Shown here piece by piece: positions 1 to 64,000 of a stretch of DNA of 64,000 nt. The position numbers and the translations under genes were made by a program. Numbering within the stretch: the first letter of the stretch is position 1; the number at the start of each line of letters is the position of its first letter. Source of the DNA: a virus. Where the stretch lies: IMG/VR virus record IMGVR_UViG_3300028393_000035, positions 33,492-97,491 of that record; one strand, 5' to 3'. A model generated the notes under the pieces. It ran no database searches and was not told where the DNA came from. It was given only the letters and a program-made list of their open reading frames with translations.

Positions 1-685
1 TTTGCGCATCAACTTCTTTAAGATTTTCAGCATTAGCAAAAACGCTAAGAACTTCATTAATGCTATCTGATTTTAAATTAGAGGGGGCAGGATCATTAGG
101 AACGACTGTAAACTCTTCAGTGTTATAATATCCATTCCTATTTGCATTAATATTAAAATTATAATTTAATATTTGATCTGTATGCTGATTAAAAATGTGT
201 TGATAATTTTCAATAATTCTTGTATTGTAACCAAGCGCTGATTTAGCGGCTAATCTCATTCCCTCAACTGTTGGTCCCAATCGTGCAGCATAAAAATAAT
301 CAATCGCTCTTTGTCTGTATGCTTCATCAAGAGATTTAATCAAAGCCCAAGAGTCAGCATCAAGAATGTTTTTTGAATTTTCTAAATACGATTCATCAAA
401 ATTTCTTGCAAATCGAAATGGGTTGCCGTACAATTTGTCAAGCTGATCAAAATTAAATCCATGTTCTTCTAATTGAAGTCGTGCATAAAAATAATTTAAC
501 TTTAAAAAGCTAACTCCAGCGGGACCAATTAAAGTATATAAAAATTTGTAAAGCCTAGAATCGGGCGAAGTATTAAAAACTTCTTCTGGAAAATTGTCTA
601 GATAACTAACAATGTTACCAGAGCTAGTTAATGCTTCAACTAAATACTGTTCATCTACTAGGGCATCATAAGTTGGTCTACTCAT
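1..685 (-). CDS. Baseplate/tail protein downstream of baseplate J (C-terminus cut by window edge)
   Basis: An open frame of 228 codons runs off the left end of the window, so only the N-terminal part is seen. Its ATG at 685 overlaps the TGA of the baseplate J gene (ATGA), implying translational coupling. The visible part is mainly helical and rich in Tyr/Phe and Asp/Glu; I recognise no catalytic motif. In contractile-tail phages the gene after gpJ is commonly the gpI-type wedge or tail-fibre adaptor, and position is the only reason for suggesting this role here. Confidence 0.7.
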   Translation of the reverse strand, partial: MSRPTYDALVDEQYLVEALTSSGNIVSYLDNFPEEVFNTSPDSRLYKFLYTLIGPAGVSFLKLNYFYARLQLEEHGFNFDQLDKLYGNPFRFARNFDESYLENSKNILDADSWALIKSLDEAYRQRAIDYFYAARLGPTVEGMRLAAKSALGYNTRIIENYQHIFNQHTDQILNYNFNINANRNGYYNTEEFTVVPNDPAPSNLKSDSINEVLSVFANAENLKEVDAQ

Positions 686-3600
686 AGTACGCTATTCCAA
701 GTATTTTGAGACTTAACCCTAATAGTCATAACCGATGATATGTCAGTGACTCCGCCAGATAACACTCCTTCCGGAAGGGCTGCAAGTTCGTCATCACCAA
801 TTTGAAAATCTTCATTATATGCGCCATAACCAGTATTAACATTTATTCCTACGACCGCTAATACGTCCTTATCGGTTTTACTATTATATGTAATTGTAAT
901 CGGATAATTAAATGATGGATCAACTTTAAAATCTACGGAACTTGAAGCAGTAATCAATGTATAATTACTATTCATTTTAGCCGTAAATCCAATTTTGTTT
1001 ACGGTGTCAACCTTCCAAGAGTTTGTATCGGTAGAAGGGTTGGCTCCAACATTGTTATCAACAAGAGATTGATAGTATGTAGATCCATACAATACAACAT
1101 CGTTCATTGAATAACTGAAATTTGCATCGTATATTTGAATTCTAAAATCATCAAATTCAATTACTTCAGGTTCATTTTTACCGTACTGAACTTTAAAATT
1201 ACTTACGACATAATTTTTGCTTATATTAGTTAAAGCTGTATTAATTGCTGGAGGAACTTCACCGGTTAAAGTTACAGATCCATCATCAATATATGAAAGT
1301 TCATCATAAATTTCATCTAGTAAAAGACTTCCACTTGTCCATGAATTAGATGTATTGCGATAAATTTTATAACCAGTGGCTTCATTAACTCTATCCCAAG
1401 TTAATTTAATTGACCTACTTGTTACCGATGGAGTCACAGTAACATAACTTGATGCAGTAGTTTGACCATTTGCATTAATTGCAGTAATTTTATAATAATA
1501 AGCCACATTTAGTAATGCGCCAGTGGAATATTCAACGGCAGTTAAATTACTTGGAGCAAGAAGACCGGTTGCGTCTTGTTTTGGCAAATATGGAAGGTAA
1601 AGATTATACTGCGTTGCCGTGCGACCATCTCCAATGTTAATCAAATCAAGTACTGGTTTACTAATCGATTGACCGTATTTATTTGTTTCAGTTAACCTAA
1701 CCCGTGAACTTTCAGTGTTATCGTACTCGGTTTTATTTTGATCTAATACGTCTTTAGACCAACGCACATTGTCAACTCCGCCAACGTTATGAATAGTTTG
1801 AATAATGTCTGATAATTGAATTTCATTTCCAAAATAAACATTGTCAAAATACCTCATTAAAGCAAGTCGAATTGATTCATTGACCGATGCTTTGTTAGCG
1901 CCAGTTGAATACATTACAGTAATATCGGGTTTAAAATATCTTACTTTGGCTTTATGAGCAAGAACGTCGGTAGTTACTTGTTTATTTGTTTCTAATAAAG
2001 ATTGAAGCGCGATAATATTACTATCATATTGATAATTATTAACATCGATAGAGGGATCAATAGTTGATAACAATAATGCAATGGTAGAATTGGCGTTATG
2101 CGAATTTACATAACTGCCATTTGCACCCCTGAGTTTAATTTGAAGCAGTGAACTTGGTTTATTTGGAAGCAAGGAGTATTGAATTTGCTCTGAATCTATA
2201 AGCAAGTAATCATTGTCAGGAAATTGCCTTGTTGTGGTTGACGCAACTTCCATCAAAACATTTACAATTGCACCAGAAGCAGTAATTGCAGCAGCCGTAG
2301 TTCCAAATTGCCCCCTATTGATGCCGGTAAATGTATTTGACGTTTTTGCACTGTAACTAATAATTTCACTGCCAATTAAAATATATCCTGAGGCTGGGAA
2401 TGGATCAGTTGAAGTAACTTTGATTGCAGTTAAGTTAGTAGCTGCTATGGTAACCAAAGTCACTTTGCCCGTATTAGCATCTCCGGTCAAAGTTCCAGTT
2501 ATACTGTACTTGATTGTACTACCGGCGGTTCCGGTAGTACAAACTGCTGAAGTTAAATTAAGTGCTGTACTTCCTGTAATTCCACTAATTTTAATTGTGT
2601 CGCCAACATTTAAATTATGAGCGGCTGAAGTTGTCAATGTGGCAGTGCCGTCCGTTGCTGACGAAGTTGATACTGATATTTGATTACCGGAATCAGAAGC
2701 ATTGGTAGTTGTTGATACGGCAGAAGAATTTGGCAACGCGGTTGCTAACGTAGCCATTGATAAAGAACTAGTGTTAATGTATGGACCTGTATATGGACCG
2801 CCGGTAACATCTCCTGAACCCTGCGACGGAATAGTTGTAGACCATTCAATGCCGTTCCTCGCCCTTATTGTTCCATTTAAATCTGTTACCTCTTCTACTA
2901 ACCAATAATGTTCATCTTTATTAAAAGTTCCATTACTTAAACTAATTTGATCTGGCAAATCGATAACTGGTTGATGATATAAAGGAGTTAATACATTTCC
3001 TTTAACGGGTCGCCTACCCGGCTCACCCATTCGTCTATAATTATCAATATAAAACGCGCTAGTCGTATCATCAGTAAATTGAAATGTTGGAACAGAACTT
3101 CCGGGACGAGGAATTGTTACATTGCCGGTCGTTGCATCCTCTCCATTAACGTAAACATCAACGCAATTTAAAATGTTTCGATCATAGTCATTGCGAGATG
3201 CTGTAGACATATAAGAATGTTCAAATAAAAGAACGTCGCCCGGAGCGATTGCGTTACTTGGACGGGTGCTAATATTGCCTATATAAACATTGGTAAATGT
3301 TATATTGGGTTGATACAATACTGGGGACTCAGTTGAGGTAGGATCAACCGTCCCAATATTGCGAGCGGCGTCACCCTTGTTTTTATCTTGAGGTAAGATG
3401 TTTAAAAGATAATCATAACCGGAAGTATAATAAATTGGCGACAAACCTGAATCATTAGCAACAAAATATGGTAAATTATCATAAATATGTTTCGAATTAT
3501 TATTATTTGATAAATTAGTTGTAAATTGATGAATTTTATCAGATGGACCATTGCCTCCCGACGTTGTATCAGAAACGCTGGGAACTTGAATGTATTCGCT

Positions 3601-4284
3601 ATATTTAGAAATTGGACCGACGACATTTGCTTTCTTTGATTTAGTCGAAAGCGCAAGTGATAAAAATTGATCTTTGGTACCAGCGAGGTTTCTAAAAGGA
3701 CCGGCGGTAGTAAACCTTGCTTTAAGTTCAGTGTCTGACTCGCTATCTGTTCCACCGGTAATTGGGTATTCGTTATTTACCGCAGTAATGCCATAAACGG
3801 GCGCTCCAACTGTTTCAGTAATAGTATTTGCAGCCACATTACCAATGATGCCGCCTTGAATAGCTTCAATAGGGGCAATAACTTCAGTAGTTCCGGCCTG
3901 CAATGTTACAGTTGTGGTAGTTCTAAATACTACGCTTGTATTTCCATCACCACCATTAGGGGTAAAGACTGTGGTGCCAGATCGAATAATAACTGGATTT
4001 GTTGTAGCGGTTTCTCTTGAAAATGTTACGTAACCCGTTGCGCGATTACCAGCTTGACGACCAAATCCAAGAATGGCCAGCATATTGTCAAGATCAGTTC
4101 CAAATTTTGCATCAATATCAAATGCCCCATTTAACACATTAAGATCGACTTGAGCATCTGCTATTGCTTGCGCAACAGTATCAATAATCCTACGCTCTGG
4201 GGTTCCCACTTCCGCAGAAATAGAAGGATCAAGCGCCCTTAATTGGGTAATCATACTTTGTGAAATTTGATCTTGTGTAGCCAT
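682..4284 (-). CDS. Baseplate J-like protein with embedded FN3 and adhesion modules
   Basis: The N-terminal about 250 residues have the baseplate J pattern: a helix with many Asp/Ala, then a strand-rich part containing the conserved GGTDSESDTELKARF-type segment. J proteins form the wedge ring around the tail tip. At 1200 residues it is much longer than typical gpJ. The extra length includes two copies of a module with an ESD/SEQIQY-type core (about residues 618-720), an FN3-like domain with YKIYRNTSN (about 935-1010) and a carbohydrate-binding-like YxxNDVVxYxxxYYxS segment (about 1075-1110). The start ATG lies 1 nt after the stop of the gp25-like gene. The modular insertions suggest that this baseplate protein also contacts the cell surface. 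Confidence 0.85.
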   Translation of the reverse strand: MATQDQISQSMITQLRALDPSISAEVGTPERRIIDTVAQAIADAQVDLNVLNGAFDIDAKFGTDLDNMLAILGFGRQAGNRATGYVTFSRETATTNPVIIRSGTTVFTPNGGDGNTSVVFRTTTTVTLQAGTTEVIAPIEAIQGGIIGNVAANTITETVGAPVYGITAVNNEYPITGGTDSESDTELKARFTTAGPFRNLAGTKDQFLSLALSTKSKKANVVGPISKYSEYIQVPSVSDTTSGGNGPSDKIHQFTTNLSNNNNSKHIYDNLPYFVANDSGLSPIYYTSGYDYLLNILPQDKNKGDAARNIGTVDPTSTESPVLYQPNITFTNVYIGNISTRPSNAIAPGDVLLFEHSYMSTASRNDYDRNILNCVDVYVNGEDATTGNVTIPRPGSSVPTFQFTDDTTSAFYIDNYRRMGEPGRRPVKGNVLTPLYHQPVIDLPDQISLSNGTFNKDEHYWLVEEVTDLNGTIRARNGIEWSTTIPSQGSGDVTGGPYTGPYINTSSLSMATLATALPNSSAVSTTTNASDSGNQISVSTSSATDGTATLTTSAAHNLNVGDTIKISGITGSTALNLTSAVCTTGTAGSTIKYSITGTLTGDANTGKVTLVTIAATNLTAIKVTSTDPFPASGYILIGSEIISYSAKTSNTFTGINRGQFGTTAAAITASGAIVNVLMEVASTTTRQFPDNDYLLIDSEQIQYSLLPNKPSSLLQIKLRGANGSYVNSHNANSTIALLLSTIDPSIDVNNYQYDSNIIALQSLLETNKQVTTDVLAHKAKVRYFKPDITVMYSTGANKASVNESIRLALMRYFDNVYFGNEIQLSDIIQTIHNVGGVDNVRWSKDVLDQNKTEYDNTESSRVRLTETNKYGQSISKPVLDLINIGDGRTATQYNLYLPYLPKQDATGLLAPSNLTAVEYSTGALLNVAYYYKITAINANGQTTASSYVTVTPSVTSRSIKLTWDRVNEATGYKIYRNTSNSWTSGSLLLDEIYDELSYIDDGSVTLTGEVPPAINTALTNISKNYVVSNFKVQYGKNEPEVIEFDDFRIQIYDANFSYSMNDVVLYGSTYYQSLVDNNVGANPSTDTNSWKVDTVNKIGFTAKMNSNYTLITASSSVDFKVDPSFNYPITITYNSKTDKDVLAVVGINVNTGYGAYNEDFQIGDDELAALPEGVLSGGVTDISSVMTIRVKSQNTWNSVL

Positions 4285-4285
4285 A

Positions 4286-4735
4286 TTATAAAGATACTGA
4301 TAGTTTTATTGGATAAGCTTCGGGGTTTGCTTTTGCAGTTATGAAATTAATTTCAACATTAGCAGCGGTTAAATTTTGCTCTAATTTAGTAATTTGAAAA
4401 TCTATTACTACTTCTCTGGCAGTTAAAGTTGCCTTACCAAATGACATTTTATCTACTTTGGCTCTTGATAATTGACGAGCTTTATAACGATTGACAACTG
4501 CTGCTATTTCTGTTTCAATTTGTAAATGTAAATCGTTAAGAGAATTTGGCGTAGTTCCTATAATTTTATTTTCTAAACTACTGCCGTAATTTTCATTGAA
4601 TCGATTAGATCCTCTTTTTTCAAGTAATTCGCATTTAATATCTTGCATTAATTTTTGTTCATTGGCAACTTTGGCAAGGCCTTTGCTGCCAAGGGCTAAA
4701 TCACCGTCTTCTGTTAATCCTATGCTCCAAGTCAT
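4286..4735 (-). CDS. gp25-like baseplate wedge protein (GPW/gp25 family)
   Basis: This 149-residue protein matches the small wedge family of T4 gp25 and P2 gpW: an N-terminal strand region with GDLALGSKG, a helix with LMQDIKCELLEKRGSNRFNENYGSSL, and a C-terminal strand pair. The family links the baseplate to the sheath and seeds sheath assembly. The size is typical. Its position directly upstream of baseplate J, 1 nt apart, is the standard order in contractile tails. Confidence 0.88.
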   Translation of the reverse strand: MTWSIGLTEDGDLALGSKGLAKVANEQKLMQDIKCELLEKRGSNRFNENYGSSLENKIIGTTPNSLNDLHLQIETEIAAVVNRYKARQLSRAKVDKMSFGKATLTAREVVIDFQITKLEQNLTAANVEINFITAKANPEAYPIKLSVSL

Positions 4736-4762
4736 ATCTATATATTACATGATAGAAGTTGG

Positions 4763-5266
4763 TTAACCTACAGCGCTCCAACCAATATTTGATTCGCCAG
4801 ATGTTTTTGCATACAAGGTGCTTCCTGCCGCACCATCTTTTCTAAGAAATAAACTACCAATCGGTGCTGTAGTAACGCCCTCAGGACCTCCGGTTCCTAT
4901 AACAATCTTAATCGACCCAACTTCAATTACATTAGTTTTATCTATTGTTACCAAAGATGATCCGCTAGGAGTCTTAATAACTTCAGCCGCAACCTTGGCT
5001 TCTCCGGGAGCTAAATGCACAACTTGAGTGTCATCAACATTATCAAATTTAGTATCAAGTTTCCAATACCCTCCATCTTGACGGACGATCCAATATTCAC
5101 CTTCTTTGGGCCAAACAAAAAATGATGGAACGTCAAATAATGAAATTTGAATATTACCTCCGTCTTTTAATTGAGCTTCAATTTTGCGGGTATCCGTATG
5201 CACTGTATGAATTCGCGCAGAATGCCTAGGACCAAACGCAGGATTAATATGATTGCGAATTGACAT
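4763..5266 (-). CDS. Spike-like baseplate protein
   Basis: A 167-residue, strand-rich protein. Residues about 20-110 look like an OB-type barrel (alternating hydrophobic strands with a GEYWIVRQDGG turn). The C-terminus has the GSLFLRKDGAAGSTLYAKTS pattern that recurs at the ends of phage tail-tip and fibre proteins. It lies between the hub and the gp25-like wedge, where gpV/gp45-type spike or spike-capping proteins are usually encoded. The role is inferred from this context and fold impression. Confidence 0.6.
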   Translation of the reverse strand: MSIRNHINPAFGPRHSARIHTVHTDTRKIEAQLKDGGNIQISLFDVPSFFVWPKEGEYWIVRQDGGYWKLDTKFDNVDDTQVVHLAPGEAKVAAEVIKTPSGSSLVTIDKTNVIEVGSIKIVIGTGGPEGVTTAPIGSLFLRKDGAAGSTLYAKTSGESNIGWSAVG

Positions 5267-5269
5267 TAT

Positions 5270-6772
5270 TTATTTCTTATCCGATTTAGATGGATCTTTA
5301 TCCGTTGCATCTTTAAATGTACCAACGGCATCTGTAGTAGGCCAAGCTCTAATCATTCCTGCATGAACCCAAGATTTATCTGGATCTGCTGGAGTCCCGT
5401 CTCCATTTTTATATGCCGCAGGAGCCATTAACTCCGCTGTAGTGGTGAAACCATTTTCATACGAGCAGTTATGAGTCACAGAACTGACATAGCACTGCAA
5501 TCCATGTTCGGGAAACGCTACGATACCGCCGGGAAAAAGCTCGGGCATAAATGTAAATTGAAATTGAGTTTTAAATTGTTGAGACCAATATAAACAAAAT
5601 TTTTGATATGCTAAAAATGCTTCATAAATTGGTGCCCTAACCATAGGGGCTGGCTCATAATGCGGTCTTGCTCCGTATTTGCGCAAAAAGTTAATTGCAT
5701 CTTCTTGTTTAACAAGCGTCGGATATTTTTTAGGATCTACGCCTTTAAGATCACCTTTTGCATCTACGCCATTAAGAAAGTCGGCCATAAAAGCATTGAA
5801 TACACTAACCACTCCGCCTGTATTTATTTTATCATAAACATCTACGTTGCCACTACCACTGGCCGCACCAGATGGAGGTCCAACAATATCTCCAACTACA
5901 TAAACGTGAGTATATAATTCATCATCTGATAATTCGATGCTGCCACTAATAATTTCAATATCTTCAATAAACCAATAAGGAGTTTTTCCTAAACCGCCAA
6001 AGTAATCTGGGTAAAAAGCAAAAAAGTCTCCACTCGGAGTGGACATGAACTGCCTTAGACAAGCCATGGACAATTGCTGAATAAAAGGCATTAGAGGAGT
6101 ATCATTCATTAAACTTCTTTGACCAGTTAATGAATTTGATTCTATTGTGCTAACGAATCCGGGCATAGAAAAAAATGTTGAATAAGCAGCAGCTTTAGCA
6201 ATTGCCCCAACGTCAATGGTTTCTCCGCTTGGTTGAGTACCGGGTAAAATTGTTTGATCCGTTGGAGTACCAGTAGGATCACTAGCAATTGGATTACCGT
6301 TTTCGTCTGCATTGCCAAGTGAAAAATCTACAAATTTTCTTGGGGAAACGGCTCCGTTTGTTGTAGGTTCACCGCCTAGTGCAAACTCAGGTTTCATAAC
6401 TACGCGAACCCGATTACTTTGAGTAACCCATCCTTCGGAAACGCCTTTATTAACCGGTTTCCATTGTCCGTCACCAAGATTTACACTTGACGAAATGGGA
6501 CCCAAAGCAATACTGTCGTTTTCTTTAAAAATACCAATGGTTTCTTTAAATTGAAGGATCAGTGTTCTTTCATTGGCGTTATTCATGCCCCAAGTCCATC
6601 GAGATTTAACTGGGGCGCTGATGGTAATGGTACCATTGCTAATACCATAAATTTGACTTTTCATTAATCCATGGGCTGCGCTTTGATTTCCATACTCAGT
6701 AATTGTATGTAAACCAGATGAAGTTGCATTTGGAAATATTGGTGCTGGTTTTTTAGCTTGTGATCCGGGCAT
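5270..6772 (-). CDS. Tail hub protein (gpD/gp27-like region)
   Basis: A 500-residue protein with a strand-rich N-terminal region (LILQFKETIGIFKENDSIAL) and, at about 250-300, GDFFAFYPDYFGG followed by a segment ending in THVYVVGD. The combination of an aromatic YPD-type segment with a downstream D/E-THVxVxG is seen in hub proteins related to phage late control D and XkdQ. The last about 60 residues contain GIVAFPEHGLQCYVSSVTHNCSYENG, also typical of hub barrels. It follows the three enzyme-bearing hub paralogues and precedes the spike-like gene. A candidate SD is AAAGGTAG, 7 nt before the ATG. Confidence 0.65.
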   Translation of the reverse strand: MPGSQAKKPAPIFPNATSSGLHTITEYGNQSAAHGLMKSQIYGISNGTITISAPVKSRWTWGMNNANERTLILQFKETIGIFKENDSIALGPISSSVNLGDGQWKPVNKGVSEGWVTQSNRVRVVMKPEFALGGEPTTNGAVSPRKFVDFSLGNADENGNPIASDPTGTPTDQTILPGTQPSGETIDVGAIAKAAAYSTFFSMPGFVSTIESNSLTGQRSLMNDTPLMPFIQQLSMACLRQFMSTPSGDFFAFYPDYFGGLGKTPYWFIEDIEIISGSIELSDDELYTHVYVVGDIVGPPSGAASGSGNVDVYDKINTGGVVSVFNAFMADFLNGVDAKGDLKGVDPKKYPTLVKQEDAINFLRKYGARPHYEPAPMVRAPIYEAFLAYQKFCLYWSQQFKTQFQFTFMPELFPGGIVAFPEHGLQCYVSSVTHNCSYENGFTTTAELMAPAAYKNGDGTPADPDKSWVHAGMIRAWPTTDAVGTFKDATDKDPSKSDKK

Positions 6773-6826
6773 GATTAAACTACCTTTACTTGTCTTTTAT
6801 TAATTGAGCGATATTGAAACATTTGA

Positions 6827-7966
6827 TTAATCAACTAATCTAATTTCCACATTACCCGTACCGTCTTGGGTAAAGTTTAAAGCATCCGCAGCGTCTCTCC
6901 ATAAATCAATAGCTCTATTGGGACTGCCGCTTCCGTATCCTCTATCGGTTTTTGATGCAATAATAGATTTTCCTTTGTATCTAATTTCGACTTTTGTAAA
7001 CATTGGCAATTCGCCAGATCGACCAAAAAGAGCAGCCATGTAACCTTGATTGGTAGCCAAACCATTACTTGTTGCAGTACCCAACTCTGCATAATTATAA
7101 AGCCCACCGGGAGCATTACCCAATTTTCCTGACGCTCCGGGAGGTGGATCATCAAACCAAGAGGCCTCTGTTGTCTTCCATCCTGACCCCCCAGTTGAAG
7201 GTTGAGCGGCACCTCCGCCTCCTCCACTTGTTGTAGTTGAAGTTGAAAATTTACCATAATCACCACGACCAATAATTTCTCTGACAAATTTGGCAACTTC
7301 TTCGTTAATGTTTGAGTTATCTTTTTTGAATTCATCAAAAAGGTTTCCAACAACTTTTTCTATGTTACGAGGAAGTGATTGAATGTAAATATTATCATTG
7401 TTCCAACCGCCAATTTCATTAAGAACTCCATAAAGAAGATTACCAATACTGGAATCATTTAATCTATTAACTTTATTAATTTTTTGATTATCAGTATCTG
7501 CCGTACCAGCTTTACCATTAGACTTATCTAAGTTCCAACCGTAAGCTTTCATAAAATCGTTTACAAAAGAAAGTCCCGGATCAAAGTAAGTGTAATTTAA
7601 TCGCTTTAATGTACAAGAAGCTTTAATTTTGGCGGTCCCCGGAAACAATTGAACATCGGGAGTTGTGTCGCAATAACCTGTAAATACCTGAATGGGCTTG
7701 CCCGCAATTCTTTCAAGGATAATTGTTATCGGATCCATTGGATGAAAAACGGGAAGAACTTTGCCATCAGCTTCGCGTTCTGTAAACAAGAACCTAGGTT
7801 TATTGTCTTTAAGTACTTTTGGATTGCGAAATTCTAATTCAGCCGTACTGATGTTATCAATGACTCTGTAAACGTCACATTTGATTATGTACGGACTTAA
7901 ATCGACTATGCCAGAGTCAGTTTTGATCCAAGCTTTGATTGATGGAGAGTAAACTAATCTTTTCAT
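6827..7966 (-). CDS. Hub paralogue 1 with C-terminal double-psi beta-barrel (RlpA-like) domain
   Basis: Residues 1-245 are a hub-like domain nearly identical in layout to the next two genes (MKRLVYSPSIKAW start, FHPMDPITI, AGKPIQVFTGYCDT, LNYTYFDPGL). A Gly-rich linker (about 246-262) leads to residues 265-379, which resemble RlpA/expansin double-psi barrels: ASWFDD, a central Gly/Ala/Thr segment, TDRGYG (Asp about 341) and IDLWRDAADAL (Asp about 354). RlpA-type domains are lytic transglycosylases or glycan binders. I infer a tail-associated murein-active protein. It is the third of three tandem paralogues; its start lies directly upstream of the paralogue 2 stop. Confidence 0.75.
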   Translation of the reverse strand: MKRLVYSPSIKAWIKTDSGIVDLSPYIIKCDVYRVIDNISTAELEFRNPKVLKDNKPRFLFTEREADGKVLPVFHPMDPITIILERIAGKPIQVFTGYCDTTPDVQLFPGTAKIKASCTLKRLNYTYFDPGLSFVNDFMKAYGWNLDKSNGKAGTADTDNQKINKVNRLNDSSIGNLLYGVLNEIGGWNNDNIYIQSLPRNIEKVVGNLFDEFKKDNSNINEEVAKFVREIIGRGDYGKFSTSTTTSGGGGGAAQPSTGGSGWKTTEASWFDDPPPGASGKLGNAPGGLYNYAELGTATSNGLATNQGYMAALFGRSGELPMFTKVEIRYKGKSIIASKTDRGYGSGSPNRAIDLWRDAADALNFTQDGTGNVEIRLVD

Positions 7967-9244
7967 TTAAAAACCTTGAATGTGTCTAGGTGTAAATCCT
8001 TCTGTTGTATGTGCATGCCACCATACAGTGTGCCCAGCGGGTGCGCTACTAGCAGTTCCAACAAATCTATTAGCAGCATCCGAATTGGCTAATTCAAAAA
8101 ATACATGGCCACTGGGTCCAGCAGGCCCCTTTGTCCAAACAGTAAGATACTGTCCTCTACCCGGCTCTCCCCAAGTTAAAAATTCATCAGAGCTTGGAGC
8201 GTAATTAAAACCTAATTTACCAATAAAATGAAGCATATAAGATACAAAGCTAGAGCAGTCAAACATTAAAGCACCGTCGCCGTCTACAGGAGGATTATTA
8301 AGATAATTGCCCTCTCTTTCACTACTAGCTCCTCCCGGTATATCGCCATCTCCACCAGAAACGTATCTTGTTTTGGCAGAAACAATTCTGTCAACTTCAG
8401 CTTTCCAACGTCTAATTAGATCTGGAGCCTGCGACGGTAAGACTGGAGTAGGACCTGCGGCAGTACTAGAATCTGCAAGTGGTTGAGTAGACAATTGTCC
8501 GTATCCACCACTACCAATAATACCCTTGACAAATTTGGCAACTTCCTCGTTGACTTTAGAATTGTCTTTTTTAAATTCATCAAAAAGATTTCCAACGACT
8601 TTGGCTATGTTGCCGGGGATCGGTTGAATATAAATATTATTGTTATTCCATCCGCCAATTTCATTAAGCGCAGCATAAAGTAAATTGCCAATACTGGAAT
8701 CATGTAATTGAACTGATGAAGTTGGCACTTGTTTTGGATTTTCATCTTTTGTTGCTTGTTTTTCATTAACCGCAGTACCATTAGATACATTAATTATCCA
8801 ACCATAATTGCGCATAAAATCTTGTACAAAATTTAATCCCGGATCAAAGTAGGTGTAGTTTAATCTTTTTAAAGTGCAAGACGCTTTGATACGAGCGGTA
8901 CCCGGAAATAACTGTACATATGGAGTTGTGTCACAATAGCCAGTAAAAACCTGAATGGGTTTACCCGCAATACGTTCAAGTACAATAGTTATTGGATCCA
9001 TAGGATGAAAAACCGGTCTTATTGAAGTGCTACCATCTGAACCCGTATATTCGTTTTCAGTAAACAAAAATCTTGGTTTACCATTTTTAAGCACTTTTGG
9101 ATTACGAAATTGAATTTCAGCATTGCTAAGGTCATCAACTTTTCTTACAACCGTGCATTCGGTTACATATGGACTCAAATCAATAACCCCCGAGTCTGTT
9201 TTTACCCAAACCTTGATTGACGGGGAGTAAGCTAATCTTTTCAT
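7967..9244 (-). CDS. Hub paralogue 2 with C-terminal NlpC/P60-like cysteine hydrolase domain
   Basis: The N-terminal about 255 residues repeat the hub-like domain of the neighbouring genes. After a Pro/Ser-rich linker, residues about 275-425 look like an NlpC/P60 fold: FDCSSFVSYML with the candidate nucleophile Cys330, and PSGHVFFEL with candidate His380. NlpC/P60 enzymes cut stem peptides of peptidoglycan. The start overlaps or abuts the stop of the SGNH/amidase paralogue, so the three genes are co-translated. I infer a tail-tip endopeptidase used during DNA entry. Activity is not shown by sequence alone. Confidence 0.78.
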   Translation of the reverse strand: MKRLAYSPSIKVWVKTDSGVIDLSPYVTECTVVRKVDDLSNAEIQFRNPKVLKNGKPRFLFTENEYTGSDGSTSIRPVFHPMDPITIVLERIAGKPIQVFTGYCDTTPYVQLFPGTARIKASCTLKRLNYTYFDPGLNFVQDFMRNYGWIINVSNGTAVNEKQATKDENPKQVPTSSVQLHDSSIGNLLYAALNEIGGWNNNNIYIQPIPGNIAKVVGNLFDEFKKDNSKVNEEVAKFVKGIIGSGGYGQLSTQPLADSSTAAGPTPVLPSQAPDLIRRWKAEVDRIVSAKTRYVSGGDGDIPGGASSEREGNYLNNPPVDGDGALMFDCSSFVSYMLHFIGKLGFNYAPSSDEFLTWGEPGRGQYLTVWTKGPAGPSGHVFFELANSDAANRFVGTASSAPAGHTVWWHAHTTEGFTPRHIQGF

Positions 9245-11109
9245 TACTGCCCGCCTTGAATCGCTTTTGCTTTATTTATAATTTTATTTATCGGCAGGTT
9301 TCCCGGACAGTCTGGATGATCTCCGCCTCTTGATCCTAATTCGCCGTGTCCACAAATTCCATTTGTTGTAGACCTAACAAGCGGAATGTTAAATTTAGTA
9401 GACCAATAGGCAACCCATTGAGCAGATTTATTAATTTGCGCATCTGTAAATGCAGATACACTTTGACTTGCATATCCTATATGCTCAATTCCTAATGAAT
9501 CTTTTGATCTATACCCGCAATGATGAGCTTGATTTTGATCATTAACAAAGCGAGCAGAGTTACCTTCATTATCAACTCCAACATGAACGGAAATTCCTCG
9601 ATTTGGTATGCCGTGCGCAGTCGCCCAATCACTTCTTCTCATTAATCCATCTTTCAAGTTTCGCAAATCTGCCGTTCCAGCAATATTATCAGTTTGAGTA
9701 ACATGCAAAACAATAATTTTTGGATTATTATTTGATTCCCAATAATTTAAACCGTCTCCATTTTGAGGAATTGGAAGACTTATATGCTCAGGCTCTGAAC
9801 CCGGATTAGAAGCTGTTGCAACAGGTCTTAATGTGTTAACAACATCTGCAATAGTTTTTGCAAATACTAACTTGCCATGAGTAGTTGGATGAGGCTGATT
9901 ATTTGGATCAATTTCTGCTTTTGAAGCCCAATCAGCAATTGACAAATTAGAATGTTTTGAATGTGCTTCTCTAATTGCTTCATTAACATGATTATTAGTT
10001 GTTACAGTAACAAAAACTGCTTTTCGATTAGATCCAATATTAGCCATCGCTTTATCAATAGATCTTAAAAAGGTAGCTTTAGAATTATCTTCATCGTTTG
10101 TACCAAGTGCAACAATAACTATTCCGCCAAGAGATAATTTATTATTTTTTAAGATTTTTAATCCAGAATCTCCGCCCATAGTCGAAGATCCATAACCATC
10201 TGGACCCCATGCCATATGTTTTGAATTTTCTGCATAAATAGTAATTCCCGGCATTGCAGCTTCAAGTTCGGTTCTACTCATGTTAGTAATACTGTCTCCA
10301 ACCATGGTTACTCCTGTTCCAGTAACGCCGTTAGAATCAGTGCTATTGCTAAGTAATTTACCGTAATCTCCATTGCCAATAATTTCTCTAACGAATTTGG
10401 CAATTTCTTCGTTAACGTTTTTATTATCTTTGGCAAATTCATCAAAAAGTTTTCCTACTATTTGAGATATGTTATTAGGAAGTGATTGAATATAAATATT
10501 GTCATTGTTCCAACCACCAATTTCGTTTAATACGGCATAAAGTAAATACCCAATGCTAGAATCATTTACATTGGTTGATTTAACAGCTTTACTGATTTGA
10601 GAATCTGTGATGACACTGGCAGTACCGCTATTTCCTGCCCCGCCTTTTTTAACAACTCCATTTCCTCCTAATTGCCAACCATATTGACTCATAAAATCCA
10701 TAACAAAAGGAAGTCCCGGATCAAAATATGTATAGTTTAATCGTTTAAGTGTGCAAGAAGCAGTTAACCGCGCAGTACCCGGAAATAGTTGAACATATGG
10801 AACGGTATCGCAGTAACCAGTAAAAACCTGAATGGGTTTACCTGCTATGCGTTCAAAGATGACTGTTATTGGATCCATTGGATGGAAAACTGGCCCAATG
10901 TTTCCATCTTTTTGAACTCTTTGAGTAAACAAAAATCTTGGTTTTCCATCTTGTAAAACTTTGGGATTGCGAAATACAACGTCTAAAGAACTAAGATCGT
11001 TTACTTTACGCTGAACCCTGCACTCTGTAATGTGAGGACTTAAATCAACAACACCAAAGTCTGTTTTTACCCAAATCTTTACTGATGGGCTATACACTAG
11101 TCTTTTCAC
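9244..11109 (-). CDS. Hub paralogue 3 with SGNH hydrolase and N-acetylmuramoyl-L-alanine amidase domains
   Basis: Residues 1-250 are the shared hub-like domain. Residues about 262-425 show SGNH blocks: GDSIT (Ser273), ALGTND (336-339) and HPTTHG (His407). The usual Asp three residues before that His is Asn here. Residues about 440-621 match type-2 amidases (T7 lysozyme-like): LHVTQT (His469), AHHCGY, GIEHIG (Glu542) and a GHGELG...DHPDCPG end with candidate Zn ligands His588 and Cys601. Two enzymatic domains on one tail-hub protein suggest deacylation of modified cell-wall sugars followed by amide cleavage. The deacylase substrate is inferred, not shown. Confidence 0.8.
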   Translation of the reverse strand: MKRLVYSPSVKIWVKTDFGVVDLSPHITECRVQRKVNDLSSLDVVFRNPKVLQDGKPRFLFTQRVQKDGNIGPVFHPMDPITVIFERIAGKPIQVFTGYCDTVPYVQLFPGTARLTASCTLKRLNYTYFDPGLPFVMDFMSQYGWQLGGNGVVKKGGAGNSGTASVITDSQISKAVKSTNVNDSSIGYLLYAVLNEIGGWNNDNIYIQSLPNNISQIVGKLFDEFAKDNKNVNEEIAKFVREIIGNGDYGKLLSNSTDSNGVTGTGVTMVGDSITNMSRTELEAAMPGITIYAENSKHMAWGPDGYGSSTMGGDSGLKILKNNKLSLGGIVIVALGTNDEDNSKATFLRSIDKAMANIGSNRKAVFVTVTTNNHVNEAIREAHSKHSNLSIADWASKAEIDPNNQPHPTTHGKLVFAKTIADVVNTLRPVATASNPGSEPEHISLPIPQNGDGLNYWESNNNPKIIVLHVTQTDNIAGTADLRNLKDGLMRRSDWATAHGIPNRGISVHVGVDNEGNSARFVNDQNQAHHCGYRSKDSLGIEHIGYASQSVSAFTDAQINKSAQWVAYWSTKFNIPLVRSTTNGICGHGELGSRGGDHPDCPGNLPINKIINKAKAIQGGQ

Positions 11110-11114
11110 GATAA

Positions 11115-12029
11115 TTAATTTCCGTTTGCGTCTGTTAAATCAAATTGACTATTAATTCCAATTTGTACACCATTTCCACGATGGTTGATTTGTGCGCCCG
11201 TAAAAGCTGTATCTGATATGCCACCGTTTGCGCTAATGTGCTTACCATTACTGATGGCATCGTTATATTGACCCTGAAGAATATTTTTTCTAATTTGAGC
11301 GCCATTTTTTGCTCCAAAGTCATCCTTGCGAAAAAGAGTCATCCAGTCCGTAATTTTAGATCCTGAACTTAAATCATTACCAAAAATGCCTTTATTTCCA
11401 TCGGATTGGGCAATAACAAAATCAATGGTAAATTGAGGAGCAAAATTAAATTTAGTTCCGCCAGCAGCAATAGACTTAATGTAACCCTCTAATTGCATAC
11501 CCTTTCTTGCACCCTTTTGATTTCTGGGTCGTCCCTCTACAGACCGTGGATTCATAATTAATGTTACGGTAGGAAGGGGAATTGTTGAATCGTCGCCATA
11601 ATGTTTTAAATAAAGATTTGATTTTTCACTGGCATTTGATTGAGGTCGTATATCACCATTCACATTTAAAGCTTCTGAATGAGATTCTCTAACAAAAGCG
11701 GCTAATTTGTTATACTCTCTTTGATTTGGCATTATTCCAGCCATTTTTAAAATAGGTTGATCAAATGAATGAGGGTAAAATTCTCTTTTCCAACGACTTT
11801 GACCAGTGCTACCAGTCATAGAAAAATCAATTGAAGCTTCTTCTACCCAAAGGTTCAAGTATTTATTATTTGTTTTAATAAGTCGAACGGTCCAATTATC
11901 TAATTTATTAGGATCGACATCGGGCGTACTAACTGCATATCCTGTGTCAACTCTAGGACCAGCTTGCCTATTTAATTTAGCTGCATTCTCAGCAGAATAA
12001 GGAATGGGATCAATTGGATTATTAGCCAT
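11115..12029 (-). CDS. Tail/baseplate protein (304 aa)
   Basis: I start this gene at the ATG at 12029 (MANNPIDP), which overlaps the end of the upstream gene by 8 nt. The frame stays open further upstream but only as a shadow of the neighbouring gene. GAGG lies about 12 nt before this ATG. The protein has a strand-rich centre (NWTVRLIKTNNKYLNLWVEE, then LPTVTLIMNPRSVEGRPRN) and no catalytic motif. It sits between a similar-sized tail protein and the hub genes, so a baseplate or tail-completion role is likely. Confidence 0.7.
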   Translation of the reverse strand: MANNPIDPIPYSAENAAKLNRQAGPRVDTGYAVSTPDVDPNKLDNWTVRLIKTNNKYLNLWVEEASIDFSMTGSTGQSRWKREFYPHSFDQPILKMAGIMPNQREYNKLAAFVRESHSEALNVNGDIRPQSNASEKSNLYLKHYGDDSTIPLPTVTLIMNPRSVEGRPRNQKGARKGMQLEGYIKSIAAGGTKFNFAPQFTIDFVIAQSDGNKGIFGNDLSSGSKITDWMTLFRKDDFGAKNGAQIRKNILQGQYNDAISNGKHISANGGISDTAFTGAQINHRGNGVQIGINSQFDLTDANGN

Positions 12030-12801
12030 TATTTTTATTGTCCTCAGATGGAGCTTTTCCATCACCGTTTTTACCGTTTCCAGTATTTTGAAACGCAGCG
12101 TTATATGCAGGTTTAGACCAATTGGCTCCCAATGCCTCCGTTGCTGCTGCACCGCTTGAACCGGGAAGCCAAGATTTAATAAACGAGTTATATGGGCCAT
12201 TTGCACCACTAAGCTCGCTATAATAATCTTGAGTTGCGCCAGCCTTATAAGCCTTGCCCGTGTTAGGAGTTGTCCAAGGGTTAAATTGATGAAATCCGAT
12301 ACGAGCCGTAGCGGTTCCAAAAGGTTTAAAACTAGGATCATCGACTTGAGCTTGAGCTTCTGTTTTAATTAACTGCTCAAAACTTTCTGGACTTTCAACA
12401 ACTGCCGCGCTAATACTCCAAGTAGGAGCAACGACATCTTTACCATACCTAAATCCGGGCGCTGATTTAGGTTGAATAAGAAATTTCCAACCGCGAGCTG
12501 GATATTCAAAAGTAACAGGTGTGGTATCATAAGCCTGTGTTTTACCCTGAGTGGCAAGCTGCATGTAGGAAACAAACCATTGATAAATTGTTTCCATTTT
12601 ACTGTATGATGAAATGGTTCCTGTGATGGTCATGTCCTCAATAAACATTGAAAGAATTTGAACAACTTCGCCGCCAAAAGTTTGATAATTTTGAGTATTT
12701 AATCCATAAGACCAAACAATAGAATCAGGGTTGACTGATAATTTTAAATCAGGCAAAGCTTGAGTTGGATGAGAAAATATAATTTTTGCAGTATTAGCCA
12801 T
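12022..12801 (-). CDS. Tail/baseplate protein (259 aa)
   Basis: Two starts are possible: GTG at 12810, overlapping the tape-measure stop as GTGA, or ATG at 12801 (MANTAKII). The second resembles the start of the next gene and is preferred. Residues about 30-75 contain IVWSYGLNTQNYQTFGGEVVQ and SMFIEDMTITG, a pattern I associate with tail-tip proteins that follow the tape measure in actinobacterial myophages. The C-terminus is Gly/Asn-rich and polar. Its role is inferred from gene order. Confidence 0.7.
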   Translation of the reverse strand: MANTAKIIFSHPTQALPDLKLSVNPDSIVWSYGLNTQNYQTFGGEVVQILSMFIEDMTITGTISSYSKMETIYQWFVSYMQLATQGKTQAYDTTPVTFEYPARGWKFLIQPKSAPGFRYGKDVVAPTWSISAAVVESPESFEQLIKTEAQAQVDDPSFKPFGTATARIGFHQFNPWTTPNTGKAYKAGATQDYYSELSGANGPYNSFIKSWLPGSSGAAATEALGANWSKPAYNAAFQNTGNGKNGDGKAPSEDNKNNG

Positions 12802-12806
12802 TATTA

Positions 12807-14681
12807 TCACGTATTATTTTTTCCGCCGCCGTCTTTTCCTTGAGCGTCCTTAAGTCCCCTAGCAGCTTGCGCAGCAGTGTCTAATGAATTAACCAATTTA
12901 TCAAAATTGTCTCTAGATATGTCTTGTTTATTATCTGGTCCGCGAGCTTTGTCTAAATCTCTTAATAATTTCTTTTCCCAATCAGCATTTAATATCCAAT
13001 CGTGTCCTCCGCGTCTGCGATCTTTAGCAACTCCGGAGGTTACCAAATCCCTTTTAATTTCCTCCATTTGCTTAGGATCTTTGATTCCTGCACTCTTAAG
13101 AATTTTATTAATTTCGCTCTCGTTGGCCTGCTTTCCAGACACTGCGGGTAAATCATACCAACTTCCAGAATGAGTTTTAATACCTTTAACATTTGCAATT
13201 ATTTCGCCGTTTTTATTTTTATTAAAATATTTTGATTCTGCTTTATCAATTGCAGATCTTTGCGGCGCATAATCAATAACATTTTTTATTTCTTCGGGCG
13301 AATAACCTTGAAAACCATAAAGATTAATCATATCACTAATTGCTAATTCTCCGGGTTTAGAATTTAAAAATTTGGAATTAACCTGTCCAATGGATTTACC
13401 AGTTAAATTTTGAAAAACAGATCCCATGGCGGATGTTAAAGCCCGTTGTTGTTCCGAAGGGGACATAGCGCCAGCTTGATAAGGCATGTAACCCATTTTC
13501 ATAACTTGCTGTTGCGCCATGGGGTTATTCATTAGCGTTTGCAAATTTTTTGTAGGATCTATTCCCGGCATTGTGCGAGCCAATTCCGCTCCTTGAGGAA
13601 TTGAATAAGCGGACGATACGCCTGATTGCCCTGCAAGTTGAGCATATGCTCCAAGTTGCTGTGTTAATTGTTCAGTCGAAACATTTGCACCTGCTGCTAC
13701 TGCGTTAAGATTATTAATAGTGCGAGTCAAATGAGCCACTTCATTTACGTTTCCAAATCGCAAAGTTTGATCTAATAGCGCACCCGCCTGCTGAGGTCTA
13801 ATTGAAGGATTAAAACGAGTAATGTTTTCTAATGCCATTTCACCTGTTTTAAATTGATTATTATTAAAATTAAATCCCATTCCCATTAAAGTGTTATCTA
13901 TTTCTGCCATTTGCTGCATATTAACGCCAGATCGAACAGCCTGACCCATTTGATGAAACTTCATATCCAACCCTTTTTCAAAAGCGCTATTAAAAGGATT
14001 TCTAAAACCAAACCCTCCAATTTCAATATTGCCGCCTACTTCACCACCAATTTGAGTTGCCCCATAATTTGATAAACCCTGCATGGCGCGATAAGTAGGT
14101 TGAACGTATTGCTGAAACATCTTTTTGCCAGCTTCGTAATTAGGAATGACCTCATTGGCAAAAAAGTTTGCTCTGCGGCCAGATCGTATATATGCTTTTT
14201 GCTCATCACTATCTGGCTCAGCCCTAGCCGCCTTTTCTAAATTTCTAAGCATTGCTGCTTTAGCTAAGTTTTGAGCAGTAATTCCGCCTTTTAATGGACC
14301 AAAGCTAGGAGGAATAGTATAATATTGTTGACCAAAAACGTCTTCAAAGGGTTTATCGCCGCGCAAACCGGCTCCAACTCTACCCAAAAGGCTTTTAGCA
14401 TCTGAAGCATGCTTGGATGGTCCATCACCAGCGCTTACCGGAGCATCTGGTGCTGTTGCCTCTTCCCACCTTTTCCAACTAATATCTTCTGCTTGCTTAG
14501 CTCTTTTTTCATATCCAAAGGTACTGGCACGACTACTAGTTAAATCATCAAACCTTTTTCTTTCACTGCTCTCAGTAAACCGTGCAATTAGGTTATCTAA
14601 CTCAGGGCCGCCCAAAGCCTGTTTAAGTCCCCTTTCAACGGCGGCTGCAATTTCATCAATATTTGGATTATCTTCGGGCAT
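12807..14681 (-). CDS. Probable tail tape measure protein
   Basis: A 624-residue, mainly helical protein rich in Gln, Asn, Ala and Met, with low-complexity stretches (QQMAEIDNTLMGMGFNFNNNQF) and long helices such as NLNAVAAGANVSTEQLTQQ. It follows the two chaperone genes and precedes tail-tip genes, the standard position for the tape measure. At about 1.5 angstrom per residue this would give a tail of roughly 90-95 nm, which is plausible. There is no obvious transmembrane segment or lysozyme-like domain, which many tape measures have. About 355 bp, containing an inverted gene, separate it from the chaperones. Confidence 0.65.
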   Translation of the reverse strand: MPEDNPNIDEIAAAVERGLKQALGGPELDNLIARFTESSERKRFDDLTSSRASTFGYEKRAKQAEDISWKRWEEATAPDAPVSAGDGPSKHASDAKSLLGRVGAGLRGDKPFEDVFGQQYYTIPPSFGPLKGGITAQNLAKAAMLRNLEKAARAEPDSDEQKAYIRSGRRANFFANEVIPNYEAGKKMFQQYVQPTYRAMQGLSNYGATQIGGEVGGNIEIGGFGFRNPFNSAFEKGLDMKFHQMGQAVRSGVNMQQMAEIDNTLMGMGFNFNNNQFKTGEMALENITRFNPSIRPQQAGALLDQTLRFGNVNEVAHLTRTINNLNAVAAGANVSTEQLTQQLGAYAQLAGQSGVSSAYSIPQGAELARTMPGIDPTKNLQTLMNNPMAQQQVMKMGYMPYQAGAMSPSEQQRALTSAMGSVFQNLTGKSIGQVNSKFLNSKPGELAISDMINLYGFQGYSPEEIKNVIDYAPQRSAIDKAESKYFNKNKNGEIIANVKGIKTHSGSWYDLPAVSGKQANESEINKILKSAGIKDPKQMEEIKRDLVTSGVAKDRRRGGHDWILNADWEKKLLRDLDKARGPDNKQDISRDNFDKLVNSLDTAAQAARGLKDAQGKDGGGKNNT

Positions 14682-14711
14682 ATAAATCTTCTTGATTATT
14701 AAGGGGTCGTA

Positions 14712-14720
14712 TGTTACTAT
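14712..14720 (+). promoter_or_regulatory. Extended -10 promoter for the inverted membrane-protein gene
   Basis: TG-T-TACTAT forms an extended -10 element, 9 nt before the ATG at 14730. No SD is near the start, so the mRNA would be leaderless or nearly so. There is no good -35, as is usual for extended -10 promoters. Confidence 0.45.
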
Positions 14721-14729
14721 CTAACTACT

Positions 14730-15047
14730 ATGAACACATTTGAACATCAAGCTATTAAAACAGCGAAAGCATTTAGCATTGAAGGAGAGATAAGTTGGAG
14801 TCAACTTATTATTCTTTCACCTATTATTATACCTACCGCAATTGTTTGGGGAATCCTTGATTTTGTATTTGGCACTTTGCCAGATATGCTATTAGGTTTT
14901 GAACCACCATCTTCTCAACCAAAACGAACTCCAGAAGAAATGCAATTACTTCATCAGAAGTATCTTCAAAAGCAAGAAGCACTTAAGCAAAAGAGAATTG
15001 ATGAAATTAAAGCAGATCTTTGGCCTGAAAAATACTCTAATCGATAA
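14730..15047 (+). CDS. Single-pass membrane protein inserted in reverse within the tail operon
   Basis: A 105-residue protein on the opposite strand to all its neighbours. Residues about 22-50 form one strong hydrophobic segment (LIILSPIIIPTAIVWGILDF), followed by a highly charged, probably helical tail rich in Lys, Glu and Gln. It lies between the tail chaperones and the tape measure, and its 3' end overlaps the chaperone stop region by about 10 bp. With its own promoter it behaves like a moron (an independently expressed inserted gene). A holin or superinfection-exclusion role is possible for a one-pass protein, but nothing in the sequence proves either. Confidence 0.65.
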   Translation: MNTFEHQAIKTAKAFSIEGEISWSQLIILSPIIIPTAIVWGILDFVFGTLPDMLLGFEPPSSQPKRTPEEMQLLHQKYLQKQEALKQKRIDEIKADLWPEKYSNR

Positions 15048-15258
15048 CCCCAACTTGTTTAAGTTCACGCATTAATTTATTAAAATCAGACGTACTATCT
15101 GGAACAACATGCTCTAATTCCTCTTCAGGGGCGTATTGAGCCTCTTCTCCAAATAGTTTACTATACAGTTGAGGGTTATTAGCAAATACGTTATTTTTTA
15201 ATTCATCTTCTCTTAATTCATGTTGCATTTGCTCATCGCGCTGCATCATATACATCAT
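15037..15258 (-). CDS. Tail assembly chaperone, second frame product
   Basis: A 73-residue acidic protein starting with MMYMMQRDEQMQHELREDEL. Its ATG overlaps the stop of the upstream chaperone gene (ATGA), so re-initiation is likely. In many phages this second chaperone is made by ribosomal frameshifting. Here I see no classical slippery heptamer in the overlap and a complete start codon is present. Its position before the tape measure supports the role. Confidence 0.6.
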   Translation of the reverse strand: MMYMMQRDEQMQHELREDELKNNVFANNPQLYSKLFGEEAQYAPEEELEHVVPDSTSDFNKLMRELKQVGVID

Positions 15259-15800
15259 GAGTCTGCGTTGAACGGAATTAAGTCCTCCGGACCTTCCTCC
15301 AGATAATCCATTATCTCCGCTTCCGATGTTGAATCGGCCCTCTTTATCGAGGAGTCGGGCGAGGCCATAAAGGAAATCCGACCCTCTTTCGATAAATTTT
15401 CCATTTCTCTTAAAATGGATTCTTGTCTTTCTATTAATTCTACATATTTCATATAAATGTAATTAATGGTAGGTTCATACCAATTCTTGCTTACATACTG
15501 AAATCTTGCTCTAGCAAAATCCTTCTTATTAGGACCAGCTTGAGGACAAAAGTCTTCATTTCCGTCAACAGAAATTAATGCCATACCAACTTGAGCAGCG
15601 ACCCAAGCCTTGGCCTGAGAGATAGAATCTTTGTAGTCCTTAGCTGCATAACCTGCAACCATTTCATCTTCAAGTTTTAATGTGCGAATCACAAATTCGT
15701 GACCGCAAAACTCAAAAGAATCTTCTAAAAACCCTAGCCATAAAAGACCATCAACGTCATCAGCGACTTCATCAGGGAAGCCGTCATTACTTTCCATCAT
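15255..15800 (-). CDS. Tail assembly chaperone
   Basis: A 181-residue acidic protein with FCGHEFVIRTLKLEDEM near residue 30, a pattern typical of actinophage tail assembly chaperones that lie between the tube and tape measure genes. A strong SD (AAAGGAG) precedes the start, where two ATGs follow each other. A small hairpin (TTCCG/CGGAA, 15823-15838 region) lies in the leader. Chaperones of this kind coat the tape measure before tube polymerisation. Confidence 0.72.
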   Translation of the reverse strand: MMESNDGFPDEVADDVDGLLWLGFLEDSFEFCGHEFVIRTLKLEDEMVAGYAAKDYKDSISQAKAWVAAQVGMALISVDGNEDFCPQAGPNKKDFARARFQYVSKNWYEPTINYIYMKYVELIERQESILREMENLSKEGRISFMASPDSSIKRADSTSEAEIMDYLEEGPEDLIPFNADS

Positions 15801-15860
15801 AAAACACTCCTTTAACTTTCCGCCTAAACGGAATCTTACTTATAAATTAAAGGACGGATC

Positions 15861-16478
15861 TTAAGTAAATGACGTAGTTGTTGAGTTACTGACTCCACCA
15901 AGATTGGCAGATCTAGTACCATCAACAACAGGGTTAACTCCACCGCGAGTCATGTAAGTGTAATTAACAGAAATTTGCTTAATGATTTCCATTGTACCGA
16001 CAGAGATACGCTCACCATCAATAACATTAGAAATAACGCAGTTGTGATATTCTTCTGTATAAGGAGCCATTTTCTTGCCGCGAATTGCAGGTGGGCGAAC
16101 ATACTTAACGATACGGATAGGATTAGGAGTATTAGCTACTGCACGGAAGATTCCAACAATATCAACTGGACCCTTGCCAGTACCAGTAATTTTAGAATCG
16201 CCACCAAGATAAGATGCAAGGCGTTCCCAAACCTGCGCTCCATAAAGTTCATAAAGCTCAAGAGTAATCTGACCCATATTAGCAGCCTGAGGAGTAATAA
16301 GCTCAACAGGATAAGGCTCATCCATTGGGTGAATTGGCACGGTAGGAGCGACTGGAGTAGGAGAGGTATGCTCAATCTGCTGAGCAAAAAGAATTGGCTT
16401 GTTTTCCCATGTGAAAACGGTAAAACCTGAGCCTGCTACTCTTGCGCGATTTTGTGCTCCATTAAGTGGTCCAGCCAT
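15861..16478 (-). CDS. Tail tube protein
   Basis: A 205-residue strand-rich protein (GFTVFTWENKPILFAQQIEH, then a loop rich in Pro, then GQITLELYELYGAQVWERL) with size and position of a myovirus tube subunit, directly after the sheath gene with only 3 nt between them. The SD AGGAG precedes the ATG. Codons are more G+C-rich than in the fibre genes, consistent with high expression. Confidence 0.8.
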   Translation of the reverse strand: MAGPLNGAQNRARVAGSGFTVFTWENKPILFAQQIEHTSPTPVAPTVPIHPMDEPYPVELITPQAANMGQITLELYELYGAQVWERLASYLGGDSKITGTGKGPVDIVGIFRAVANTPNPIRIVKYVRPPAIRGKKMAPYTEEYHNCVISNVIDGERISVGTMEIIKQISVNYTYMTRGGVNPVVDGTRSANLGGVSNSTTTSFT

Positions 16479-16481
16479 TTA

Positions 16482-18332
16482 TTATGCTCCTATATTTGTT
16501 TGGTTAGTCGTGGTAACCGAAGTAATTCCACTAGTTAAGTCAACGGCAAACTTGATATTTACATAATTAACTGCAAACGCTGGACGATAATTAAATCTAA
16601 TGCCGATTTGTGTAGGATCAATAGAATCAAACTGACCCTGAACCGAATCAAATTGAACAATAACGCCGTCATCTTGAAGAGTTCTAAGTGTTGATGCAAT
16701 AGTGGTAGCAATTGTAAGAGGTGCAGAATCGTCAGCAATAGTGCTACCAATAACTTGAGTATCAATTGTTTGACGAAGAGACCTGATCATGTAATGCTTT
16801 GCACGAATTGCATTAAGCTCTGCCTTGGCAACTGAAGTTTTATCAGTTGTTAGAGCGTGACGAACAAAGATTGAATTGTCATTTTTATTTTGTTCAATAA
16901 CAAAGAGTCCTACGCCTGAATCTTGAGTCTTCTGTGGCTTTGTGCTAGTGTCAACTATCTTCTTAAATCCAGCCAAAGTTTTTCTTGTCAAAGAAATTTG
17001 AGGTTCATAAGAAACAACCTTGCCTGCAACTGCTGCGGCTGCATACTGACCACCAAGAATTACTGAGGTGGTTGCGCTAGCTGTTGATGGGCGCTCAAAT
17101 TTAGTTTGAGCAATAAATACCATGCGCTCATTGAAACTTGTATTATTAGAAGTATATGCTTGAAGGCTTATTAGATGACTTCTAACAGTGTCTCTGCTTG
17201 CATAAGTGCTGCCCGATGGAGGATTGGTTGAATCTTCACCAATCACACCAATGATGAGTTGATCATAGTTTGAATCCATAAAGGCGATGTGACCTTGCAA
17301 GGACTGAAAAATATTTAATTGCGCCGTATCATTTAAAACTGAAGAGCTTCCAGTTCCATAATTGTAAGTTGCATTTTGTCCAATAACTGGAACAATGATT
17401 CCAATGTTTTCTTCATTTTGAAGCGCTCTAAACGTCTTGTTCCATGTGTTTGATGTATTTATACTGTCACTATTAGCTGGCTGAGTACGAGTAGGCATTG
17501 GACCAGTAATATCCTCAGTGTTATAAAAAAGTGGCTGAAGTACAAGGTCTTGAGCGCCATTTTCAATAGCAATCTTTGCAGCTAAAGTCAGTGGAGAGTT
17601 GACGGTCACTCCATCATCTGCAATTGCCTTACCAAAACGAGTTTCAATGTTTGAAAAATCGTTTCCAGATACATAATAAGGTGTAAAATAATCTGATGGT
17701 GTGTATGTATATGTTACATATACTTGACGATTATCAGGAATGACAAAACCGTATTTAACTTGAGAGCTAGCCGCTGTATGAACAGCCGCCGTAGTATTAT
17801 TTGCTCCGCGAGTTAAACCAGTAAATGTAATTGTACCGGCATTTAAAGTTGCAGAAGTGTACTGAATTTGTTCGTTATCTACGATAACCGCTCCGCCCGT
17901 GCTGGGGAAAGGACTTAACACAGAGGCGGTAGCCGTCATTGTAGTTGCGGTTGCGCTTAGTGTTGTGTCTGCAAGGGGAATGGAAGTAACCGATGCAACG
18001 CGAGCAATGGTGTGATCTGTAGCATTAAAAGTATAAGAACCCGGAATGTATCCACCGTTTGAAGTATAAGCCGCATTTGAACTTTGGGCGCTACTTGAAT
18101 CATAATCAGCTACAAATGTAATGCTTGTTGGGGTCATTAAATCTGTCGCTTTGACTCCTTTAAGCGAAGACGCTGTAGTACCGCTTAAAGTTACGGCTTC
18201 AGTGACTGTTACGCTACCACTAGCGGGTCCAACAAGGCAAAGTAAGTCGGGCGTAGCAATAATTGGGTTGATACCAGCCTGAGTAGTCTCAGTGATGGTT
18301 ACGCCGGGTGGTCTAATGTAAGCTCTGGCCAT
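16482..18332 (-). CDS. Tail sheath protein
   Basis: A 616-residue protein with the typical sheath start (ARAYIRPPGVTITET) and a C-terminal domain containing VYEP-like subtilase-fold strands and FNYRPAFAVNYVNIKFAVDL. Sheath subunits contract to drive the tube through the envelope. Residues about 118-195 carry an inserted module with FPSTGGAVIVDNEQIQYT and GLTRGANNTTAAVH that also occurs in the baseplate J and fibre proteins; it is probably displayed on the tail surface. A small T-rich hairpin just upstream (18395-18420) might uncouple it from the previous gene. Confidence 0.9.
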   Translation of the reverse strand: MARAYIRPPGVTITETTQAGINPIIATPDLLCLVGPASGSVTVTEAVTLSGTTASSLKGVKATDLMTPTSITFVADYDSSSAQSSNAAYTSNGGYIPGSYTFNATDHTIARVASVTSIPLADTTLSATATTMTATASVLSPFPSTGGAVIVDNEQIQYTSATLNAGTITFTGLTRGANNTTAAVHTAASSQVKYGFVIPDNRQVYVTYTYTPSDYFTPYYVSGNDFSNIETRFGKAIADDGVTVNSPLTLAAKIAIENGAQDLVLQPLFYNTEDITGPMPTRTQPANSDSINTSNTWNKTFRALQNEENIGIIVPVIGQNATYNYGTGSSSVLNDTAQLNIFQSLQGHIAFMDSNYDQLIIGVIGEDSTNPPSGSTYASRDTVRSHLISLQAYTSNNTSFNERMVFIAQTKFERPSTASATTSVILGGQYAAAAVAGKVVSYEPQISLTRKTLAGFKKIVDTSTKPQKTQDSGVGLFVIEQNKNDNSIFVRHALTTDKTSVAKAELNAIRAKHYMIRSLRQTIDTQVIGSTIADDSAPLTIATTIASTLRTLQDDGVIVQFDSVQGQFDSIDPTQIGIRFNYRPAFAVNYVNIKFAVDLTSGITSVTTTNQTNIGA

Positions 18333-18390
18333 AAGTAAATACTCTTTCAGAAATTATGAGTTAGTGAATTGAAGAAAGAAAGGTCTGGAC

Positions 18391-19068
18391 CTAAGTCCAT
18401 TCCGATCCATGCGGTAATCCGGTTGGTATTTTGTCTATACCCTTGATATATGGATATAGAAAAACTTTAGAAACATATTCGTATGAAGCATCTTGTGGAA
18501 GACTGTAAAACTCTCCCCAAATATCAACACGATAAGACGTTGAATAACTAAGATCGTTTTCTGCTCCCCAAGGAACAGGTGTTGAAGTTTCATTAAACCC
18601 TTGTATTCTATCAGCATTGATATTAATAAAATGACCAATTGAATCAGGAAATGCATCAGAGTCAGCAGGGTAAATTCGTTCAAAAAAGTTATTTGTATAA
18701 TCTGCAAGGTCGCCCATTGCAATAGTCTGAACAATGGTGTCAGCAATTAAATCCCGATCTAACGATGATAATGCATAAATCATGAATTCAATATTACCTT
18801 TATAAAAGTAATGTTTAAATTTCCAAACTTTATTATCGGCATCAGCAATTGCTTCTTCATGACCTACGCCAGCATTAAAAATTTCGCTTTCGTATAATCT
18901 AATTACGATTGCTGGAAAAGATTGCCTTTCTTTAGGCATATCAATAACAACTTTAGTTTCTTGTAATTTAGGATCTACATGTTCATGAAAAACAGGTTTT
19001 AATGATTCAACCAAAGCTGTTTTAATATAAGTCTTGTACTTAATTGTTTTTTCGGGTAAATAAGTCAT
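18391..19068 (-). CDS. Neck / tail terminator-like protein
   Basis: A 225-residue protein encoded just before the sheath. It has a helical N-terminus (YKTYIKTALVESLKPVF), a strand region with FPAIVIRLYESEIF and a C-terminal YSTSYRVDIWGEFY segment. Tail terminator proteins of contractile phages occupy this place and have a similar alpha/beta layout. Its ATG overlaps the stop of the upstream gene (ATGA). The assignment is by context. Confidence 0.6.
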   Translation of the reverse strand: MTYLPEKTIKYKTYIKTALVESLKPVFHEHVDPKLQETKVVIDMPKERQSFPAIVIRLYESEIFNAGVGHEEAIADADNKVWKFKHYFYKGNIEFMIYALSSLDRDLIADTIVQTIAMGDLADYTNNFFERIYPADSDAFPDSIGHFININADRIQGFNETSTPVPWGAENDLSYSTSYRVDIWGEFYSLPQDASYEYVSKVFLYPYIKGIDKIPTGLPHGSEWT

Positions 19069-19856
19069 CGATCAATCTCAACATTCATTAAAATATGATT
19101 GGTTGGTAAAAGTGTAATTGGGTACTGTTGATTAACCGTGTGACGATTGCCAAAATCGGCACCCTTTTCCTTTTTACCCCTACGATCAAGCCCACGAATA
19201 GTTACTGGGTTAGTCATTTTTGCTTGATATCTACGATCCGAATCTACAACGTGGCCATAATCATCTAATTCAACATTAATAATTAAATCACCATCGTTTA
19301 CAGCAGGAAACCAACCCATCGTAACATCGGCTGTTTGAACCTGCATCATTGCGCCTTGAGGTGTCAATGTAAAAAAGTCCTGCGGAGCATCTGGCTCAAT
19401 TAAATAAGTCACAATGCTGGGACCAAATCCACGATATTTTGGAGCCTTAGGCCAACTGGCATCAGGGGTATAATCCGATCTTACAATTTCGCCAGTTGAA
19501 AGGTTAATCCACTCATCATCTGATTTTTCTCTTGAAACAAAACCGTTACCCCAAGAAAGGTCATCATTGTTGCGAGTTTGACCATAAATAGAATCGTAAT
19601 TTGGAGAGCGCTCTGCATATCCGCTTTCAACATCTTTAATAGTTAACATTTTTTTAATAATTACAGGTTGACCCATACGGCGCATCATGTCATGAACTTG
19701 ACGACGAAGACGTTTAATGTCTTGAGGGCAATTTTCTTCGCCAACATATTTGGTGGCATATAAAAGGTTGTTATAAACTTTGGTATAAAAACCTAATGAC
19801 ACTGCAAGATTTGCAGTTGCATTTAATAAGGAAGTTTTAGTATAATTAGTTGGCAT
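19065..19856 (-). CDS. Head-tail connector / neck protein
   Basis: A 263-residue protein. The N-terminal helix (SLLNATANLAVSLGFYTKVY) is followed by a basic segment (DIKRLRRQVHDMMRRMG) and then mostly strands (FFTLTPQGAMMQVQ, DLIINVELDDYGHVVDSDRRY). The size and the position between the adaptor-like and terminator-like genes fit a neck protein. I see no enzymatic motif. Confidence 0.55.
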   Translation of the reverse strand: MPTNYTKTSLLNATANLAVSLGFYTKVYNNLLYATKYVGEENCPQDIKRLRRQVHDMMRRMGQPVIIKKMLTIKDVESGYAERSPNYDSIYGQTRNNDDLSWGNGFVSREKSDDEWINLSTGEIVRSDYTPDASWPKAPKYRGFGPSIVTYLIEPDAPQDFFTLTPQGAMMQVQTADVTMGWFPAVNDGDLIINVELDDYGHVVDSDRRYQAKMTNPVTIRGLDRRGKKEKGADFGNRHTVNQQYPITLLPTNHILMNVEIDR

Positions 19857-19865
19857 GTCAACCCC

Positions 19866-20327
19866 TTATCCAAGGGTTAACGTTAAACTATTCGCTAGAA
19901 TTGTAAATGTGTCGCCGGTAGTTAAAGTAATTGATGTGGACAAAGGTCCAAACCAAAGAAGATTGCCTGATCCAACTGTTAAATTATCAAAAATGCATAT
20001 AGTAGTAATATTACTGCTTAAACCACCCGTCCAATTAGATCCAATGACTGGGCTGACTCCCCATTTAATTTCTGCGCTATTTTTAATTGAAGATGAATTA
20101 GTTAAATCAGTGCTTGCAGTTGAATCGCCCCAAGTAATTGATTTGCGCGTATAACCAGTGCCAGATACTTCTACTCCATCTTCTGCTGTAGTATCAAGGT
20201 AGTTTACTGATGGCGGCGTTATAAAAAGAGCGGCATAAGTGCTACCGGGCGGAGTAAAACCAGTTACAGACTTGCCTACACTGTAACCAAGTAAACCTTT
20301 TTCTAAATATTTTGTAATGTTTGCCAT
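19866..20327 (-). CDS. Small fibre-like virion protein (Gp80-type fold suspected)
   Basis: A 153-residue protein from the ATG at 20327 (MANITKYLEKGLLGY). An upstream TTG at 20357 would add 10 residues and overlap the previous gene, but is less likely. The pattern (TYAALFITPP, GVEVSGTGYTRKSITWG, NSAEIKWG, GDTFTILANSLTLTLG) matches a common small beta-sandwich protein annotated as a tail fibre or minor tail protein in many actinophages. It is encoded among neck genes, so a head or neck decoration is also possible. Confidence 0.6.
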   Translation of the reverse strand: MANITKYLEKGLLGYSVGKSVTGFTPPGSTYAALFITPPSVNYLDTTAEDGVEVSGTGYTRKSITWGDSTASTDLTNSSSIKNSAEIKWGVSPVIGSNWTGGLSSNITTICIFDNLTVGSGNLLWFGPLSTSITLTTGDTFTILANSLTLTLG

Positions 20328-20350
20328 TGTATATATTAAGTGTCGTAATA

Positions 20351-21247
20351 CTACCAATAACCGCGTCCAACCGACCTTGCTCGCATAGGAGCAGGAATAA
20401 GACGACCGGCTTTGGCGGAAACAAGAAGTTTGCTATGACCAAGCTGAAGAAAGCCACGCTTGTAAAGAGCAACCCAACGATCATACTGAGCCTTTTCAAG
20501 AGTATGCATTGTTTCCCAGCGCTGAAGATAATCGCGACGATCTTGATAGGCAACTTGCGCACCAGTCGGCATAGGTTGTTCAACATAAGAGCGCATGATG
20601 TGACGAAGAACTTGAATAAAGATGCCCTGAACAAGAAGTGGATAAGTATCAGTAACGGTATTATCCGCATTTACAAAAGTGCTAATACCTAAAGCGGTAG
20701 GGGGATTTTGATAATTAATGTCAAAAAGGGCATCTGCAATAAATTTTTCCATTTTTTCTTCACGAAAAAAGTGCAAAGTCATATCTTGAACCCAAGGACC
20801 TTCGTTTTCAGCATCAAAGCAATCTTCAAGTTTAGTCCAAACTCCATCTGCTACAACGCGAATTGGAGTATCAACAATTTCAAATGGATCAAAAACTTCA
20901 AAATCAACCCTTGTTGATTGAGTAGTGCCATCAACAAGTTCAAAGGTTGCAACTGCAATATAATGACCTAAACGAGTAGTGTCATCATAAATTAAAACTC
21001 CGGTGCCATCTTCTAAAACTTCTCCATCCATAGTTACTTTTTCAGCAGGATTTGCATACTCTGAATTCTTTTTATTATCTGATGGATCATCATTTGCGCG
21101 ACTAGCGGGCAGTTGAATAGTAAAGGTCACCGATCCAAGATCTTCATAAGAATATAATTGGTCTTTATCGTCATAAAGACGAGCAACAAGGCGGGCAGAA
21201 TCGCCCAATGCAACAATCTTAAGTTGTCTATCATAACCAAGGCTCAT
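20351..21247 (-). CDS. Head-tail adaptor-like protein
   Basis: I take the ATG at 21247 (MSLGYDRQLKIVALGD); a TTG at 21268 would add 7 residues and neither start has a good SD. The N-terminal about 125 residues are an Ig-like strand domain (YSYEDLGSVTFTIQLP, GTTQSTRVDFEVFDP). The C-terminal half is helical with VLRHIMRSYVEQP and DRRDYLQRWETMHTLE, resembling adaptor proteins at the head-tail joint. It is the first gene after a terminator and opens the tail-gene run. Confidence 0.55.
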   Translation of the reverse strand: MSLGYDRQLKIVALGDSARLVARLYDDKDQLYSYEDLGSVTFTIQLPASRANDDPSDNKKNSEYANPAEKVTMDGEVLEDGTGVLIYDDTTRLGHYIAVATFELVDGTTQSTRVDFEVFDPFEIVDTPIRVVADGVWTKLEDCFDAENEGPWVQDMTLHFFREEKMEKFIADALFDINYQNPPTALGISTFVNADNTVTDTYPLLVQGIFIQVLRHIMRSYVEQPMPTGAQVAYQDRRDYLQRWETMHTLEKAQYDRWVALYKRGFLQLGHSKLLVSAKAGRLIPAPMRARSVGRGYW

Positions 21248-21279
21248 GCAACTATTAACTGTTGGCAATAAGGAATCTT

Positions 21280-21311
21280 AAAATAAAAAGAGCCGCACAA
21301 GGCGGCTCTTT
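21280..21311 (-). terminator. Intrinsic terminator between head accessory and neck genes
   Basis: A perfect 10-bp stem (AAAGAGCCGC / GCGGCTCTTT) with a 5-nt loop is followed on the minus strand by a T-rich run. It separates the gene ending at 21331 from the gene starting at 21247. Confidence 0.85.
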
Positions 21312-21330
21312 CATTAAAACATTGATAAAT

Positions 21331-21672
21331 TTACTTATTTGACTCTTCAGTTGCAGGCGCAGTTTTCTTAGCGGCAGCCTTCTTAGGAGCGGCCTTCTTG
21401 ACCTCTTCCTTAACTACTTCTACAGTTTCTTCAACTTTTGCTGCAACTTCTTCTACCTTTTCAACAACTGTTTCTGCAACAGCCTGTACTGCCTCTGTTG
21501 AATCAACAGCAAACTGCTTAAGCTTATTTGTAACTTCTTTCAATTGTTCATCATAAGAAGCTAAATCTGCCTTTGCCCAATCAATTAGTCGAACAAGACC
21601 ATCTAAACGAGCTTTAAGCGCATCTTCAGTAATTAACTGATCAATTTCAATTTTTTTACTAAAAGTGTCCAT
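21331..21672 (-). CDS. Coiled-coil protein with histone-H1-like basic tail
   Basis: A 113-residue protein. Residues 1-60 predict a helical, probably coiled-coil region (LIDWAKADLASYDEQLKEV). Residues about 60-95 are an acidic Glu/Val repeat (VAETVVEKVEEVAAKVEE), and the end is Lys/Ala/Pro-rich (KKAAPKKAAAKK), like histone H1 tails. It may bind DNA or a partner capsid protein. The role is unknown. It is followed by a strong terminator. Confidence 0.65.
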   Translation of the reverse strand: MDTFSKKIEIDQLITEDALKARLDGLVRLIDWAKADLASYDEQLKEVTNKLKQFAVDSTEAVQAVAETVVEKVEEVAAKVEETVEVVKEEVKKAAPKKAAAKKTAPATEESNK

Positions 21673-21691
21673 ATTTTTCCTTGTTTATAAA

Positions 21692-22264
21692 TTAGTTACT
21701 ATAATAATCAGTTCCATCACTACCGGGAACTGCAACAACGCGAGGGCCAACGCTACTGCGAGTAATCTCAGTCGCTCTTTCCTCATTTGGACGACCCTCT
21801 ACTTCATTAAGATGACCGATTGTAATACTTTTTTCTGTATTTGACTTATCTAGACCTGTGAAATTACCAGCGTTACCAAGCTGATCGGTAAGAATGTCTT
21901 CTGGGCGAGGTTGTGATAAAGTGGATGCATTAGTCATCTGCTTTTCACGAATTTCCTGCGCATCAGCGGCAGAAATGACCTCGTAAAGACTACCAAGGTT
22001 ATTAAGGAAGATAGGATCGTCTAGCTCATCCTTACTAATTGCGGTCATGTCATTGCGCTGACCTCTAGGAGCAAGTTCAATCTTGCGACCAGTATCAAAT
22101 GTAACGCGAACATTAACGCCGCGAACATTGCGAACATACTTGTTTGTTGACGTACTCCTCTTAGGAGCAGCCTTGGGTTTTGCGGCAGGCTTGCGAGTTG
22201 CAGCAATCTTTGCTCCAACGGGTTCAGCAGCCTGACCATTTGGGGTTAGCTTCTTAGGTGGCAT
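21692..22264 (-). CDS. Head-associated protein with basic Ala/Lys/Pro N-terminus
   Basis: A 190-residue protein. Residues 1-40 are disordered and basic (AATRKPAAKPKAAPKRS). Residues about 42-100 form a small folded domain (RGVNVRVTFDTGRKIELAPRG, then FLNNLGSLYEVISAADAQE). The tail is polar. It opens the left minus-strand operon, next to a basic-tailed partner gene. A capsid or DNA-packaging accessory role is plausible but unproven. Confidence 0.6.
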   Translation of the reverse strand: MPPKKLTPNGQAAEPVGAKIAATRKPAAKPKAAPKRSTSTNKYVRNVRGVNVRVTFDTGRKIELAPRGQRNDMTAISKDELDDPIFLNNLGSLYEVISAADAQEIREKQMTNASTLSQPRPEDILTDQLGNAGNFTGLDKSNTEKSITIGHLNEVEGRPNEERATEITRSSVGPRVVAVPGSDGTDYYSN

Positions 22265-22361
22265 AATTTATTCTCTCTTTCTATAACAATATAAGACTTG
22301 ACTTAAAACTACAACGAGACTTGCCACTGATTAAGACAGGGATTCGATATAGTAATTAGGG

Positions 22362-22428
22362 AAGCCAAACCAAAGCTTGCTCGTTTTGACTATCTGATAT
22401 AGTCTACGTATAAGCTACAGTTTGGCTT
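22362..22428 (+). promoter_or_regulatory. Nested inverted repeats around the lysis-cassette promoter
   Basis: AAGCCAAAC (22362-22370) pairs with GTTTGGCTT (22420-22428). Inside it AGCTT pairs with AAGCT, and inside that GACTAT pairs with ATAGTC around a 5-nt loop (22388-22404 region). The inner palindrome overlaps the -35 and spacer of the promoter, so it could be a repressor operator; the outer arm, followed by T residues, could also act in the RNA. Confidence 0.45.
22386..22414 (+). promoter_or_regulatory. Sigma-70-type promoter of the lysis cassette
   Basis: TTGACT (22386-22391), a 17-bp spacer, then TATAAG (22409-22414). It predicts a start near 22421 and a leader of about 125 nt before the endolysin ATG. 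Confidence 0.65.
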
Positions 22429-22467
22429 TTTATATAATCCAACGAAAGGAGTTGTTTCCACTGGTCT

Positions 22468-22529
22468 CACTCAGCCCGTTAAGTTGTTAAGTAAGAGGGC
22501 TTGCGAAGTCAATGTAGGACAAATGAGTG
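22468..22529 (+). other. Structured 5' leader of the endolysin gene
   Basis: CACTCA (22468-22473) pairs with TGAGTG (22524-22529). Between them GCCC/GGGC (22474-22500) and a short GTC/GAC pair could form a three-way junction. It ends just before the SD AAGGA (22536-22540). It matches no riboswitch class I know. Confidence 0.3.
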
Positions 22530-22547
22530 TGTTCCAAGGATGTATTT

Positions 22548-23198
22548 ATGCTTAATCATAAAACACTAATATTATTCGCGCTAGTTGCGGCGATAGCACT
22601 TGCTATGATTTGCCCATCAAATGCGAAAGCGGATCTTCCGCAAGCAAATAAAGAAGTTGTTCAATTGTTTGACAATGGTGGGGTTATTCCAGAGCAAAAA
22701 CCCCCCGCCCCAATTGAAAAATGGACCGGCAAAGTAAGAATTGCTGGAATAATAAAGAAGATCAATACCGATAGCCCTTCTAAGCCTGTTGTAGAGGGTT
22801 CTAAGGCAATTGTATATAAAGGAGAGGCCTATGCTCCAAAAGACGCACCTAAAATTGTAAAAGGCGTTATTTGGGCTGGCAACAAAATTCGTAATTTGCC
22901 CTATGTTTGGGGCGGAGGTCACGGATCATTTAGCGCATCTGGGTATGACTGCTCTGGATCAGTATCATATGCCCTTCATGGAGCTAAATTACTAGATACA
23001 ACAATGACATCCGGTGACCTAGCATCATGGGGTAGATCGGGTCCGGGTAAATGGATTACTATTTACGCCAATTCGGGTCATGTATACATGCATGTAGCCG
23101 GTATTAGGTTTGATACATCAGGAGCCAATCCTTCAAGGTGGCAGTCTGATTTAAGACCTAGTTCTGAATATTTGCTTAGACATCCAAGTAATTTATAA
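22548..23198 (+). CDS. Secreted NlpC/P60-type endolysin
   Basis: The ATG at 22548 is chosen because AAGGA lies 7 nt upstream and because it gives a clear signal peptide: NHK, a hydrophobic core LILFALVAAIALAMI, and a likely AKA cleavage near residue 28. An upstream GTG at 22527 lacks these. Residues about 105-205 are an NlpC/P60 domain with GYDCSGSVSYAL (Cys135) and ANSGHVYMHVAG (His178). Such enzymes hydrolyse peptidoglycan stem peptides. Export by the host Sec pathway would make lysis independent of a canonical pore-forming holin. The gene has its own promoter and terminator. Confidence 0.8.
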   Translation: MLNHKTLILFALVAAIALAMICPSNAKADLPQANKEVVQLFDNGGVIPEQKPPAPIEKWTGKVRIAGIIKKINTDSPSKPVVEGSKAIVYKGEAYAPKDAPKIVKGVIWAGNKIRNLPYVWGGGHGSFSASGYDCSGSVSYALHGAKLLDTTMTSGDLASWGRSGPGKWITIYANSGHVYMHVAGIRFDTSGANPSRWQSDLRPSSEYLLRHPSNL

Positions 23199-23202
23199 AT
23201 TT

Positions 23203-23230
23203 AAGGCCCTCGCAAGAGGGCCTTTTCTTT
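23203..23230 (+). terminator. Terminator after the endolysin
   Basis: AAGGCCCTC and GAGGGCCTT form a 9-bp stem with a GCAA tetraloop, followed by TTCTTT. Confidence 0.88.
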
Positions 23231-23283
23231 ACACTTTAATCTATTTTTTAATATATGATCAACTTAATTAACAAAGGGTAACT

Positions 23284-23856
23284 ATGGCAAAGAAAATAGG
23301 CGTAAACGACAATGGCAGGGCTTGGATTAGTCCAGCTATAATTAAAACTCATCTTCCTTTAGGACCGGGACCATGGCGAACAGATTATAAAAATCCAACG
23401 GTAAGCGTTAAAGACATTAATTCACACAGTTACAAAGTTTTAAAAGATATTATTAATAGAGGTAATGCTATTTGTTTTAGGCCTTATAGAATGGGCGGAG
23501 GTCATGGTTTAAATTTAAATAACCATGGAGCGGTTAAGCGAAACGGCGCATGGGACTGTTCATCATCGGCTTCATGCATATTGCATCCTCATTTATATAA
23601 ACCAAGTCTTGCTTGCGTCTCAGACACTTTTGCAACACTGCAAGGGTTTACGTCTAGAGGTCGTGTCAATAAACAAAAGTCTATTGTAATATATGCAAAT
23701 TCAGAGCATGTGTTTTTAGATATATGGTGGCAAGGAAGCAGAATCACTTGGGATAATTGGGGTGGCAGGGGTAGTCACACTCCATGGTACCCATCATCAG
23801 GCAGTCCTGATAGTCCATCTGCTTACAAATATAAAATTGTACACAAAAATTTATAA
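23284..23856 (+). CDS. Second NlpC/P60-like protein, without signal peptide
   Basis: A 190-residue protein with GAWDCSSSASCIL (Cys92) and ANSEHVFLDIWW (His142), plus a GGGHG motif upstream as in the endolysin. It is a diverged paralogue of the preceding gene but lacks a signal peptide. It may be a cytoplasmic hydrolase needing another release route, a virion enzyme, or a regulator. AAAGGG precedes the ATG by 5 nt. The gap after the previous terminator holds a weak -35/-10-like pair (TTTACA and an AT-rich -10). Confidence 0.7.
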   Translation: MAKKIGVNDNGRAWISPAIIKTHLPLGPGPWRTDYKNPTVSVKDINSHSYKVLKDIINRGNAICFRPYRMGGGHGLNLNNHGAVKRNGAWDCSSSASCILHPHLYKPSLACVSDTFATLQGFTSRGRVNKQKSIVIYANSEHVFLDIWWQGSRITWDNWGGRGSHTPWYPSSGSPDSPSAYKYKIVHKNL

Positions 23857-23877
23857 AATAATATAAATACAAATAAA

Positions 23878-23906
23878 AAGGCCCCCATTTCTGGGGGCCT
23901 TTTCTT
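23878..23906. terminator. Bidirectional terminator between the lysis cassette and capsid operon
   Basis: AAGGCCCCC / GGGGGCCTT with a 6-nt loop has T-rich runs on both strands. It ends the plus-strand lysis genes and the minus-strand capsid transcript, which converge here. Confidence 0.88.
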
Positions 23907-23929
23907 TACCTCAAAGAGGAAAACTAGGA

Positions 23930-24997
23930 TCAGGCGAGGCCTGAGATGTCTAGCTTCTTGCTTGTTGTAGTGGTTGTGTAATCAGAGATTGCACCGCCCT
24001 TAACAATACGTGAAAGGCCGCGAGCGTTAAGGATAAGCATACCAATAAGCTCGTCCATGACCCAACCCTTCCAGAATGTTTCAACATTGTGGTTCTCTTC
24101 AACGTCAAGTGAGTACATGACGGGCATAACACCGACGTAATCAGGCTCAGCGGTAAGGAATACCTCGCCCTGTGGGACGATGATTGAGCGCTGGATCTGG
24201 AATTCACCGAATGTGGTGATCTTCTCTCCACCGAATACCTTATCCTTGAACTCAAAGCCAGTTACGTTAAGATCCCAGTTGTAGAAATCGCGAGCGTCAG
24301 CAGGGTGAATGATGACACGGCGAGCTTCAAGCTGGTTGATCTCGATCTGTGAAACAGCGCTGTAAAAGTCGCTAGGCTCAAGTGGGTTACCAGCACCGAT
24401 AAGAACGGTCTGCTCACCTGATGAACCAGCGGCAATACCAGTCTGAATACCACCGGTTGGGGCGGTACCAACTGTGTTATTGTTACGTGCAGTACCAAGC
24501 TCAGCAATAGCAGCCTCAAGAAGAAGGATAAGACGGGCGTCCTCCTGCTTCTGGATTGCCTGACGGCTCTCGTCCTGCGCGAATTCAACAGCGTTTACGC
24601 GAAGGTAGTAGAGATCTTCCTTACGGATACGAGGGAACGTAGCGATACGGAAAAGCTGAGGGAAAGCCTGCTTGCCCTCAAATGGTGTGATCTTAACTTC
24701 CGAGTCGGTCTGGTTAAGGATATAAGCCCTGCCCAGATCGTCAAGGATGTCGTAAGGCATAAGTGGACCGCGCTCAAGAGTATCTTCAATAAGAACATTA
24801 CGAGTAATACCCTCATAACGAAGACGAATCTGAATGGGACCGATCATACCCTGACCGATGCGGCGCATTGCGTTCGATGAATCCTTTAGGATTGACTGAA
24901 GCTTCTGAGCCTTTGCTTCCTTGGTAAGCTTAGGTGCGTTAGCAAGCTTAGCCTCGTAGTCGGCTGATGAAACAGCCTTGCGTGATGTAATTTCCAT
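23930..24997 (-). CDS. Major capsid protein (HK97-type fold expected)
   Basis: A 355-residue protein starting at the ATG at 24997 (MEITSRKAV); the ATG at 25006 is only 2 nt from the SD AAAGGA and is less likely. Patterns fit an HK97-like capsid: an N-terminal helical arm, AYILNQTDSEVKITPFEGKQAF, YYLRVNAVEFAQDESRQAIQKQEDARL (spine helix) and EARRVIIHPADARDFYNWD. It lies after the decoration and protease genes, as expected. Codon use is visibly richer in G and C at third positions than in the fibre genes, as in highly expressed genes. Confidence 0.82.
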   Translation of the reverse strand: MEITSRKAVSSADYEAKLANAPKLTKEAKAQKLQSILKDSSNAMRRIGQGMIGPIQIRLRYEGITRNVLIEDTLERGPLMPYDILDDLGRAYILNQTDSEVKITPFEGKQAFPQLFRIATFPRIRKEDLYYLRVNAVEFAQDESRQAIQKQEDARLILLLEAAIAELGTARNNNTVGTAPTGGIQTGIAAGSSGEQTVLIGAGNPLEPSDFYSAVSQIEINQLEARRVIIHPADARDFYNWDLNVTGFEFKDKVFGGEKITTFGEFQIQRSIIVPQGEVFLTAEPDYVGVMPVMYSLDVEENHNVETFWKGWVMDELIGMLILNARGLSRIVKGGAISDYTTTTTSKKLDISGLA

Positions 24998-25015
24998 ATT
25001 AATCATATTCCTTTC

Positions 25016-25645
25016 TTATACCATTAGGTCCACGATAATACGGGATGTGCTAGGTACTTCAATTAAACGAGCGACTGGAATTGAACCAACGCCATCGTCG
25101 GTATTACGAACAGCATCGTCATTAGCATAGCTACGAGTGCCGGGCTTAGCAGTAACGGGAGTAGTTGTAAGACGACCATCGGCACCGGCATAAAGGTAAA
25201 CGTTACCACTGGTACCATCTACTGTTGGTGCTGCAATAGTGCCAAAGGCAGGAGCAAGAATCTCAAAAGTTGAATCAGGACCGCGCCAAGCGCCAACCTG
25301 ATTCTGTAGTGAGTCACCTGCAAAACCTTCATCAAGGTCTCCACCAACAAAGTTGGCAAGAAGGCCAAATGGACGCTCGCCTACTGCTCCAGTGGCGATT
25401 GTTACCTGATCAGTTCCCTTAACGCGAACAAGAACGATACCGGCAGGAACTGAGTTAGCTCCTGAACCAGCGGCCTTGTATGCGCCAGAAGGAATCTGAA
25501 GCGAACCATCAGCGGCACGAAATCCTGCTGAGCCGTCTGACTTTGTGTACAGAGTCGCAGCATAAGGCGTAGCCTGAGTATTTGCATACAATGGCCGACA
25601 AGTGCGCTTCTGATACTTATTAGCTAGATTCTTTAGTCTAAGCAT
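25016..25645 (-). CDS. Capsid decoration / stabilisation protein
   Basis: The start is taken at the ATG at 25645 (MLRLKNLANKYQK), with AGGA upstream; the open frame begins 14 codons earlier without an SD. The 209 residues form a strand-rich protein (ADGSLQIPSGAYKAAG, GIVLVRVKGTDQVTIATGAVG, GNVYLYAGADGRL). It sits between the maturation protease and the major capsid gene, the usual place of lambda D-like decoration proteins. Codon use is as G+C-rich as in the capsid gene, suggesting many copies per virion. Confidence 0.65.
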   Translation of the reverse strand: MLRLKNLANKYQKRTCRPLYANTQATPYAATLYTKSDGSAGFRAADGSLQIPSGAYKAAGSGANSVPAGIVLVRVKGTDQVTIATGAVGERPFGLLANFVGGDLDEGFAGDSLQNQVGAWRGPDSTFEILAPAFGTIAAPTVDGTSGNVYLYAGADGRLTTTPVTAKPGTRSYANDDAVRNTDDGVGSIPVARLIEVPSTSRIIVDLMV

Positions 25646-25762
25646 ATTATGTATTTTCCTATTTTGTCTTTGTGATTTTAGTTTCACGCCTTGTGGGCGC
25701 TACGCCGTTTCAATTGTTTCTAGACGGCGGATTGTAAAAATAAAGTATTATTTCCTTTTTTC

Positions 25763-28459
25763 TTACATAAACAGAGCAGAATCATCAGAATCTGCTTGAG
25801 TTGTTGCAGGAGCAGTACTTGCCTCCCTAACTAGAGACGGAAGTCTCTTAGCTGTCCGCGCCGACTTCTTAAGGCCCGCTGTCTTAACGCGATTAGCGTA
25901 AGCCAGTGAAGCCTCAACAATTGCGGGCGCTGCCTTTTCAAGCTCAGCAACTCTTGCATACTTCTGTGAAGCGTCAAGAATGCCAAGTTCGATCTCAGTA
26001 TCAGCCAGCTTGAAAGCTGACATGATGTGAGCGGTGCTATCATTACCATCACCAAAAGCGTGATCCTTAGAATCAACACCAGTTGGGTAAAATTCCTTAC
26101 TATTCTGATCGTGGTAAAAACTCTTGCTTGAAGGGTCTACTGGATCAGCTTGACGAGTAACCGCGCTATTGCCATCTGGGAAAGTAGCCGTTGGGCCAGA
26201 ATCCTGAGTGGTAATTGCATATGGTCCCTTGTCATCTGTTACACTAATGCGGTCATCGGCCTTACCAATTGGATCGGAAGGCTCTGCACCGCGAACATCT
26301 GATACAACCCATGATGAAGCCTTTGCTGCTGGCTCATGCATTGTAAGAGGCGTAGCGCTATCTGAATTAAATACCTGATAGCTACTTACGTCAGTTACAG
26401 GGTCATGCTGACCAAGTGAGTCACCCTTATCGCCATGGAAAGTATCCGTATGGATAGCTTCAATGTTCTTTGAGTGTTCATCGCCCTGATCAACTTCTAC
26501 TGTCTTTTCATCGCCAGTGCCAACACCGGAAATGCCACCGATATCGGTAACATTAACCTGAGCGTCAGCCTTGGATGCGTCTTCATTTGAAGCTCCACCA
26601 ACGCCACCAGTTCCGACTACATCAGTATTGTAGTCAGGCTTGGCAACAGCCGGTGCGCTTGTCATTGCGTCAGCGATATGTGTTTCCATGTTGTTCCTTT
26701 TTCTGTTACCAGCAGCCGCAAGGAAATCCGATGCGGTGCGAACTGATGATGTGACGGGCTTTTGAGGGTCCTTCACAACATAGTCTTGCGGCTCATTAGA
26801 CGCTGGTGGCGTCTGAACCGGAAGTATTGGTCGTTCAATTTTATTGATTTGTGAAATTTTTGTATCGGATACTGTCCATCCGGCATCTGTTACATGAGAG
26901 AGCGTAGGCAAATTATTAGTATCAACGTCTAAAGTTGATAAAGATTCTTCATTTGCCTCTTCTGATTCGTCATGCCTTTTAGCGGCAGTAAGATCAGGAT
27001 CGCCAAAACCTTCAGGTTCTGCTTCATAACCACAAACGTCGCACTGTGGACCATCCATAATTTCGCCACAAATATCGCAAACCTTATCCTCGCGCAAAGT
27101 ATCTACTTCTTCAGGAGCGCGAGTTTTAGTGATCTGTGGCTTATCATTAGAAGTTTTTTCACTCTTATCATGACCGACCTCTTTGCCAACAACGGATTCG
27201 GCCCAAGAACGACCTGAATCTCCGCCCCAAAGCATCCAAGCAGTCTTCCAAGGTGAGTTGCCCTTGCCGCCATCATCTGGGCGAGTCTTGTCATGACGCT
27301 CAAAGAATGAATGCATACGCTTAACATGATCAAGGCTTAGAGCCTTGCCTGAAGCGATATCATGAGCGCGACCCTTGGTTGCAGATTCAAGACCGTCGCC
27401 AGCCTCGCCAGCTTCAACCATTTCAAGGCCGCGCTTAGCATTGTTCTGTACGGACTCTGGTGGAACAAATCCTTCAGATGAGTTCTTTTCCTGTTTATTC
27501 TTTTTCTTATTCATTGTTGCGTAAAAAACTTCCTTGCCTTTTTCTTCACCATACTGATCAATCATTGAATCGTAAGCCTTCTTAGCAGCACCTGTGCCGC
27601 CAAAGTATTTGTCATACTCACTAATTGGAGCAAATTTATTCATTGAAGCTTCCTTTACATTTGAGCGAACCTCGCGGATAAGAGCAGTCTCATCGGCGGG
27701 ATCAAATACTGCTGAAATCTCAAAGAACTTAATGCCGTAGCAATCCTCATATGATTTCTTTGAAGTTTTATGACCCGTCTCAGGATCGATGTAATCGCAC
27801 ATAGCGCCCTTCATGCGAACATGGTTACAAAATTCATCAGGAGTAGTAGCAGAGTTTTTGCAAATATTGCAAACGGAGCGCTCAACGTCGCATCCCATTG
27901 AGAATCCATCAATGCCGCTCTTAGCATTCTTTGATCCATCAATGATTGCCTTAGCAAGCTTGGGAAATGATTTAGCATCAACTTCAAGAAGAAGCTCAAC
28001 CCAAGTTGGAGGAGTATGATTAGCTGGGGCATCGCGATAATAAGAATCTTTTTGAGCAGCAGTCTTATGATCGTCTACATGAAGCTTGGCATCAACAATG
28101 ACTCCACGGGCGCGTGAAGGATCAGAGTTATGATGATCGACAAAGATTGGCTTGCCAAGGAAAGTAGAAAAACCATACTGATCGCTGGCATTAGCATTAA
28201 CAGTAAATCCGCCAGTAGAAGAAGTATGACGATCAAAAACATCTTGGCCGCCAGCAAGCTCTACTGAGGGCCAACCATCATGATTTTTATTAACCCTTGA
28301 AGAAATGGCACGAATACGAGCGTAAAGATAACCATCTTCAGTACGATAATCCTCAAAAGCAGCAATCTTAGAAAGAGAAGCAGAAGCGTCGCGCTCTGCG
28401 GAACCCTTGATCTCTAAAACTTTGCTAACCTCTAAAGAGGCGTATTTTGTGAATGCCAT
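25763..28459 (-). CDS. Capsid maturation protease fused to a long scaffold-like zinc-finger region
   Basis: Residues about 1-260 resemble HK97-fold prohead proteases: KPIFVDHHNSD (candidate His109/110) and IDGFSMGCD (candidate Ser187), with FFEISAVFDPADETA afterwards. Residues about 195-230 hold extra Cys/His residues. At about 340-430 is a domain ending SPWKTAWMLWGGDSGRSWAE that recurs in phage proteins. A Cys4 knuckle (CDICGEIMDGPQCDVCGYE) lies near 465-485. The remaining about 400 residues are acidic and low in complexity, as in scaffolds. The fusion would let the protease build the prohead and then cut its own tail. 898 residues is far above the usual protease length. Confidence 0.75.
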   Translation of the reverse strand: MAFTKYASLEVSKVLEIKGSAERDASASLSKIAAFEDYRTEDGYLYARIRAISSRVNKNHDGWPSVELAGGQDVFDRHTSSTGGFTVNANASDQYGFSTFLGKPIFVDHHNSDPSRARGVIVDAKLHVDDHKTAAQKDSYYRDAPANHTPPTWVELLLEVDAKSFPKLAKAIIDGSKNAKSGIDGFSMGCDVERSVCNICKNSATTPDEFCNHVRMKGAMCDYIDPETGHKTSKKSYEDCYGIKFFEISAVFDPADETALIREVRSNVKEASMNKFAPISEYDKYFGGTGAAKKAYDSMIDQYGEEKGKEVFYATMNKKKNKQEKNSSEGFVPPESVQNNAKRGLEMVEAGEAGDGLESATKGRAHDIASGKALSLDHVKRMHSFFERHDKTRPDDGGKGNSPWKTAWMLWGGDSGRSWAESVVGKEVGHDKSEKTSNDKPQITKTRAPEEVDTLREDKVCDICGEIMDGPQCDVCGYEAEPEGFGDPDLTAAKRHDESEEANEESLSTLDVDTNNLPTLSHVTDAGWTVSDTKISQINKIERPILPVQTPPASNEPQDYVVKDPQKPVTSSVRTASDFLAAAGNRKRNNMETHIADAMTSAPAVAKPDYNTDVVGTGGVGGASNEDASKADAQVNVTDIGGISGVGTGDEKTVEVDQGDEHSKNIEAIHTDTFHGDKGDSLGQHDPVTDVSSYQVFNSDSATPLTMHEPAAKASSWVVSDVRGAEPSDPIGKADDRISVTDDKGPYAITTQDSGPTATFPDGNSAVTRQADPVDPSSKSFYHDQNSKEFYPTGVDSKDHAFGDGNDSTAHIMSAFKLADTEIELGILDASQKYARVAELEKAAPAIVEASLAYANRVKTAGLKKSARTAKRLPSLVREASTAPATTQADSDDSALFM

Positions 28460-28488
28460 ATCGCCTCTTAAGTGTGGGATAAACTAAA

Positions 28489-28665
28489 TTATTTAGTTAC
28501 AATATCCCGAATTGACTTTTCTGCGTCATAAGTTAATGACTTAAAGGTAGCCTTGCAACCCTTTTCTTGACGCTCAGGGAGACCCCAAGATTCAATAAGA
28601 CCTAGAACCCGACCCCGAAGAGTATTAAACTCTTTAATAATAATTTCTTCAGAGTCAAGGCTCAT
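28489..28665 (-). CDS. Small helical protein (58 aa)
   Basis: A 58-codon frame starting 1 nt after the stop of the upstream gene (TAA-A-ATG), so translation is probably coupled. The product contains LIESWGLPERQEKGCKATFK and looks like two or three helices. Codon use and the tight spacing support a real gene. I do not know its function. Confidence 0.7.
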   Translation of the reverse strand: MSLDSEEIIIKEFNTLRGRVLGLIESWGLPERQEKGCKATFKSLTYDAEKSIRDIVTK

Positions 28666-28666
28666 T

Positions 28667-29668
28667 TTATCGAGTCACTAAAGCGTGAATATAATCCCCG
28701 TCACGCTTAATGCGAGCAACGCGGAAACCCTTGTAAGTATTTTCAAGCTGAGCCTTAGCCATTCTAATGCTTACATCGCGATTAGGATCGGCCTTGGAGG
28801 CTGTAAATGACATCACTGGGCCTGAAGCTGAAGGTGATGCAGGAGCCATTGCATTTGATCCTGTTGAAGCTCCGCAAGAGCATGGACGACCGGGAGGGCA
28901 AGTGCAGCTTTGACTGGCCATAGGAGCGCCTACTGGACCTGAGGCAGTGCCTGTAGCAGGAGTTGCGGGAGTCATTGGAGCATTAGCTTCGCGCTTGCTG
29001 TCGCAATGCTCGCAAGAACCCTTTTCGCATTCGCCTTCGCAATTAGCAGTCTTAACTGAAGCAAATGCGGGTGAGCCAACAGGGGTCATACCGGGCTTAT
29101 TAGGAACCTCACCGGGCTTAAGCTTTGCGCCAGATCCGGGAGGAAGTGGATCTGGCTTTTTAGGACCCTTAGGTGCAGGTGCAGCAGGAAGATCAGCAGA
29201 AGGACCCTCTGGCATTTCATCCATATCTTCGCCCTTTTCGCTAATTCCAAGAGCATCAAGAAGAAGGTCAATCTTCTTTTCAAGTTCAGCAATCTTCTTA
29301 TCCTCTGAGCGCTCATGCTTTTCTTCATGATCCTCATGCTCATGCTCTTCAATCTCTTCAAGAGGGGATTCGCTCATTTCGTGTTTATCCTCATGAAGAT
29401 CGGCGGGCGATTCATCAATATCTTCAAACGCGCCAGCGGCAGTCTTTTTGCAATGCTGACAACCCTTATCTTCGCAATGCTCGCAAGGCTTTACATCTTC
29501 GCTGGAAGTCTTAGGAACGAGGAGCTTGGCAACCCAATGACCACCTTGATTATGAATGCTAGCAATCTTGGTTCCGGGCTGGAACTGACGATGATTTTGA
29601 AGCGAAAGAAGAGCCTCATTTTGAGTGAGTCCTGAAGCGGACTTAACGATACGGGTTGTATAATTCAT
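28667..29668 (-). CDS. Cys-rich head-region protein with duplicated end domains
   Basis: A 333-residue protein (ATG at 29668; AAAGGAT is 8 nt upstream). Both ends carry a similar small domain: LTQNEALLSLQNHRQFQPGT...HWVAKLLV at the N-terminus and SIRMAKAQLENTYKGF...YIHALVT at the C-terminus. The centre is disordered and includes three Cys clusters (CEHCEDKGCQHC; CEGECEKGSCEHC; CTCPPGRPCSCG), an acidic His/Glu stretch and a Pro-rich region. It is encoded between two other zinc-binding proteins and the protease. A scaffold or internal head role is likely but unproven. Confidence 0.6.
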   Translation of the reverse strand: MNYTTRIVKSASGLTQNEALLSLQNHRQFQPGTKIASIHNQGGHWVAKLLVPKTSSEDVKPCEHCEDKGCQHCKKTAAGAFEDIDESPADLHEDKHEMSESPLEEIEEHEHEDHEEKHERSEDKKIAELEKKIDLLLDALGISEKGEDMDEMPEGPSADLPAAPAPKGPKKPDPLPPGSGAKLKPGEVPNKPGMTPVGSPAFASVKTANCEGECEKGSCEHCDSKREANAPMTPATPATGTASGPVGAPMASQSCTCPPGRPCSCGASTGSNAMAPASPSASGPVMSFTASKADPNRDVSIRMAKAQLENTYKGFRVARIKRDGDYIHALVTR

Positions 29669-29703
29669 CACTTGTTATCCTTTAGATTTAAGTTGTTTTA
29701 AAG

Positions 29704-32655
29704 TCAGCAACCGAAAAGAAAATAATCGGGATCTGAATCGGCATAGTGAGTGCCTTCTAAATTAAGTTTGTCTGCATTGCGAGCTTCGCCATACTCATCA
29801 ATAAGTTCGCGCTGCTGCATTGGAGTGTAATGTTTTCCAGCAACCTTACTTCCAATTTGAATATGAGGTGTTGAAAGGTCAGTTGATTCGCCGGGAACCG
29901 GCACTGGCTTAGAATCCATATTTTCTTCAATGCCAGCAGGATTCTCTTCTGATCCAAAATCAGTTGAAACAAAACGATAACCGTTAAGATCTGCTTCTTG
30001 ACGATCAATTTCAATTGTGGTACGAAGCCCGCCATTAGATTCAATTTCATAAACGATGGAATCGGGCTTAACTTCAACTACGCGACCAACATCTGGAATT
30101 TCATAGTTATGAGCATAAATTTCATACTCTTTACCTTCTTCAAGAGGTTCGCCAGAATCGTCTGCCCAAGTATGAGTAGAATCATCCTCTTCCAATTCTT
30201 CAGGCTCGCTAAAAGAATCAACAGATCCGGGCATAACTTCCATTGGACCTTCATCAAGATTTAAAGCCTGATAAAAGCTAGAAGTTGTGCTTGTATCGGT
30301 TGAAGTACCATCGGAAGGAATTAAGTTTTTATCATTCCATTTATGACCGCATGAACGGCATTCGCATTTACCAGTAGACTGATTTACAACACCAGTAGTG
30401 TGACCATCGCACTTAGGACATGTACTAGCGGCAGAATCAGCAGCATGCTTAAGAATAGATTTAAGCATATCGTTTCTTACGCTAGACATGATTGGAGGCG
30501 GCATTGCACCGGGACCAGCAGGATTAAGATCAGCGGGAGTGGGTGCGCTCATATCAGGAATGCCCGGTGCAGGTCCAGCAGGGCCGGGAGGACCGCCCAT
30601 ACCCATATCTCCACCGGGTGCAGGCGGCATACCGGGTGCGCCCATACCTTGCATTTGCTCTTGCGGACTAGGGGCCATATCTTCAGGTGCAGCATCAAAA
30701 AGTTCATCTTGATTAGCAATCTCTGACCAAATTTTAGTAACTTCTGGATTAGAAGGTTCATTAAACATCATGTTTTCTAATTGAGCAACCTGCTCTTCAT
30801 CAAGTTTTCCAGCTTCAAACATTTCATGAAGATGCTCAATGAATGCATTCTGTTGTTCATCCGTATGAGGACCCTGTGTATTTGAAGCCGTAATTCCTAA
30901 TTGCTTTAAAGTTTTATTCATTTGATTTTGAACTTGCTGTTGAGGGTTTTGTAGATTCCATGTATCAGCTAATGTTTGAACGCTATGAGTAGCTGCGGCA
31001 GGTCCCTTTTTTGCAGTTGCCGTTTCATCTGACTCCGCAGCATGATTTTCGCACAAGCCTCCGGGTCCATCAGCAGGCATGCCGCATTGAAAACAACTAG
31101 GGCCAGTATTTGATTCTTTTTTATTTTTGTCATCAAACATAATTAAAATTTTATTTTCTTCTGGTGGAACCGCAAGATTTAAATATCCGGGAAATTCTGA
31201 TTCTAATCCTTCATGAACCGATTTAATAATTGGATCGTCTAAACCAGATTCATCGGAATTAAAATACTCCATAATTAAGGGAAAGGAATCTACAAATTGT
31301 TGAAGAGCTTTTGATAATTCGTTTGATTCACTAGCAGCAAACTGTCGTTTAATGCGCTCTCTAGCATCATCCTTGCCGCGAGGATCATGCGTCGATCCAA
31401 TTTCATTAACATCAAGCATGTCATAGGCCCAATCATCATTACTTTCATCTGATCTTTGATGAGGATCAATATTTTCAGGATCTTCAATTCTTTTTGTAAT
31501 GCTGGATGGATGCTCGTATTCATCGCCGTAAGTAGCCATCTTGGGCGCAGTATTTTGTCCGATCATATTATAATCAGGACCGCCACCAGTATCACCTAAT
31601 TCACCAACCGCGCCCTCTGCACCTTTAAGCGCTTCATGGCCAGCAATAGCAGGCAGAGCCACTCCTGCTACATCTCCAATTCCAGCAGTACCAGCAGCTA
31701 AGCCAGCAGCAAGTTCAGGAAGTGCGGCAAGCCAAAGTGAAACTTTAACTGATGAAGTTTTATCCAAAGCAGATAAGCTATTTGTCCGGGCTACGTCATT
31801 AATAATATCTGCCATGTGAGGGTCTTCTACTCCAATACGAACATTACCTTGTGTAATTTTTGGTCGAATAACTGACCAATACTCTTTATAAGGGCGAAGT
31901 TTGCCGTTTTCCTCTGGGTTTTCTACCCAAGCGTTAACGGCAATTAAAGCTTCATGTAAATTATCTGTAATACCTTCAGGCATCGGCATAGAATATTTAT
32001 TAACGGCCTCTGTAAGCTCTTTAGAAGGCTCTACAACCTCTACAATATCCCAGCCTAGCTGCTCAACAGGAAAATTATCTGGTTCTTCGTCAAGCCAAGG
32101 CGCTGCCGCAATCTTATTTGTAGATTGATGAGGCTCAGCTTTAGCATTTTCAAAATCTTCAACAACTTGATCCCAAAGCTCTTGATTGTTATCATCTCCG
32201 GGGTCGCTCCAGCTATGCTCGCCGCTATTACGAACAGAGCCAAGCATTTCATCTCTACCCATAGAACGATCAGATCTATCTCCGGGCTTCCACTGATTAT
32301 CTTTTACAGGATGAGTTTCGCCAAGGCCAGCGGGTTCAGTTGCTTCATCAAGCTCGGCGATTTCTTCCCAGTCCATTTTATCCTTAAGCCCAGCAAGAAT
32401 GCCTTCGCCAAGAGGATTGCCGCCTCTATCGTTTGATGCTCCATCAAGGGGAGTATTGCGCTCAGTCATTTCTGAATTAATAGGAGAAGGTTGGCCGCGA
32501 TAAGGACGACCACCTGTGCTAGAGCGCAAATCATAGCCGCATTCAGGGCAGTTATTATGAACGGTTTCAGGCTGAATTTCGCCTTGTTGAAAGAAAGCTC
32601 CGCATTCGGGGCAATCTATTTCGTCGTAGTGGTGCTCAGGACCTTTATGATCCAT
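29704..32655 (-). CDS. Large multi-zinc-ribbon protein of the head module
   Basis: A 983-residue protein, mostly acidic and disordered, with at least three Cys4 knuckles: DCPECGAFF...NCPECGYD near the start, CFQCGMPADGPGGLC near the middle, and TCPKCDGHTTG...CRSCGHKW near residue 760. A short Ala-rich hydrophobic stretch (LPELAAGLAAGTAGIGDVAG) lies at about 315-345. It shares SSV[KR]-type segments with the neighbouring protease fusion. I see no portal or terminase signature. It may be a scaffold or an internal virion protein. Confidence 0.6.
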   Translation of the reverse strand: MDHKGPEHHYDEIDCPECGAFFQQGEIQPETVHNNCPECGYDLRSSTGGRPYRGQPSPINSEMTERNTPLDGASNDRGGNPLGEGILAGLKDKMDWEEIAELDEATEPAGLGETHPVKDNQWKPGDRSDRSMGRDEMLGSVRNSGEHSWSDPGDDNNQELWDQVVEDFENAKAEPHQSTNKIAAAPWLDEEPDNFPVEQLGWDIVEVVEPSKELTEAVNKYSMPMPEGITDNLHEALIAVNAWVENPEENGKLRPYKEYWSVIRPKITQGNVRIGVEDPHMADIINDVARTNSLSALDKTSSVKVSLWLAALPELAAGLAAGTAGIGDVAGVALPAIAGHEALKGAEGAVGELGDTGGGPDYNMIGQNTAPKMATYGDEYEHPSSITKRIEDPENIDPHQRSDESNDDWAYDMLDVNEIGSTHDPRGKDDARERIKRQFAASESNELSKALQQFVDSFPLIMEYFNSDESGLDDPIIKSVHEGLESEFPGYLNLAVPPEENKILIMFDDKNKKESNTGPSCFQCGMPADGPGGLCENHAAESDETATAKKGPAAATHSVQTLADTWNLQNPQQQVQNQMNKTLKQLGITASNTQGPHTDEQQNAFIEHLHEMFEAGKLDEEQVAQLENMMFNEPSNPEVTKIWSEIANQDELFDAAPEDMAPSPQEQMQGMGAPGMPPAPGGDMGMGGPPGPAGPAPGIPDMSAPTPADLNPAGPGAMPPPIMSSVRNDMLKSILKHAADSAASTCPKCDGHTTGVVNQSTGKCECRSCGHKWNDKNLIPSDGTSTDTSTTSSFYQALNLDEGPMEVMPGSVDSFSEPEELEEDDSTHTWADDSGEPLEEGKEYEIYAHNYEIPDVGRVVEVKPDSIVYEIESNGGLRTTIEIDRQEADLNGYRFVSTDFGSEENPAGIEENMDSKPVPVPGESTDLSTPHIQIGSKVAGKHYTPMQQRELIDEYGEARNADKLNLEGTHYADSDPDYFLFGC

Positions 32656-32663
32656 AAGATATC

Positions 32664-33023
32664 CTAGTACTTAACGCTAGCGTCTGATGTACGAGCGTGA
32701 AGCCTGAGAGTAGTAGGCTTGGTGTCTGCCGTACAAACAAATTTTACTCGCCAATATGGAAGAATAATTTGTTCTGAAAAACCAACGCTTCCATTAGCGC
32801 TATGAGTATATGCGGCGGTTTTTGTAAAATTAGAAATATCCCAATTGACTCCATCAGGACTTTGTTCGATATAAAGGCTTCCACCGGTATCACTTGATAC
32901 TGAACCCGTAATAAGATCGTGAGTATCAGTTTTCAAGAAATCTGAAACAAAGGTCTTTTTATTAGTACCACTGTAATCTACAGAAGTAAAAGTTGAACTG
33001 GGGGATGCGCCAATGAATGCCAT
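32664..33023 (-). CDS. Small beta-sandwich virion protein
   Basis: A 119-residue strand-rich protein containing GGSLYIEQSPDGVNWD and IILPYWRVKFVC, a pattern common in short phage head or tail decoration proteins with a jelly-roll or Ig-like fold. It stands between the fibre module and the head module. The leader (33024-33108) contains a weak TTTACA-N17-TACTAA promoter candidate. Confidence 0.55.
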   Translation of the reverse strand: MAFIGASPSSTFTSVDYSGTNKKTFVSDFLKTDTHDLITGSVSSDTGGSLYIEQSPDGVNWDISNFTKTAAYTHSANGSVGFSEQIILPYWRVKFVCTADTKPTTLRLHARTSDASVKY

Positions 33024-33108
33024 TCTATAAGTTATTCTTTCGTATTAGGTTATTTAGTAGGTTAAGTTATTAGTGCTGTAAACTAATACTAATTAAAACG
33101 TACTAAAG

Positions 33109-33879
33109 TTAAGTTTTAAGTGCAATTAATGGTGCAACAGTATCCACGGCACCACCCACAAGAGTCTGACCGGATACTGTTATTGATCTGAACCAACAAT
33201 CAGCAGTTGTAATTGTAGTTCCAAATAAAGATGGAACGTCTAAAACTGAATAGGTTGCAGTTACTGCTTGAGTATTAAAAAATACACCAATCCAATAAGT
33301 TGTACCAGCAGTTAATGTAAGAGTAGACAGCGACCCAGATCCAGTATTTGCACTCAATGTACCAGTAATAATTCCAGTCGTTGATGTTGTAACGCTTATT
33401 GTGCCAGACACCGGCCTAGTTGTTCCGTCAGTAGCGGTAGAAGTAAGTAGTGTACTACCATCAGATGCGTAAACAGTCATGCGAATACTGCCAGTACTTG
33501 TTGGCGCAGTAGCACAATAAAGCGAATAACTAGCAACTGCAATCGTTTTTGTTGGAGTAAATCTAATTGCGCACGACCCTTGCGCACCCAAACCATTGTT
33601 ACCAACAAAACTTTGTTGAGCATATGTCATGGCTGGTCCTACTACATACAAACCCGCGTGAGAATCAATGCCACGATTATCAACATAATTCTTTGTTGCT
33701 GCGTCTTGAGCGGCAGTTGGATCTGTAACATTTGTAATTTTATTAGTATTAGCGGTAATAGACGCAGTTGCAGGACGATTAGTCGCAAGGTTATCCAAAG
33801 TTAAAGCAGTTGACAAATCACCATAAGCAATAGTTCCATCAGTAATGTCAGTACTTGTTGTGTTAGGATTGTAAGTCAT
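33109..33879 (-). CDS. Fibre-type protein with carbohydrate-binding-like C-terminal domain
   Basis: A 256-residue protein. Residues 40-75 hold the fibre motif NKITNVTDPTAAQDAATKNYVDNR, also present in two neighbouring fibres. The rest is a beta-sandwich (SYSLYCATAPTSTGSIRMTVYAS, GTTYWIGVFFNTQAV). Its ATG overlaps the stop of the 910-residue fibre (TAATG). It probably forms the tip of a fibre or decorates one. Confidence 0.65.
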   Translation of the reverse strand: MTYNPNTTSTDITDGTIAYGDLSTALTLDNLATNRPATASITANTNKITNVTDPTAAQDAATKNYVDNRGIDSHAGLYVVGPAMTYAQQSFVGNNGLGAQGSCAIRFTPTKTIAVASYSLYCATAPTSTGSIRMTVYASDGSTLLTSTATDGTTRPVSGTISVTTSTTGIITGTLSANTGSGSLSTLTLTAGTTYWIGVFFNTQAVTATYSVLDVPSLFGTTITTADCWFRSITVSGQTLVGGAVDTVAPLIALKT

Positions 33880-36611
33880 TAGATAATAATCCAGCCCGTT
33901 CCTGTTGATTGAACAGTAATAGTTTGATAGCGTTTAACGTTACCATCAATTGTAATAGAGGTTGCGTTATCAATTGTATCGCTGCTGCCAGTTCTTGCAA
34001 TAGTTATAACTCCGGTACCACTATTTTTGATATTGTAAATACGACCAGTTACGCCTGCCGCTGCTGCCGTTGTTGATGCGGCTGGAAGGGTTACCGTATA
34101 TGATCCGCTTGTATAATTTACTGTATAATGAGATGCGGTAAGAATCAAGTTACCAGTAGAAGTCGCATCAAGATATGGCAATTGTAATGCTCCGCCTGAA
34201 CCGATTGCTGCCAATGTAGTGCTAGAACTATTTTGCCACTCTTGAATATTTCCTGATTGACCATTCCAAGCTTGAGTAATTAATTTGGTTCCAGTGGGGG
34301 CGGTTGGAGCGGTACCGGCAAAATAAGCATTTGTTAATGTGGCGGTACTTGTTGGTGTGCTAGATGAAACAGTGATAGTAAACTGTGTCGAACTTGTAAC
34401 AGTGACTGTGTAAGAACCAGAGTTAAGAGTCGTCCAGTTCGTACCTGCATTATTTGCAAACCCTGAAAAAGAAACACTCTGACCAGTATAAAGTCCATGA
34501 GCTACAGATGTTGTAAGAGTGACCGTTGTGCTTGATACAGATGCTGATGAAAACGGAGTTGTTCCTGTATCACTATATGTATTGGTTGTTGTAGAGCTAG
34601 CAGTTGTTTGTTGAGTTCCAGATACTGAGATGTATTGTGCGCCCGTCCATGTTGGACTCGCACCAGTCGCTCTATAAATTTTATAACTAGAAGCACCGGG
34701 AACTTGCGTCCAAGTTAATGATGCGGTCTGACTACCGGATGTGGGGGTAACATTTACAGTTGAACTAACCGTTGTCTCCCCCTGAGGGTTGACAGCCGTA
34801 ACCTGATAATTGTATTGTGTGCTGACCGTTAATGATCCTCCCGATGCTAACGCAGCAGAAGGAGAAGGAACCGCTAAAGCATTAAGATAAACATTTGTGC
34901 CATTATTTTTTAAATTGCCAAAATTATCAAATAAAGCATAAACGCTGTTATTTGTATCTGAAATTCTTAAAATGTCTTGCGTTTGATCATACCTTGATCT
35001 AGCGATTATTGGAACGGTACTAGACGAACCGCTTTGTGCGTTTACAGTATAGGCGGGCGAAATTAAAGTAGAGCCACCGGCAGTGCCATTAGCCGATAAA
35101 CCGCTATTGATAGTAGTAGTTCCGTAAGATTTGCCAACGGAAAACGTAGCGCCACCAGCATAATCGTAAATTGCAAAAACGTGTTGGTTCATTGCTGATA
35201 CACCGGCTGGAGCGGCACCCGAGGTACTTGTTCCTGTATCTTTGTAAGATGTAATTGATCCGCTAGTAATTGTGGTTAAAAGTAGACCGGATGCAGTAAA
35301 GGCGTTGGACGTATTGCGATAAATTTTGTAACCAATCGCGCCCGCAGTTTGAACCCAATTCAAAGTAACGGTATTTGTATTATTAACTGTAGTTTGCGTT
35401 TGCCTTACATAAGCAGAAGCGGTTGAAGTTGTGGTTGCATTTGTTGTTGCTACGAATCCGTCGCCATTTGAAAATACCGGAACAACAGTGTAATAATATG
35501 TTGCGGCTGTAGAGCTAAATGATGAACTTTCAGTGTTAATTACGACCGGCCATGTTGCAGTATATATAGCCCTATTAATAATTAAACCATTATTTAAAGT
35601 TAATGAACCAGTTTGATCAAATTTTGCCAATACATTATTATTAACATCGTTGACATCGTATATATCAGTAGATGGAGTCACTGTTGCGGTAGCATTAGTT
35701 GCGGTTGTAATACCAGAACCAGTTGAACTCAAAAGTATTGGCGTTCCTGCAAAGGTAACTGACACCCCAGCAGTGTGAGCGGCAGCAGCTGTAGAGTTCG
35801 CACCTCTAGTGCATCCAGTAAAAGTTGTTCCCGTTAATCCCGTATAAGTGATTTGTTCACTTTCAATTTGAATTGTTCCAGTATATGAAAAACCCGCTGT
35901 GCTGCCAACGGTAATTGTTGTACCACTTGAGCCGGGATCAGTACCGACCGTTGTTGAAGTTGAAATGGTGCCGCGAGTAGTAAAAGTATATGGGGCATAA
36001 CCGGTTTGACCAGAAGCTACAGTTGGATCTTTAGTTATGCTGGGAATACCAGAGGAGGAAATGGCATATGTAGTATAAGGTTGAAGACCCGTTGCGGAAA
36101 GACTGCCTCCTGTAGCGGTCAATGTTGCCTGAGCGCTGCCGCTTGAAGTAGTTACTACCAAATTAGAAAGAGATGATCCAAGACTTGAGGTACCCTTAAG
36201 TGTCAAAGGTACTGCGGTCGTAGAAGTAGGGGCAATAGTGTTAGCAGCAGTAAAAGTATTAGCAATATTTAATGTTGCAACCGTGCCACTTGTACTTGGA
36301 AACGTCATTGTTGTACCATCGGTACCGCTTAATTGAATGGAATTATTAGCGGTTAATGTTTTACCATCAGCGATTGTCAAAGTGGCATTATTATTAGGTG
36401 TAGTAATTGCAACTTTATTATAAGATGTTTTATTACTTAAAGCCTGAGAACCATCAATTGTTACAATATCACCAGCGGTTGTAGAAAAACCTTTACCAAG
36501 AACTTGAGTAGAGGAAAGGACGGTCGTTCCATTAATTTTATAAACTTGATCAGAGGCAGTATCAGCATTTCCTCCGTCAATGTAAATACCATTTTTAAAC
36601 TTAGCGGACAT
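33879..36611 (-). CDS. Large fibre protein with FN3-like and surface modules
   Basis: A 910-residue Thr/Ser-rich protein. The N-terminal 130 residues have the Gly-rich repeated strands of fibre shafts. At about 215-285 is a module with GTIQIESEQITYTGL and GCTRGANSTAAAAH. Two FN3-like domains follow (YKIYRNTSNAF, and YKIYRATGAS). A further module has AHGLYTGQSVSFSGF. The C-terminus has TGRIYNIKNSGTGVITI and ends GTGWIII, typical of trimeric tail-fibre heads. SD AAAGGGG precedes the ATG. Confidence 0.75.
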   Translation of the reverse strand: MSAKFKNGIYIDGGNADTASDQVYKINGTTVLSSTQVLGKGFSTTAGDIVTIDGSQALSNKTSYNKVAITTPNNNATLTIADGKTLTANNSIQLSGTDGTTMTFPSTSGTVATLNIANTFTAANTIAPTSTTAVPLTLKGTSSLGSSLSNLVVTTSSGSAQATLTATGGSLSATGLQPYTTYAISSSGIPSITKDPTVASGQTGYAPYTFTTRGTISTSTTVGTDPGSSGTTITVGSTAGFSYTGTIQIESEQITYTGLTGTTFTGCTRGANSTAAAAHTAGVSVTFAGTPILLSSTGSGITTATNATATVTPSTDIYDVNDVNNNVLAKFDQTGSLTLNNGLIINRAIYTATWPVVINTESSSFSSTAATYYYTVVPVFSNGDGFVATTNATTTSTASAYVRQTQTTVNNTNTVTLNWVQTAGAIGYKIYRNTSNAFTASGLLLTTITSGSITSYKDTGTSTSGAAPAGVSAMNQHVFAIYDYAGGATFSVGKSYGTTTINSGLSANGTAGGSTLISPAYTVNAQSGSSSTVPIIARSRYDQTQDILRISDTNNSVYALFDNFGNLKNNGTNVYLNALAVPSPSAALASGGSLTVSTQYNYQVTAVNPQGETTVSSTVNVTPTSGSQTASLTWTQVPGASSYKIYRATGASPTWTGAQYISVSGTQQTTASSTTTNTYSDTGTTPFSSASVSSTTVTLTTSVAHGLYTGQSVSFSGFANNAGTNWTTLNSGSYTVTVTSSTQFTITVSSSTPTSTATLTNAYFAGTAPTAPTGTKLITQAWNGQSGNIQEWQNSSSTTLAAIGSGGALQLPYLDATSTGNLILTASHYTVNYTSGSYTVTLPAASTTAAAAGVTGRIYNIKNSGTGVITIARTGSSDTIDNATSITIDGNVKRYQTITVQSTGTGWIII

Positions 36612-36625
36612 TCTGCCCCTTTACT

Positions 36626-38050
36626 TTAACCAATGATGGTAATATCGTATGTATCGTAACTTGCTGTAACATCTGCAAATGTAATAGTAACTTGACCTGC
36701 GGCATTAATGACAATATCAGTATACACGACATTGCCAGAAGAATCAGAAACTTGAACAAGAAGATTTCTATTAGATGAAAGTCCGTGAGTAGCTTGAGGA
36801 ATAACCTTTGTTACGTTCCCAGAAGTCGCATTAAAGGTTGTTACATACTTAGTTGGAAGACTTTGATTAGTTCCCGTTGGAACAGTTGCAAGTGTACCCG
36901 AAGTTGGAAGGGTTACGTTAGTTGTAGCAGTAGCAGTAAGAGTTGTTGAATAAGCACCAGAAGTTGCTAATGTTGAACTATTAGCAAGAGTAAGCGTACC
37001 CGTGCGCGATGTAATTGTAACACCGTTAATCGAGGTTGCCGTTGCCACACCAAGTGTTGGAGTAGTAAGAGTTGGCGATGTAGCAAGAACAAAATTACCG
37101 GTGCCAGTGCTGATACTAACTGGAACCGTTGTATTATCAAGTTCAAAATTAGTACCATTTGTTATTTTAATACCAGCGGCAGGATTGTTTGCCGTATATG
37201 ACGCAAGTTGCGTAAACAAAGTAAACGTAAGGCTGCTTGTACCAACGGTAAGCGCTCCAGTTGCAGACTGAATCCAAGCAGTTGATTTTTGACCGCCATA
37301 AAGAACGAAAATGTAATCGCCATTTGCAACTTCGCCAGTAATACTGCCATCGTAATCTGTATCACGAATAAGTTTTGCAGTTGAAGCAGTTGGAAAACTA
37401 TCAAGATAATAAACGCCATTTTGCGTTTGAGTCGTTTGATTTTTAACAAGAACTCTGTCGCCGGTATAATTGGTTCCTGCCGTAAGTAGCTTGCCGTCAA
37501 TTGTCAAAGTTGAACTAGTTGCCGTGACAGTAAGATAGGCTCCAATGCCGTTTCCGTTTGGCGCGGTGTAGCTATTTCCAAGGTCTGCCGTAGTAGCTGC
37601 TACAACGGGGGCATGAACATTAAGATTAGCAACAGCGGCATCAACATAACTTTTATTGGCCGCATCATTATCGGCAGTAGGGGTGGCAACGTATTGAATT
37701 TTTTGAGGTGTACCGCTTGTACCGGCAGAGATAGTTCCAGTGGCGTAACCGATAGTGTCAAGTCTTACAGAATTAGCTGTAGCAGACGTTGTAAGAAGTT
37801 TAGTTACGTCAATTGCTGCACTAGATGAAATATCAGCATTGACAATATTTCCGGAATAAGGAATGTTTAACCAAGCGCCATTAGCGGCATTACGAATGAT
37901 CAACCTATTATAAGTTGCCGTATTTGCTGCATTTGTATCAAAATAAATTAAACCAGCGGCATATGTGCTAGGCGTACTAGCTTGAGGATTTAGCGAAACA
38001 TTCTGAAGCTGATTGTTATTTAAATTGATCGATGTATAAAATTTAGGCAT
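36626..38050 (-). CDS. Tail fibre protein
   Basis: A 474-residue protein with LNNNQLQNVSLNPQ at the start, then QKIQYVATPTADNDAANKSYVD and VLVKNQTTQTQNGVYYL, both shared with the 655-residue fibre. The last about 75 residues (VIPQATHGLSSNRNLLVQVSD, INAAGQVTITFADV) resemble the receptor-end domain in the 95-residue protein next door. Its ATG overlaps the stop of that gene (TAATG). Confidence 0.75.
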   Translation of the reverse strand: MPKFYTSINLNNNQLQNVSLNPQASTPSTYAAGLIYFDTNAANTATYNRLIIRNAANGAWLNIPYSGNIVNADISSSAAIDVTKLLTTSATANSVRLDTIGYATGTISAGTSGTPQKIQYVATPTADNDAANKSYVDAAVANLNVHAPVVAATTADLGNSYTAPNGNGIGAYLTVTATSSTLTIDGKLLTAGTNYTGDRVLVKNQTTQTQNGVYYLDSFPTASTAKLIRDTDYDGSITGEVANGDYIFVLYGGQKSTAWIQSATGALTVGTSSLTFTLFTQLASYTANNPAAGIKITNGTNFELDNTTVPVSISTGTGNFVLATSPTLTTPTLGVATATSINGVTITSRTGTLTLANSSTLATSGAYSTTLTATATTNVTLPTSGTLATVPTGTNQSLPTKYVTTFNATSGNVTKVIPQATHGLSSNRNLLVQVSDSSGNVVYTDIVINAAGQVTITFADVTASYDTYDITIIG

Positions 38051-38337
38051 TAGTTAAAGAAAGCCTTCCCTGAAAAAGCGGCGGTAAATGTTAACGTTAC
38101 TTGATTGACGGAATTGTAATGAATTTCTCCAATGACAACATCGTTATTACTGTCTACAACTGTTACGGAGCAGTATTTGTTTAGATTATGGTTTATTGTA
38201 TTTCCACTTGAGCCAGCTATAAAATTTCCGGTATGAACAAAATTTGCTCCACCGCCTTGACTTACAAACATTGGTTCTGTACTTAATATCAAATTAACTG
38301 GGTTGATCGGATTTTCTAATTTTATTTTATCAGGCAT
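38050..38337 (-). CDS. Small fibre-tip protein (95 aa)
   Basis: The start is taken at the ATG at 38337 (MPDKIKLENP); a TTG at 38364 overlapping the previous stop is the alternative, and neither has an SD. The product (NTINHNLNKYCSVTVVD, NSVNQVTLTFTAAFSG) is the same small beta-domain that ends the 474-residue fibre. It may be a detached tip domain. Confidence 0.6.
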   Translation of the reverse strand: MPDKIKLENPINPVNLILSTEPMFVSQGGGANFVHTGNFIAGSSGNTINHNLNKYCSVTVVDSNNDVVIGEIHYNSVNQVTLTFTAAFSGKAFFN

Positions 38338-38360
38338 ATCATTTATTATTTGATGGTAAA

Positions 38361-41300
38361 TCAAACAATTGTCGCGCTTGGCGTCCCTTTAATTGCCAAT
38401 GTTTCAGAAATATTGACCTGCAAGTATGGATTTATGATCCTTAAATTTTTATTATTTAAAGCAATGTAAGAAGTATTGTCATTGGCAGTAAAAGATAATT
38501 TCAAATTGTCCAAAGTTTGAGAACTAAATGTGCAATTGTTGTTCAAACTGATACCAGTATTAAGCAATGATAAATTAACCGCCGTGCTTGAAATTTGAAA
38601 GCCTTTGACCTGTCCGCGCAAAACTTCGGTACCGGAAGTATTTGTATTGCCGTATTTAATTTGTATGTTACTGATAAATCCGCTAGATGCATTTGGAGAA
38701 ACGTTTGCCGTGTCGTTATAAACGTTTAATTTCCAATTATTTGGATACCAATAATTTGAATTTGACAAGGTTACGTTAGATATTCCAGTATCGGCTTGCC
38801 AAGCACCACTTGAGGTAGACAATGGAATAACAAAATTTAATTTATTGTTTGTAACAATAGGAGAAGTTTGATAAGTTGTCCAACCTCTGAAATTTAAAGA
38901 CCCAGATATTGAACCAAGCAAGGGGTTACTCAAAGTGACAGAAGTGCTATTTCTGATTGTTATGGTAGTATTGGTTTGTAATTGACTGCTACCAGTAACA
39001 AGCATTCCATTTGTTAAATTGGCGGTACCAGAAGGAACGCTGAGAATGGTTGAACCCGCGTTTCCCGTGCAACCAGTGGCTACAAAACTATTTGCCCCGC
39101 CATTAGTTGAAGTAATACCAACGCCCGGTGCCCAAATTTTATAGATTCCGTCATATGGCCCGTTATTCGAAGTTGATGTACTTTTATAATAAACTAAATC
39201 GCCTTGAGTATAATAAAGTGAAGGAGTTGATTGGGATCTGTATAATCCGCGATATTTTAACGTTAAGTAATTAAAAATTCCTAGACCGCTACCGCTGGGA
39301 CCACCGTTATCATTACTTGAAATGGTAATTGTGTTATTAGTTGTTGTATCGTTGCTTGGCAAAGAAATATTGACATTAAATTGATATAGATCCGATCCAT
39401 TAACTCCGGCATTAGAATTAGAAAAATCAAATGCCCAATTTTGATATCTGGATCCGCTACTCGTTACTGCTTGAGTAACATTGCTTTGATTTGAATTTGT
39501 AATTAAACTATTTGAATACAATTGAGCGTTACCAAGTTGTTGGTTAAGACCAATTCTCTTACTGTTTAAATTCAGGTCAATATTGGAACTACTTGGGGCA
39601 ATTGTATTCAAATATGTAAACCCATTGTTTTCAGAAACATAGGACGCATCTAATTTGATACCAAACCGATTTGACAAAGGCAAATTTTCCACAAAATTAA
39701 AATCGACTAATTTTGGCATTAAATACACAGCAATGCCATCAGCGGTCACCTTTGGAGAAGTTCTTGTTAAATTTAATAAATAAGAACCGCTGCTGTCGGT
39801 TAATTTTCCATTATACGAAATCATTTCGCTATTGACAACGATTGTGCCAGAGTTAGGAAAGTCGCCATATGTTGATGTTGCTCCCGAATCCAATCTTAAA
39901 GTAGACGAATAACTTCCCGAATTATTACTTGTATTGTCATCAAGCCCCACAACTGGCAAAGATCCGGAAACCCAATAAGTTGTATTTGTTGGCGAATAAC
40001 TGTTTCCTTGTGGAACGGTCCCATTCCAATTTGGAATTGAAGAAATCGTAGTTTTAACTTTATAATAAGCGCTATTGTATCTAACCCAGTCGCCGCCTCT
40101 ATATGTATAATTATTTTGCCAAGTTGAAGCGTTAACACTAGCAGATGTAGAGGCATAGTAACTGCTACCTTGATCTGTAAAGGCAGTGTCCGTAGTTCCG
40201 CCAATTTTCCAGTACCCGGAATATTTGGTTCCGCCTGAATTGATTGATTTATATTTATAAACGTAATATTTTTGAACCGTGTTACTAGTTCCGCTTGTCA
40301 ATGTGGAGTTGGCTGACCAATCAAGTGTAATATTTTTAGAACTAGATGTAGTAATAGTTGAATCGGAATCAGCGGGGTATAACAAAGTTTCTGTTCCATC
40401 TGACAATAGCGCTGAAACAGAATATTGATACGTTCCTGCTACCACGGAACCCGCCGAAGCACTTTCTGAAATGCTTGTGATTCCAATAATTGGGTCACTT
40501 GCGGGGGTAAGGTAGTAAGGAACAATTGCACTTGGTTTGTTATCTAAAACGTATTGATGCGAAACAATGGGATCAGAGTAAATAGTTCCATCGTTTTCAT
40601 TCATTCGGTTTTTAAAATTAGCAATAATATTAAAATTCAAATCAGTTCCTGATATAACTCGATAATCTCCAAGCGCTCCAGACAAATATTTTTTACTTCT
40701 TAATATATAGTTTGAAACCACTGATTCTGAAACCGCAGTCGATGAATCTAAATTGACATCACTATTTGGAACGGCACCTTCTTCAAGGACGACTGGATGA
40801 TTTAAACTTGCGCATTTAATGATCCCGGCAATGGCGTCTGGCACAGAGTCAACAACGTATTGATGTGGACTTATAATATCTACCAACGATTGAATATTAT
40901 TAAACCCAAATCCGTTTCCGGAACCTCCGTCTGCATCTATATAAGTGGTACTAATGGAGATTGGAGTATCTACATCGTATGTACGAATTGCTGATTTCAT
41001 TGCATTAATCCATGCCGTTGCAATAGTCTCGTTTGACCTACCATTTGGCGTAAATGTTAGATACGTAGAGTAAAACATTCCATTTGTTTTATCAAAATAA
41101 TTATTTGTATTGGCCCAAGTAAAGGGACTAGTTATTAAACAATTTTCTGAAGGTCCGTGCGTCGTTATCCCAGATCCGGTAGACAAGGAAATATTATATC
41201 TGCCATTTGAAGTAACCTTGGAGGAACCGGCAATGTCATCTGTTAAAAACAGTACATTACTAGATGCCGGAATATAAGTTCCTGAACTAATAAAATAAGG

Positions 41301-43601
41301 TTTGTTTGGCTGTAATAAACATTTTGCGTATGAGGCAGAACTAAGCGAAGGATTTGTGACCGAGGTCGTTCCTACGACAGAGAAGGTATTTGGTCCGCCA
41401 ATTGAAGTAACTTTAAACGCTCCATTTAAAGCAGAAGGACTGGCCCCTTTAATTACAACGATGTCATCAATTTGTAAATTGTGATCGTTGTTTGTTACAT
41501 AAGTATATTGATTACCATTAACGATGATATTTGATGACAAAAGATTTCTATAATTTGAAACGGTTAAAATACCACTAGCAACAAATGCATGTCCGTAATC
41601 ATTTAAATCAAATTTATTAGAAAACAAGTCTGATGACGAAATAACATTTGTGCTATCAAGCATAAATACAGTATTGTCAAAAAATTCACCAAAGATTAAA
41701 TCTTTAATCGCCGTGTTCCATTTAGAAATTGACCCAATATTGCACGATGTTGTTCCAAAACTATTGGTAATATTATAAGTAGTGCTACCGGATGAAATTG
41801 TTGCAAATTTTTCATAATCTATGATAGAATTTACAATAATTGGCGGTGGTGAACTTGATTCAATTTGCCAATAATCTAAGCAAGCAGATCCTGAATTTAC
41901 GGTTAAATTAATTGTAAATGTATTTGCGCCAGAAGGAACGTTATGTATTCTTTTGACAACCGGTGCAACTACGCCAGATAACGTGTCAATGCCCGATTTT
42001 AAACCTTGGTAATACGTTCGGTCGTTTAATGTTATTTGAGCCGATGCATCTGCGTTATTTTCAACCATAAATCCAATTGCAATTGTTCCACCGGCAAATG
42101 AGTAATCCGTTGAAAATGTAACAGTTTGATTTGTCGTGGTGCGTTGATAGCTACCACCGGAGGCACTAATTTTGCTAATTTGTGTAGATCCCGAAAAATT
42201 GCTAGTTGTAAATTCTGAAACATAACTTGCCCTTAGCCGACTAAATACGACTCTTAATGTTTGAATAAAAAAGTCACTATTGTAGCCATTTGGTGCGCCA
42301 TAAGATAAAAAATCGTTAATTCCAAAATTTACAAAATTAATTCTGTTCCCGTTATAATACGTTGAAGCATAATACTGACTTGCCGCTACACTGTAAGGAT
42401 GCAAAACTTGACCATAACCCAAAGGGATCGTGTTTATCGCACTATCGTCATTTAAATTTGATCCATAAACCCCGTGATTATTTTCAGTTAATCCTAAAGA
42501 TGATGACAAACCTTTTGTATACCTGTTAGAAAGATAAGTCAGTCCCACCAAATTAGTAGTGCCAAAATCGTCTCCACCACCAGTCGAATTATTTACATCT
42601 TTAAGCGCAGCGGTATAATTGCCACCAACAAAACCTGCAATTGTTTTATTTGAAGATTGAGAAGTTTGAAATGTGTCAAACTGATCGGCGAAATTTAAAT
42701 CAATTGTTGCAACGTTAAATGGCGAACCAATAATGTCGCTAATTTGAAGATTGCTAATGTCGGCTAATTTATCAATAAACGAAATATAACTTTGACCGTA
42801 ATTAGTCTCATCAAGATCGGACGGATTGTAGCTACCAAATTGTTGCTTTAAACAACCTAAAAGATGAACGGTGTAGCCAATGATTGTTTCTCCCGCCTCG
42901 TCATAATTTGTATCAAAGTAAAGATCGCTGTATTTTAAATACGCTATTTTTTGCGTACCGTTTCCGTAGTTACCGTTACTAATTAAAGCATAACCTGATT
43001 CGCCAAGTTTGGAAGGAATGTTGGTGCTATAAACATCGATAATATCAAAAGTAAAATCAATAGTTGAGTCATCGTTTGTAACAAAATTAGAAATTGCAAA
43101 ATTGACATCTTGATCAACGGGTTTATTAATCAAATTGTACCAAGCGACAGCGGGGTGACCATTTGTTCTGCGAGCAATTTCTTTCCAAAAATTACTTTGT
43201 ACTAACCATCGGTCGTTTTCGCTTAATTCGGACAACCAAATTGGTTGGTCGCTAATTTTCCAAGTATTTGCTCCAGTTATGATTACATAAAAATCATATT
43301 GAGCCGCAAGATTTAAAAATTGAACAAGTTTATCAAACTGGCTGCTGTTAGGAGTGCTTACATTATTCATAAATTTGTTTATTTGTAAACAAATGCGAAT
43401 AATATTGCTATTAGGCTGAGTACTTTGCATATCGGTTTCAATATATGCAAAACTGTCCGACCACAAATCTTCAAGTAATTGACCTCTTGGCCTAAAGTAA
43501 TTGTGACCCCAAGCAACAAACTGGGAGTTATCATCTTTTTGAATATTCCCAGTTTTATTACCAGACTGGTCTTTTTCTATTTTTAACCTTTGGGTAATCA
43601 T
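38361..43601 (-). CDS. Giant fibre protein with split GH5-like domain and inserted SGNH-like domain
   Basis: 1746 residues. Residues 1-165 look like the first half of a GH5-type barrel (FVAWGHNYF, IIRICLQINKF, YDFYVIITG, TNGHPAVAWYNLINKP). The acid/base Glu of the usual NEP is Lys160. Residues about 340-680 resemble an SGNH hydrolase (FVNFGIND at 424-430, LNDYGHAF at 667-673), but block I reads VGLTYLS, without a clear GDS serine. A strand domain lies inside it (470-590). At about 820-945 the barrel seems to resume (ISPHQYV, HPVVLEEGA). FN3-like, carbohydrate-binding-like and shaft domains follow. It probably binds surface glycans; catalysis is doubtful. Confidence 0.7.
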   Translation of the reverse strand: MITQRLKIEKDQSGNKTGNIQKDDNSQFVAWGHNYFRPRGQLLEDLWSDSFAYIETDMQSTQPNSNIIRICLQINKFMNNVSTPNSSQFDKLVQFLNLAAQYDFYVIITGANTWKISDQPIWLSELSENDRWLVQSNFWKEIARRTNGHPAVAWYNLINKPVDQDVNFAISNFVTNDDSTIDFTFDIIDVYSTNIPSKLGESGYALISNGNYGNGTQKIAYLKYSDLYFDTNYDEAGETIIGYTVHLLGCLKQQFGSYNPSDLDETNYGQSYISFIDKLADISNLQISDIIGSPFNVATIDLNFADQFDTFQTSQSSNKTIAGFVGGNYTAALKDVNNSTGGGDDFGTTNLVGLTYLSNRYTKGLSSSLGLTENNHGVYGSNLNDDSAINTIPLGYGQVLHPYSVAASQYYASTYYNGNRINFVNFGINDFLSYGAPNGYNSDFFIQTLRVVFSRLRASYVSEFTTSNFSGSTQISKISASGGSYQRTTTNQTVTFSTDYSFAGGTIAIGFMVENNADASAQITLNDRTYYQGLKSGIDTLSGVVAPVVKRIHNVPSGANTFTINLTVNSGSACLDYWQIESSSPPPIIVNSIIDYEKFATISSGSTTYNITNSFGTTSCNIGSISKWNTAIKDLIFGEFFDNTVFMLDSTNVISSSDLFSNKFDLNDYGHAFVASGILTVSNYRNLLSSNIIVNGNQYTYVTNNDHNLQIDDIVVIKGASPSALNGAFKVTSIGGPNTFSVVGTTSVTNPSLSSASYAKCLLQPNKPYFISSGTYIPASSNVLFLTDDIAGSSKVTSNGRYNISLSTGSGITTHGPSENCLITSPFTWANTNNYFDKTNGMFYSTYLTFTPNGRSNETIATAWINAMKSAIRTYDVDTPISISTTYIDADGGSGNGFGFNNIQSLVDIISPHQYVVDSVPDAIAGIIKCASLNHPVVLEEGAVPNSDVNLDSSTAVSESVVSNYILRSKKYLSGALGDYRVISGTDLNFNIIANFKNRMNENDGTIYSDPIVSHQYVLDNKPSAIVPYYLTPASDPIIGITSISESASAGSVVAGTYQYSVSALLSDGTETLLYPADSDSTITTSSSKNITLDWSANSTLTSGTSNTVQKYYVYKYKSINSGGTKYSGYWKIGGTTDTAFTDQGSSYYASTSASVNASTWQNNYTYRGGDWVRYNSAYYKVKTTISSIPNWNGTVPQGNSYSPTNTTYWVSGSLPVVGLDDNTSNNSGSYSSTLRLDSGATSTYGDFPNSGTIVVNSEMISYNGKLTDSSGSYLLNLTRTSPKVTADGIAVYLMPKLVDFNFVENLPLSNRFGIKLDASYVSENNGFTYLNTIAPSSSNIDLNLNSKRIGLNQQLGNAQLYSNSLITNSNQSNVTQAVTSSGSRYQNWAFDFSNSNAGVNGSDLYQFNVNISLPSNDTTTNNTITISSNDNGGPSGSGLGIFNYLTLKYRGLYRSQSTPSLYYTQGDLVYYKSTSTSNNGPYDGIYKIWAPGVGITSTNGGANSFVATGCTGNAGSTILSVPSGTANLTNGMLVTGSSQLQTNTTITIRNSTSVTLSNPLLGSISGSLNFRGWTTYQTSPIVTNNKLNFVIPLSTSSGAWQADTGISNVTLSNSNYWYPNNWKLNVYNDTANVSPNASSGFISNIQIKYGNTNTSGTEVLRGQVKGFQISSTAVNLSLLNTGISLNNNCTFSSQTLDNLKLSFTANDNTSYIALNNKNLRIINPYLQVNISETLAIKGTPSATIV

Positions 43602-43609
43602 AAAATTAC

Positions 43610-45577
43610 CTATGACGTAGGTACTACATGTTCAAATACTAAGGTAACTGATAGATTTTTAGGTGTGCCGGAAATACCGTAGATGTAAAGTGATATTTCA
43701 TCTTCGTCGGCCATTGATTTAGGAAGATTTAAAGTTGAAGATTGTTTAGTAGTAGTCGCGGTTAAATAGTTTGGACTTAAAGGATTTCCTGAAGTCGCTG
43801 GAGAAATTTGCGTACCATTTTGATTAATCCAAAATTGAACGCCCGTCCCAGACGCAATTTTATAAATAATTTTTACAAGATTAAACGTTGTTTGATTTAC
43901 GGTTTTGGATACAAAAAACGAAGGAATTGCAAGCCCAGTGATAGGATCGCTAGTTATAATGTTACCTTGAATAGCGAAACTTTGAGTAGTTCTGAATGTA
44001 TGCGTATGAGTGCTTAGAGAATAATCCGTGTCTGCGCGAGTTGCGATTGTCCCTAATCCCAAATTAGTTCTTGCACCAGAGGCAGTGGTCGCGTTAGTTC
44101 CGCCATTAGTAATAGGAAGCGCATTAATAACTTTAGAAGTCAAATCTATACCGCCGCTTAACATCGCGTTGGTGATCGCGCCAGTATTAATGTATAGTCC
44201 CGTTGTAGGATCGATTGTGATTCCGGAACCAGCTTTGACCTCAAGGCCGCTGCTCGTTGCCGTTAAAGCCTTGGCAGAGTTATAATTAACGCTAATTCCA
44301 AACGAGCCTACTGTAATAGTTGGATTTGTTGGATTGGCAACAACAGTCAAACCAGACCCATTATCTAATCCGCTAATTGTGGCTAGTTTAGTAGAAATCG
44401 ATCCGCCGCTAATGCTGATGCCATTTCCGGGCGTTAGAGTAACGCTGGAAAATTTATTAAATGAAATTGGCGTTGAATCAATCGTTTCAGTTCCGACATT
44501 ATCGACACTTGCAAACCAAGCCGTACTTGCAAGCGTAGAACCTTTATCGACAAAAACATACGCTCCAACAACATTCTTCTTCCAGTCGGCGTTAGTAGAT
44601 CCGGACATGTCGGTTGCTCTTGTCCAAGACCCTGAGACTGCGACATAAATACCATTTTGCGTTTTATCAGTTTGATCTTTGACGAGAATTCTGTCCACTC
44701 CGGCAATTAGTGAAGATGAACTATCAAGATTTGTTTGAGTAGAGGTGCCACTTAAATTGATGTTACCGGTAGTCGTATATGCAACCGAAGTGTGAACATT
44801 TAGTCCAACCGCAACTCTGTCAACGTATCGTTTATTGACGGCATAATCTCCGGTTGCAGTTTCGGTAATATCTAAAAGATTAGTAATCTTGTGATTATTC
44901 ATTGAAAGATCGTTGTCAATCAATGTGTGAGTATGATTTGCCGTAGCCGCTCCAATATCTGATGGGGCAATCGCATCCGCTCCGCCTGTTGCATGAGTAG
45001 ATTTATGGGCAGTAGGCGTCCGAGAGTTTGAAAGTCTAGAATCAGAGGTTATTACCGCCGTTCCAGTAATTGCAGAAGTAGGAAGTCCGCCGGAAACTAT
45101 CTTTGCACTTGTAACGGATCCGTCAGTTGGTACTCTTTGATTAGTCAGCCTTGAGTCTGAGAGAGGAACATAGGTTGACGCAGCAGTAGTTGTGTCTAAC
45201 TTTTGATTTAAAACCGCCTGAGTTGCTGTAGAAATAGGTTTATCTACATCCGACGTATTATTTACATTATTAATATTTAAATTTAATTTGGCCTCTGGAA
45301 CAGAAACAATGTCTGATAAATTTAAATTAGTTTGTAAGGCTCCGGCAATTCTAGAGTCGTTGTAAGCGGCAACGCCATTTGGACCAACTGTAATTCCTAA
45401 AACCGGATTAGTCGCAGTTCCAGAGTTAATGATTGGAGGAGTAACGCCAGCAACCCAAGAAATAGCGGTAGTTCCGCTAATTGCTACTGCGGTTTTCTGA
45501 CCGTCAGTATGCAGAGACAGTCCTTGCGACTCTTCAACAAGGAGAATCTTTTTAGTGCCGTCTACCTCTAGGTTCAT
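43610..45577 (-). CDS. Tail fibre protein
   Basis: A 655-residue protein. Residues about 1-60 hold a strand region (KKILLVEESQGLSLHTDGQKTAVAI cut here by length limits; see GQKTAVAISG). Then HKITNLLDITETATGDYAVNKRYVD and ILVKDQTDKTQNGIYV are shared with the 474-residue fibre. The C-terminal about 110 residues form a beta-domain (KTVNQTTFNLVKI, LNLPKSMADEDEISLYIYG) likely to be the receptor end. Its ATG overlaps the adaptor-like gene stop (ATGA). Confidence 0.72.
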   Translation of the reverse strand: MNLEVDGTKKILLVEESQGLSLHTDGQKTAVAISGTTAISWVAGVTPPIINSGTATNPVLGITVGPNGVAAYNDSRIAGALQTNLNLSDIVSVPEAKLNLNINNVNNTSDVDKPISTATQAVLNQKLDTTTAASTYVPLSDSRLTNQRVPTDGSVTSAKIVSGGLPTSAITGTAVITSDSRLSNSRTPTAHKSTHATGGADAIAPSDIGAATANHTHTLIDNDLSMNNHKITNLLDITETATGDYAVNKRYVDRVAVGLNVHTSVAYTTTGNINLSGTSTQTNLDSSSSLIAGVDRILVKDQTDKTQNGIYVAVSGSWTRATDMSGSTNADWKKNVVGAYVFVDKGSTLASTAWFASVDNVGTETIDSTPISFNKFSSVTLTPGNGISISGGSISTKLATISGLDNGSGLTVVANPTNPTITVGSFGISVNYNSAKALTATSSGLEVKAGSGITIDPTTGLYINTGAITNAMLSGGIDLTSKVINALPITNGGTNATTASGARTNLGLGTIATRADTDYSLSTHTHTFRTTQSFAIQGNIITSDPITGLAIPSFFVSKTVNQTTFNLVKIIYKIASGTGVQFWINQNGTQISPATSGNPLSPNYLTATTTKQSSTLNLPKSMADEDEISLYIYGISGTPKNLSVTLVFEHVVPTS

Positions 45578-45963
45578 ACGCCATTAACCTTAATCCCTCC
45601 ATAAAGTAGGGCGTCGGTAACTCCACTAGCGTCAGTGATTGTTAAATCATATACTGCGGTCTTCCAATTAATGATTTTAGTAAAATTAGCCTCAATTTTA
45701 AGCTTTATTTGTCCGGTGCTACTAGAGTCAACAGGTAATTCAATGCTACATCCATCGTCAGATGGATTTGGATTATTGCCAGTTGCCAAAGTTAAATATA
45801 TATTTGTATCATCATTAGGTTTTTGCCTAATGATCATTTCGGCAGTGTATCCAGTAAGATTGCGAGGTTGAGTTCGATCTATTGTTTCATACAATGTCAA
45901 AACTTCAAAGAATGTAGCACCTTTCCAAATAGTAAAAGTGTGCTTATCAGGAATAACGGTCAT
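45574..45963 (-). CDS. Fibre adaptor-like protein
   Basis: A 129-residue protein with a pattern common to small phage fibre-attachment or BppU-N-like domains: FTIWKGATFFEVLTLYE, NLTGYTAEMIIRQKP, SSTGQIKLKIEANFT, AVYDLTITDASG. It is the first gene of the fibre module and overlaps the following fibre by 4 nt. I infer that it joins fibres to the virion. Confidence 0.6.
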   Translation of the reverse strand: MTVIPDKHTFTIWKGATFFEVLTLYETIDRTQPRNLTGYTAEMIIRQKPNDDTNIYLTLATGNNPNPSDDGCSIELPVDSSSTGQIKLKIEANFTKIINWKTAVYDLTITDASGVTDALLYGGIKVNGV

Positions 45964-45994
45964 GGTAATAATTACAGTTCGTTAAAGCTATAAA

Positions 45995-46054
45995 CTACAG
46001 CCCGATATCTTCAGGCTCAATGATAATATCTTCAATATCTAAATCAATATTCAT
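45995..46054 (-). CDS. Possible 19-residue acidic microprotein
   Basis: An ATG overlapping the stop of the 782-residue gene (TAATG) opens a 19-codon frame rich in Ile, Asp and Glu. Coupling is possible, but the size makes chance likely. No function is proposed. Confidence 0.25.
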   Translation of the reverse strand: MNIDLDIEDIIIEPEDIGL

Positions 46055-48402
46055 TAATTAGCTGCCTCCCTTCCTACTTCTGGATTCAATGCCCAAATCT
46101 CTGGTGTGTTAAGCGGGCCGTCCCCAAGTGCCAAAGATTCAATAAGATGTTGCATATGCCTTTGACCGGGACGACCAACAACCTTGTTCTTAGTATCAGG
46201 ATGATGATAAAAAGGCATTAGCATACTAGAGAATGCAGCATCGGCTTTCTTTCTAAAAGGAATAGCGTCCTTAGGATTAGATACACCCTCAAGTCTATCC
46301 CATTGCTTGCCAATTTGCTTGCGCACATCTTTAGTGTCATTAAACCAACTTGGAATAATTGGTTTCTCTGATTTCTTTGATCGATTATCCCAATCAATGC
46401 CGTCATGAGGAACGGGAAGGAGAACGTGCAGGTGATCTTTTGAAGGATGATGACCGGGCATGTGCCTCATAAGATTTTTCAGCCCTCTAGAAAACTGACC
46501 AAGAGGAAGGTGTCCATATCCAGAGGCATCTCTGGCGCCCTGTAATTGACGTTCAGCCTTAAAGTAATCCCTTATTCCCATATCATCTTTTTTATGCCCA
46601 AGAGCCTTTAGAACGTCTGAGTTAATTGACCCAAGTTGGCTTGTATGAGGCGCAAGGAAAAACCAAGCTTCGTCAACTTGATTTGGCTCCATGTCATCAG
46701 TAAAAAATTGTTTCATGAATGAAGATCTAAAGTGATGACCTCTGCCGCCCTGACTAATATCCTCAAGTGCAATTTGAACGATGTCTTTAATGTTCTTGCC
46801 AATGTCAGCGATTGGTTTTACCTGATGAGCAAGCGGCGGAGAATAGATGGCTGAATCAGGATGCTTAGATTCAAAAAACATCTTTTCATTACCAAAATCA
46901 TAATCCTGATTGACCTTGGCATTAGTCATGCGCTTAAGTCTTTTGATAAGGCGCTTAGTTGCCTCACGATGAATGTCATCTGAAGTAGCATCTTCGCCAA
47001 GCTTCTTTTTAGCTTCGCGCTCTTCTTCTGCCTTCATATTTAAAAGATGGTAATCTGCTAAATCGCTAATTTGATTATGCCTTAGTCCGCCACCAATGTT
47101 TTGAATATGACGCTTAAATGGCATCATATAAGGATCAAGTTCTTTATTTGCCTGCAAGTAGCCGCGAGCATTATTGTGTGTATCGCGGGCGTGTGTGAGA
47201 GCATTCCAAATGCGAGCAGGGTCGTCTACTGAGCCGGGAAGATGATGAATTGCCTGATAGTGCTGACCATGACCACGCTCATGCTTACCGGGTTTCAAAA
47301 ATACATTAGCAAAAGCATTACTAACAGCTTGCTCACGGCTTGCATCATCTAATTCATGCCAATTAGATTTAATGCCGTTGGTCATATCAGTGAGACCGCG
47401 AGCATTAAGTGGATCAACCATTTCACCATCGGCATTACGAATGCGATGCCAATTATAAGCATTATTCTCTGCTGGAATAATGCCAGTTTCATAACCGTCA
47501 TTTGGATCAATTAAATTATCAAATGATGAACGTTTATCAAAGTTTGCATCATTAGGAATTTTAGCCATAGGGCCGGGGACAATGGTTTGTGAAGGATGAA
47601 CCGGATGATGATAAGGCTCAGGTGCTTCAGGGTTGTCAAAAATCTTTAGGAATGCAATCTTCTGCTGAGAGTAAGATCCGTAATAAGAATTAAATGCACC
47701 CTGACCAATGACTTCAGTAAACAATGCCTTTTGAGCAGTATAAGTCAGTAGTGGGGCGTGTGCTTGAAATGCCCTGTTAATACCAAACCAAGACCAATCG
47801 CCGCCAGAGGCACCGTGACCTAGAATGTCATGAGCAATACGAAAATCTATAACTTGGTTAATGCTCCAAAGGGGATGAGAAGCATTGGCCCTTGAAACAG
47901 TGAAATGACCCTTTTGAGTAATATCTTCGGCCATCTCTGAAAAAGTTTTATAAGGAAGTGGATCATCAGTAATTTCAATCTCAATCTCGCCTTGAATGAT
48001 CTCTACACGACGACGACAATCCTCTGCAAGTTCAGTCCAAGCAGAAGCTGCTTTCTTGTCATACATTTTAGCGTCAGCGTATTCATGCGCAATGGCTTCT
48101 TGAAGATCAATGTATGAATCGTGCCAAGCTGCCGCTCTTGCGTTCATGGGCATACGAAAGCTATGAAGGCGCTGAATCATATGCAGAAGGTTGCCAGCGG
48201 CTGTCTGCTGAGTGTTGCCAGTAGCTTCTAGCTTTTCGCCATGAACACTAGTAGCTTTGACCTTATAGCCATCTTTTTTATAATCGGAAGTATTATCTAC
48301 CTCCCACCCAAGATTCTGAATCTCATTCAGAATCTCAGGCAGGGGCGTAGTAATCCCAACAAAGGCGGAAGTAACATCAATAAATTTGATGTCTTCCCAC
48401 AT
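46054..48402 (-). CDS. Large protein with HDxxGH motif (possible metal site)
   Basis: A 782-residue, mainly helical and His-rich protein. Residues about 140-260 contain HPLWSINQVIDFRIAHDILGH (His191, His196), AFQAHAPLLTYTAQK and LFTEVIGQG (Glu230). Phage proteins with an FRxxHDxxGH...TExxGQ segment are common, but I cannot name their activity. Two His spaced by four and a later Glu resemble a 2-His-1-carboxylate metal site. The rest is charged and without recognised domains. It heads the late run after MazG; its ATG overlaps the MazG stop by 1 nt. Confidence 0.6.
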   Translation of the reverse strand: MWEDIKFIDVTSAFVGITTPLPEILNEIQNLGWEVDNTSDYKKDGYKVKATSVHGEKLEATGNTQQTAAGNLLHMIQRLHSFRMPMNARAAAWHDSYIDLQEAIAHEYADAKMYDKKAASAWTELAEDCRRRVEIIQGEIEIEITDDPLPYKTFSEMAEDITQKGHFTVSRANASHPLWSINQVIDFRIAHDILGHGASGGDWSWFGINRAFQAHAPLLTYTAQKALFTEVIGQGAFNSYYGSYSQQKIAFLKIFDNPEAPEPYHHPVHPSQTIVPGPMAKIPNDANFDKRSSFDNLIDPNDGYETGIIPAENNAYNWHRIRNADGEMVDPLNARGLTDMTNGIKSNWHELDDASREQAVSNAFANVFLKPGKHERGHGQHYQAIHHLPGSVDDPARIWNALTHARDTHNNARGYLQANKELDPYMMPFKRHIQNIGGGLRHNQISDLADYHLLNMKAEEEREAKKKLGEDATSDDIHREATKRLIKRLKRMTNAKVNQDYDFGNEKMFFESKHPDSAIYSPPLAHQVKPIADIGKNIKDIVQIALEDISQGGRGHHFRSSFMKQFFTDDMEPNQVDEAWFFLAPHTSQLGSINSDVLKALGHKKDDMGIRDYFKAERQLQGARDASGYGHLPLGQFSRGLKNLMRHMPGHHPSKDHLHVLLPVPHDGIDWDNRSKKSEKPIIPSWFNDTKDVRKQIGKQWDRLEGVSNPKDAIPFRKKADAAFSSMLMPFYHHPDTKNKVVGRPGQRHMQHLIESLALGDGPLNTPEIWALNPEVGREAAN

Positions 48403-48767
48403 TAGTACCTCTTACCGTGCCTATGCGGGCGCTTTTTGTTTTTCTTAATCTTTTCGGTAATTGAATTACCAATATCAAGGCCAAGACCACCAGCAAGATC
48501 AAGAGTACGAATAACAATATCCGCAAGCTCCTCTGTAAAATCCTGCTCTTGCTGTGCAGTCATGTAATTAAAGTTTGGCCCTTCAATGCCTTCATATTCC
48601 TCACGATGAACCTTAAGGGCCTCGCTCACTTCGTCCCCAATAAGGGCAAGCTTAACTGGAACAATGGCAAAAGGACTAATATCCTCAATATGCCAAAAGC
48701 CCTTCTCATCTGAAATCTCGCAAACTTCTGCGGCCAACTCATTAATCTTCTTACCTAACTTTGACAT
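48402..48767 (-). CDS. MazG-like nucleotide pyrophosphohydrolase
   Basis: A 121-residue all-helical protein with KLALIGDEVSEALKVHREE and EELADIVIRTLDLAGGLGLD, then ITEKIKKNKKRPHRHGKRY. These give the EXXE and EXXD-type metal-binding helices and the basic end of MazG-like NTP pyrophosphatases. They hydrolyse (d)NTPs, or in some phages (p)ppGpp, in the cytoplasm. Start and stop overlap the neighbouring genes by 1 nt each. Confidence 0.85.
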   Translation of the reverse strand: MSKLGKKINELAAEVCEISDEKGFWHIEDISPFAIVPVKLALIGDEVSEALKVHREEYEGIEGPNFNYMTAQQEQDFTEELADIVIRTLDLAGGLGLDIGNSITEKIKKNKKRPHRHGKRY

Positions 48768-49057
48768 TACATTCCTTCCATGGGCACGGGTTGCCCATAG
48801 TGTAGCTGATTAAAATTAAAATCATCCGGGGCAATTGGCTCCGAATCATCGCCCCTAAGGGCATCCATTACTTTACGAACCAAATAGGGATCATCAACAG
48901 CATCATGATCCTTATCTGTCAGTCTCCATCCTCCATCAATACGATAAACATAACCTTGTTGATCGCATTCTTGATTGCCATCAATATAAGCCTCATCCAT
49001 ATAAGGATCATAGGCCCAATGATGGTAAATCTTGTGCTGTTCAGGAATTTCCTTCAT
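48767..49057 (-). CDS. Hypothetical acidic protein (96 aa)
   Basis: An acidic 96-residue protein rich in Asp and Tyr (HHWAYDPYMDEAYIDG, VDDPYLVRKVMDALRGDD). No motif is recognised. It starts 1 nt after the zinc-ribbon gene and is coupled to MazG (TAATG), so it belongs to the same operon. Confidence 0.7.
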   Translation of the reverse strand: MKEIPEQHKIYHHWAYDPYMDEAYIDGNQECDQQGYVYRIDGGWRLTDKDHDAVDDPYLVRKVMDALRGDDSEPIAPDDFNFNQLHYGQPVPMEGM

Positions 49058-49058
49058 A

Positions 49059-49283
49059 CTAATTATTTGCTAGCTTTTCAGCCTTTTCATAATTAGCAAG
49101 AGCAAGATGACGAAGACCTGTTGAATTAATTACTTCATCAAACATCTTACCACATGATTCGCACTTGTAATAGTACTTATGAGTAGTAAGAACATAATCA
49201 TACTTTTTACTTGAATAAACTTCATTAGAGTGCGGCGTTAAATCCTCGCCGCACTCTAGACAACAAAACTTGCCATTAGACAT
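49059..49283 (-). CDS. Zinc-ribbon protein (74 aa)
   Basis: Two Cys pairs, CCLECGEDL near the start and YKCESCGKMF near residue 42, form a probable Cys4 zinc ribbon, followed by a helix (LALANYEKAEKLA). Such small proteins often bind DNA or RNA. Function unknown. Confidence 0.72.
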   Translation of the reverse strand: MSNGKFCCLECGEDLTPHSNEVYSSKKYDYVLTTHKYYYKCESCGKMFDEVINSTGLRHLALANYEKAEKLANN

Positions 49284-49284
49284 A

Positions 49285-49437
49285 TTAACTCGCTATTAGT
49301 TGTGATTCTAATACGTATTTGTAACTGTGAAAGTCTTTTGAACCGCAATTTTGACAAACGGCAACGCCATCTCTAATTTTTAGTCCGCAATCTCCACAAT
49401 TAACAATTTTAATTGACTTAGGAGGATGCTTGGGCAT
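49285..49437 (-). CDS. Zinc-ribbon protein (50 aa)
   Basis: I take the ATG at 49437 (MPKHPPKSIK); the frame stays open upstream only as a shadow of the previous gene, which it overlaps by 20 nt. NCGDCGLKIRDG and VCQNCGSKDF form a Cys4 ribbon. No other feature is seen. Confidence 0.65.
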   Translation of the reverse strand: MPKHPPKSIKIVNCGDCGLKIRDGVAVCQNCGSKDFHSYKYVLESQLIAS

Positions 49438-49732
49438 TTGGATCAACCGGCGCAACTGGCGCTGGGTCTGGAGTTGGAGCAGGAGGATTATCAATAGCAT
49501 CTACGATGTCTTGAGCCTCCTTAGAAAACTTAGTCCTAGCCTCCGCAACCCGGCGAATAAAGTCAACCTGAGTTTCAGTAGAAACGTCTACCGATCCGCT
49601 ATTGGGATCAGATAGATCGGCTACCTGCTGCTCAAGATTAGCAATGCGCTGATAGGCGATTGAAAGATCCTGAGCCTTAGCCTCATTCTGAAGCTCAAGC
49701 GACCTTAGGATTGATCGGATTTCGTTATCCAT
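49418..49732 (-). CDS. Coiled-coil protein with Pro-rich tail
   Basis: A 104-residue protein. Residues 1-42 look like a coiled coil (LELQNEAKAQDLSIAYQ, IANLEQQVADL), 50-80 form another helix, and the end is Pro/Ala-rich. It is coupled to the upstream gene: their start and stop overlap by 1 nt. Function unknown. Confidence 0.68.
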   Translation of the reverse strand: MDNEIRSILRSLELQNEAKAQDLSIAYQRIANLEQQVADLSDPNSGSVDVSTETQVDFIRRVAEARTKFSKEAQDIVDAIDNPPAPTPDPAPVAPVDPNAQASS

Positions 49733-50043
49733 TACTTCTTGATCTCCTCAATAGTCTTAGCAACCTTGTCAACCTCGTCCTGACTTGTAGGGACAACGAT
49801 GTTAGAGCCTTCTGGAAGCTCGTTAGCTGCATCAGTAGCCTTCTGGAAAAACTCCAGAGCCTGACTACGAGTAAGCTGGAAACGGTAGCTGCCACTGGGT
49901 ACGCGCAGGGGGTTACCATCTGGACCCTGAATTGGGAACGTCATTCCGGCAACAAAAACAAGCTCAAGAACGCCTTCCTTGCCAGCTTCTACGTCAACAT
50001 TGCCAACGCTAGCTCCTACCAATTCAATAGTTGAATCGAACAC
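49732..50043 (-). CDS. Hypothetical beta/alpha protein (103 aa)
   Basis: It starts with GTG at 50043, with AAAAGAG upstream. The first 60 residues are strand-rich (GVLELVFVAGMTFPIQG, GSYRFQLTRSQALEF) and the end is helical and acidic. It is the first gene of a minus-strand operon that ends with MazG and the large HDxxGH gene, driven by the promoter at 50090-50118. Confidence 0.68.
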   Translation of the reverse strand: MFDSTIELVGASVGNVDVEAGKEGVLELVFVAGMTFPIQGPDGNPLRVPSGSYRFQLTRSQALEFFQKATDAANELPEGSNIVVPTSQDEVDKVAKTIEEIKK

Positions 50044-50089
50044 TATATTTCTCTTTTCTTTGTTAGTTTGTACTCAACTGAGTGCGTAT

Positions 50090-50118
50090 AATGTAGCAGA
50101 TAGTTATTTGGTTTGCAA
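50090..50118 (-). promoter_or_regulatory. Minus-strand promoter sharing its -35 with a divergent promoter
   Basis: Read on the minus strand: TTGCAA (50113-50118), 17 bp, TACATT (50090-50095). It faces the gene starting at 50043. Confidence 0.55.
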
Positions 50119-50140
50119 ATCGATCAAAAGTGTGTATACT
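50113..50140 (+). promoter_or_regulatory. Plus-strand promoter sharing its -35 with a divergent promoter
   Basis: TTGCAA (50113-50118), 16 bp, TATACT (50135-50140). The -35 is a palindrome and is the same six bases used by the minus-strand promoter. A small hairpin (GTGCT/AGCAC) follows in the leader. Confidence 0.6.
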
Positions 50141-50185
50141 GACCGTGTGCTACAAAGCACTCCATATAATAAAGGAGCGATTTAA

Positions 50186-50377
50186 ATGAAAAAGAAGAAT
50201 GTTGCATTTAAAGATAAGGGTCCCAAGGATGATGGCAGCCGTTGGCTTGTCATTGGCGAGGACGGACGGCCTGTATATCAGGGCAAGGGTGTCAAGAAGT
50301 CTGATGCAGAGATGCTTGCTGGTCATCTAGTGCAATCTGCTACGCTTGAGATGATTGTACCTCCAACAGAAGGCTGA
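50186..50377 (+). CDS. Hypothetical small basic protein (63 aa)
   Basis: The SD AAAGGAG lies 8 nt before the ATG. The product has a Lys-rich start and a short strand region (RWLVIGEDGRPVYQGKG), then a helix (KKSDAEMLAGHLV). Function unknown. The next gene begins 2 nt after its stop, so they share a transcript. Confidence 0.72.
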   Translation: MKKKNVAFKDKGPKDDGSRWLVIGEDGRPVYQGKGVKKSDAEMLAGHLVQSATLEMIVPPTEG

Positions 50378-50379
50378 TA

Positions 50380-50799
50380 ATGCAAACATTTGTACCATAT
50401 GATGATTTTGAGCTTACTGCTATGACGCTTGATAATAAGCGACTTAATAAGCAGCGCATTGAGTCATTTCAAATCCTACGCGCTATTACTGATGACACTT
50501 ATGGCTGGCAGTCACATCCCGCAGTTCATATGTGGCGTGGTTATGTTGGCGGACTAGTTTCATACAGTCTTGCCATGTGTCGTGAGTGGCGCTTGCGCGA
50601 TGGTGCTGACAATACTGACCTTGAGGGTCGCATTGCAGCATTTGGTGCAGATGACAAGCTTCCAGCATGGTGGGGTGATGAGCGTGTGCATGAATCGCAC
50701 CGCTCTAACCTCTACCATAAGGAACCATCTTGGTATGATCAGTTCTGGACTAATTTGCCAGAGCTACCATACTTTTGGCCTACTAAAGAAGGTTACTGA
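50380..50799 (+). CDS. MSMEG_6728-type protein related to pyrimidine-dimer DNA glycosylase
   Basis: A 139-residue protein with the family pattern MQTFVPYDDF...LDNKRLNKQRIES, HPAVHMWRGYVGGL and a C-terminal WWGDERVHESHRSNL. These proteins belong to the fold group of T4 endonuclease V, which removes UV dimers, but the exact activity of the MSMEG_6728 group is not established. Its last 7 bases overlap the end of the convergent 983-residue gene. Confidence 0.78.
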   Translation: MQTFVPYDDFELTAMTLDNKRLNKQRIESFQILRAITDDTYGWQSHPAVHMWRGYVGGLVSYSLAMCREWRLRDGADNTDLEGRIAAFGADDKLPAWWGDERVHESHRSNLYHKEPSWYDQFWTNLPELPYFWPTKEGY

Positions 50800-53744
50800 G
50801 TCCAATCAGAAGGAATTGTAAGGTCGCCCGGTTCATCTGGGCGGTCTACATTACATATTGGGCACCAAGGGTAAGATTCAGCTTGTAGCTCTGCTAATTC
50901 GGAAGCGGAATACTCTGTCATATAATCAGTGATGAGAAGATTATGCTCGCCGTCTTCATGAGCGTACTTTTCTGATTCCTTGATCTCATCTACAATTGAA
51001 TTATAAATTTCATTCCAATTGACTTTAGATTCATCAATGATGCTCGCTGTTTCATCTGCCTTTGGATCCATGCCAAAGATTTCATCAAAACCTTCAGTAA
51101 GAGCTTGAGCGCCTTCGCTCATATGCTCCCGTCCTGTTGGGCGCTCATCATAAGGAATATCATTCCATTCTTGAGCGTTTTCTAAAGCCTGCTTATTATG
51201 AGGGGCAATGACTGTTTGTGTTGCCCAAATAGCAAATTCATTAACAGGGACAAAATTCTTAACCATTTCCCTTGATTGCGTATAAGGTCCATAATCATTA
51301 TCCATCATTACTTTGGTATTCCAAGTTTCCCAATTGGTTGAGCCTTGATAATCTGATGTTTTGGCAACTCGCTGCCATTGATTGTTGTAAACAACCCATT
51401 GATAATTATTTTCATCAATCATTCTTATGTCTTTATTAATTGGATCCATATATGGCTGATTAGGATAAATTCCTTCATCGCCATTTGATAATCCTGTTTG
51501 ATCCTGCGGAATTTGAACACTTGGCAAAGGAGTTTCTGCCCATTCAGGGTGCTTTGCTAGTTCTTCTTGAAATTTTTGATCACCATAAAATTTTGGACTT
51601 AATTGAGGAGCATTTAAAGCTTTTTGCTGATCTTCCCGTAATTGCATAGCTCTTTGGGTTTCAATGTCTTGAATTTGCTCTTCTGGCTCTTGAGCTTCAT
51701 TAAATGACCAATTGGAAGCTGGAATATAAGGTTCGCTAATTCCAAGAGCGGCTCCAAAATTGCTGCCGTAGACATACTTATCTTGCTCTGAATCCCATGT
51801 CATTCCAAAAGCAGCATTAATTTTATTAGGATCATTGTCAAAAAATTCAATTAACCGTTGTTGATCCTCTGGAGAAATAACTTCATTTAATTGAGTTAAA
51901 TGGCCTCCATTTTCAAGCATTTGTTGAATTAAAAATAGGTGCAGATCAAGAGTCAAATCTGAACCAATATCCATTCCATTAACAGTGGCATGAGAGGGAT
52001 CCGCTGACGCTTGAATAGTTTCTGTATAAGTTTGAGCGTCTAAAGTTGGCGTAATATTTAATGACGCCCACCATTGCATGATTGCATTTTCAATATTTTG
52101 AGCTATGTATCCATCCATCGGTCCAAAAACGTGAGCGTTTTCAGCAATATTTACATATTTATACCCACTTGAATAAATTGCCCGACCTTCTTTATTGATT
52201 AGTTCTCGTTTGTCGCGCCTTATTCCTCTTTGCCTGTATCTTGGTACGCTTTTTAAAGATTTTTCCCTATCATCTGTCTGCCAGCGCAAATTTCTTGGAA
52301 TTTGAATCATAAACTTGTCAGGGTTTTCTTTAAGGAATTCCAATCCTCTACTTTGAAGTTCTTCATTTGAAGGAATTAATAAATTGCCTAATCCTTGATT
52401 ATAAAATTGTATATCTGTATCTGAAAAATCAGTAGGGTCTAAAATGTAATTTTTATTACGCACATTTGTTTTTTCATGTATTCCGCCCTCATATTCTTCC
52501 TGCCTTCTTTCCCAATTATTGGTGATGCCAATCACAATAGTTGAATTATATTGAAAAATATAAAGGTAGCCGGGTTCATTTGGTTTGTAACCGCTTGTTT
52601 GATAAGTCCATTCGGGGTTCCAGCCTCCTTCTAATTGATCTTCGTGAATTTGCTTTTGTTTAGCCAATTCGTTCATTACGTTACGCATAACCGACCTATG
52701 ATATTTATTATTATAATCAAGGCCAGCCTGCTCTAACCAATATTGAATATTCCACGGCTTAGAATTTACGCCGTCAACTTTTCTTTTTTGATTTTCTTTA
52801 ACAATGGTTCTTAAAGACCTAAGAAGGCGCGTTTTAATTTTTAAAACTTGCGTTTTTGTAAGATTTTGCTCTTTACAATTAGGACAACTTGGTTCTCTTA
52901 CCGTTGCAATTTCTACATCTTTATTGCAATTATCGCAATGAGCTATACCTTTTGAATTGGCCGGTTGACGCCCCTCAACTGGAATAATTTCTTTTAATTT
53001 TAAATTGCGATCATTGTAAATTTGTTTTTTATTCCACTCGTCAACCGTTCTTTCTAAACGATTACAATTAGGACATTTTGGATTACTCACCTTTGCGATC
53101 TCTACATCTTCGTCGCAGTTGTCGCAGTGAGCCATACCTTTTGATTGAGCAGGAGATTTGCCCTCCGCAGTCACGAATTTTATTAATTTTAAATTTTCAG
53201 TTTCATACCTTTTATCTTTATTCCATTCTTCAACTGATTTCGTTTGATCTTGACAGTTGGGGCATGATGGTCTTCTAACATGTTTAATTATTACATCTTC
53301 GTCGCAGTTGTCGCAGTGAGCCATACCCGGTCCATCAGCGGGAGATTTTCCTTTAACGGGTATAAAATCTATCAACTTTAAATTTTGAGTTGTATACTTT
53401 TCATTTTTATTCCATTGTTCAATAGAAATTGGAGGCCGCCCTCCTCCAAACTTCCAAGATCCGGCCCTAATCCCAGCTTTATCATCCCTAAACGGATCAA
53501 GGGGGAAGTTTTTAATAGGCTCTGATACACTATTAGGCCAATCACAAAGAGGACAGCGGCCATCAACAAGATTATTCTGATTGCAAGTTTTGCAAGGAGT
53601 GTCAGATTCCTTGCCCTTGCCTTCAGGGTATCCTCCGCCGGGGCGGGCTACGTTAGGATAATGGTCGGGCTGAACGGCCTTGCCGGATGAATCGTCTTCT
53701 CCCCAATCGGAGTCCGGCTTGTGGCTAAAATTCCAAATGCTCAT
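50793..53744 (-). CDS. GIY-YIG-type protein with three zinc-binding repeats
   Basis: 983 residues. CKTCNQNNLVDGRCPLCDW near residue 51 is a Cys4 knuckle. Three repeats of about 62 residues follow (106-165, 170-228, 233-291), each with a WNK start, GMAHCDNCDEDV and a PxCPNC end; they resemble the treble-clef repeats that accompany some endonucleases. Residues 295-370 are helical and could be a winged helix. At 392-415 GYLYIFQYN and IGITNNWERR match GIY-YIG (T5orf172/MUG113-like) domains. The C-terminal half is acidic, with repeated Glu/Gln stretches. A DNA-targeting nuclease or a virion-carried nuclease is possible. Confidence 0.62.
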   Translation of the reverse strand: MSIWNFSHKPDSDWGEDDSSGKAVQPDHYPNVARPGGGYPEGKGKESDTPCKTCNQNNLVDGRCPLCDWPNSVSEPIKNFPLDPFRDDKAGIRAGSWKFGGGRPPISIEQWNKNEKYTTQNLKLIDFIPVKGKSPADGPGMAHCDNCDEDVIIKHVRRPSCPNCQDQTKSVEEWNKDKRYETENLKLIKFVTAEGKSPAQSKGMAHCDNCDEDVEIAKVSNPKCPNCNRLERTVDEWNKKQIYNDRNLKLKEIIPVEGRQPANSKGIAHCDNCNKDVEIATVREPSCPNCKEQNLTKTQVLKIKTRLLRSLRTIVKENQKRKVDGVNSKPWNIQYWLEQAGLDYNNKYHRSVMRNVMNELAKQKQIHEDQLEGGWNPEWTYQTSGYKPNEPGYLYIFQYNSTIVIGITNNWERRQEEYEGGIHEKTNVRNKNYILDPTDFSDTDIQFYNQGLGNLLIPSNEELQSRGLEFLKENPDKFMIQIPRNLRWQTDDREKSLKSVPRYRQRGIRRDKRELINKEGRAIYSSGYKYVNIAENAHVFGPMDGYIAQNIENAIMQWWASLNITPTLDAQTYTETIQASADPSHATVNGMDIGSDLTLDLHLFLIQQMLENGGHLTQLNEVISPEDQQRLIEFFDNDPNKINAAFGMTWDSEQDKYVYGSNFGAALGISEPYIPASNWSFNEAQEPEEQIQDIETQRAMQLREDQQKALNAPQLSPKFYGDQKFQEELAKHPEWAETPLPSVQIPQDQTGLSNGDEGIYPNQPYMDPINKDIRMIDENNYQWVVYNNQWQRVAKTSDYQGSTNWETWNTKVMMDNDYGPYTQSREMVKNFVPVNEFAIWATQTVIAPHNKQALENAQEWNDIPYDERPTGREHMSEGAQALTEGFDEIFGMDPKADETASIIDESKVNWNEIYNSIVDEIKESEKYAHEDGEHNLLITDYMTEYSASELAELQAESYPWCPICNVDRPDEPGDLTIPSDWTQ

Positions 53745-53762
53745 GTAAATTAAGGGCGGGGA

Positions 53763-53791
53763 TTGAGTCGTTCGATAGGATCTGCTAAACT
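53763..53791 (+). promoter_or_regulatory. Promoter for the ThyX operon
   Basis: TTGAGT (53763-53768), 17 bp, TAAACT (53786-53791), about 30 bp before the first gene, whose SD is AAAGGGA. Confidence 0.5.
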
Positions 53792-53820
53792 ACAATGACT
53801 GTCAATTAGAAAGGGACATT

Positions 53821-54087
53821 ATGTTCAGACGTTTTATTAATTATATAAAAAATCGTGGACTTTGTTTTTCTGCCGTATCTAGGTCCAACAAGGTAGTTCT
53901 ATCAATTTGCTCTGACATCAATGCTGCGCGGATTGTAACCCCATATGACGATGAGCTAATAGACGGCATTGAGAATATCGTTGAGGCTCTTACAAAGGCT
54001 TACAAGGGCGCTCAGGACAAGGGTGATGAGGTAGTAATGGCAGAGATTCACAGCATTAAGCATGAGATTATGAAGAGCGAATCATGA
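53821..54087 (+). CDS. Hypothetical protein upstream of ThyX (88 aa)
   Basis: A basic N-terminus (FRRFINYIKNRG) is followed by a strand (NKVVLSICSD) and an acidic helical end. Its stop overlaps the ThyX start (ATGA). No function is recognised; coupling suggests a link to nucleotide metabolism or simply co-expression. Confidence 0.7.
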   Translation: MFRRFINYIKNRGLCFSAVSRSNKVVLSICSDINAARIVTPYDDELIDGIENIVEALTKAYKGAQDKGDEVVMAEIHSIKHEIMKSES

Positions 54088-54758
54088 TCAAGGTATTTCC
54101 CCCGCATGGGTGGGTTGATCTAGAAAATCACAGTGGTTCAGACCTAAGTGTAGTTAATGCCGCTAAGGTGTCGTTTGCCAAGCAGTCAGATGGATTTGGC
54201 GAGGATGAAAAGCGGGTGCTTAGCTTTCTGCTTAGGGAAAAGCATGGCAGCCCATTTGAACACAATTACTTCAAGTTTCATGTACGCGCACCGATCTTTG
54301 TTGTTCGTGAATGGCAGCGTCATCGCATTGGATTTTCATACAATGAGGAGTCGGGGCGCTACAGCGAACTAAGGCCAGATTTTTATGTGCCAGAAGAAGC
54401 TCGTATTCAAGAAGGTCGCCCCGGAGCATATGTATTTGAAGATGGCGATGATGCGCAAACAGAGCAGCTTAGAACTGCTGTAATGATGCACTCAAAGAAT
54501 GCTTTTAAATACTATAACGATCTGCTAGACTCTGGCATTGCAAAAGAGCAAGCGAGGATCGTATTGCCGCTTAATACATACACAGAGTTTTATTTCAGTT
54601 GTAATGCAAGAAGTCTTATGAGCTTCTTGGAGCTTCGTATGTCATCTCACGCAATGTATGAGATTAGAAAATACGCCGAAGCGATATATAAACTTTGGAA
54701 AGATGCCATGCCGCATACTGCGAAGGCATTTGAAACACATGGGTTTATTGCCCCCTAA
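54084..54758 (+). CDS. thyX: Flavin-dependent thymidylate synthase
   Basis: A 224-residue ThyX: FEHNYFKFHVRAPIFVVREW, the signature RHRIGFSYNEESGRYSE, and a C-terminal ARIVLPLNTYTEFYFSCNARSLMSFLELR. The signature has eight residues between RHR and the Ser, one more than the usual seven. ThyX makes dTMP from dUMP with FAD, NADPH and methylene-tetrahydrofolate. It would supply dTMP for replication of this AT-rich genome. The start overlaps the previous stop by 4 nt. Confidence 0.95.
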   Translation: MIKVFPPHGWVDLENHSGSDLSVVNAAKVSFAKQSDGFGEDEKRVLSFLLREKHGSPFEHNYFKFHVRAPIFVVREWQRHRIGFSYNEESGRYSELRPDFYVPEEARIQEGRPGAYVFEDGDDAQTEQLRTAVMMHSKNAFKYYNDLLDSGIAKEQARIVLPLNTYTEFYFSCNARSLMSFLELRMSSHAMYEIRKYAEAIYKLWKDAMPHTAKAFETHGFIAP

Positions 54759-54771
54759 CAAAGGAGAATTA

Positions 54772-55038
54772 ATGAAAATTAGAGAAATTGATCCTTCTGA
54801 ATTAGAAGGATTTGCAGAACTTATAAAACCTGCAAATAATGCGCAATGCACTTGTGTTTGCGGAGAGATCCTGTCTAAACCAGCGGCTCAGGCAAAGATT
54901 CTAGACGCCCTTGCAAATAATGCACATAGGCTTTCAAAGCTTAGTGCTGCTACTGGCGATGATTATTACGCTAACAATGCGGAAGAAAACAGAAAACTTT
55001 GGCAAGAACTTCGAACTGCGTTTGGGCTTGATGACTAA
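54772..55038 (+). CDS. Hypothetical small protein (88 aa)
   Basis: The ATG at 54772 has a strong SD (AAAGGAG) and opens an 88-residue frame; the frame is open further upstream only inside thyX. It has one Cys pair region (CTCVCGE) and then helices (ILDALANNAHRLSKL, AEENRKLWQELRTAF). It is the third gene of the thyX operon. Function unknown. Confidence 0.72.
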   Translation: MKIREIDPSELEGFAELIKPANNAQCTCVCGEILSKPAAQAKILDALANNAHRLSKLSAATGDDYYANNAEENRKLWQELRTAFGLDD

Positions 55039-55083
55039 GCTATATTTTAACTGACTTAGCATAGTTAATTTATACAAATAGCG

Positions 55084-55124
55084 CATTGGAACAACCGTCC
55101 GGGGATTGCTCTGGCAGGCCAATG
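55084..55124 (+). other. Structured leader before the 394-residue virion-like gene
   Basis: CATTGG (55084-55089) pairs with CCAATG (55119-55124). Inside, short stems CCG/CGG and TGC/GCA could make a three-way junction. It ends 25 nt before the ATG at 55150; SD AAAGGAA lies between. A weak TTAACT-N17-TTATAC promoter precedes it. Confidence 0.3.
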
Positions 55125-55149
55125 GCATAAATTAAAGGAAATATATTAA

Positions 55150-56334
55150 ATGCCTCAAGCAAATACAGCTTATGACATTATGGGTGGTTTAGAAGTTACT
55201 CAGTCTACTACAACTGCCGCGTATGATACAGTAACGGTATCTTCTGGTGTATACAGAAATCGCACCGTTGGCGTTACAACTTATGCTAATAGTGCTTACG
55301 TTTCTGTCGTAGGCGCTTCGGTAACGGGCACGGGTTCATCCTCAACCCCCCTTGCTCTTGCAGCTACTGGTTACAAGCGCATCGACCTTGTTGTTTACGA
55401 TACAAGTTCGTCAACATTTAAGGTTATTACTGGTACAGCCGTTCTTGCAGCCGCTACTGCTATTACCCCTACTATTGCTTCGGCAACTCAATTTCCACTT
55501 GCTACCATTGCCGTTTCTGATTTAGCAATTAGCAGGCGTATTGATGTTCGTGACACTGCTGATTACCTTCCAGTCCGTGCGTTTAACCGTTCGCAAAATG
55601 TTCGTATTGGTAAGCAGGTTGTTAGGTCGGTAAATAACGTTTACGTTGATTTGAACGATCCCGTATCCGCTAAGGAGCTTGCTTATCACTCGTCAATTGG
55701 AGCAATTTATGTTACTGGTTCTATTACTAGTGCAAACTCTGACCTTCAGGTTAATACTGGCCTTAAGCCCGGCCTTGGTTCTTTTGCAAGTTCCAATCAG
55801 CCTCTGACTGCTAGCGCTGGCGAGATTCGTAATGCAGACAATCAGGTTCTTTACCCAGTTGCTTCTGCGAGTGCATTGCCAACTGCATCGGTTACGGCAA
55901 CCTCAAGTACTTCAACTGCTTGGACTTACACTGCCACTAACAACTTTGTTGTTGGTCAAAATGTAACAATTACTGGCATCACTGGTACAACAACATATAA
56001 CACTACTGGTCTTATTACCGCTAGAACTAATACGTCGTTCACCATTGCTGGCACAGGAAGCCCCGCTTCTACTAGCTCTCAATCAGGAACCGCATCTATT
56101 GCTATTCCTGTTGCTGGTACCTCTAACCTTAGAAACGATCTTATGTATCTTGACATTTCAGATCCAAATGTTCCTTTCTATGGCCTTTTGAATGGTACCG
56201 CCGCTGCTGGTACAACCGGATTGGCAGGAATTAGGTTTGCAGATCTTACTAAGGATCAAATTCCTGTTGGCGTTGTTATTGCACCTGCATCAGGTACTTC
56301 GTTTAGTATCGTTGACGTTCGTCCAGTATACTAA
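55150..56334 (+). CDS. Virion decoration or head-fibre-like protein (394 aa)
   Basis: A strand-rich, Thr/Ser/Ala-rich protein. The N-terminal about 135 residues resemble phage structural domains (YDTVTVSSGVYRNRTVG, GYKRIDLVVYDTSSSTF, FPLATIAVSD). Residues about 250-315 hold the module NNFVVGQNVTITGITG...NTSFTIAG, which also occurs in baseplate and fibre proteins. The C-terminus (DQIPVGVVIAPASG) resembles short fibres. It is alone on the plus strand, with its own leader and terminator. Codon use is relatively G+C-rich, suggesting abundant expression. Confidence 0.6.
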   Translation: MPQANTAYDIMGGLEVTQSTTTAAYDTVTVSSGVYRNRTVGVTTYANSAYVSVVGASVTGTGSSSTPLALAATGYKRIDLVVYDTSSSTFKVITGTAVLAAATAITPTIASATQFPLATIAVSDLAISRRIDVRDTADYLPVRAFNRSQNVRIGKQVVRSVNNVYVDLNDPVSAKELAYHSSIGAIYVTGSITSANSDLQVNTGLKPGLGSFASSNQPLTASAGEIRNADNQVLYPVASASALPTASVTATSSTSTAWTYTATNNFVVGQNVTITGITGTTTYNTTGLITARTNTSFTIAGTGSPASTSSQSGTASIAIPVAGTSNLRNDLMYLDISDPNVPFYGLLNGTAAAGTTGLAGIRFADLTKDQIPVGVVIAPASGTSFSIVDVRPVY

Positions 56335-56355
56335 GCAATACAAGATAACAAATGA

Positions 56356-56388
56356 TAAGGGCCGCTATATGCGGCCCTTATTTATTTC
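56356..56388 (+). terminator. Terminator after the 394-residue gene
   Basis: TAAGGGCCGC / GCGGCCCTTA forms a 10-bp stem with a TATAT loop, followed by TTTATTT. Confidence 0.8.
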
Positions 56389-56531
56389 TGCTTAATATGC
56401 CAAGCTTTGCATTTGCGGCATTTGAAAAAATCCCATCTGCCAATATGATTAAATGCTTCATAAGCGGCAGCATAAGCAGACGCATATTTAATTCCGCACT
56501 TGCGGCTTTTAAATGCTTGGATGATGCCCAT
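56382..56531 (-). CDS. Small zinc-knuckle-like protein (49 aa)
   Basis: A 49-codon frame that overlaps the end of the previous minus-strand gene by 23 nt. It has an Ala/Tyr-rich helix (YASAYAAAYEAFNHIG) and a C-terminal FFKCRKCKAWH with two Cys. A further Cys near residue 12 could complete a metal site. Its layout resembles other tiny phage zinc proteins. Function unknown. Confidence 0.6.
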   Translation of the reverse strand: MGIIQAFKSRKCGIKYASAYAAAYEAFNHIGRWDFFKCRKCKAWHIKQK

Positions 56532-57495
56532 TTTTAAATGACCAAGCGCCGCCCATATCCTCTACAAGAGTAAGAGGTACAGGACGATTAAAACTCTTAG
56601 TCCTTTGAACAATTTCAGCCCAATCACCGGGCATAGGCTCGCGCTGACCGCCAGATGGATTAATTGCTACAAGCCACTTACCATCTGGACCCTTAACAAA
56701 ACTGCCAGATGTATAAAATTCTGGTGATTTTTCTTCAGATGCTTTACGAGGATCAAAACCTTCGTCTGGGCCAAGTGGATGCTCTACAGCCGGAATATCA
56801 AAATGCTTTTGCAGCATATTTGCCTGACCTGCTGGGGTAGCGGGAGGAATTGAATGAGGAACATCTTCTTGTTCGTCTAAAGCAGGATTCTGCTCAAACT
56901 GCCAGCCTTCAAAAAGGGGAGGGCGAGATTCACCTTCAGGATTATATTCAGGGGCTTCAGATAGCTCTGGCACTTCGCCAAATATATCTTCGGCCTGACT
57001 GCCCATTGGGTTCTCTCCCTCTGCAAGATCCTCTGGATTCTTTTCCATAGTAGGAATGTTTTCAAGATCAGCCATAGAACTTGGCTCTGGCTTAGCATCA
57101 AACATAGCATCTCCTGCAATTGCCATATCATCTAGGCCTGATCCGCTTTCATCAACAATGGATCCCCACTGATTGATAAATTCTTTTTCGCCAATTTCTT
57201 CGTAAAGATCCCAAGTTTTATTATAAGCGTTAATGAGCGTATCAAGCTCTTCTGCATTTAATCTAATTGTATTATTATCGCTAGAAATAGCGTTAGCAAT
57301 GTAATCTGTTAAAGGATTAAGCTTCTCTTGATCGACGCCTAGCAGAATAGAAGCAAACTGAATGATGGACAAAAGACCCATAAGCCCTTCGCGGTTTTCA
57401 AAATCAATAGTGTAGTAAGTATTCTCTTTCTCACTATCTGCCTTTTTGCGAATAGGCTCATCATCGGAGCCGTCAAATAAAGAAAAGTGTCGCAT
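56509..57495 (-). CDS. Hypothetical acidic protein (328 aa)
   Basis: The N-terminal about 110 residues are helical (GLMGLLSIIQFASILLGVD, AEELDTLINAYNKTWDLYEE). The rest is acidic, Pro-rich and disordered, with a small strand region near the end (GKWLVAINPSGGQREPMPGDW). Its ATG overlaps the stop of the upstream gene by 1 nt. I recognise no function. Confidence 0.68.
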   Translation of the reverse strand: MRHFSLFDGSDDEPIRKKADSEKENTYYTIDFENREGLMGLLSIIQFASILLGVDQEKLNPLTDYIANAISSDNNTIRLNAEELDTLINAYNKTWDLYEEIGEKEFINQWGSIVDESGSGLDDMAIAGDAMFDAKPEPSSMADLENIPTMEKNPEDLAEGENPMGSQAEDIFGEVPELSEAPEYNPEGESRPPLFEGWQFEQNPALDEQEDVPHSIPPATPAGQANMLQKHFDIPAVEHPLGPDEGFDPRKASEEKSPEFYTSGSFVKGPDGKWLVAINPSGGQREPMPGDWAEIVQRTKSFNRPVPLTLVEDMGGAWSFKNGHHPSI

Positions 57496-58292
57496 TAATA
57501 TTCAGGCATTGTTGGAATATCATCTAGCCCTGATCCGGCTGCATCATATTCTGCTGTTTTAAGTGCTTCTAAGGCCTCTAAAATTTGAGCGCCCTGAGGA
57601 TTGCTTTCCCCAATTTGATTTAGGAAAACCCTTAAAGCGCCGGTAATGTTAGAAAGCTGCTCTCCAGTAAGTCTAAGAGTGTAATAAGAGCTTCCAAGAT
57701 TATCATTAGACTGATGCCAGCCAAGATGCTCATCAGGAACGCTAGAGCGATAAACTGACAGGTCGCTGCTCCTGCGCTTAGGACCGCGCTTTTGAATAAG
57801 GTTGCGGCCAAAGTCACGATTAAGTGCGCCCTCTTGATTATTGCATCCACGACAAGCAATCTGAACATTTTCAGGCAGTGGTTTTTGCACAGGACGAAGA
57901 CCCCATGGAGCCTTGCCAGCATTTACGCAGTCCTCGCACCAATTACCCTTGCCGGTAAACCAATTGCCGCCTTCGCTATAAGCCATGTGCTTATTTGCGG
58001 CAATAGAGGACTCAATAATCTCTTGCACCTGATTCATGATCTCCTGATGCGGAACGCCTGCGTCTCGCATATGCTTAATTAACTCGCGCAGTTTATTGTT
58101 TAGTTCAGGCTTGACGCTAGCGTAATCTTCGTCAGTGAACTCTTCGTTGCCAAAATTGCTGTTTTTAAGTCGCTTATCCATAGCTTCCTCTATATCTTTA
58201 ATGCTTGGAGCAACCTCACTTTCAGGTACCCCTCCGGCAATCATTTGATCTCTAAGAACAGAATCAAGAGTTTCATCAAGTTTATAACTCAT
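57495..58292 (-). CDS. Hypothetical protein with Cys4 knuckle (265 aa)
   Basis: The start is the ATG at 58292 (MSYKLDETL), with GAAGGG 8 nt upstream; the open frame extends 15 codons further without support. The N-terminal half is helical. NWCEDCVNAGK and IACRGCNNQEG near residues 118-155 form a zinc knuckle. At about 200-250 is a helix pair (LTGEQLSNITGALRVFLNQIG) like the one at the start of the next gene. The GSGLDD motif near its end also recurs in the next gene. Confidence 0.68.
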   Translation of the reverse strand: MSYKLDETLDSVLRDQMIAGGVPESEVAPSIKDIEEAMDKRLKNSNFGNEEFTDEDYASVKPELNNKLRELIKHMRDAGVPHQEIMNQVQEIIESSIAANKHMAYSEGGNWFTGKGNWCEDCVNAGKAPWGLRPVQKPLPENVQIACRGCNNQEGALNRDFGRNLIQKRGPKRRSSDLSVYRSSVPDEHLGWHQSNDNLGSSYYTLRLTGEQLSNITGALRVFLNQIGESNPQGAQILEALEALKTAEYDAAGSGLDDIPTMPEY

Positions 58293-58402
58293 ACTAATTA
58301 CCCTTCGTTGTTTGAAAAAATACACCCTCTCGCGCAAACATAGGCGATTTCAGTTTTGATTTATCAATGTATTTAATTATTAAATACAAGTGGTGATGGT
58401 TG

Positions 58403-58411
58403 TGCTATACT
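58403..58411 (+). promoter_or_regulatory. Extended -10 promoter for a leaderless gene
   Basis: TG-C-TATACT lies 6 nt before the ATG at 58418, so the transcript would begin at or within a base or two of the start codon. No SD is present. Confidence 0.55.
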
Positions 58412-58417
58412 GCGGCC

Positions 58418-58663
58418 ATGAATAATACACTCAAGCAAGATTCCGGAGCTAGGTTTGTCCGAAGGCAAGGCAAGTGGTTCATTGAGGTTCCATTTGAGCC
58501 GAAGGGATGGCATCCAGTTGCGAATCGAACAATATATGTCCGAAGGAAAGACCGAAAGCATGTAGGGGTAATTCTGAAGGAAAGGGTAGACCGAACGGAA
58601 TACGGCAACATATGGAGCTTTAAGAAGGGCTACAATGGCATAGGCGTCATCAGAGGCCCGTAG
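58418..58663 (+). CDS. Small basic protein (81 aa), probably leaderless
   Basis: A strand-rich, strongly basic protein (ARFVRRQGKWFIEVPFE, NRTIYVRRKDRKHVGVILKE). It could be an SH3-like nucleic-acid-binding domain, but no family is recognised. The start at 58418 is chosen because the -10 element lies 6 nt upstream; an earlier in-frame ATG at 58400 would lie upstream of the promoter start. Confidence 0.65.
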   Translation: MNNTLKQDSGARFVRRQGKWFIEVPFEPKGWHPVANRTIYVRRKDRKHVGVILKERVDRTEYGNIWSFKKGYNGIGVIRGP

Positions 58664-58673
58664 AAGGCAATCT

Positions 58674-58693
58674 AAAAAGCCTGCTCCGCAGGC
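58674..58693 (-). terminator. Terminator of the 30-codon minus-strand unit
   Basis: On the minus strand GCCTGC-GGA-GCAGGC is followed by TTTTT. Confidence 0.7.
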
Positions 58694-58710
58694 GGGCAAG
58701 ATTGGGCGAA

Positions 58711-58803
58711 TTACGGCTTGTGTTTTTTAGAAACGCCTTTATCGCGCAGACCCTGCTTGTACTTCTTGAACTTAGCCTCGTAAGATGCTTTTTTCTTTTC
58801 CAT
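58711..58803 (-). CDS. Basic microprotein (30 aa)
   Basis: A 30-codon frame with 13 Lys/Arg residues (KKKASYEAKFKKYKQGL), followed 17 nt later by a good terminator, which marks it as an independent unit. There is no SD; only 35 bp separate it from the divergent gene starting at 58839. It may bind nucleic acid. Confidence 0.5.
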   Translation of the reverse strand: MEKKKASYEAKFKKYKQGLRDKGVSKKHKP

Positions 58804-58838
58804 GTTAATTAACTGGAGGAATCGTGTAGATAATTTGT

Positions 58839-59078
58839 ATGAAATACCATAGTTCGCATGAGTCACTCAAAAACAAGTCGTTCAAGCTTTTATCTTTTGA
58901 TGGCGATGCTTTTCGTCAAAAGTGGGAAAGCATGGCAATGGAAGCAGCAGAGGCAGACGGTGGCCGTTTTGGAGAAGCTTGCCAAGCTTTATTAGATAAA
59001 GCAGAAGATGCGTGGGATGAAGATCAGTACGAGCACCCAGAAGACATTGTAATGTACTACTGGCGAAACAACTACTAA
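58839..59078 (+). CDS. Hypothetical acidic protein (79 aa)
   Basis: An acidic, helical protein (FRQKWESMAMEAAEADGG, CQALLDKAEDAWDEDQ). GGAGGA lies about 18 nt before the ATG, which is far for an SD. It is followed by a strong terminator. Function unknown. Confidence 0.7.
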   Translation: MKYHSSHESLKNKSFKLLSFDGDAFRQKWESMAMEAAEADGGRFGEACQALLDKAEDAWDEDQYEHPEDIVMYYWRNNY

Positions 59079-59101
59079 CCTCTAACCAATCTTTTTATTC
59101 T

Positions 59102-59135
59102 AAGGGTCCCTTTATGGGACCCTTTTTTATTTTTA
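59102..59135 (+). terminator. Strong terminator after the 79-residue gene
   Basis: AAGGGTCCC / GGGACCCTT, 9-bp stem, TTTAT loop, followed by a long T-rich run. Confidence 0.9.
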
Positions 59136-59273
59136 TTTATGGGACCCTAAAAGGGACCCGCTAATGCGTGGCGAAAGGGGACCCTAATTTACATCTTGCA
59201 AATAGCCTATAGGAAAAAATTTATATTATTTTTTCAAAAGTTTACGATTCTGTGCAAACGCAAAAAGGGACCC
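59104..59273. repeat. Cluster of six GGGWCCC palindromes
   Basis: GGGWCCC occurs at 59104, 59116, 59141, 59153, 59178 and 59267. The first two form the terminator stem, but the other four are in non-coding DNA. An AT-rich stretch (59200-59245) lies between the last two. The pattern could be protein-binding sites or an origin region. Confidence 0.5.
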
Positions 59274-59486
59274 AACAAACTAAAGGTTAGCGCATTAAGC
59301 TTTAGTTCTGACCGAATTAGCTAAAATATACAAAATCCCCCGCCTAGGGGGATAAAAAGAAGACTGCGGGTTACCCTATCCCAAGCTACAATAGGGACTC
59401 CTAAAGATCCTCAGGCTTTACCATACCTTTACTATTGGTATGATAGTGGGGGCAGGGTTAGTATGCCCTGCCCCTTTACTATCTCT
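59136..59486. other. Non-coding control region at the boundary of the small-gene block
   Basis: About 350 bp without a credible gene. It contains GGGACCC repeats, an AT-rich stretch, a TCCCCC/GGGGGA hairpin near 59335, a plus-strand TTTACC-N5-TTTACT box pair at 59417-59433 followed by TATGAT and a G-rich run, and a GGGGCAGGG/CCCTGCCCC hairpin (about 59451-59474) whose tail again carries TTTACT-N5-TTTACT (59475-59491). Confidence 0.5.
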
Positions 59487-59741
59487 TTACTTATTGTCGA
59501 TGTTCACGCTGAGGTTGAATGCTACGTTGAGTTGCGTCAGTGCATCTCGCAGTAGGTCATCTGCTGCGTCTACTGCATCCCTGCGCCGGTCGTGCAGGGA
59601 TGAGATAGCTTCGTTCTTGATGTAGTCTGTCTCGTCAAGGCTATGAACCAACGCCCATGCTTCCTGTTGTGCATCGTGAACCATGTCCATGATGTTGTTG
59701 ATGAGTGTTGTCGGGTCGTGGATGATCTTGGTCTTTGGCAT
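59487..59741 (-). CDS. Small helical protein (84 aa)
   Basis: The ATG at 59741 (MPKTKIIHD) is chosen because AGGAGG lies 9 nt upstream; the frame runs on upstream without support. The product is acidic and helical (IMDMVHDAQQEAWALVHSLD, RRRDAVDAADDLLRDAL). It is the last minus-strand gene of the block, driven by the module at 59773-59805. Function unknown. Confidence 0.7.
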   Translation of the reverse strand: MPKTKIIHDPTTLINNIMDMVHDAQQEAWALVHSLDETDYIKNEAISSLHDRRRDAVDAADDLLRDALTQLNVAFNLSVNIDNK

Positions 59742-59772
59742 TTGGCCGTTCCTCCTATTGGTTGATGGAATC

Positions 59773-59805
59773 ATCTTAGCAGGCAATGAGTAAAGAAAGG
59801 GCAAA
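59773..59805 (-). promoter_or_regulatory. Phage promoter module, 10-bp class
   Basis: TAAGAT (-10, 59773-59778), 10 bp, TTTACT (59789-59794) and TTTGCC (59800-59805) on the minus strand. The boxes overlap the tail and stem of a terminator hairpin. It serves the gene at 59487-59741. Confidence 0.65.
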
Positions 59806-59822
59806 GGTTTTACCCTTTGCCC
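59799..59822 (-). terminator. Terminator overlapping a promoter box
   Basis: GGGCAAAGG / CCTTTGCCC stem, followed on the minus strand by TTTCTTTAC. It ends the transcript of the gene at 59832-60050. Confidence 0.65.
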
Positions 59823-59831
59823 CTATGATCT

Positions 59832-60050
59832 CTATACTTCGTTCAGGATATTCTGATGCTTGTTTACGATTTCAAGGATCGCATCTACAAACTTCTGACC
59901 ATTGAACATCGGATTGCATTCGTACATGGCCTGTATCGTATATCCGTAACGCTCTCTGACCTCATCCTCAGTGAATGGCCTAGTGGTTGATGGATCCCAC
60001 ATATCGCGGCCTAGTGCGTCTGCCAGAATACGGAAGTGCTTGCGGGTCAT
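59832..60050 (-). CDS. Small actinophage-type protein (72 aa)
   Basis: The ATG at 60050 (MTRKHFRILADALG) has GAAGGAG 5 nt upstream. The MTRKHF start with an ILEIVNKH-like end and NPMFNGQKFVDAI near the C-terminus resembles a widespread small protein of actinophages of unknown function. Driven by the module at 60080-60112. Confidence 0.72.
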   Translation of the reverse strand: MTRKHFRILADALGRDMWDPSTTRPFTEDEVRERYGYTIQAMYECNPMFNGQKFVDAILEIVNKHQNILNEV

Positions 60051-60079
60051 GCTGTCTCCTTCATTTGGTTGATGTAACC

Positions 60080-60112
60080 ATCCTAGCACCTGCTAGGTAA
60101 AAGAAAGGTAAA
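60080..60112 (-). promoter_or_regulatory. Phage promoter module, 10-bp class
   Basis: TAGGAT (60080-60085), 10 bp, TTTACC (60096-60101) and TTTACC (60107-60112), minus strand. Confidence 0.7.
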
Positions 60113-60115
60113 GCT

Positions 60116-60400
60116 TTATGATCCCCAACCGCGAGTCTGACCATACGGATCATCTGTTTCACGGCGACCGCGCTGCTCTGCTTGTGTCTGTGCATCTACG
60201 GCGGCGGCCTCTGGATCAGATTCCATTAGGGCAAACATCTGCCTATTAGCGGCCTTCATGCGCTCTGCGGTCTCTGCGAGCTTCTGACGCTCTGCTGTGG
60301 CATCCTCGCCCGCTGCTTCAAGCATATGAATGTTGCGCTCAATGCGCCTATACTCAAATGCTGCATCTCTAACGATTTGTCTAAGTTCATCTATTGTCAT
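60116..60400 (-). CDS. Coiled-coil protein (94 aa), leaderless
   Basis: A helical protein (DELRQIVRDAAFEYRRIERN, DATAERQKLAETAERMKAA) with a polar end. The ATG at 60400 is only 7 nt from the -10 element, so it is probably translated from a leaderless mRNA. The gene is more G+C-rich than the structural genes. Function unknown. Confidence 0.7.
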   Translation of the reverse strand: MTIDELRQIVRDAAFEYRRIERNIHMLEAAGEDATAERQKLAETAERMKAANRQMFALMESDPEAAAVDAQTQAEQRGRRETDDPYGQTRGWGS

Positions 60401-60407
60401 GGTCTAC

Positions 60408-60440
60408 ACCTTATCAGGTAGATTGTAAAGGAAAGGTAAA
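60408..60440 (-). promoter_or_regulatory. Phage promoter module, 10-bp class, leaderless output
   Basis: TAAGGT (60408-60413), 10 bp, TTTACA (60424-60429) and TTTACC (60435-60440). The start codon follows 7 nt after the -10. Confidence 0.68.
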
Positions 60441-60475
60441 GATGTATTTGTCTGATCCGTCCCGCCCACCCTGTC

Positions 60476-60518
60476 ATTGTATCGCCAAACGGCGGCGGCA
60501 AAGTAAAGATATGGCAAA
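60476..60518 (-). promoter_or_regulatory. Phage promoter module, 20-bp class, G-rich start
   Basis: TACAAT (60476-60481), 20 bp, TTTACT (60502-60507) and TTTGCC (60513-60518). Downstream the RNA would begin with GACAGGGTGGGCGGG. Confidence 0.6.
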
Positions 60519-60533
60519 AGATTGGAGGGGGCG

Positions 60534-60558
60534 ATTGGCACCCCCTCCGCTCTTGCTT
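60534..60558 (-). terminator. Terminator after the winged-helix gene
   Basis: GGAGGGGG / CCCCCTCC with a 9-nt loop, then a short T run (AATCTTTT) on the minus strand. Confidence 0.65.
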
Positions 60559-60559
60559 G

Positions 60560-60826
60560 CTACGCTTTTGCTGCGAACCTGCGGCCCTTGTCTGTCAGGC
60601 CGTAGTAGTGAGCGGGGCGACCACGCTTCTCGCTCTTGACCTTGCCCGTGATCTTGACCAGACCGGCCTTCTGCATCCGCGTCATGAATGACGGGGCAAC
60701 CTCAAGGCTCATGGCCGTTGCTTGGCCCTTCTGCGCCTTGATTGCTGCCATTACAGTGGCGGCGTTGGCCTCACCGAAGATTGTGCGGTGGTGCTTGGTG
60801 GTCTTGGTTGTCTTAGTCTCTGGCAT
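60560..60826 (-). CDS. Winged-helix DNA-binding protein (88 aa)
   Basis: The ATG at 60826 (MPETKTTKTT) has AAGGAG 7 nt upstream. After a basic N-terminal tail, residues about 25-88 match a winged helix: helices around AATVMAAIKAQKGQATAMSL and SFMTRMQKAGLV, then a wing KRGRPAHYYGLTDKGR. Such proteins are usually transcription regulators; this is the best local candidate for a protein acting on the promoter modules. Two tandem modules precede it. The gene is clearly G+C-rich compared with the structural genes. Confidence 0.75.
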   Translation of the reverse strand: MPETKTTKTTKHHRTIFGEANAATVMAAIKAQKGQATAMSLEVAPSFMTRMQKAGLVKITGKVKSEKRGRPAHYYGLTDKGRRFAAKA

Positions 60827-60864
60827 TGGATTTCTCCTTGTTGGTTGATTGCCTTGTGTTACAC

Positions 60865-60907
60865 ACTGTATCAAATGATTTGATATTGGAAGCAAAGGTT
60901 TGGTAAA
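60865..60907 (-). promoter_or_regulatory. Phage promoter module, 20-bp class
   Basis: TACAGT (60865-60870), 20 bp, TTTGCT (60891-60896) and TTTACC (60902-60907). Proximal promoter of the winged-helix gene. Confidence 0.55.
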
Positions 60908-60951
60908 ACTTTCTCAATGTTTTTACTGCTTTGTCCTCCCGCCCACCCATC

Positions 60952-60984
60952 ATTATAGCGACCGCTTGGTAAAGAGCGGGTAAA
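60952..60984 (-). promoter_or_regulatory. Phage promoter module, 10-bp class, G-rich start
   Basis: TATAAT (60952-60957), 10 bp, TTTACC (60968-60973) and TTTACC (60979-60984). RNA would begin GATGGGTGGGCGGG. Distal promoter of the winged-helix gene. Confidence 0.7.
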
Positions 60985-60989
60985 GGAAT

Positions 60990-61013
60990 GGAGGGGGCAT
61001 TTCAGCCCCCTCC
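60990..61013 (-). terminator. Terminator after the 86-residue gene
   Basis: GGAGGGGGC / GCCCCCTCC, 6-nt loop, immediately before the promoter boxes of the next unit; the T run is weak. Confidence 0.65.
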
Positions 61014-61038
61014 GTGCCGCTCAACCAAACGGCAAACT

Positions 61039-61299
61039 TTATGCGGTCTCGTCCTGAAGCTCCCAAATCTCGATCTGATCGGGGTTCTGAGTCTGGAGGT
61101 TGGCAAAGTAATCGCCAATCGCCTCATAGATCACGCGGCCCAGATCATCTTCGTTGATCTCTGACTCATCTGGCGTGAACGGTGTCTTAGGCACCGCTAC
61201 CAGAATGAGGCAATCTTCGTGCGCCTCTGCTTCCTGAGCAAGCTCATAGAAAGACTTAGGTGCTGCTTCGATCTTGTTACGACGGTTGAAGAACTTCAT
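61039..61299 (-). CDS. Hypothetical acidic protein (86 aa)
   Basis: SD GAAGGAG lies 6 nt before the ATG. A basic start (KFFNRRNKIE) is followed by an acidic alpha/beta protein (DCLILVAVPKTPFTPDE, GRVIYEAIGDYFANLQTQ). Function unknown. Monocistronic between its module and the terminator at 60990. Confidence 0.7.
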   Translation of the reverse strand: MKFFNRRNKIEAAPKSFYELAQEAEAHEDCLILVAVPKTPFTPDESEINEDDLGRVIYEAIGDYFANLQTQNPDQIEIWELQDETA

Positions 61300-61333
61300 G
61301 TGATTCTCCTTCGGTTGATTTACTGTGGTTACT

Positions 61334-61366
61334 ACCTTAGCAGGTGCTAAGTAAAGAGAGAGTAAA
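61334..61366 (-). promoter_or_regulatory. Phage promoter module, 10-bp class
   Basis: TAAGGT (61334-61339), 10 bp, TTTACT (61350-61355) and TTTACT (61361-61366). Confidence 0.7.
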
Positions 61367-61368
61367 AC

Positions 61369-61551
61369 CTACTCTGCGATCATCTCAACTGGAATGAGTG
61401 ACTCATGCTCGTCAGCAGCAAGGTTAGTGTAGATAAGCAGGCCGCCTTCGCCATCTTCACCTACATCCATGCCGCGACTGTTAGCCCAAGTCATTAGCTC
61501 GCCAACTGTATTCCATTCAAGCGAGTTGATAAGTTTATCAAAATCAGTCAT
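61369..61551 (-). CDS. Hypothetical acidic protein (60 aa)
   Basis: SD GGAGG lies 7 nt before the ATG. The product is acidic (LEWNTVGELMTWANSRGMD, GLLIYTNLAADEHESLI) and may be a small alpha/beta domain. Function unknown. Confidence 0.7.
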   Translation of the reverse strand: MTDFDKLINSLEWNTVGELMTWANSRGMDVGEDGEGGLLIYTNLAADEHESLIPVEMIAE

Positions 61552-61585
61552 TTGATTACCTCCGGGTTGATTTACTGTGTTTCAC

Positions 61586-61618
61586 ACTCTAGCAGATCTT
61601 AGGTAAAGACTTTGCTAA
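61586..61618 (-). promoter_or_regulatory. Phage promoter module, 10-bp class, degenerate distal box
   Basis: TAGAGT (61586-61591), 10 bp, TTTACC (61602-61607); the distal site (61613-61618) reads TTAGCA and overlaps the stop of the upstream zinc-ribbon gene. Confidence 0.55.
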
Positions 61619-61752
61619 TCTTCGTAATCTTCTGGGTTGTTCTTCTTGTCACAATCGTTACATACCCATCCATCAAAGTCATCCATTACGTTGCCTGTAA
61701 CTAGAACATCCTCGCCACAGTCTTCGCAAGGAATCAGCTTAGTAATGCTCAT
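61615..61752 (-). CDS. Zinc-ribbon protein (45 aa)
   Basis: A 45-codon frame with GGAG 5 nt before its ATG. IPCEDCGEDVLV and WVCNDCDKKN give a complete Cys4 zinc ribbon. It is preceded by its own promoter module. Function unknown. Confidence 0.75.
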   Translation of the reverse strand: MSITKLIPCEDCGEDVLVTGNVMDDFDGWVCNDCDKKNNPEDYED

Positions 61753-61781
61753 TACATCTCCTTCGATTGGTTGATGAACAC

Positions 61782-61814
61782 ATCGTAGCAGGTCTTAGGT
61801 AAAGACTAAGTAAA
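61782..61814 (-). promoter_or_regulatory. Phage promoter module, 10-bp class
   Basis: TACGAT (61782-61787), 10 bp, TTTACC (61798-61803) and TTTACT (61809-61814). Confidence 0.7.
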
Positions 61815-61815
61815 A

Positions 61816-62298
61816 CTATTCAACGGTAATATCTACATACCATTTGGTAGTCGAATTCTCCTTCTTCCATAAAAGATAAAATCCGCGAGCTTGCGTCCAT
61901 GACTTGTATCGTGCGATAAGTGTTTTATCTGACGGGTCATTATTTGTTTTCAGTTGATTGTATTCTCCCATAGTTGGGAAACTACCAACCTTACTTTCGA
62001 TACGGGCGATTGCGCGACATATTGTCGTATCGTCAATCGTTTGTTCTCCAAAACCTTTAGGTTGTTCAGAGCAGGGCAAACCGGCAGCTATTTTCCAACT
62101 AGTCCAACCGTATTTCTTTGTGTCTGAGAATGACCTTCTATTGGCAATTAGAGGCCCGCTAGGATAGCTGCCTTTTTGTTCACGCCTCCATTCGACATAT
62201 TTTTTTATGCCAAATTTTGGATCATTCAAATCCTTTGCGCATTTACGCAAAGCGTCAATTATATCCTGCTCTGAGTATTTCTTTTTGTGAATAGTCAT
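61816..62298 (-). CDS. Protein with two homing-endonuclease-associated repeats, leaderless
   Basis: A 160-residue protein. Two copies of the HNH-associated helical repeat are visible: about residues 8-73 (YSEQDIIDALRKCAKDL, KYVEWRREQKG, SWKIAAGL) and about 87-140 (ICRAIARIESKVGSFP, EYNQLKTN, RYKSWTQARGF). In homing endonucleases such repeats bind DNA, but no HNH or other nuclease motif is present. It may be an orphan DNA-binding regulator. The ATG lies 6 nt from the -10, so the mRNA is leaderless. Confidence 0.7.
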   Translation of the reverse strand: MTIHKKKYSEQDIIDALRKCAKDLNDPKFGIKKYVEWRREQKGSYPSGPLIANRRSFSDTKKYGWTSWKIAAGLPCSEQPKGFGEQTIDDTTICRAIARIESKVGSFPTMGEYNQLKTNNDPSDKTLIARYKSWTQARGFYLLWKKENSTTKWYVDITVE

Positions 62299-62304
62299 AA
62301 GCGC

Positions 62305-62337
62305 ATCCTAGCAAACCAATAGTAAAGAACAGGTAAA
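62305..62337 (-). promoter_or_regulatory. Phage promoter module, 10-bp class, leaderless output
   Basis: TAGGAT (62305-62310), 10 bp, TTTACT (62321-62326) and TTTACC (62332-62337). The ATG follows after 6 nt. Confidence 0.7.
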
Positions 62338-62373
62338 ACTTTGATTCCCTCTCTGTCCGCCCGCCCTCCCTGC

Positions 62374-62416
62374 ATTATATCCAAATACTTTATATCAAAA
62401 GTAAAACTTAGGTAAA
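62374..62416 (-). promoter_or_regulatory. Phage promoter module, 20-bp class, G-rich start
   Basis: TATAAT (62374-62379), 20 bp, TTTACT (62400-62405) and TTTACC (62411-62416). RNA would begin GCAGGGAGGGCGGGCGG. The distal box is the T-tract of the terminator at 62421. Confidence 0.68.
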
Positions 62417-62420
62417 GAAA

Positions 62421-62460
62421 GGGCCGGGATTGGGGAACTGTGAAATTCCTCTCCCGGCCC
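62421..62460 (-). terminator. Terminator of the structured RNA
   Basis: GGGCCGGGA / TCCCGGCCC with an inner GGAA/TTCC stem, followed on the minus strand by TTTCTTT. Confidence 0.88.
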
Positions 62461-62680
62461 GTAGCTACTAGATTGTTTATTATCTATTTCTTGGACACTC
62501 TCTACCTTGAGTTCCGAACCCATGATAGCTGTATAGTCGTCTATCCACTGCACTCGCACCTATGTTAGCGTGGCATCTCTTCACGGTTTGTTTTACGAGA
62601 TTGCTACCGACTCTCGTTAGTCCTCTAACCGACCGTCGCCGGTCTGACTACATGGCCGATGGGCTAGCTCCATCAACAAG
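62421..62680 (-). ncRNA. Candidate structured non-coding RNA of about 260 nt
   Basis: A minus-strand transcript from the promoter at 62685 to the terminator at 62421 has no credible ORF. It carries several local hairpins: GATGG/CCATC with a 7-nt loop (62658-62674), GACCG/CGGTC with a GNRA loop GCGA (62631-62644), GTTAG/CTAAC (62616-62629), CGAGA/TCTCG (62596-62616), CCAC/GTGG (62545-62573) and GATAG/CTATC (62524-62545). It does not fit tRNA, tmRNA or RNase P features that I know. Two promoter modules in tandem (62685 and 62778) drive it. Role unknown: a regulatory or decoy RNA is possible. Confidence 0.55.
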
Positions 62681-62684
62681 AACA

Positions 62685-62729
62685 ACTATACAGATGGACC
62701 CATATGAAGTCAAGTAAAGGTTTAGTAAA
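62685..62729 (-). promoter_or_regulatory. Phage promoter module, variant spacing, for the structured RNA
   Basis: TATAGT (62685-62690), 22 bp, TTTACT (62713-62718) and TTTACT (62724-62729). Confidence 0.55.
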
Positions 62730-62777
62730 GGATTTACCAATGCAATGGATAGTCTTTGTTCCGCCCTCCCACCCTTC

Positions 62778-62820
62778 AATATAGCAACAAAACCAATACA
62801 AAAAGTAAAGGTTTAGCAAA
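62778..62820 (-). promoter_or_regulatory. Phage promoter module, 20-bp class, G-rich start
   Basis: TATATT (62778-62783), 20 bp, TTTACT (62804-62809) and TTTGCT (62815-62820). RNA would begin GAAGGGTGGGAGGGCGG. Confidence 0.62.
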
Positions 62821-63019
62821 AAGCCTATAAAATGGAAACAGAGAAAGGTGATGTATTCAGGGTTTTCTTTACTTTTCAGTAGTTTACCCGGATACTTTTT
62901 ACATTATATAAAGAGGAATATTTTACTTTATATATATTAGTATATTTCACTAGGGATAATCCTAGTCTTTTCCCTGCAAAATAAAGGTTTTTATTTTATA
63001 AGAGAATACAATATATTTG

Positions 63020-63047
63020 ATTTTATCATACTTTTTTCATTTGTCAA
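63020..63047 (-). promoter_or_regulatory. Sigma-70-type promoter
   Basis: Minus strand: TTGACA (63042-63047), 16 bp, TAAAAT (63020-63025). It would read towards the structured RNA. Confidence 0.55.
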
Positions 63048-63152
63048 GTATAAATCGGACAAATACTTTACTTATGCCTTAGCTGCACAGAATACCATCA
63101 CTGCACCTACAACTACAAATAATACGGTCATAATTCCTTTCAGATTGAATAT

Positions 63153-63195
63153 TTTACTTATAAGTATGAATACTTTACTCTTCACCTATTATATA
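63153..63195 (+). promoter_or_regulatory. Plus-strand relative of the promoter module
   Basis: TTTACT (63153-63158), TTTACT (63174-63179; a 21-bp period rather than 11), 10 bp, TATATA (63190-63195), then a G-rich run. Confidence 0.4.
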
Positions 63196-63314
63196 CACGG
63201 GAGAAAGTGGGAGGATGTGGAGGGGGGTGGATAGGTGAACAACCTCACATTCTTTATTTGAACCACCTCACAATTGGATTGACAATTGGATTTATTCTTT
63301 ATTTACGTTATGTT

Positions 63315-63542
63315 TTATTTATTCTTTCTAAATGAAATCTTGAATACATACTTCCACAGGTCAAGACTCATAGTATAAAACCAAGACGTTATATCTCTGC
63401 TGTCAGGCATAAATGAGTCTGAGCGAATGAACTCAATGCCAAATGATCTCAGAGAATCAGGTTTTTTGATTACTGAGTGCATTAGTGTGAGGTTATGCTT
63501 GCCGATTTTAGTTTCTTTTTTTATGCCATATTCTTTTATCAT
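63315..63542 (-). CDS. Hypothetical basic protein (75 aa)
   Basis: A basic protein rich in Lys, Ser and Phe (EYGIKKETKIGKHNLTLMHS, DLWKYVFKISFRKNK). A purine-rich stretch (AGAAAG) precedes the ATG. No TTTACY module is found upstream, so it belongs to a different regulatory group. Function unknown. Confidence 0.62.
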   Translation of the reverse strand: MIKEYGIKKETKIGKHNLTLMHSVIKKPDSLRSFGIEFIRSDSFMPDSRDITSWFYTMSLDLWKYVFKISFRKNK

Positions 63543-63608
63543 GTTATTTCTTTCTTATTGTTTTATATGTATTCTGGGGATAATCTGAGAGATGGTTATG
63601 GGCGATTC

Positions 63609-63803
63609 TTATTTGTGCTTTGACACTCTATGCTCGCTAATCTTTCTCAGAATGGCCTCAGCAAACTCTGTAGCGTCCTCTGCTGTATCGAAGTAGTGCC
63701 GCTCAGGACTTGATCCCGCTGTCTCAATTGTGAGCGAAATTGTGTCATGGAAATTTTCTACCAATACACTTGTTTTTGTTGGGTAAAGATTGAATTTGGT
63801 CAT
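63609..63803 (-). CDS. Hypothetical small protein (64 aa)
   Basis: The ATG at 63803 (MTKFNLYPTK) has GGAG 8 nt upstream; a GTG four codons earlier is possible. A strand region (TSVLVENFHDTISLTIETAG) is followed by a helix (ATEFAEAILRKISEH). Function unknown. Confidence 0.68.
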   Translation of the reverse strand: MTKFNLYPTKTSVLVENFHDTISLTIETAGSSPERHYFDTAEDATEFAEAILRKISEHRVSKHK

Positions 63804-63814
63804 TGTATTCTCCA

Positions 63815-64000
63815 CTATTTGTTTTTTGATTTATGATTGTTTCCTTGTGAATGAATCATATCAACGGGAACATCATAGAGCTTTGCGATCCTATCAGTAT
63901 TTTCTTTCTTTTCATCTAGTGAATTCCAAAGCTTGTCCTCTTCCTGCCAATACTTTTCAGTATTCCATTTGTAAAAGGCCCATCCAAGTTTGAGGCCAAG
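63815..64000 (-). CDS. Hypothetical protein, N-terminus beyond the window
   Basis: A 61-codon open frame enters from the right edge and ends at the TAG at 63815, 11 nt before the next gene. The visible part is charged and helical (KYWQEEDKLWNSLDEKKE) with a polar Asn/Lys/His end. No motif is recognised. Confidence 0.6.
   Translation of the reverse strand, partial: LGLKLGWAFYKWNTEKYWQEEDKLWNSLDEKKENTDRIAKLYDVPVDMIHSQGNNHKSKNK

Follow-up and report, generated by a model that had tools for sequence, protein, structure and literature searches.

In the phoA promoter, 10 bp lie between the pho box and the -10 element. PHO boxes consist of tandem 11-bp repeats of 7+4 (PMC4415409), their two 7-bp direct repeats replacing the -35 element at a strictly kept distance from the core promoter (PMC4415409, PMC10294691). 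In actinobacteria, the MtrA box of M. tuberculosis is formed by two 7-bp repeats, t/c-G/t-T/a-n-a-C/T-c, separated by a 4-bp spacer (PMC11215152), that of S. coelicolor reads KTRACC-N5-GTKACN (PMC5650626), and GlnR boxes read GTnAC-n6-GTnAC or t/gTAAC-n6-Gc/aAAC, GlnR being bound head-to-tail in the structure on RNA polymerase (PMC10704036). In C. glutamicum, the MtrA sites of activated genes are located upstream of -35, and sites near -10 repress (PMC3353115). In Alphaproteobacteria, the essential host response regulator CtrA binds and controls phage promoters (PMC9437464).

The pattern TTTRCY-N5-TTTRCY was found 14 times in the window (the whole 64 kb stretch of DNA analysed), against 0.32 +/- 0.55 expected, and none of 100 shuffles reached 14. 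All 14 matches fall within 59417-62820, and the full 97.5 kb contig holds 15 pairs; the same pattern read backwards, used as a control, gave no match in either the window or the contig. Three related viral contigs (127-136 kb), designated G001, G002 and G003 to distinguish them from the phage under study (G000), contain 8-21 copies each and no copy of the reversed pattern. The 11-bp period of the hexamer pairs, described in an earlier note on this DNA, was sharp in all four phages: same-strand TTTACY hexamers are spaced by 11 bp in 9, 12, 8 and 10 pairs, respectively, and by any other distance up to 60 in at most two pairs each. Enrichment in related phages, on which the earlier note had staked its own claim, was also observed. 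A matrix built from G001 and G002 retrieved nine sites in G000, all inside the block, versus 0.1 per shuffle; eight were strong sites on the minus strand and one was a weaker site on the plus strand.

The motif is confined to the small-gene arm and limited to this phage lineage. A search of IMG/VR with a relaxed composite pattern returned the same three contigs and no others, and the repeat was absent from both the 152-kb relative G006 and Rhodococcus phage Finch. A search of 84,980 genomes of bacteria and archaea (GTDB) for the composite element gave no match, against about one expected by chance, so that this exact form is not in use in any host regulon sampled.

A TANNNT element follows the second hexamer at a distance of exactly 10 bp in 34 of the 59 distinct sites of the four phages (class-10, or N10) and of 20 bp in a further 8 (class-20, or N20), other offsets averaging 0.57. 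An extended -10 (TGn) accompanies 29 of the 34 N10 sites, and a TTGACA-like -35 at a spacer of 16-18 bp was found in none of them. The hexamers thus placed are at positions -39 and -28 (or -49 and -38). Leaders are uniform at these sites, or the starts are leaderless. Counting all four phages, five class-10 sites and one of class-20 have an ATG 6-7 nt past the -10; this is evidence for promoter function that does not depend on the motif. A third hexamer explaining the N20 class was sought at these sites and none was found; this class may conceal a second kind of site. Taken with conservation and enrichment, the fixed -10 phase, the extended -10, the missing -35 and the leaders make the modules look like promoters, as far as can be read from their sequence.

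Low-complexity T-rich DNA, in which terminator T-tracts ending in TTTAC would by chance stand beside AT-rich promoters, could produce part of such a picture, and some first hexamers do overlap terminator T-tracts (62416, 60984). Against this, the reversed pattern was absent from every genome, the 11-bp period and the N10 phase were both sharp, and the motif was kept across phages that share about 64-69% identity in their block proteins; these controls refute a chance origin, which we regard as negligibly probable.

The block contains 13 modules on the minus strand, in agreement with the at least 13 copies previously proposed, and a downstream TANNNT is present at each (13/13), as was also claimed. 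Eight belong to class-10. Those at 59773-59805 (TTTGCC-N5-TTTACT-N10-TAAGAT, extended -10 TGC, matrix score 34.1), 60080-60112 (TTTACC-N5-TTTACC-N10-TAGGAT, 34.6), 61334-61366 (TTTACT-N5-TTTACT-N10-TAAGGT, 36.8) and 61782-61814 (TTTACT-N5-TTTACC-N10-TACGAT, 41.0) are assigned to ORFs 59487-59741, 59832-60050, 61039-61299 and 61615-61752, respectively. ORF 61369-61551 is preceded by a module with a degenerate first hexamer at 61586-61618 (TTAGCA-N5-TTTACC-N10-TAGAGT, hexamers at 61618/61607, score 24.7). Two further modules belong to leaderless ORFs: 60408-60440 (TTTACC-N5-TTTACA-N10-TAAGGT, 32.5), with the ATG of ORF 60116-60400 located 7 nt past the -10, and 62305-62337 (TTTACC-N5-TTTACT-N10-TAGGAT, 35.2), with the ATG of ORF 61816-62298 located 6 nt past it. 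The last one, at 60935-60984 (TTTACC-N5-TTTACC-N10-TATAAT, 39.1), is followed by the G-rich start GGGTGGGCGGGAGG. Four modules belong to class-20: 60457-60518 (TTTGCC-N5-TTTACT-N20-TACAAT, then the G-rich start GGGTGGGCGGGACGG), past the terminator of a winged-helix gene; 60865-60907 (TTTACC-N5-TTTGCT-N20-TACAGT), ahead of that gene; 62357-62416 (TTTACC-N5-TTTACT-N20-TATAAT, then the G-rich start GGGAGGGCGGGCGG), overlapping the T-tract of the upstream terminator; and 62761-62820 (TTTGCT-N5-TTTACT-N20-TATATT, then the G-rich start GGGTGGGAGGGCGG). All eight called ORFs between 59487 and 62298 have their own copy, some with two in tandem, which bears out the statement that almost every small gene has one.

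The remaining module, at 62685-62729, is a hybrid in which TTTACT-N5-TTTACT overlaps an ordinary TTGACT-N17-TATAGT; the earlier description of these promoters as lacking a normal -35 is therefore correct for 12 of the 13 modules and fails at 62729. It is the promoter of a conserved non-coding transcript, a probable structured RNA at 62416-62678 (minus strand) that ends in a terminator hairpin (62460-62421) and is conserved in G003 and G001. No family, non-coding RNA included, was retrieved by an Rfam search of the block.

Recognition of the -35 region should fall to a factor outside sigma region 4; in its logic, the earlier argument for a non-standard factor is supported. The layout, which that account overlooked, is on sequence grounds that of the pho box: as in the box of E. 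coli PhoB, a 7-4-7 direct repeat at 11-bp period takes the place of the -35 at a strict distance. The two differ in the repeat (CTTTACY in the phage, CTGTCAT in E. coli), in the extended -10 of the phage promoters, and in the presumed actinobacterial host. In sequence, the phage repeat resembles the boxes of the actinobacterial regulators MtrA, GlnR and PhoP, which are likewise tandem repeats of 5-7 bp at 11-bp period with a core T-n-A-C(-C), and the phage TTTAC-n6-TTTAC shares the invariant AC spacing of MtrA and GlnR boxes. All seven positions of the phage repeat are compatible with the MtrA consensus of M. tuberculosis (PMC11215152). On the other hand, the phage 5-mer begins with T, where G or A is preferred in MtrA boxes and in most GlnR boxes; at this position it departs from the MtrA boxes of C. 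glutamicum and S. coelicolor (PMC3353115, PMC5650626), and the phage boxes are far less degenerate than the host MtrA, GlnR and PhoP boxes.

Given the pho-box layout, a regulator of OmpR/PhoB type, probably the host's, is a more natural candidate than the winged-helix protein put forward in the earlier note. We favour, at a probability of roughly 0.45, lineage-specific activator-dependent promoters of large contractile-tailed phages, probably actinobacterial, bound most likely by a host response regulator of the OmpR/PhoB family (MtrA, GlnR or PhoP type). RNA polymerase with the primary sigma would recognise the extended -10 (TGnTANNNTG), and a protein dimer bound head-to-tail, in tandem, to (c)TTTACY-N4-cTTTACY would make up for the absent -35 contact, its position 10 bp before the -10 being that of PhoB on the pho box. 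If the binder is a host regulator, hardly any phage-made factor, or none, would be needed to switch on the small genes of the block (about 8 to more than 20) together with the non-coding RNA. No OmpR/PhoB DNA-binding domain scored above cut-off in the four phages, and WhiB, also sought there, was not found. The DNA-binding candidates that the phages do encode are sigma region-4-like, MerR-like, HTH and PadR/AspA-like proteins.

Alternatively, the boxes might be read by a phage-encoded activator outside the OmpR family (PadR/AspA-like, sigma region-4-like or an unrecognised small protein), the block then resembling T4 middle genes; we consider this possible, if rather doubtful. Three motif-bearing contigs include the region, and each has the winged-helix gene of the block (60560-60826, minus strand, 88 aa), with 65% identity in G001 and 99% in G003; the gene was not found in other viral contigs, nor in the motif-less relatives G004 and G005 (both fragments) and G006, and the motif itself is restricted to the lineage. 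Its AlphaFold model is of low confidence (pLDDT 66), and the best matches of a fold search were PadR proteins, none significant. Proteins of PadR/AspA type form symmetric dimers that bind palindromes, and a perfect palindrome, TATCAAATCATTTGATA, lies over the gene's own promoter in G000 (60869-60885) and in G003, probably as an autoregulatory operator. Being PadR/AspA-like with a palindrome of its own, the winged-helix protein is a weak candidate for the box binder. The sigma region-4-like protein (Sigma70_r4_2, E 1.5e-7) is encoded by 4/4 phages; however, it has a relative in the motif-less Finch (26%, E 7e-7). No other clear DNA-binding family was recognised among the 44 called ORFs of the G001 small-gene arm.

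T4 middle promoters (MotA/AsiA), with which these had been compared, likewise replace the -35 by a box for a non-sigma factor. They carry one MotA box near -30, instead of two hexamers at 11-bp period, and no protein of the MotA family (PF09158) was found in the four phages; kinship to them was accordingly not supported. The start-associated sequences and cluster A stoperators of mycobacteriophages also are short repeats near many small genes. They are not known to be tandem pairs in fixed phase to a -10, and the suggested relation to start-associated sequences found no support.

The boxes overlap the promoter and could also be operators superimposed on extended -10 promoters, at which a repressor (that of phage immunity, or host MtrA) would keep the block silent until released. 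Among phage promoters of this kind, DELTA_120 is repressed by host CtrA (PMC9437464), and since C. glutamicum MtrA represses from sites near -10 (PMC3353115), the phage boxes could act in the same way. However, a constant N10 spacing and a -35 lost from almost all copies fit an integral promoter element rather than an operator, and a tyrosine integrase, sought in the four phages, was not found; we judge repression unlikely.

Returning to a host OmpR/PhoB-type activator, the phages may be similar to those controlled by CtrA, where clustered sites in the promoter regions are bound by an OmpR-family host regulator; in that case binding and regulation were established by experiment, whereas here the proposal comes from sequence, in another clade and with another motif. 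Tentatively, actinobacterial phages may have turned the box of a host response regulator of MtrA, GlnR or PhoP type into their standard small-gene promoter, with host physiology gating the take-over. The phosphorylation or abundance of the regulator would then gate infection, making a host signalling protein its gatekeeper, like CtrA in Alphaproteobacteria, and providing an actinobacterial counterpart to the use of CtrA by Caulobacter phages; about 60 sharply defined promoters would control small genes in phages of presumed freshwater actinobacteria. Even with a phage-made factor, the sites would be a natural collection, unusually clean, of promoters that depend on an activator and have a fixed geometry, in which the replacement of a -35 by tandem-binding regulators could be dissected. 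The host is probably actinobacterial, judging solely from tail-sheath relatives, which infect Mycobacterium, Gordonia and Rhodococcus; ThyX, followed as a route to the host in GTDB, gave distant archaeal matches only, and no named phage with similar DNA was found. In the part of the literature covered, we found no direct report of an actinophage promoter of this kind or of a link between MtrA and phages.

The earlier account placed the pairs on the minus strand, which is true of the 13 modules; two more are on the plus strand (59417-59433 and 59475-59491). These have no good -10 and flank a terminator-like hairpin at the block end (59417-59491), an arrangement that is kept in G001 and G003.

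The paired motif TTTRCY-N5-TTTRCY was found 14 times in the window against 0.32 expected from shuffles, always within positions 59417-62820. The minus strand has 13 modules in a stretch of 3 kb, the first hexamer of one being degenerate, in agreement with the at least 13 copies claimed by the earlier note. The whole 97,491-base virus record (G000), of which the window is one part, contains 15 pairs and none of the backwards-read pattern used as control. Scanning of IMG/VR with a composite query (the hexamer pair plus TGCTANNNTG) retrieved matches in three contigs only, of 127, 132 and 136 kb (G001, G002 and G003), and a relaxed version retrieved the identical three. These carry 19, 8 and 21 pairs, respectively, versus 0 for the reversed control in each, so that the check for enrichment in relatives proposed earlier gave a positive answer. 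Pairs were absent from the relatives G004 and G005 (partial contigs with related tail sheaths) and G006 (152 kb). Run with a slightly stricter spacer over bacterial and archaeal genomes (257 billion bases), the composite gave no match, about one being expected by chance from base content. Since IMG/VR matches were restricted to three contigs and the genomes gave none, the element is a property of this phage lineage and, in this form, no host regulon of the sampled species. A matrix built from G001 and G002 only and scanned over all of G000 returned 9 sites above 15 bits (0.1 per shuffle), all inside the small-gene block. The observation holds and now covers four related phages.

Anatomy was analysed on 59 distinct sites pooled from the four phages. 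TANNNT follows the second hexamer at exactly 10 bp (N10) in 34/59 and at 20 bp (N20) in 8/59, the remaining offsets having a mean of 0.57; TGn precedes the -10 in 29 of the 34 N10 sites. Taking the -10 as -12 to -7, the hexamers occupy -39 to -34 and -28 to -23 in N10 and -49 to -44 and -38 to -33 in N20. The proposed absence of a normal -35 holds for the N10 sites, none of the 34 having a TTGACA-like element better than chance at 16-18 bp, but not for the block as a whole, where an ordinary TTGACT promoter is present at 62713. This promoter and that at 63047 have counterparts in G001 and G003, and, as ordinary TTGACA/T promoters coexist with them, the paired promoters are a class apart. The promoter heading the block (TTGACA-N16-TGATAWAAT; window 63047, phage sequence pieces L026 7125 and L027 6503, all minus strand) is conserved, lies in AT-rich surroundings with single TTTACT elements and is possibly the earliest. 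On the plus strand (59417-59491), two pairs without a clear -10 flank a terminator-like hairpin, an arrangement kept in G001 and G003.

An ATG lies 6 or 7 nt past the -10, in a leaderless-like position, at window 62337 and 60440, at one site each in G001 and G002, and at one N10 and one N20 copy in G003. Leaderless mRNAs are common among actinobacteria. In many other copies the ATG is 29-31 nt past the -10, preceded by a good ribosome-binding site. This ATG placement, a line of evidence separate from the motif, supports both spacing classes as real promoters. A G-rich, quadruplex-like start sequence, GGGWGGGCGGGNNGGA, occurs in 11 copies across the four phages (window 62761-62774, 62357-62370, 60935-60948 and 60457-60471, minus strand), always 3-4 nt past the -10 of a promoter of the paired class; in most cases another such promoter comes about 75-100 bp further along.

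The paired sites are best interpreted as promoters of a lineage-specific class, with a pho-box-like element, bound in tandem, that would substitute for the -35. Tandem direct repeats of 7+4 bp in place of the -35 are the hallmark of the OmpR/PhoB family (PMC4415409, PMC10294691), and a host regulator of this family, binding the tandem boxes where the -35 would be, is the leading candidate reader. The phage box, TTTAC-n6-TTTAC, closely resembles the boxes of three actinobacterial regulators of this kind: those of MtrA (two 7-bp repeats, t/c-G/t-T/a-n-a-C/T-c, with a 4-bp spacer, PMC11215152; KTRACC-N5-GTKACN, PMC5650626; RTAACAAT-n3 repeats, PMC3353115), GlnR (GTnAC-n6-GTnAC and variants, PMC10704036) and PhoP (GTTCACC in 11-nt units, PMC6988585). 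The first base changes from G/A to T in the phage box, so that a host regulator is proposed with no more than moderate confidence. A precedent exists in Alphaproteobacteria, where host CtrA was shown to bind phage promoters, activating or repressing them (PMC9437464). The tail sheath shares about 27-29% identity with the tail sheaths of phages that infect Mycobacterium and Rhodococcus, and the G+C of G000 is about 40%, thus the host is probably a lower-GC actinobacterium.

In none of the four phages did an OmpR-type DNA-binding domain score above the cut-off. This result speaks for a host protein; the main rival reading is that a phage protein recognises the tandem boxes. One phage-encoded candidate, the winged-helix protein (60560-60826), is also present in G001 and G003 (G002 ends inside that region, its lack of the gene being uninformative); its profile matched the winged-helix protein AspA from the Protein Data Bank (E 2.5e-4), and its match to PadR was under the cut-off. 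AspA/PadR-type winged-helix proteins bind palindromes and, in G000 and G003, the palindrome TATCAAATCATTTGATA (60869-60885) lies on the promoter of the winged-helix gene itself, which speaks against a reader of direct repeats. The other candidate, a 127-aa sigma region-4-like protein encoded near RuvC (phage piece L010:3218-3601, plus strand) without a recognised region 2, is conserved in all four phages; its relative gp84 of Rhodococcus phage Finch is annotated as a sigma factor, yet Finch lacks the paired motif. WhiB, MotA and tyrosine integrase were sought in the four phages and none was found, and the absence of MotA gives no support to kinship with T4 middle promoters. The 44 ORFs in the small-gene arm of G001 yielded no further clear DNA-binding family. 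As a third option, the boxes may serve a repressor role.

A stretch of about 260 nt in the block (window 62416-62678; L027 5825-6145; L026 6540-6865; minus strand) probably gives rise to a structured non-coding RNA; it has its own promoter and terminator and is conserved in two other phages. In 8 predicted pairs both sides are changed with pairing kept. No Rfam family was matched, and IMG/VR matches to its core were limited to these relatives. An 86-aa protein (window 61039-61299, minus strand) contains SFYELAQEAEAHEDCLILVAVPKTPFTP, very strongly conserved between G000 and G001.
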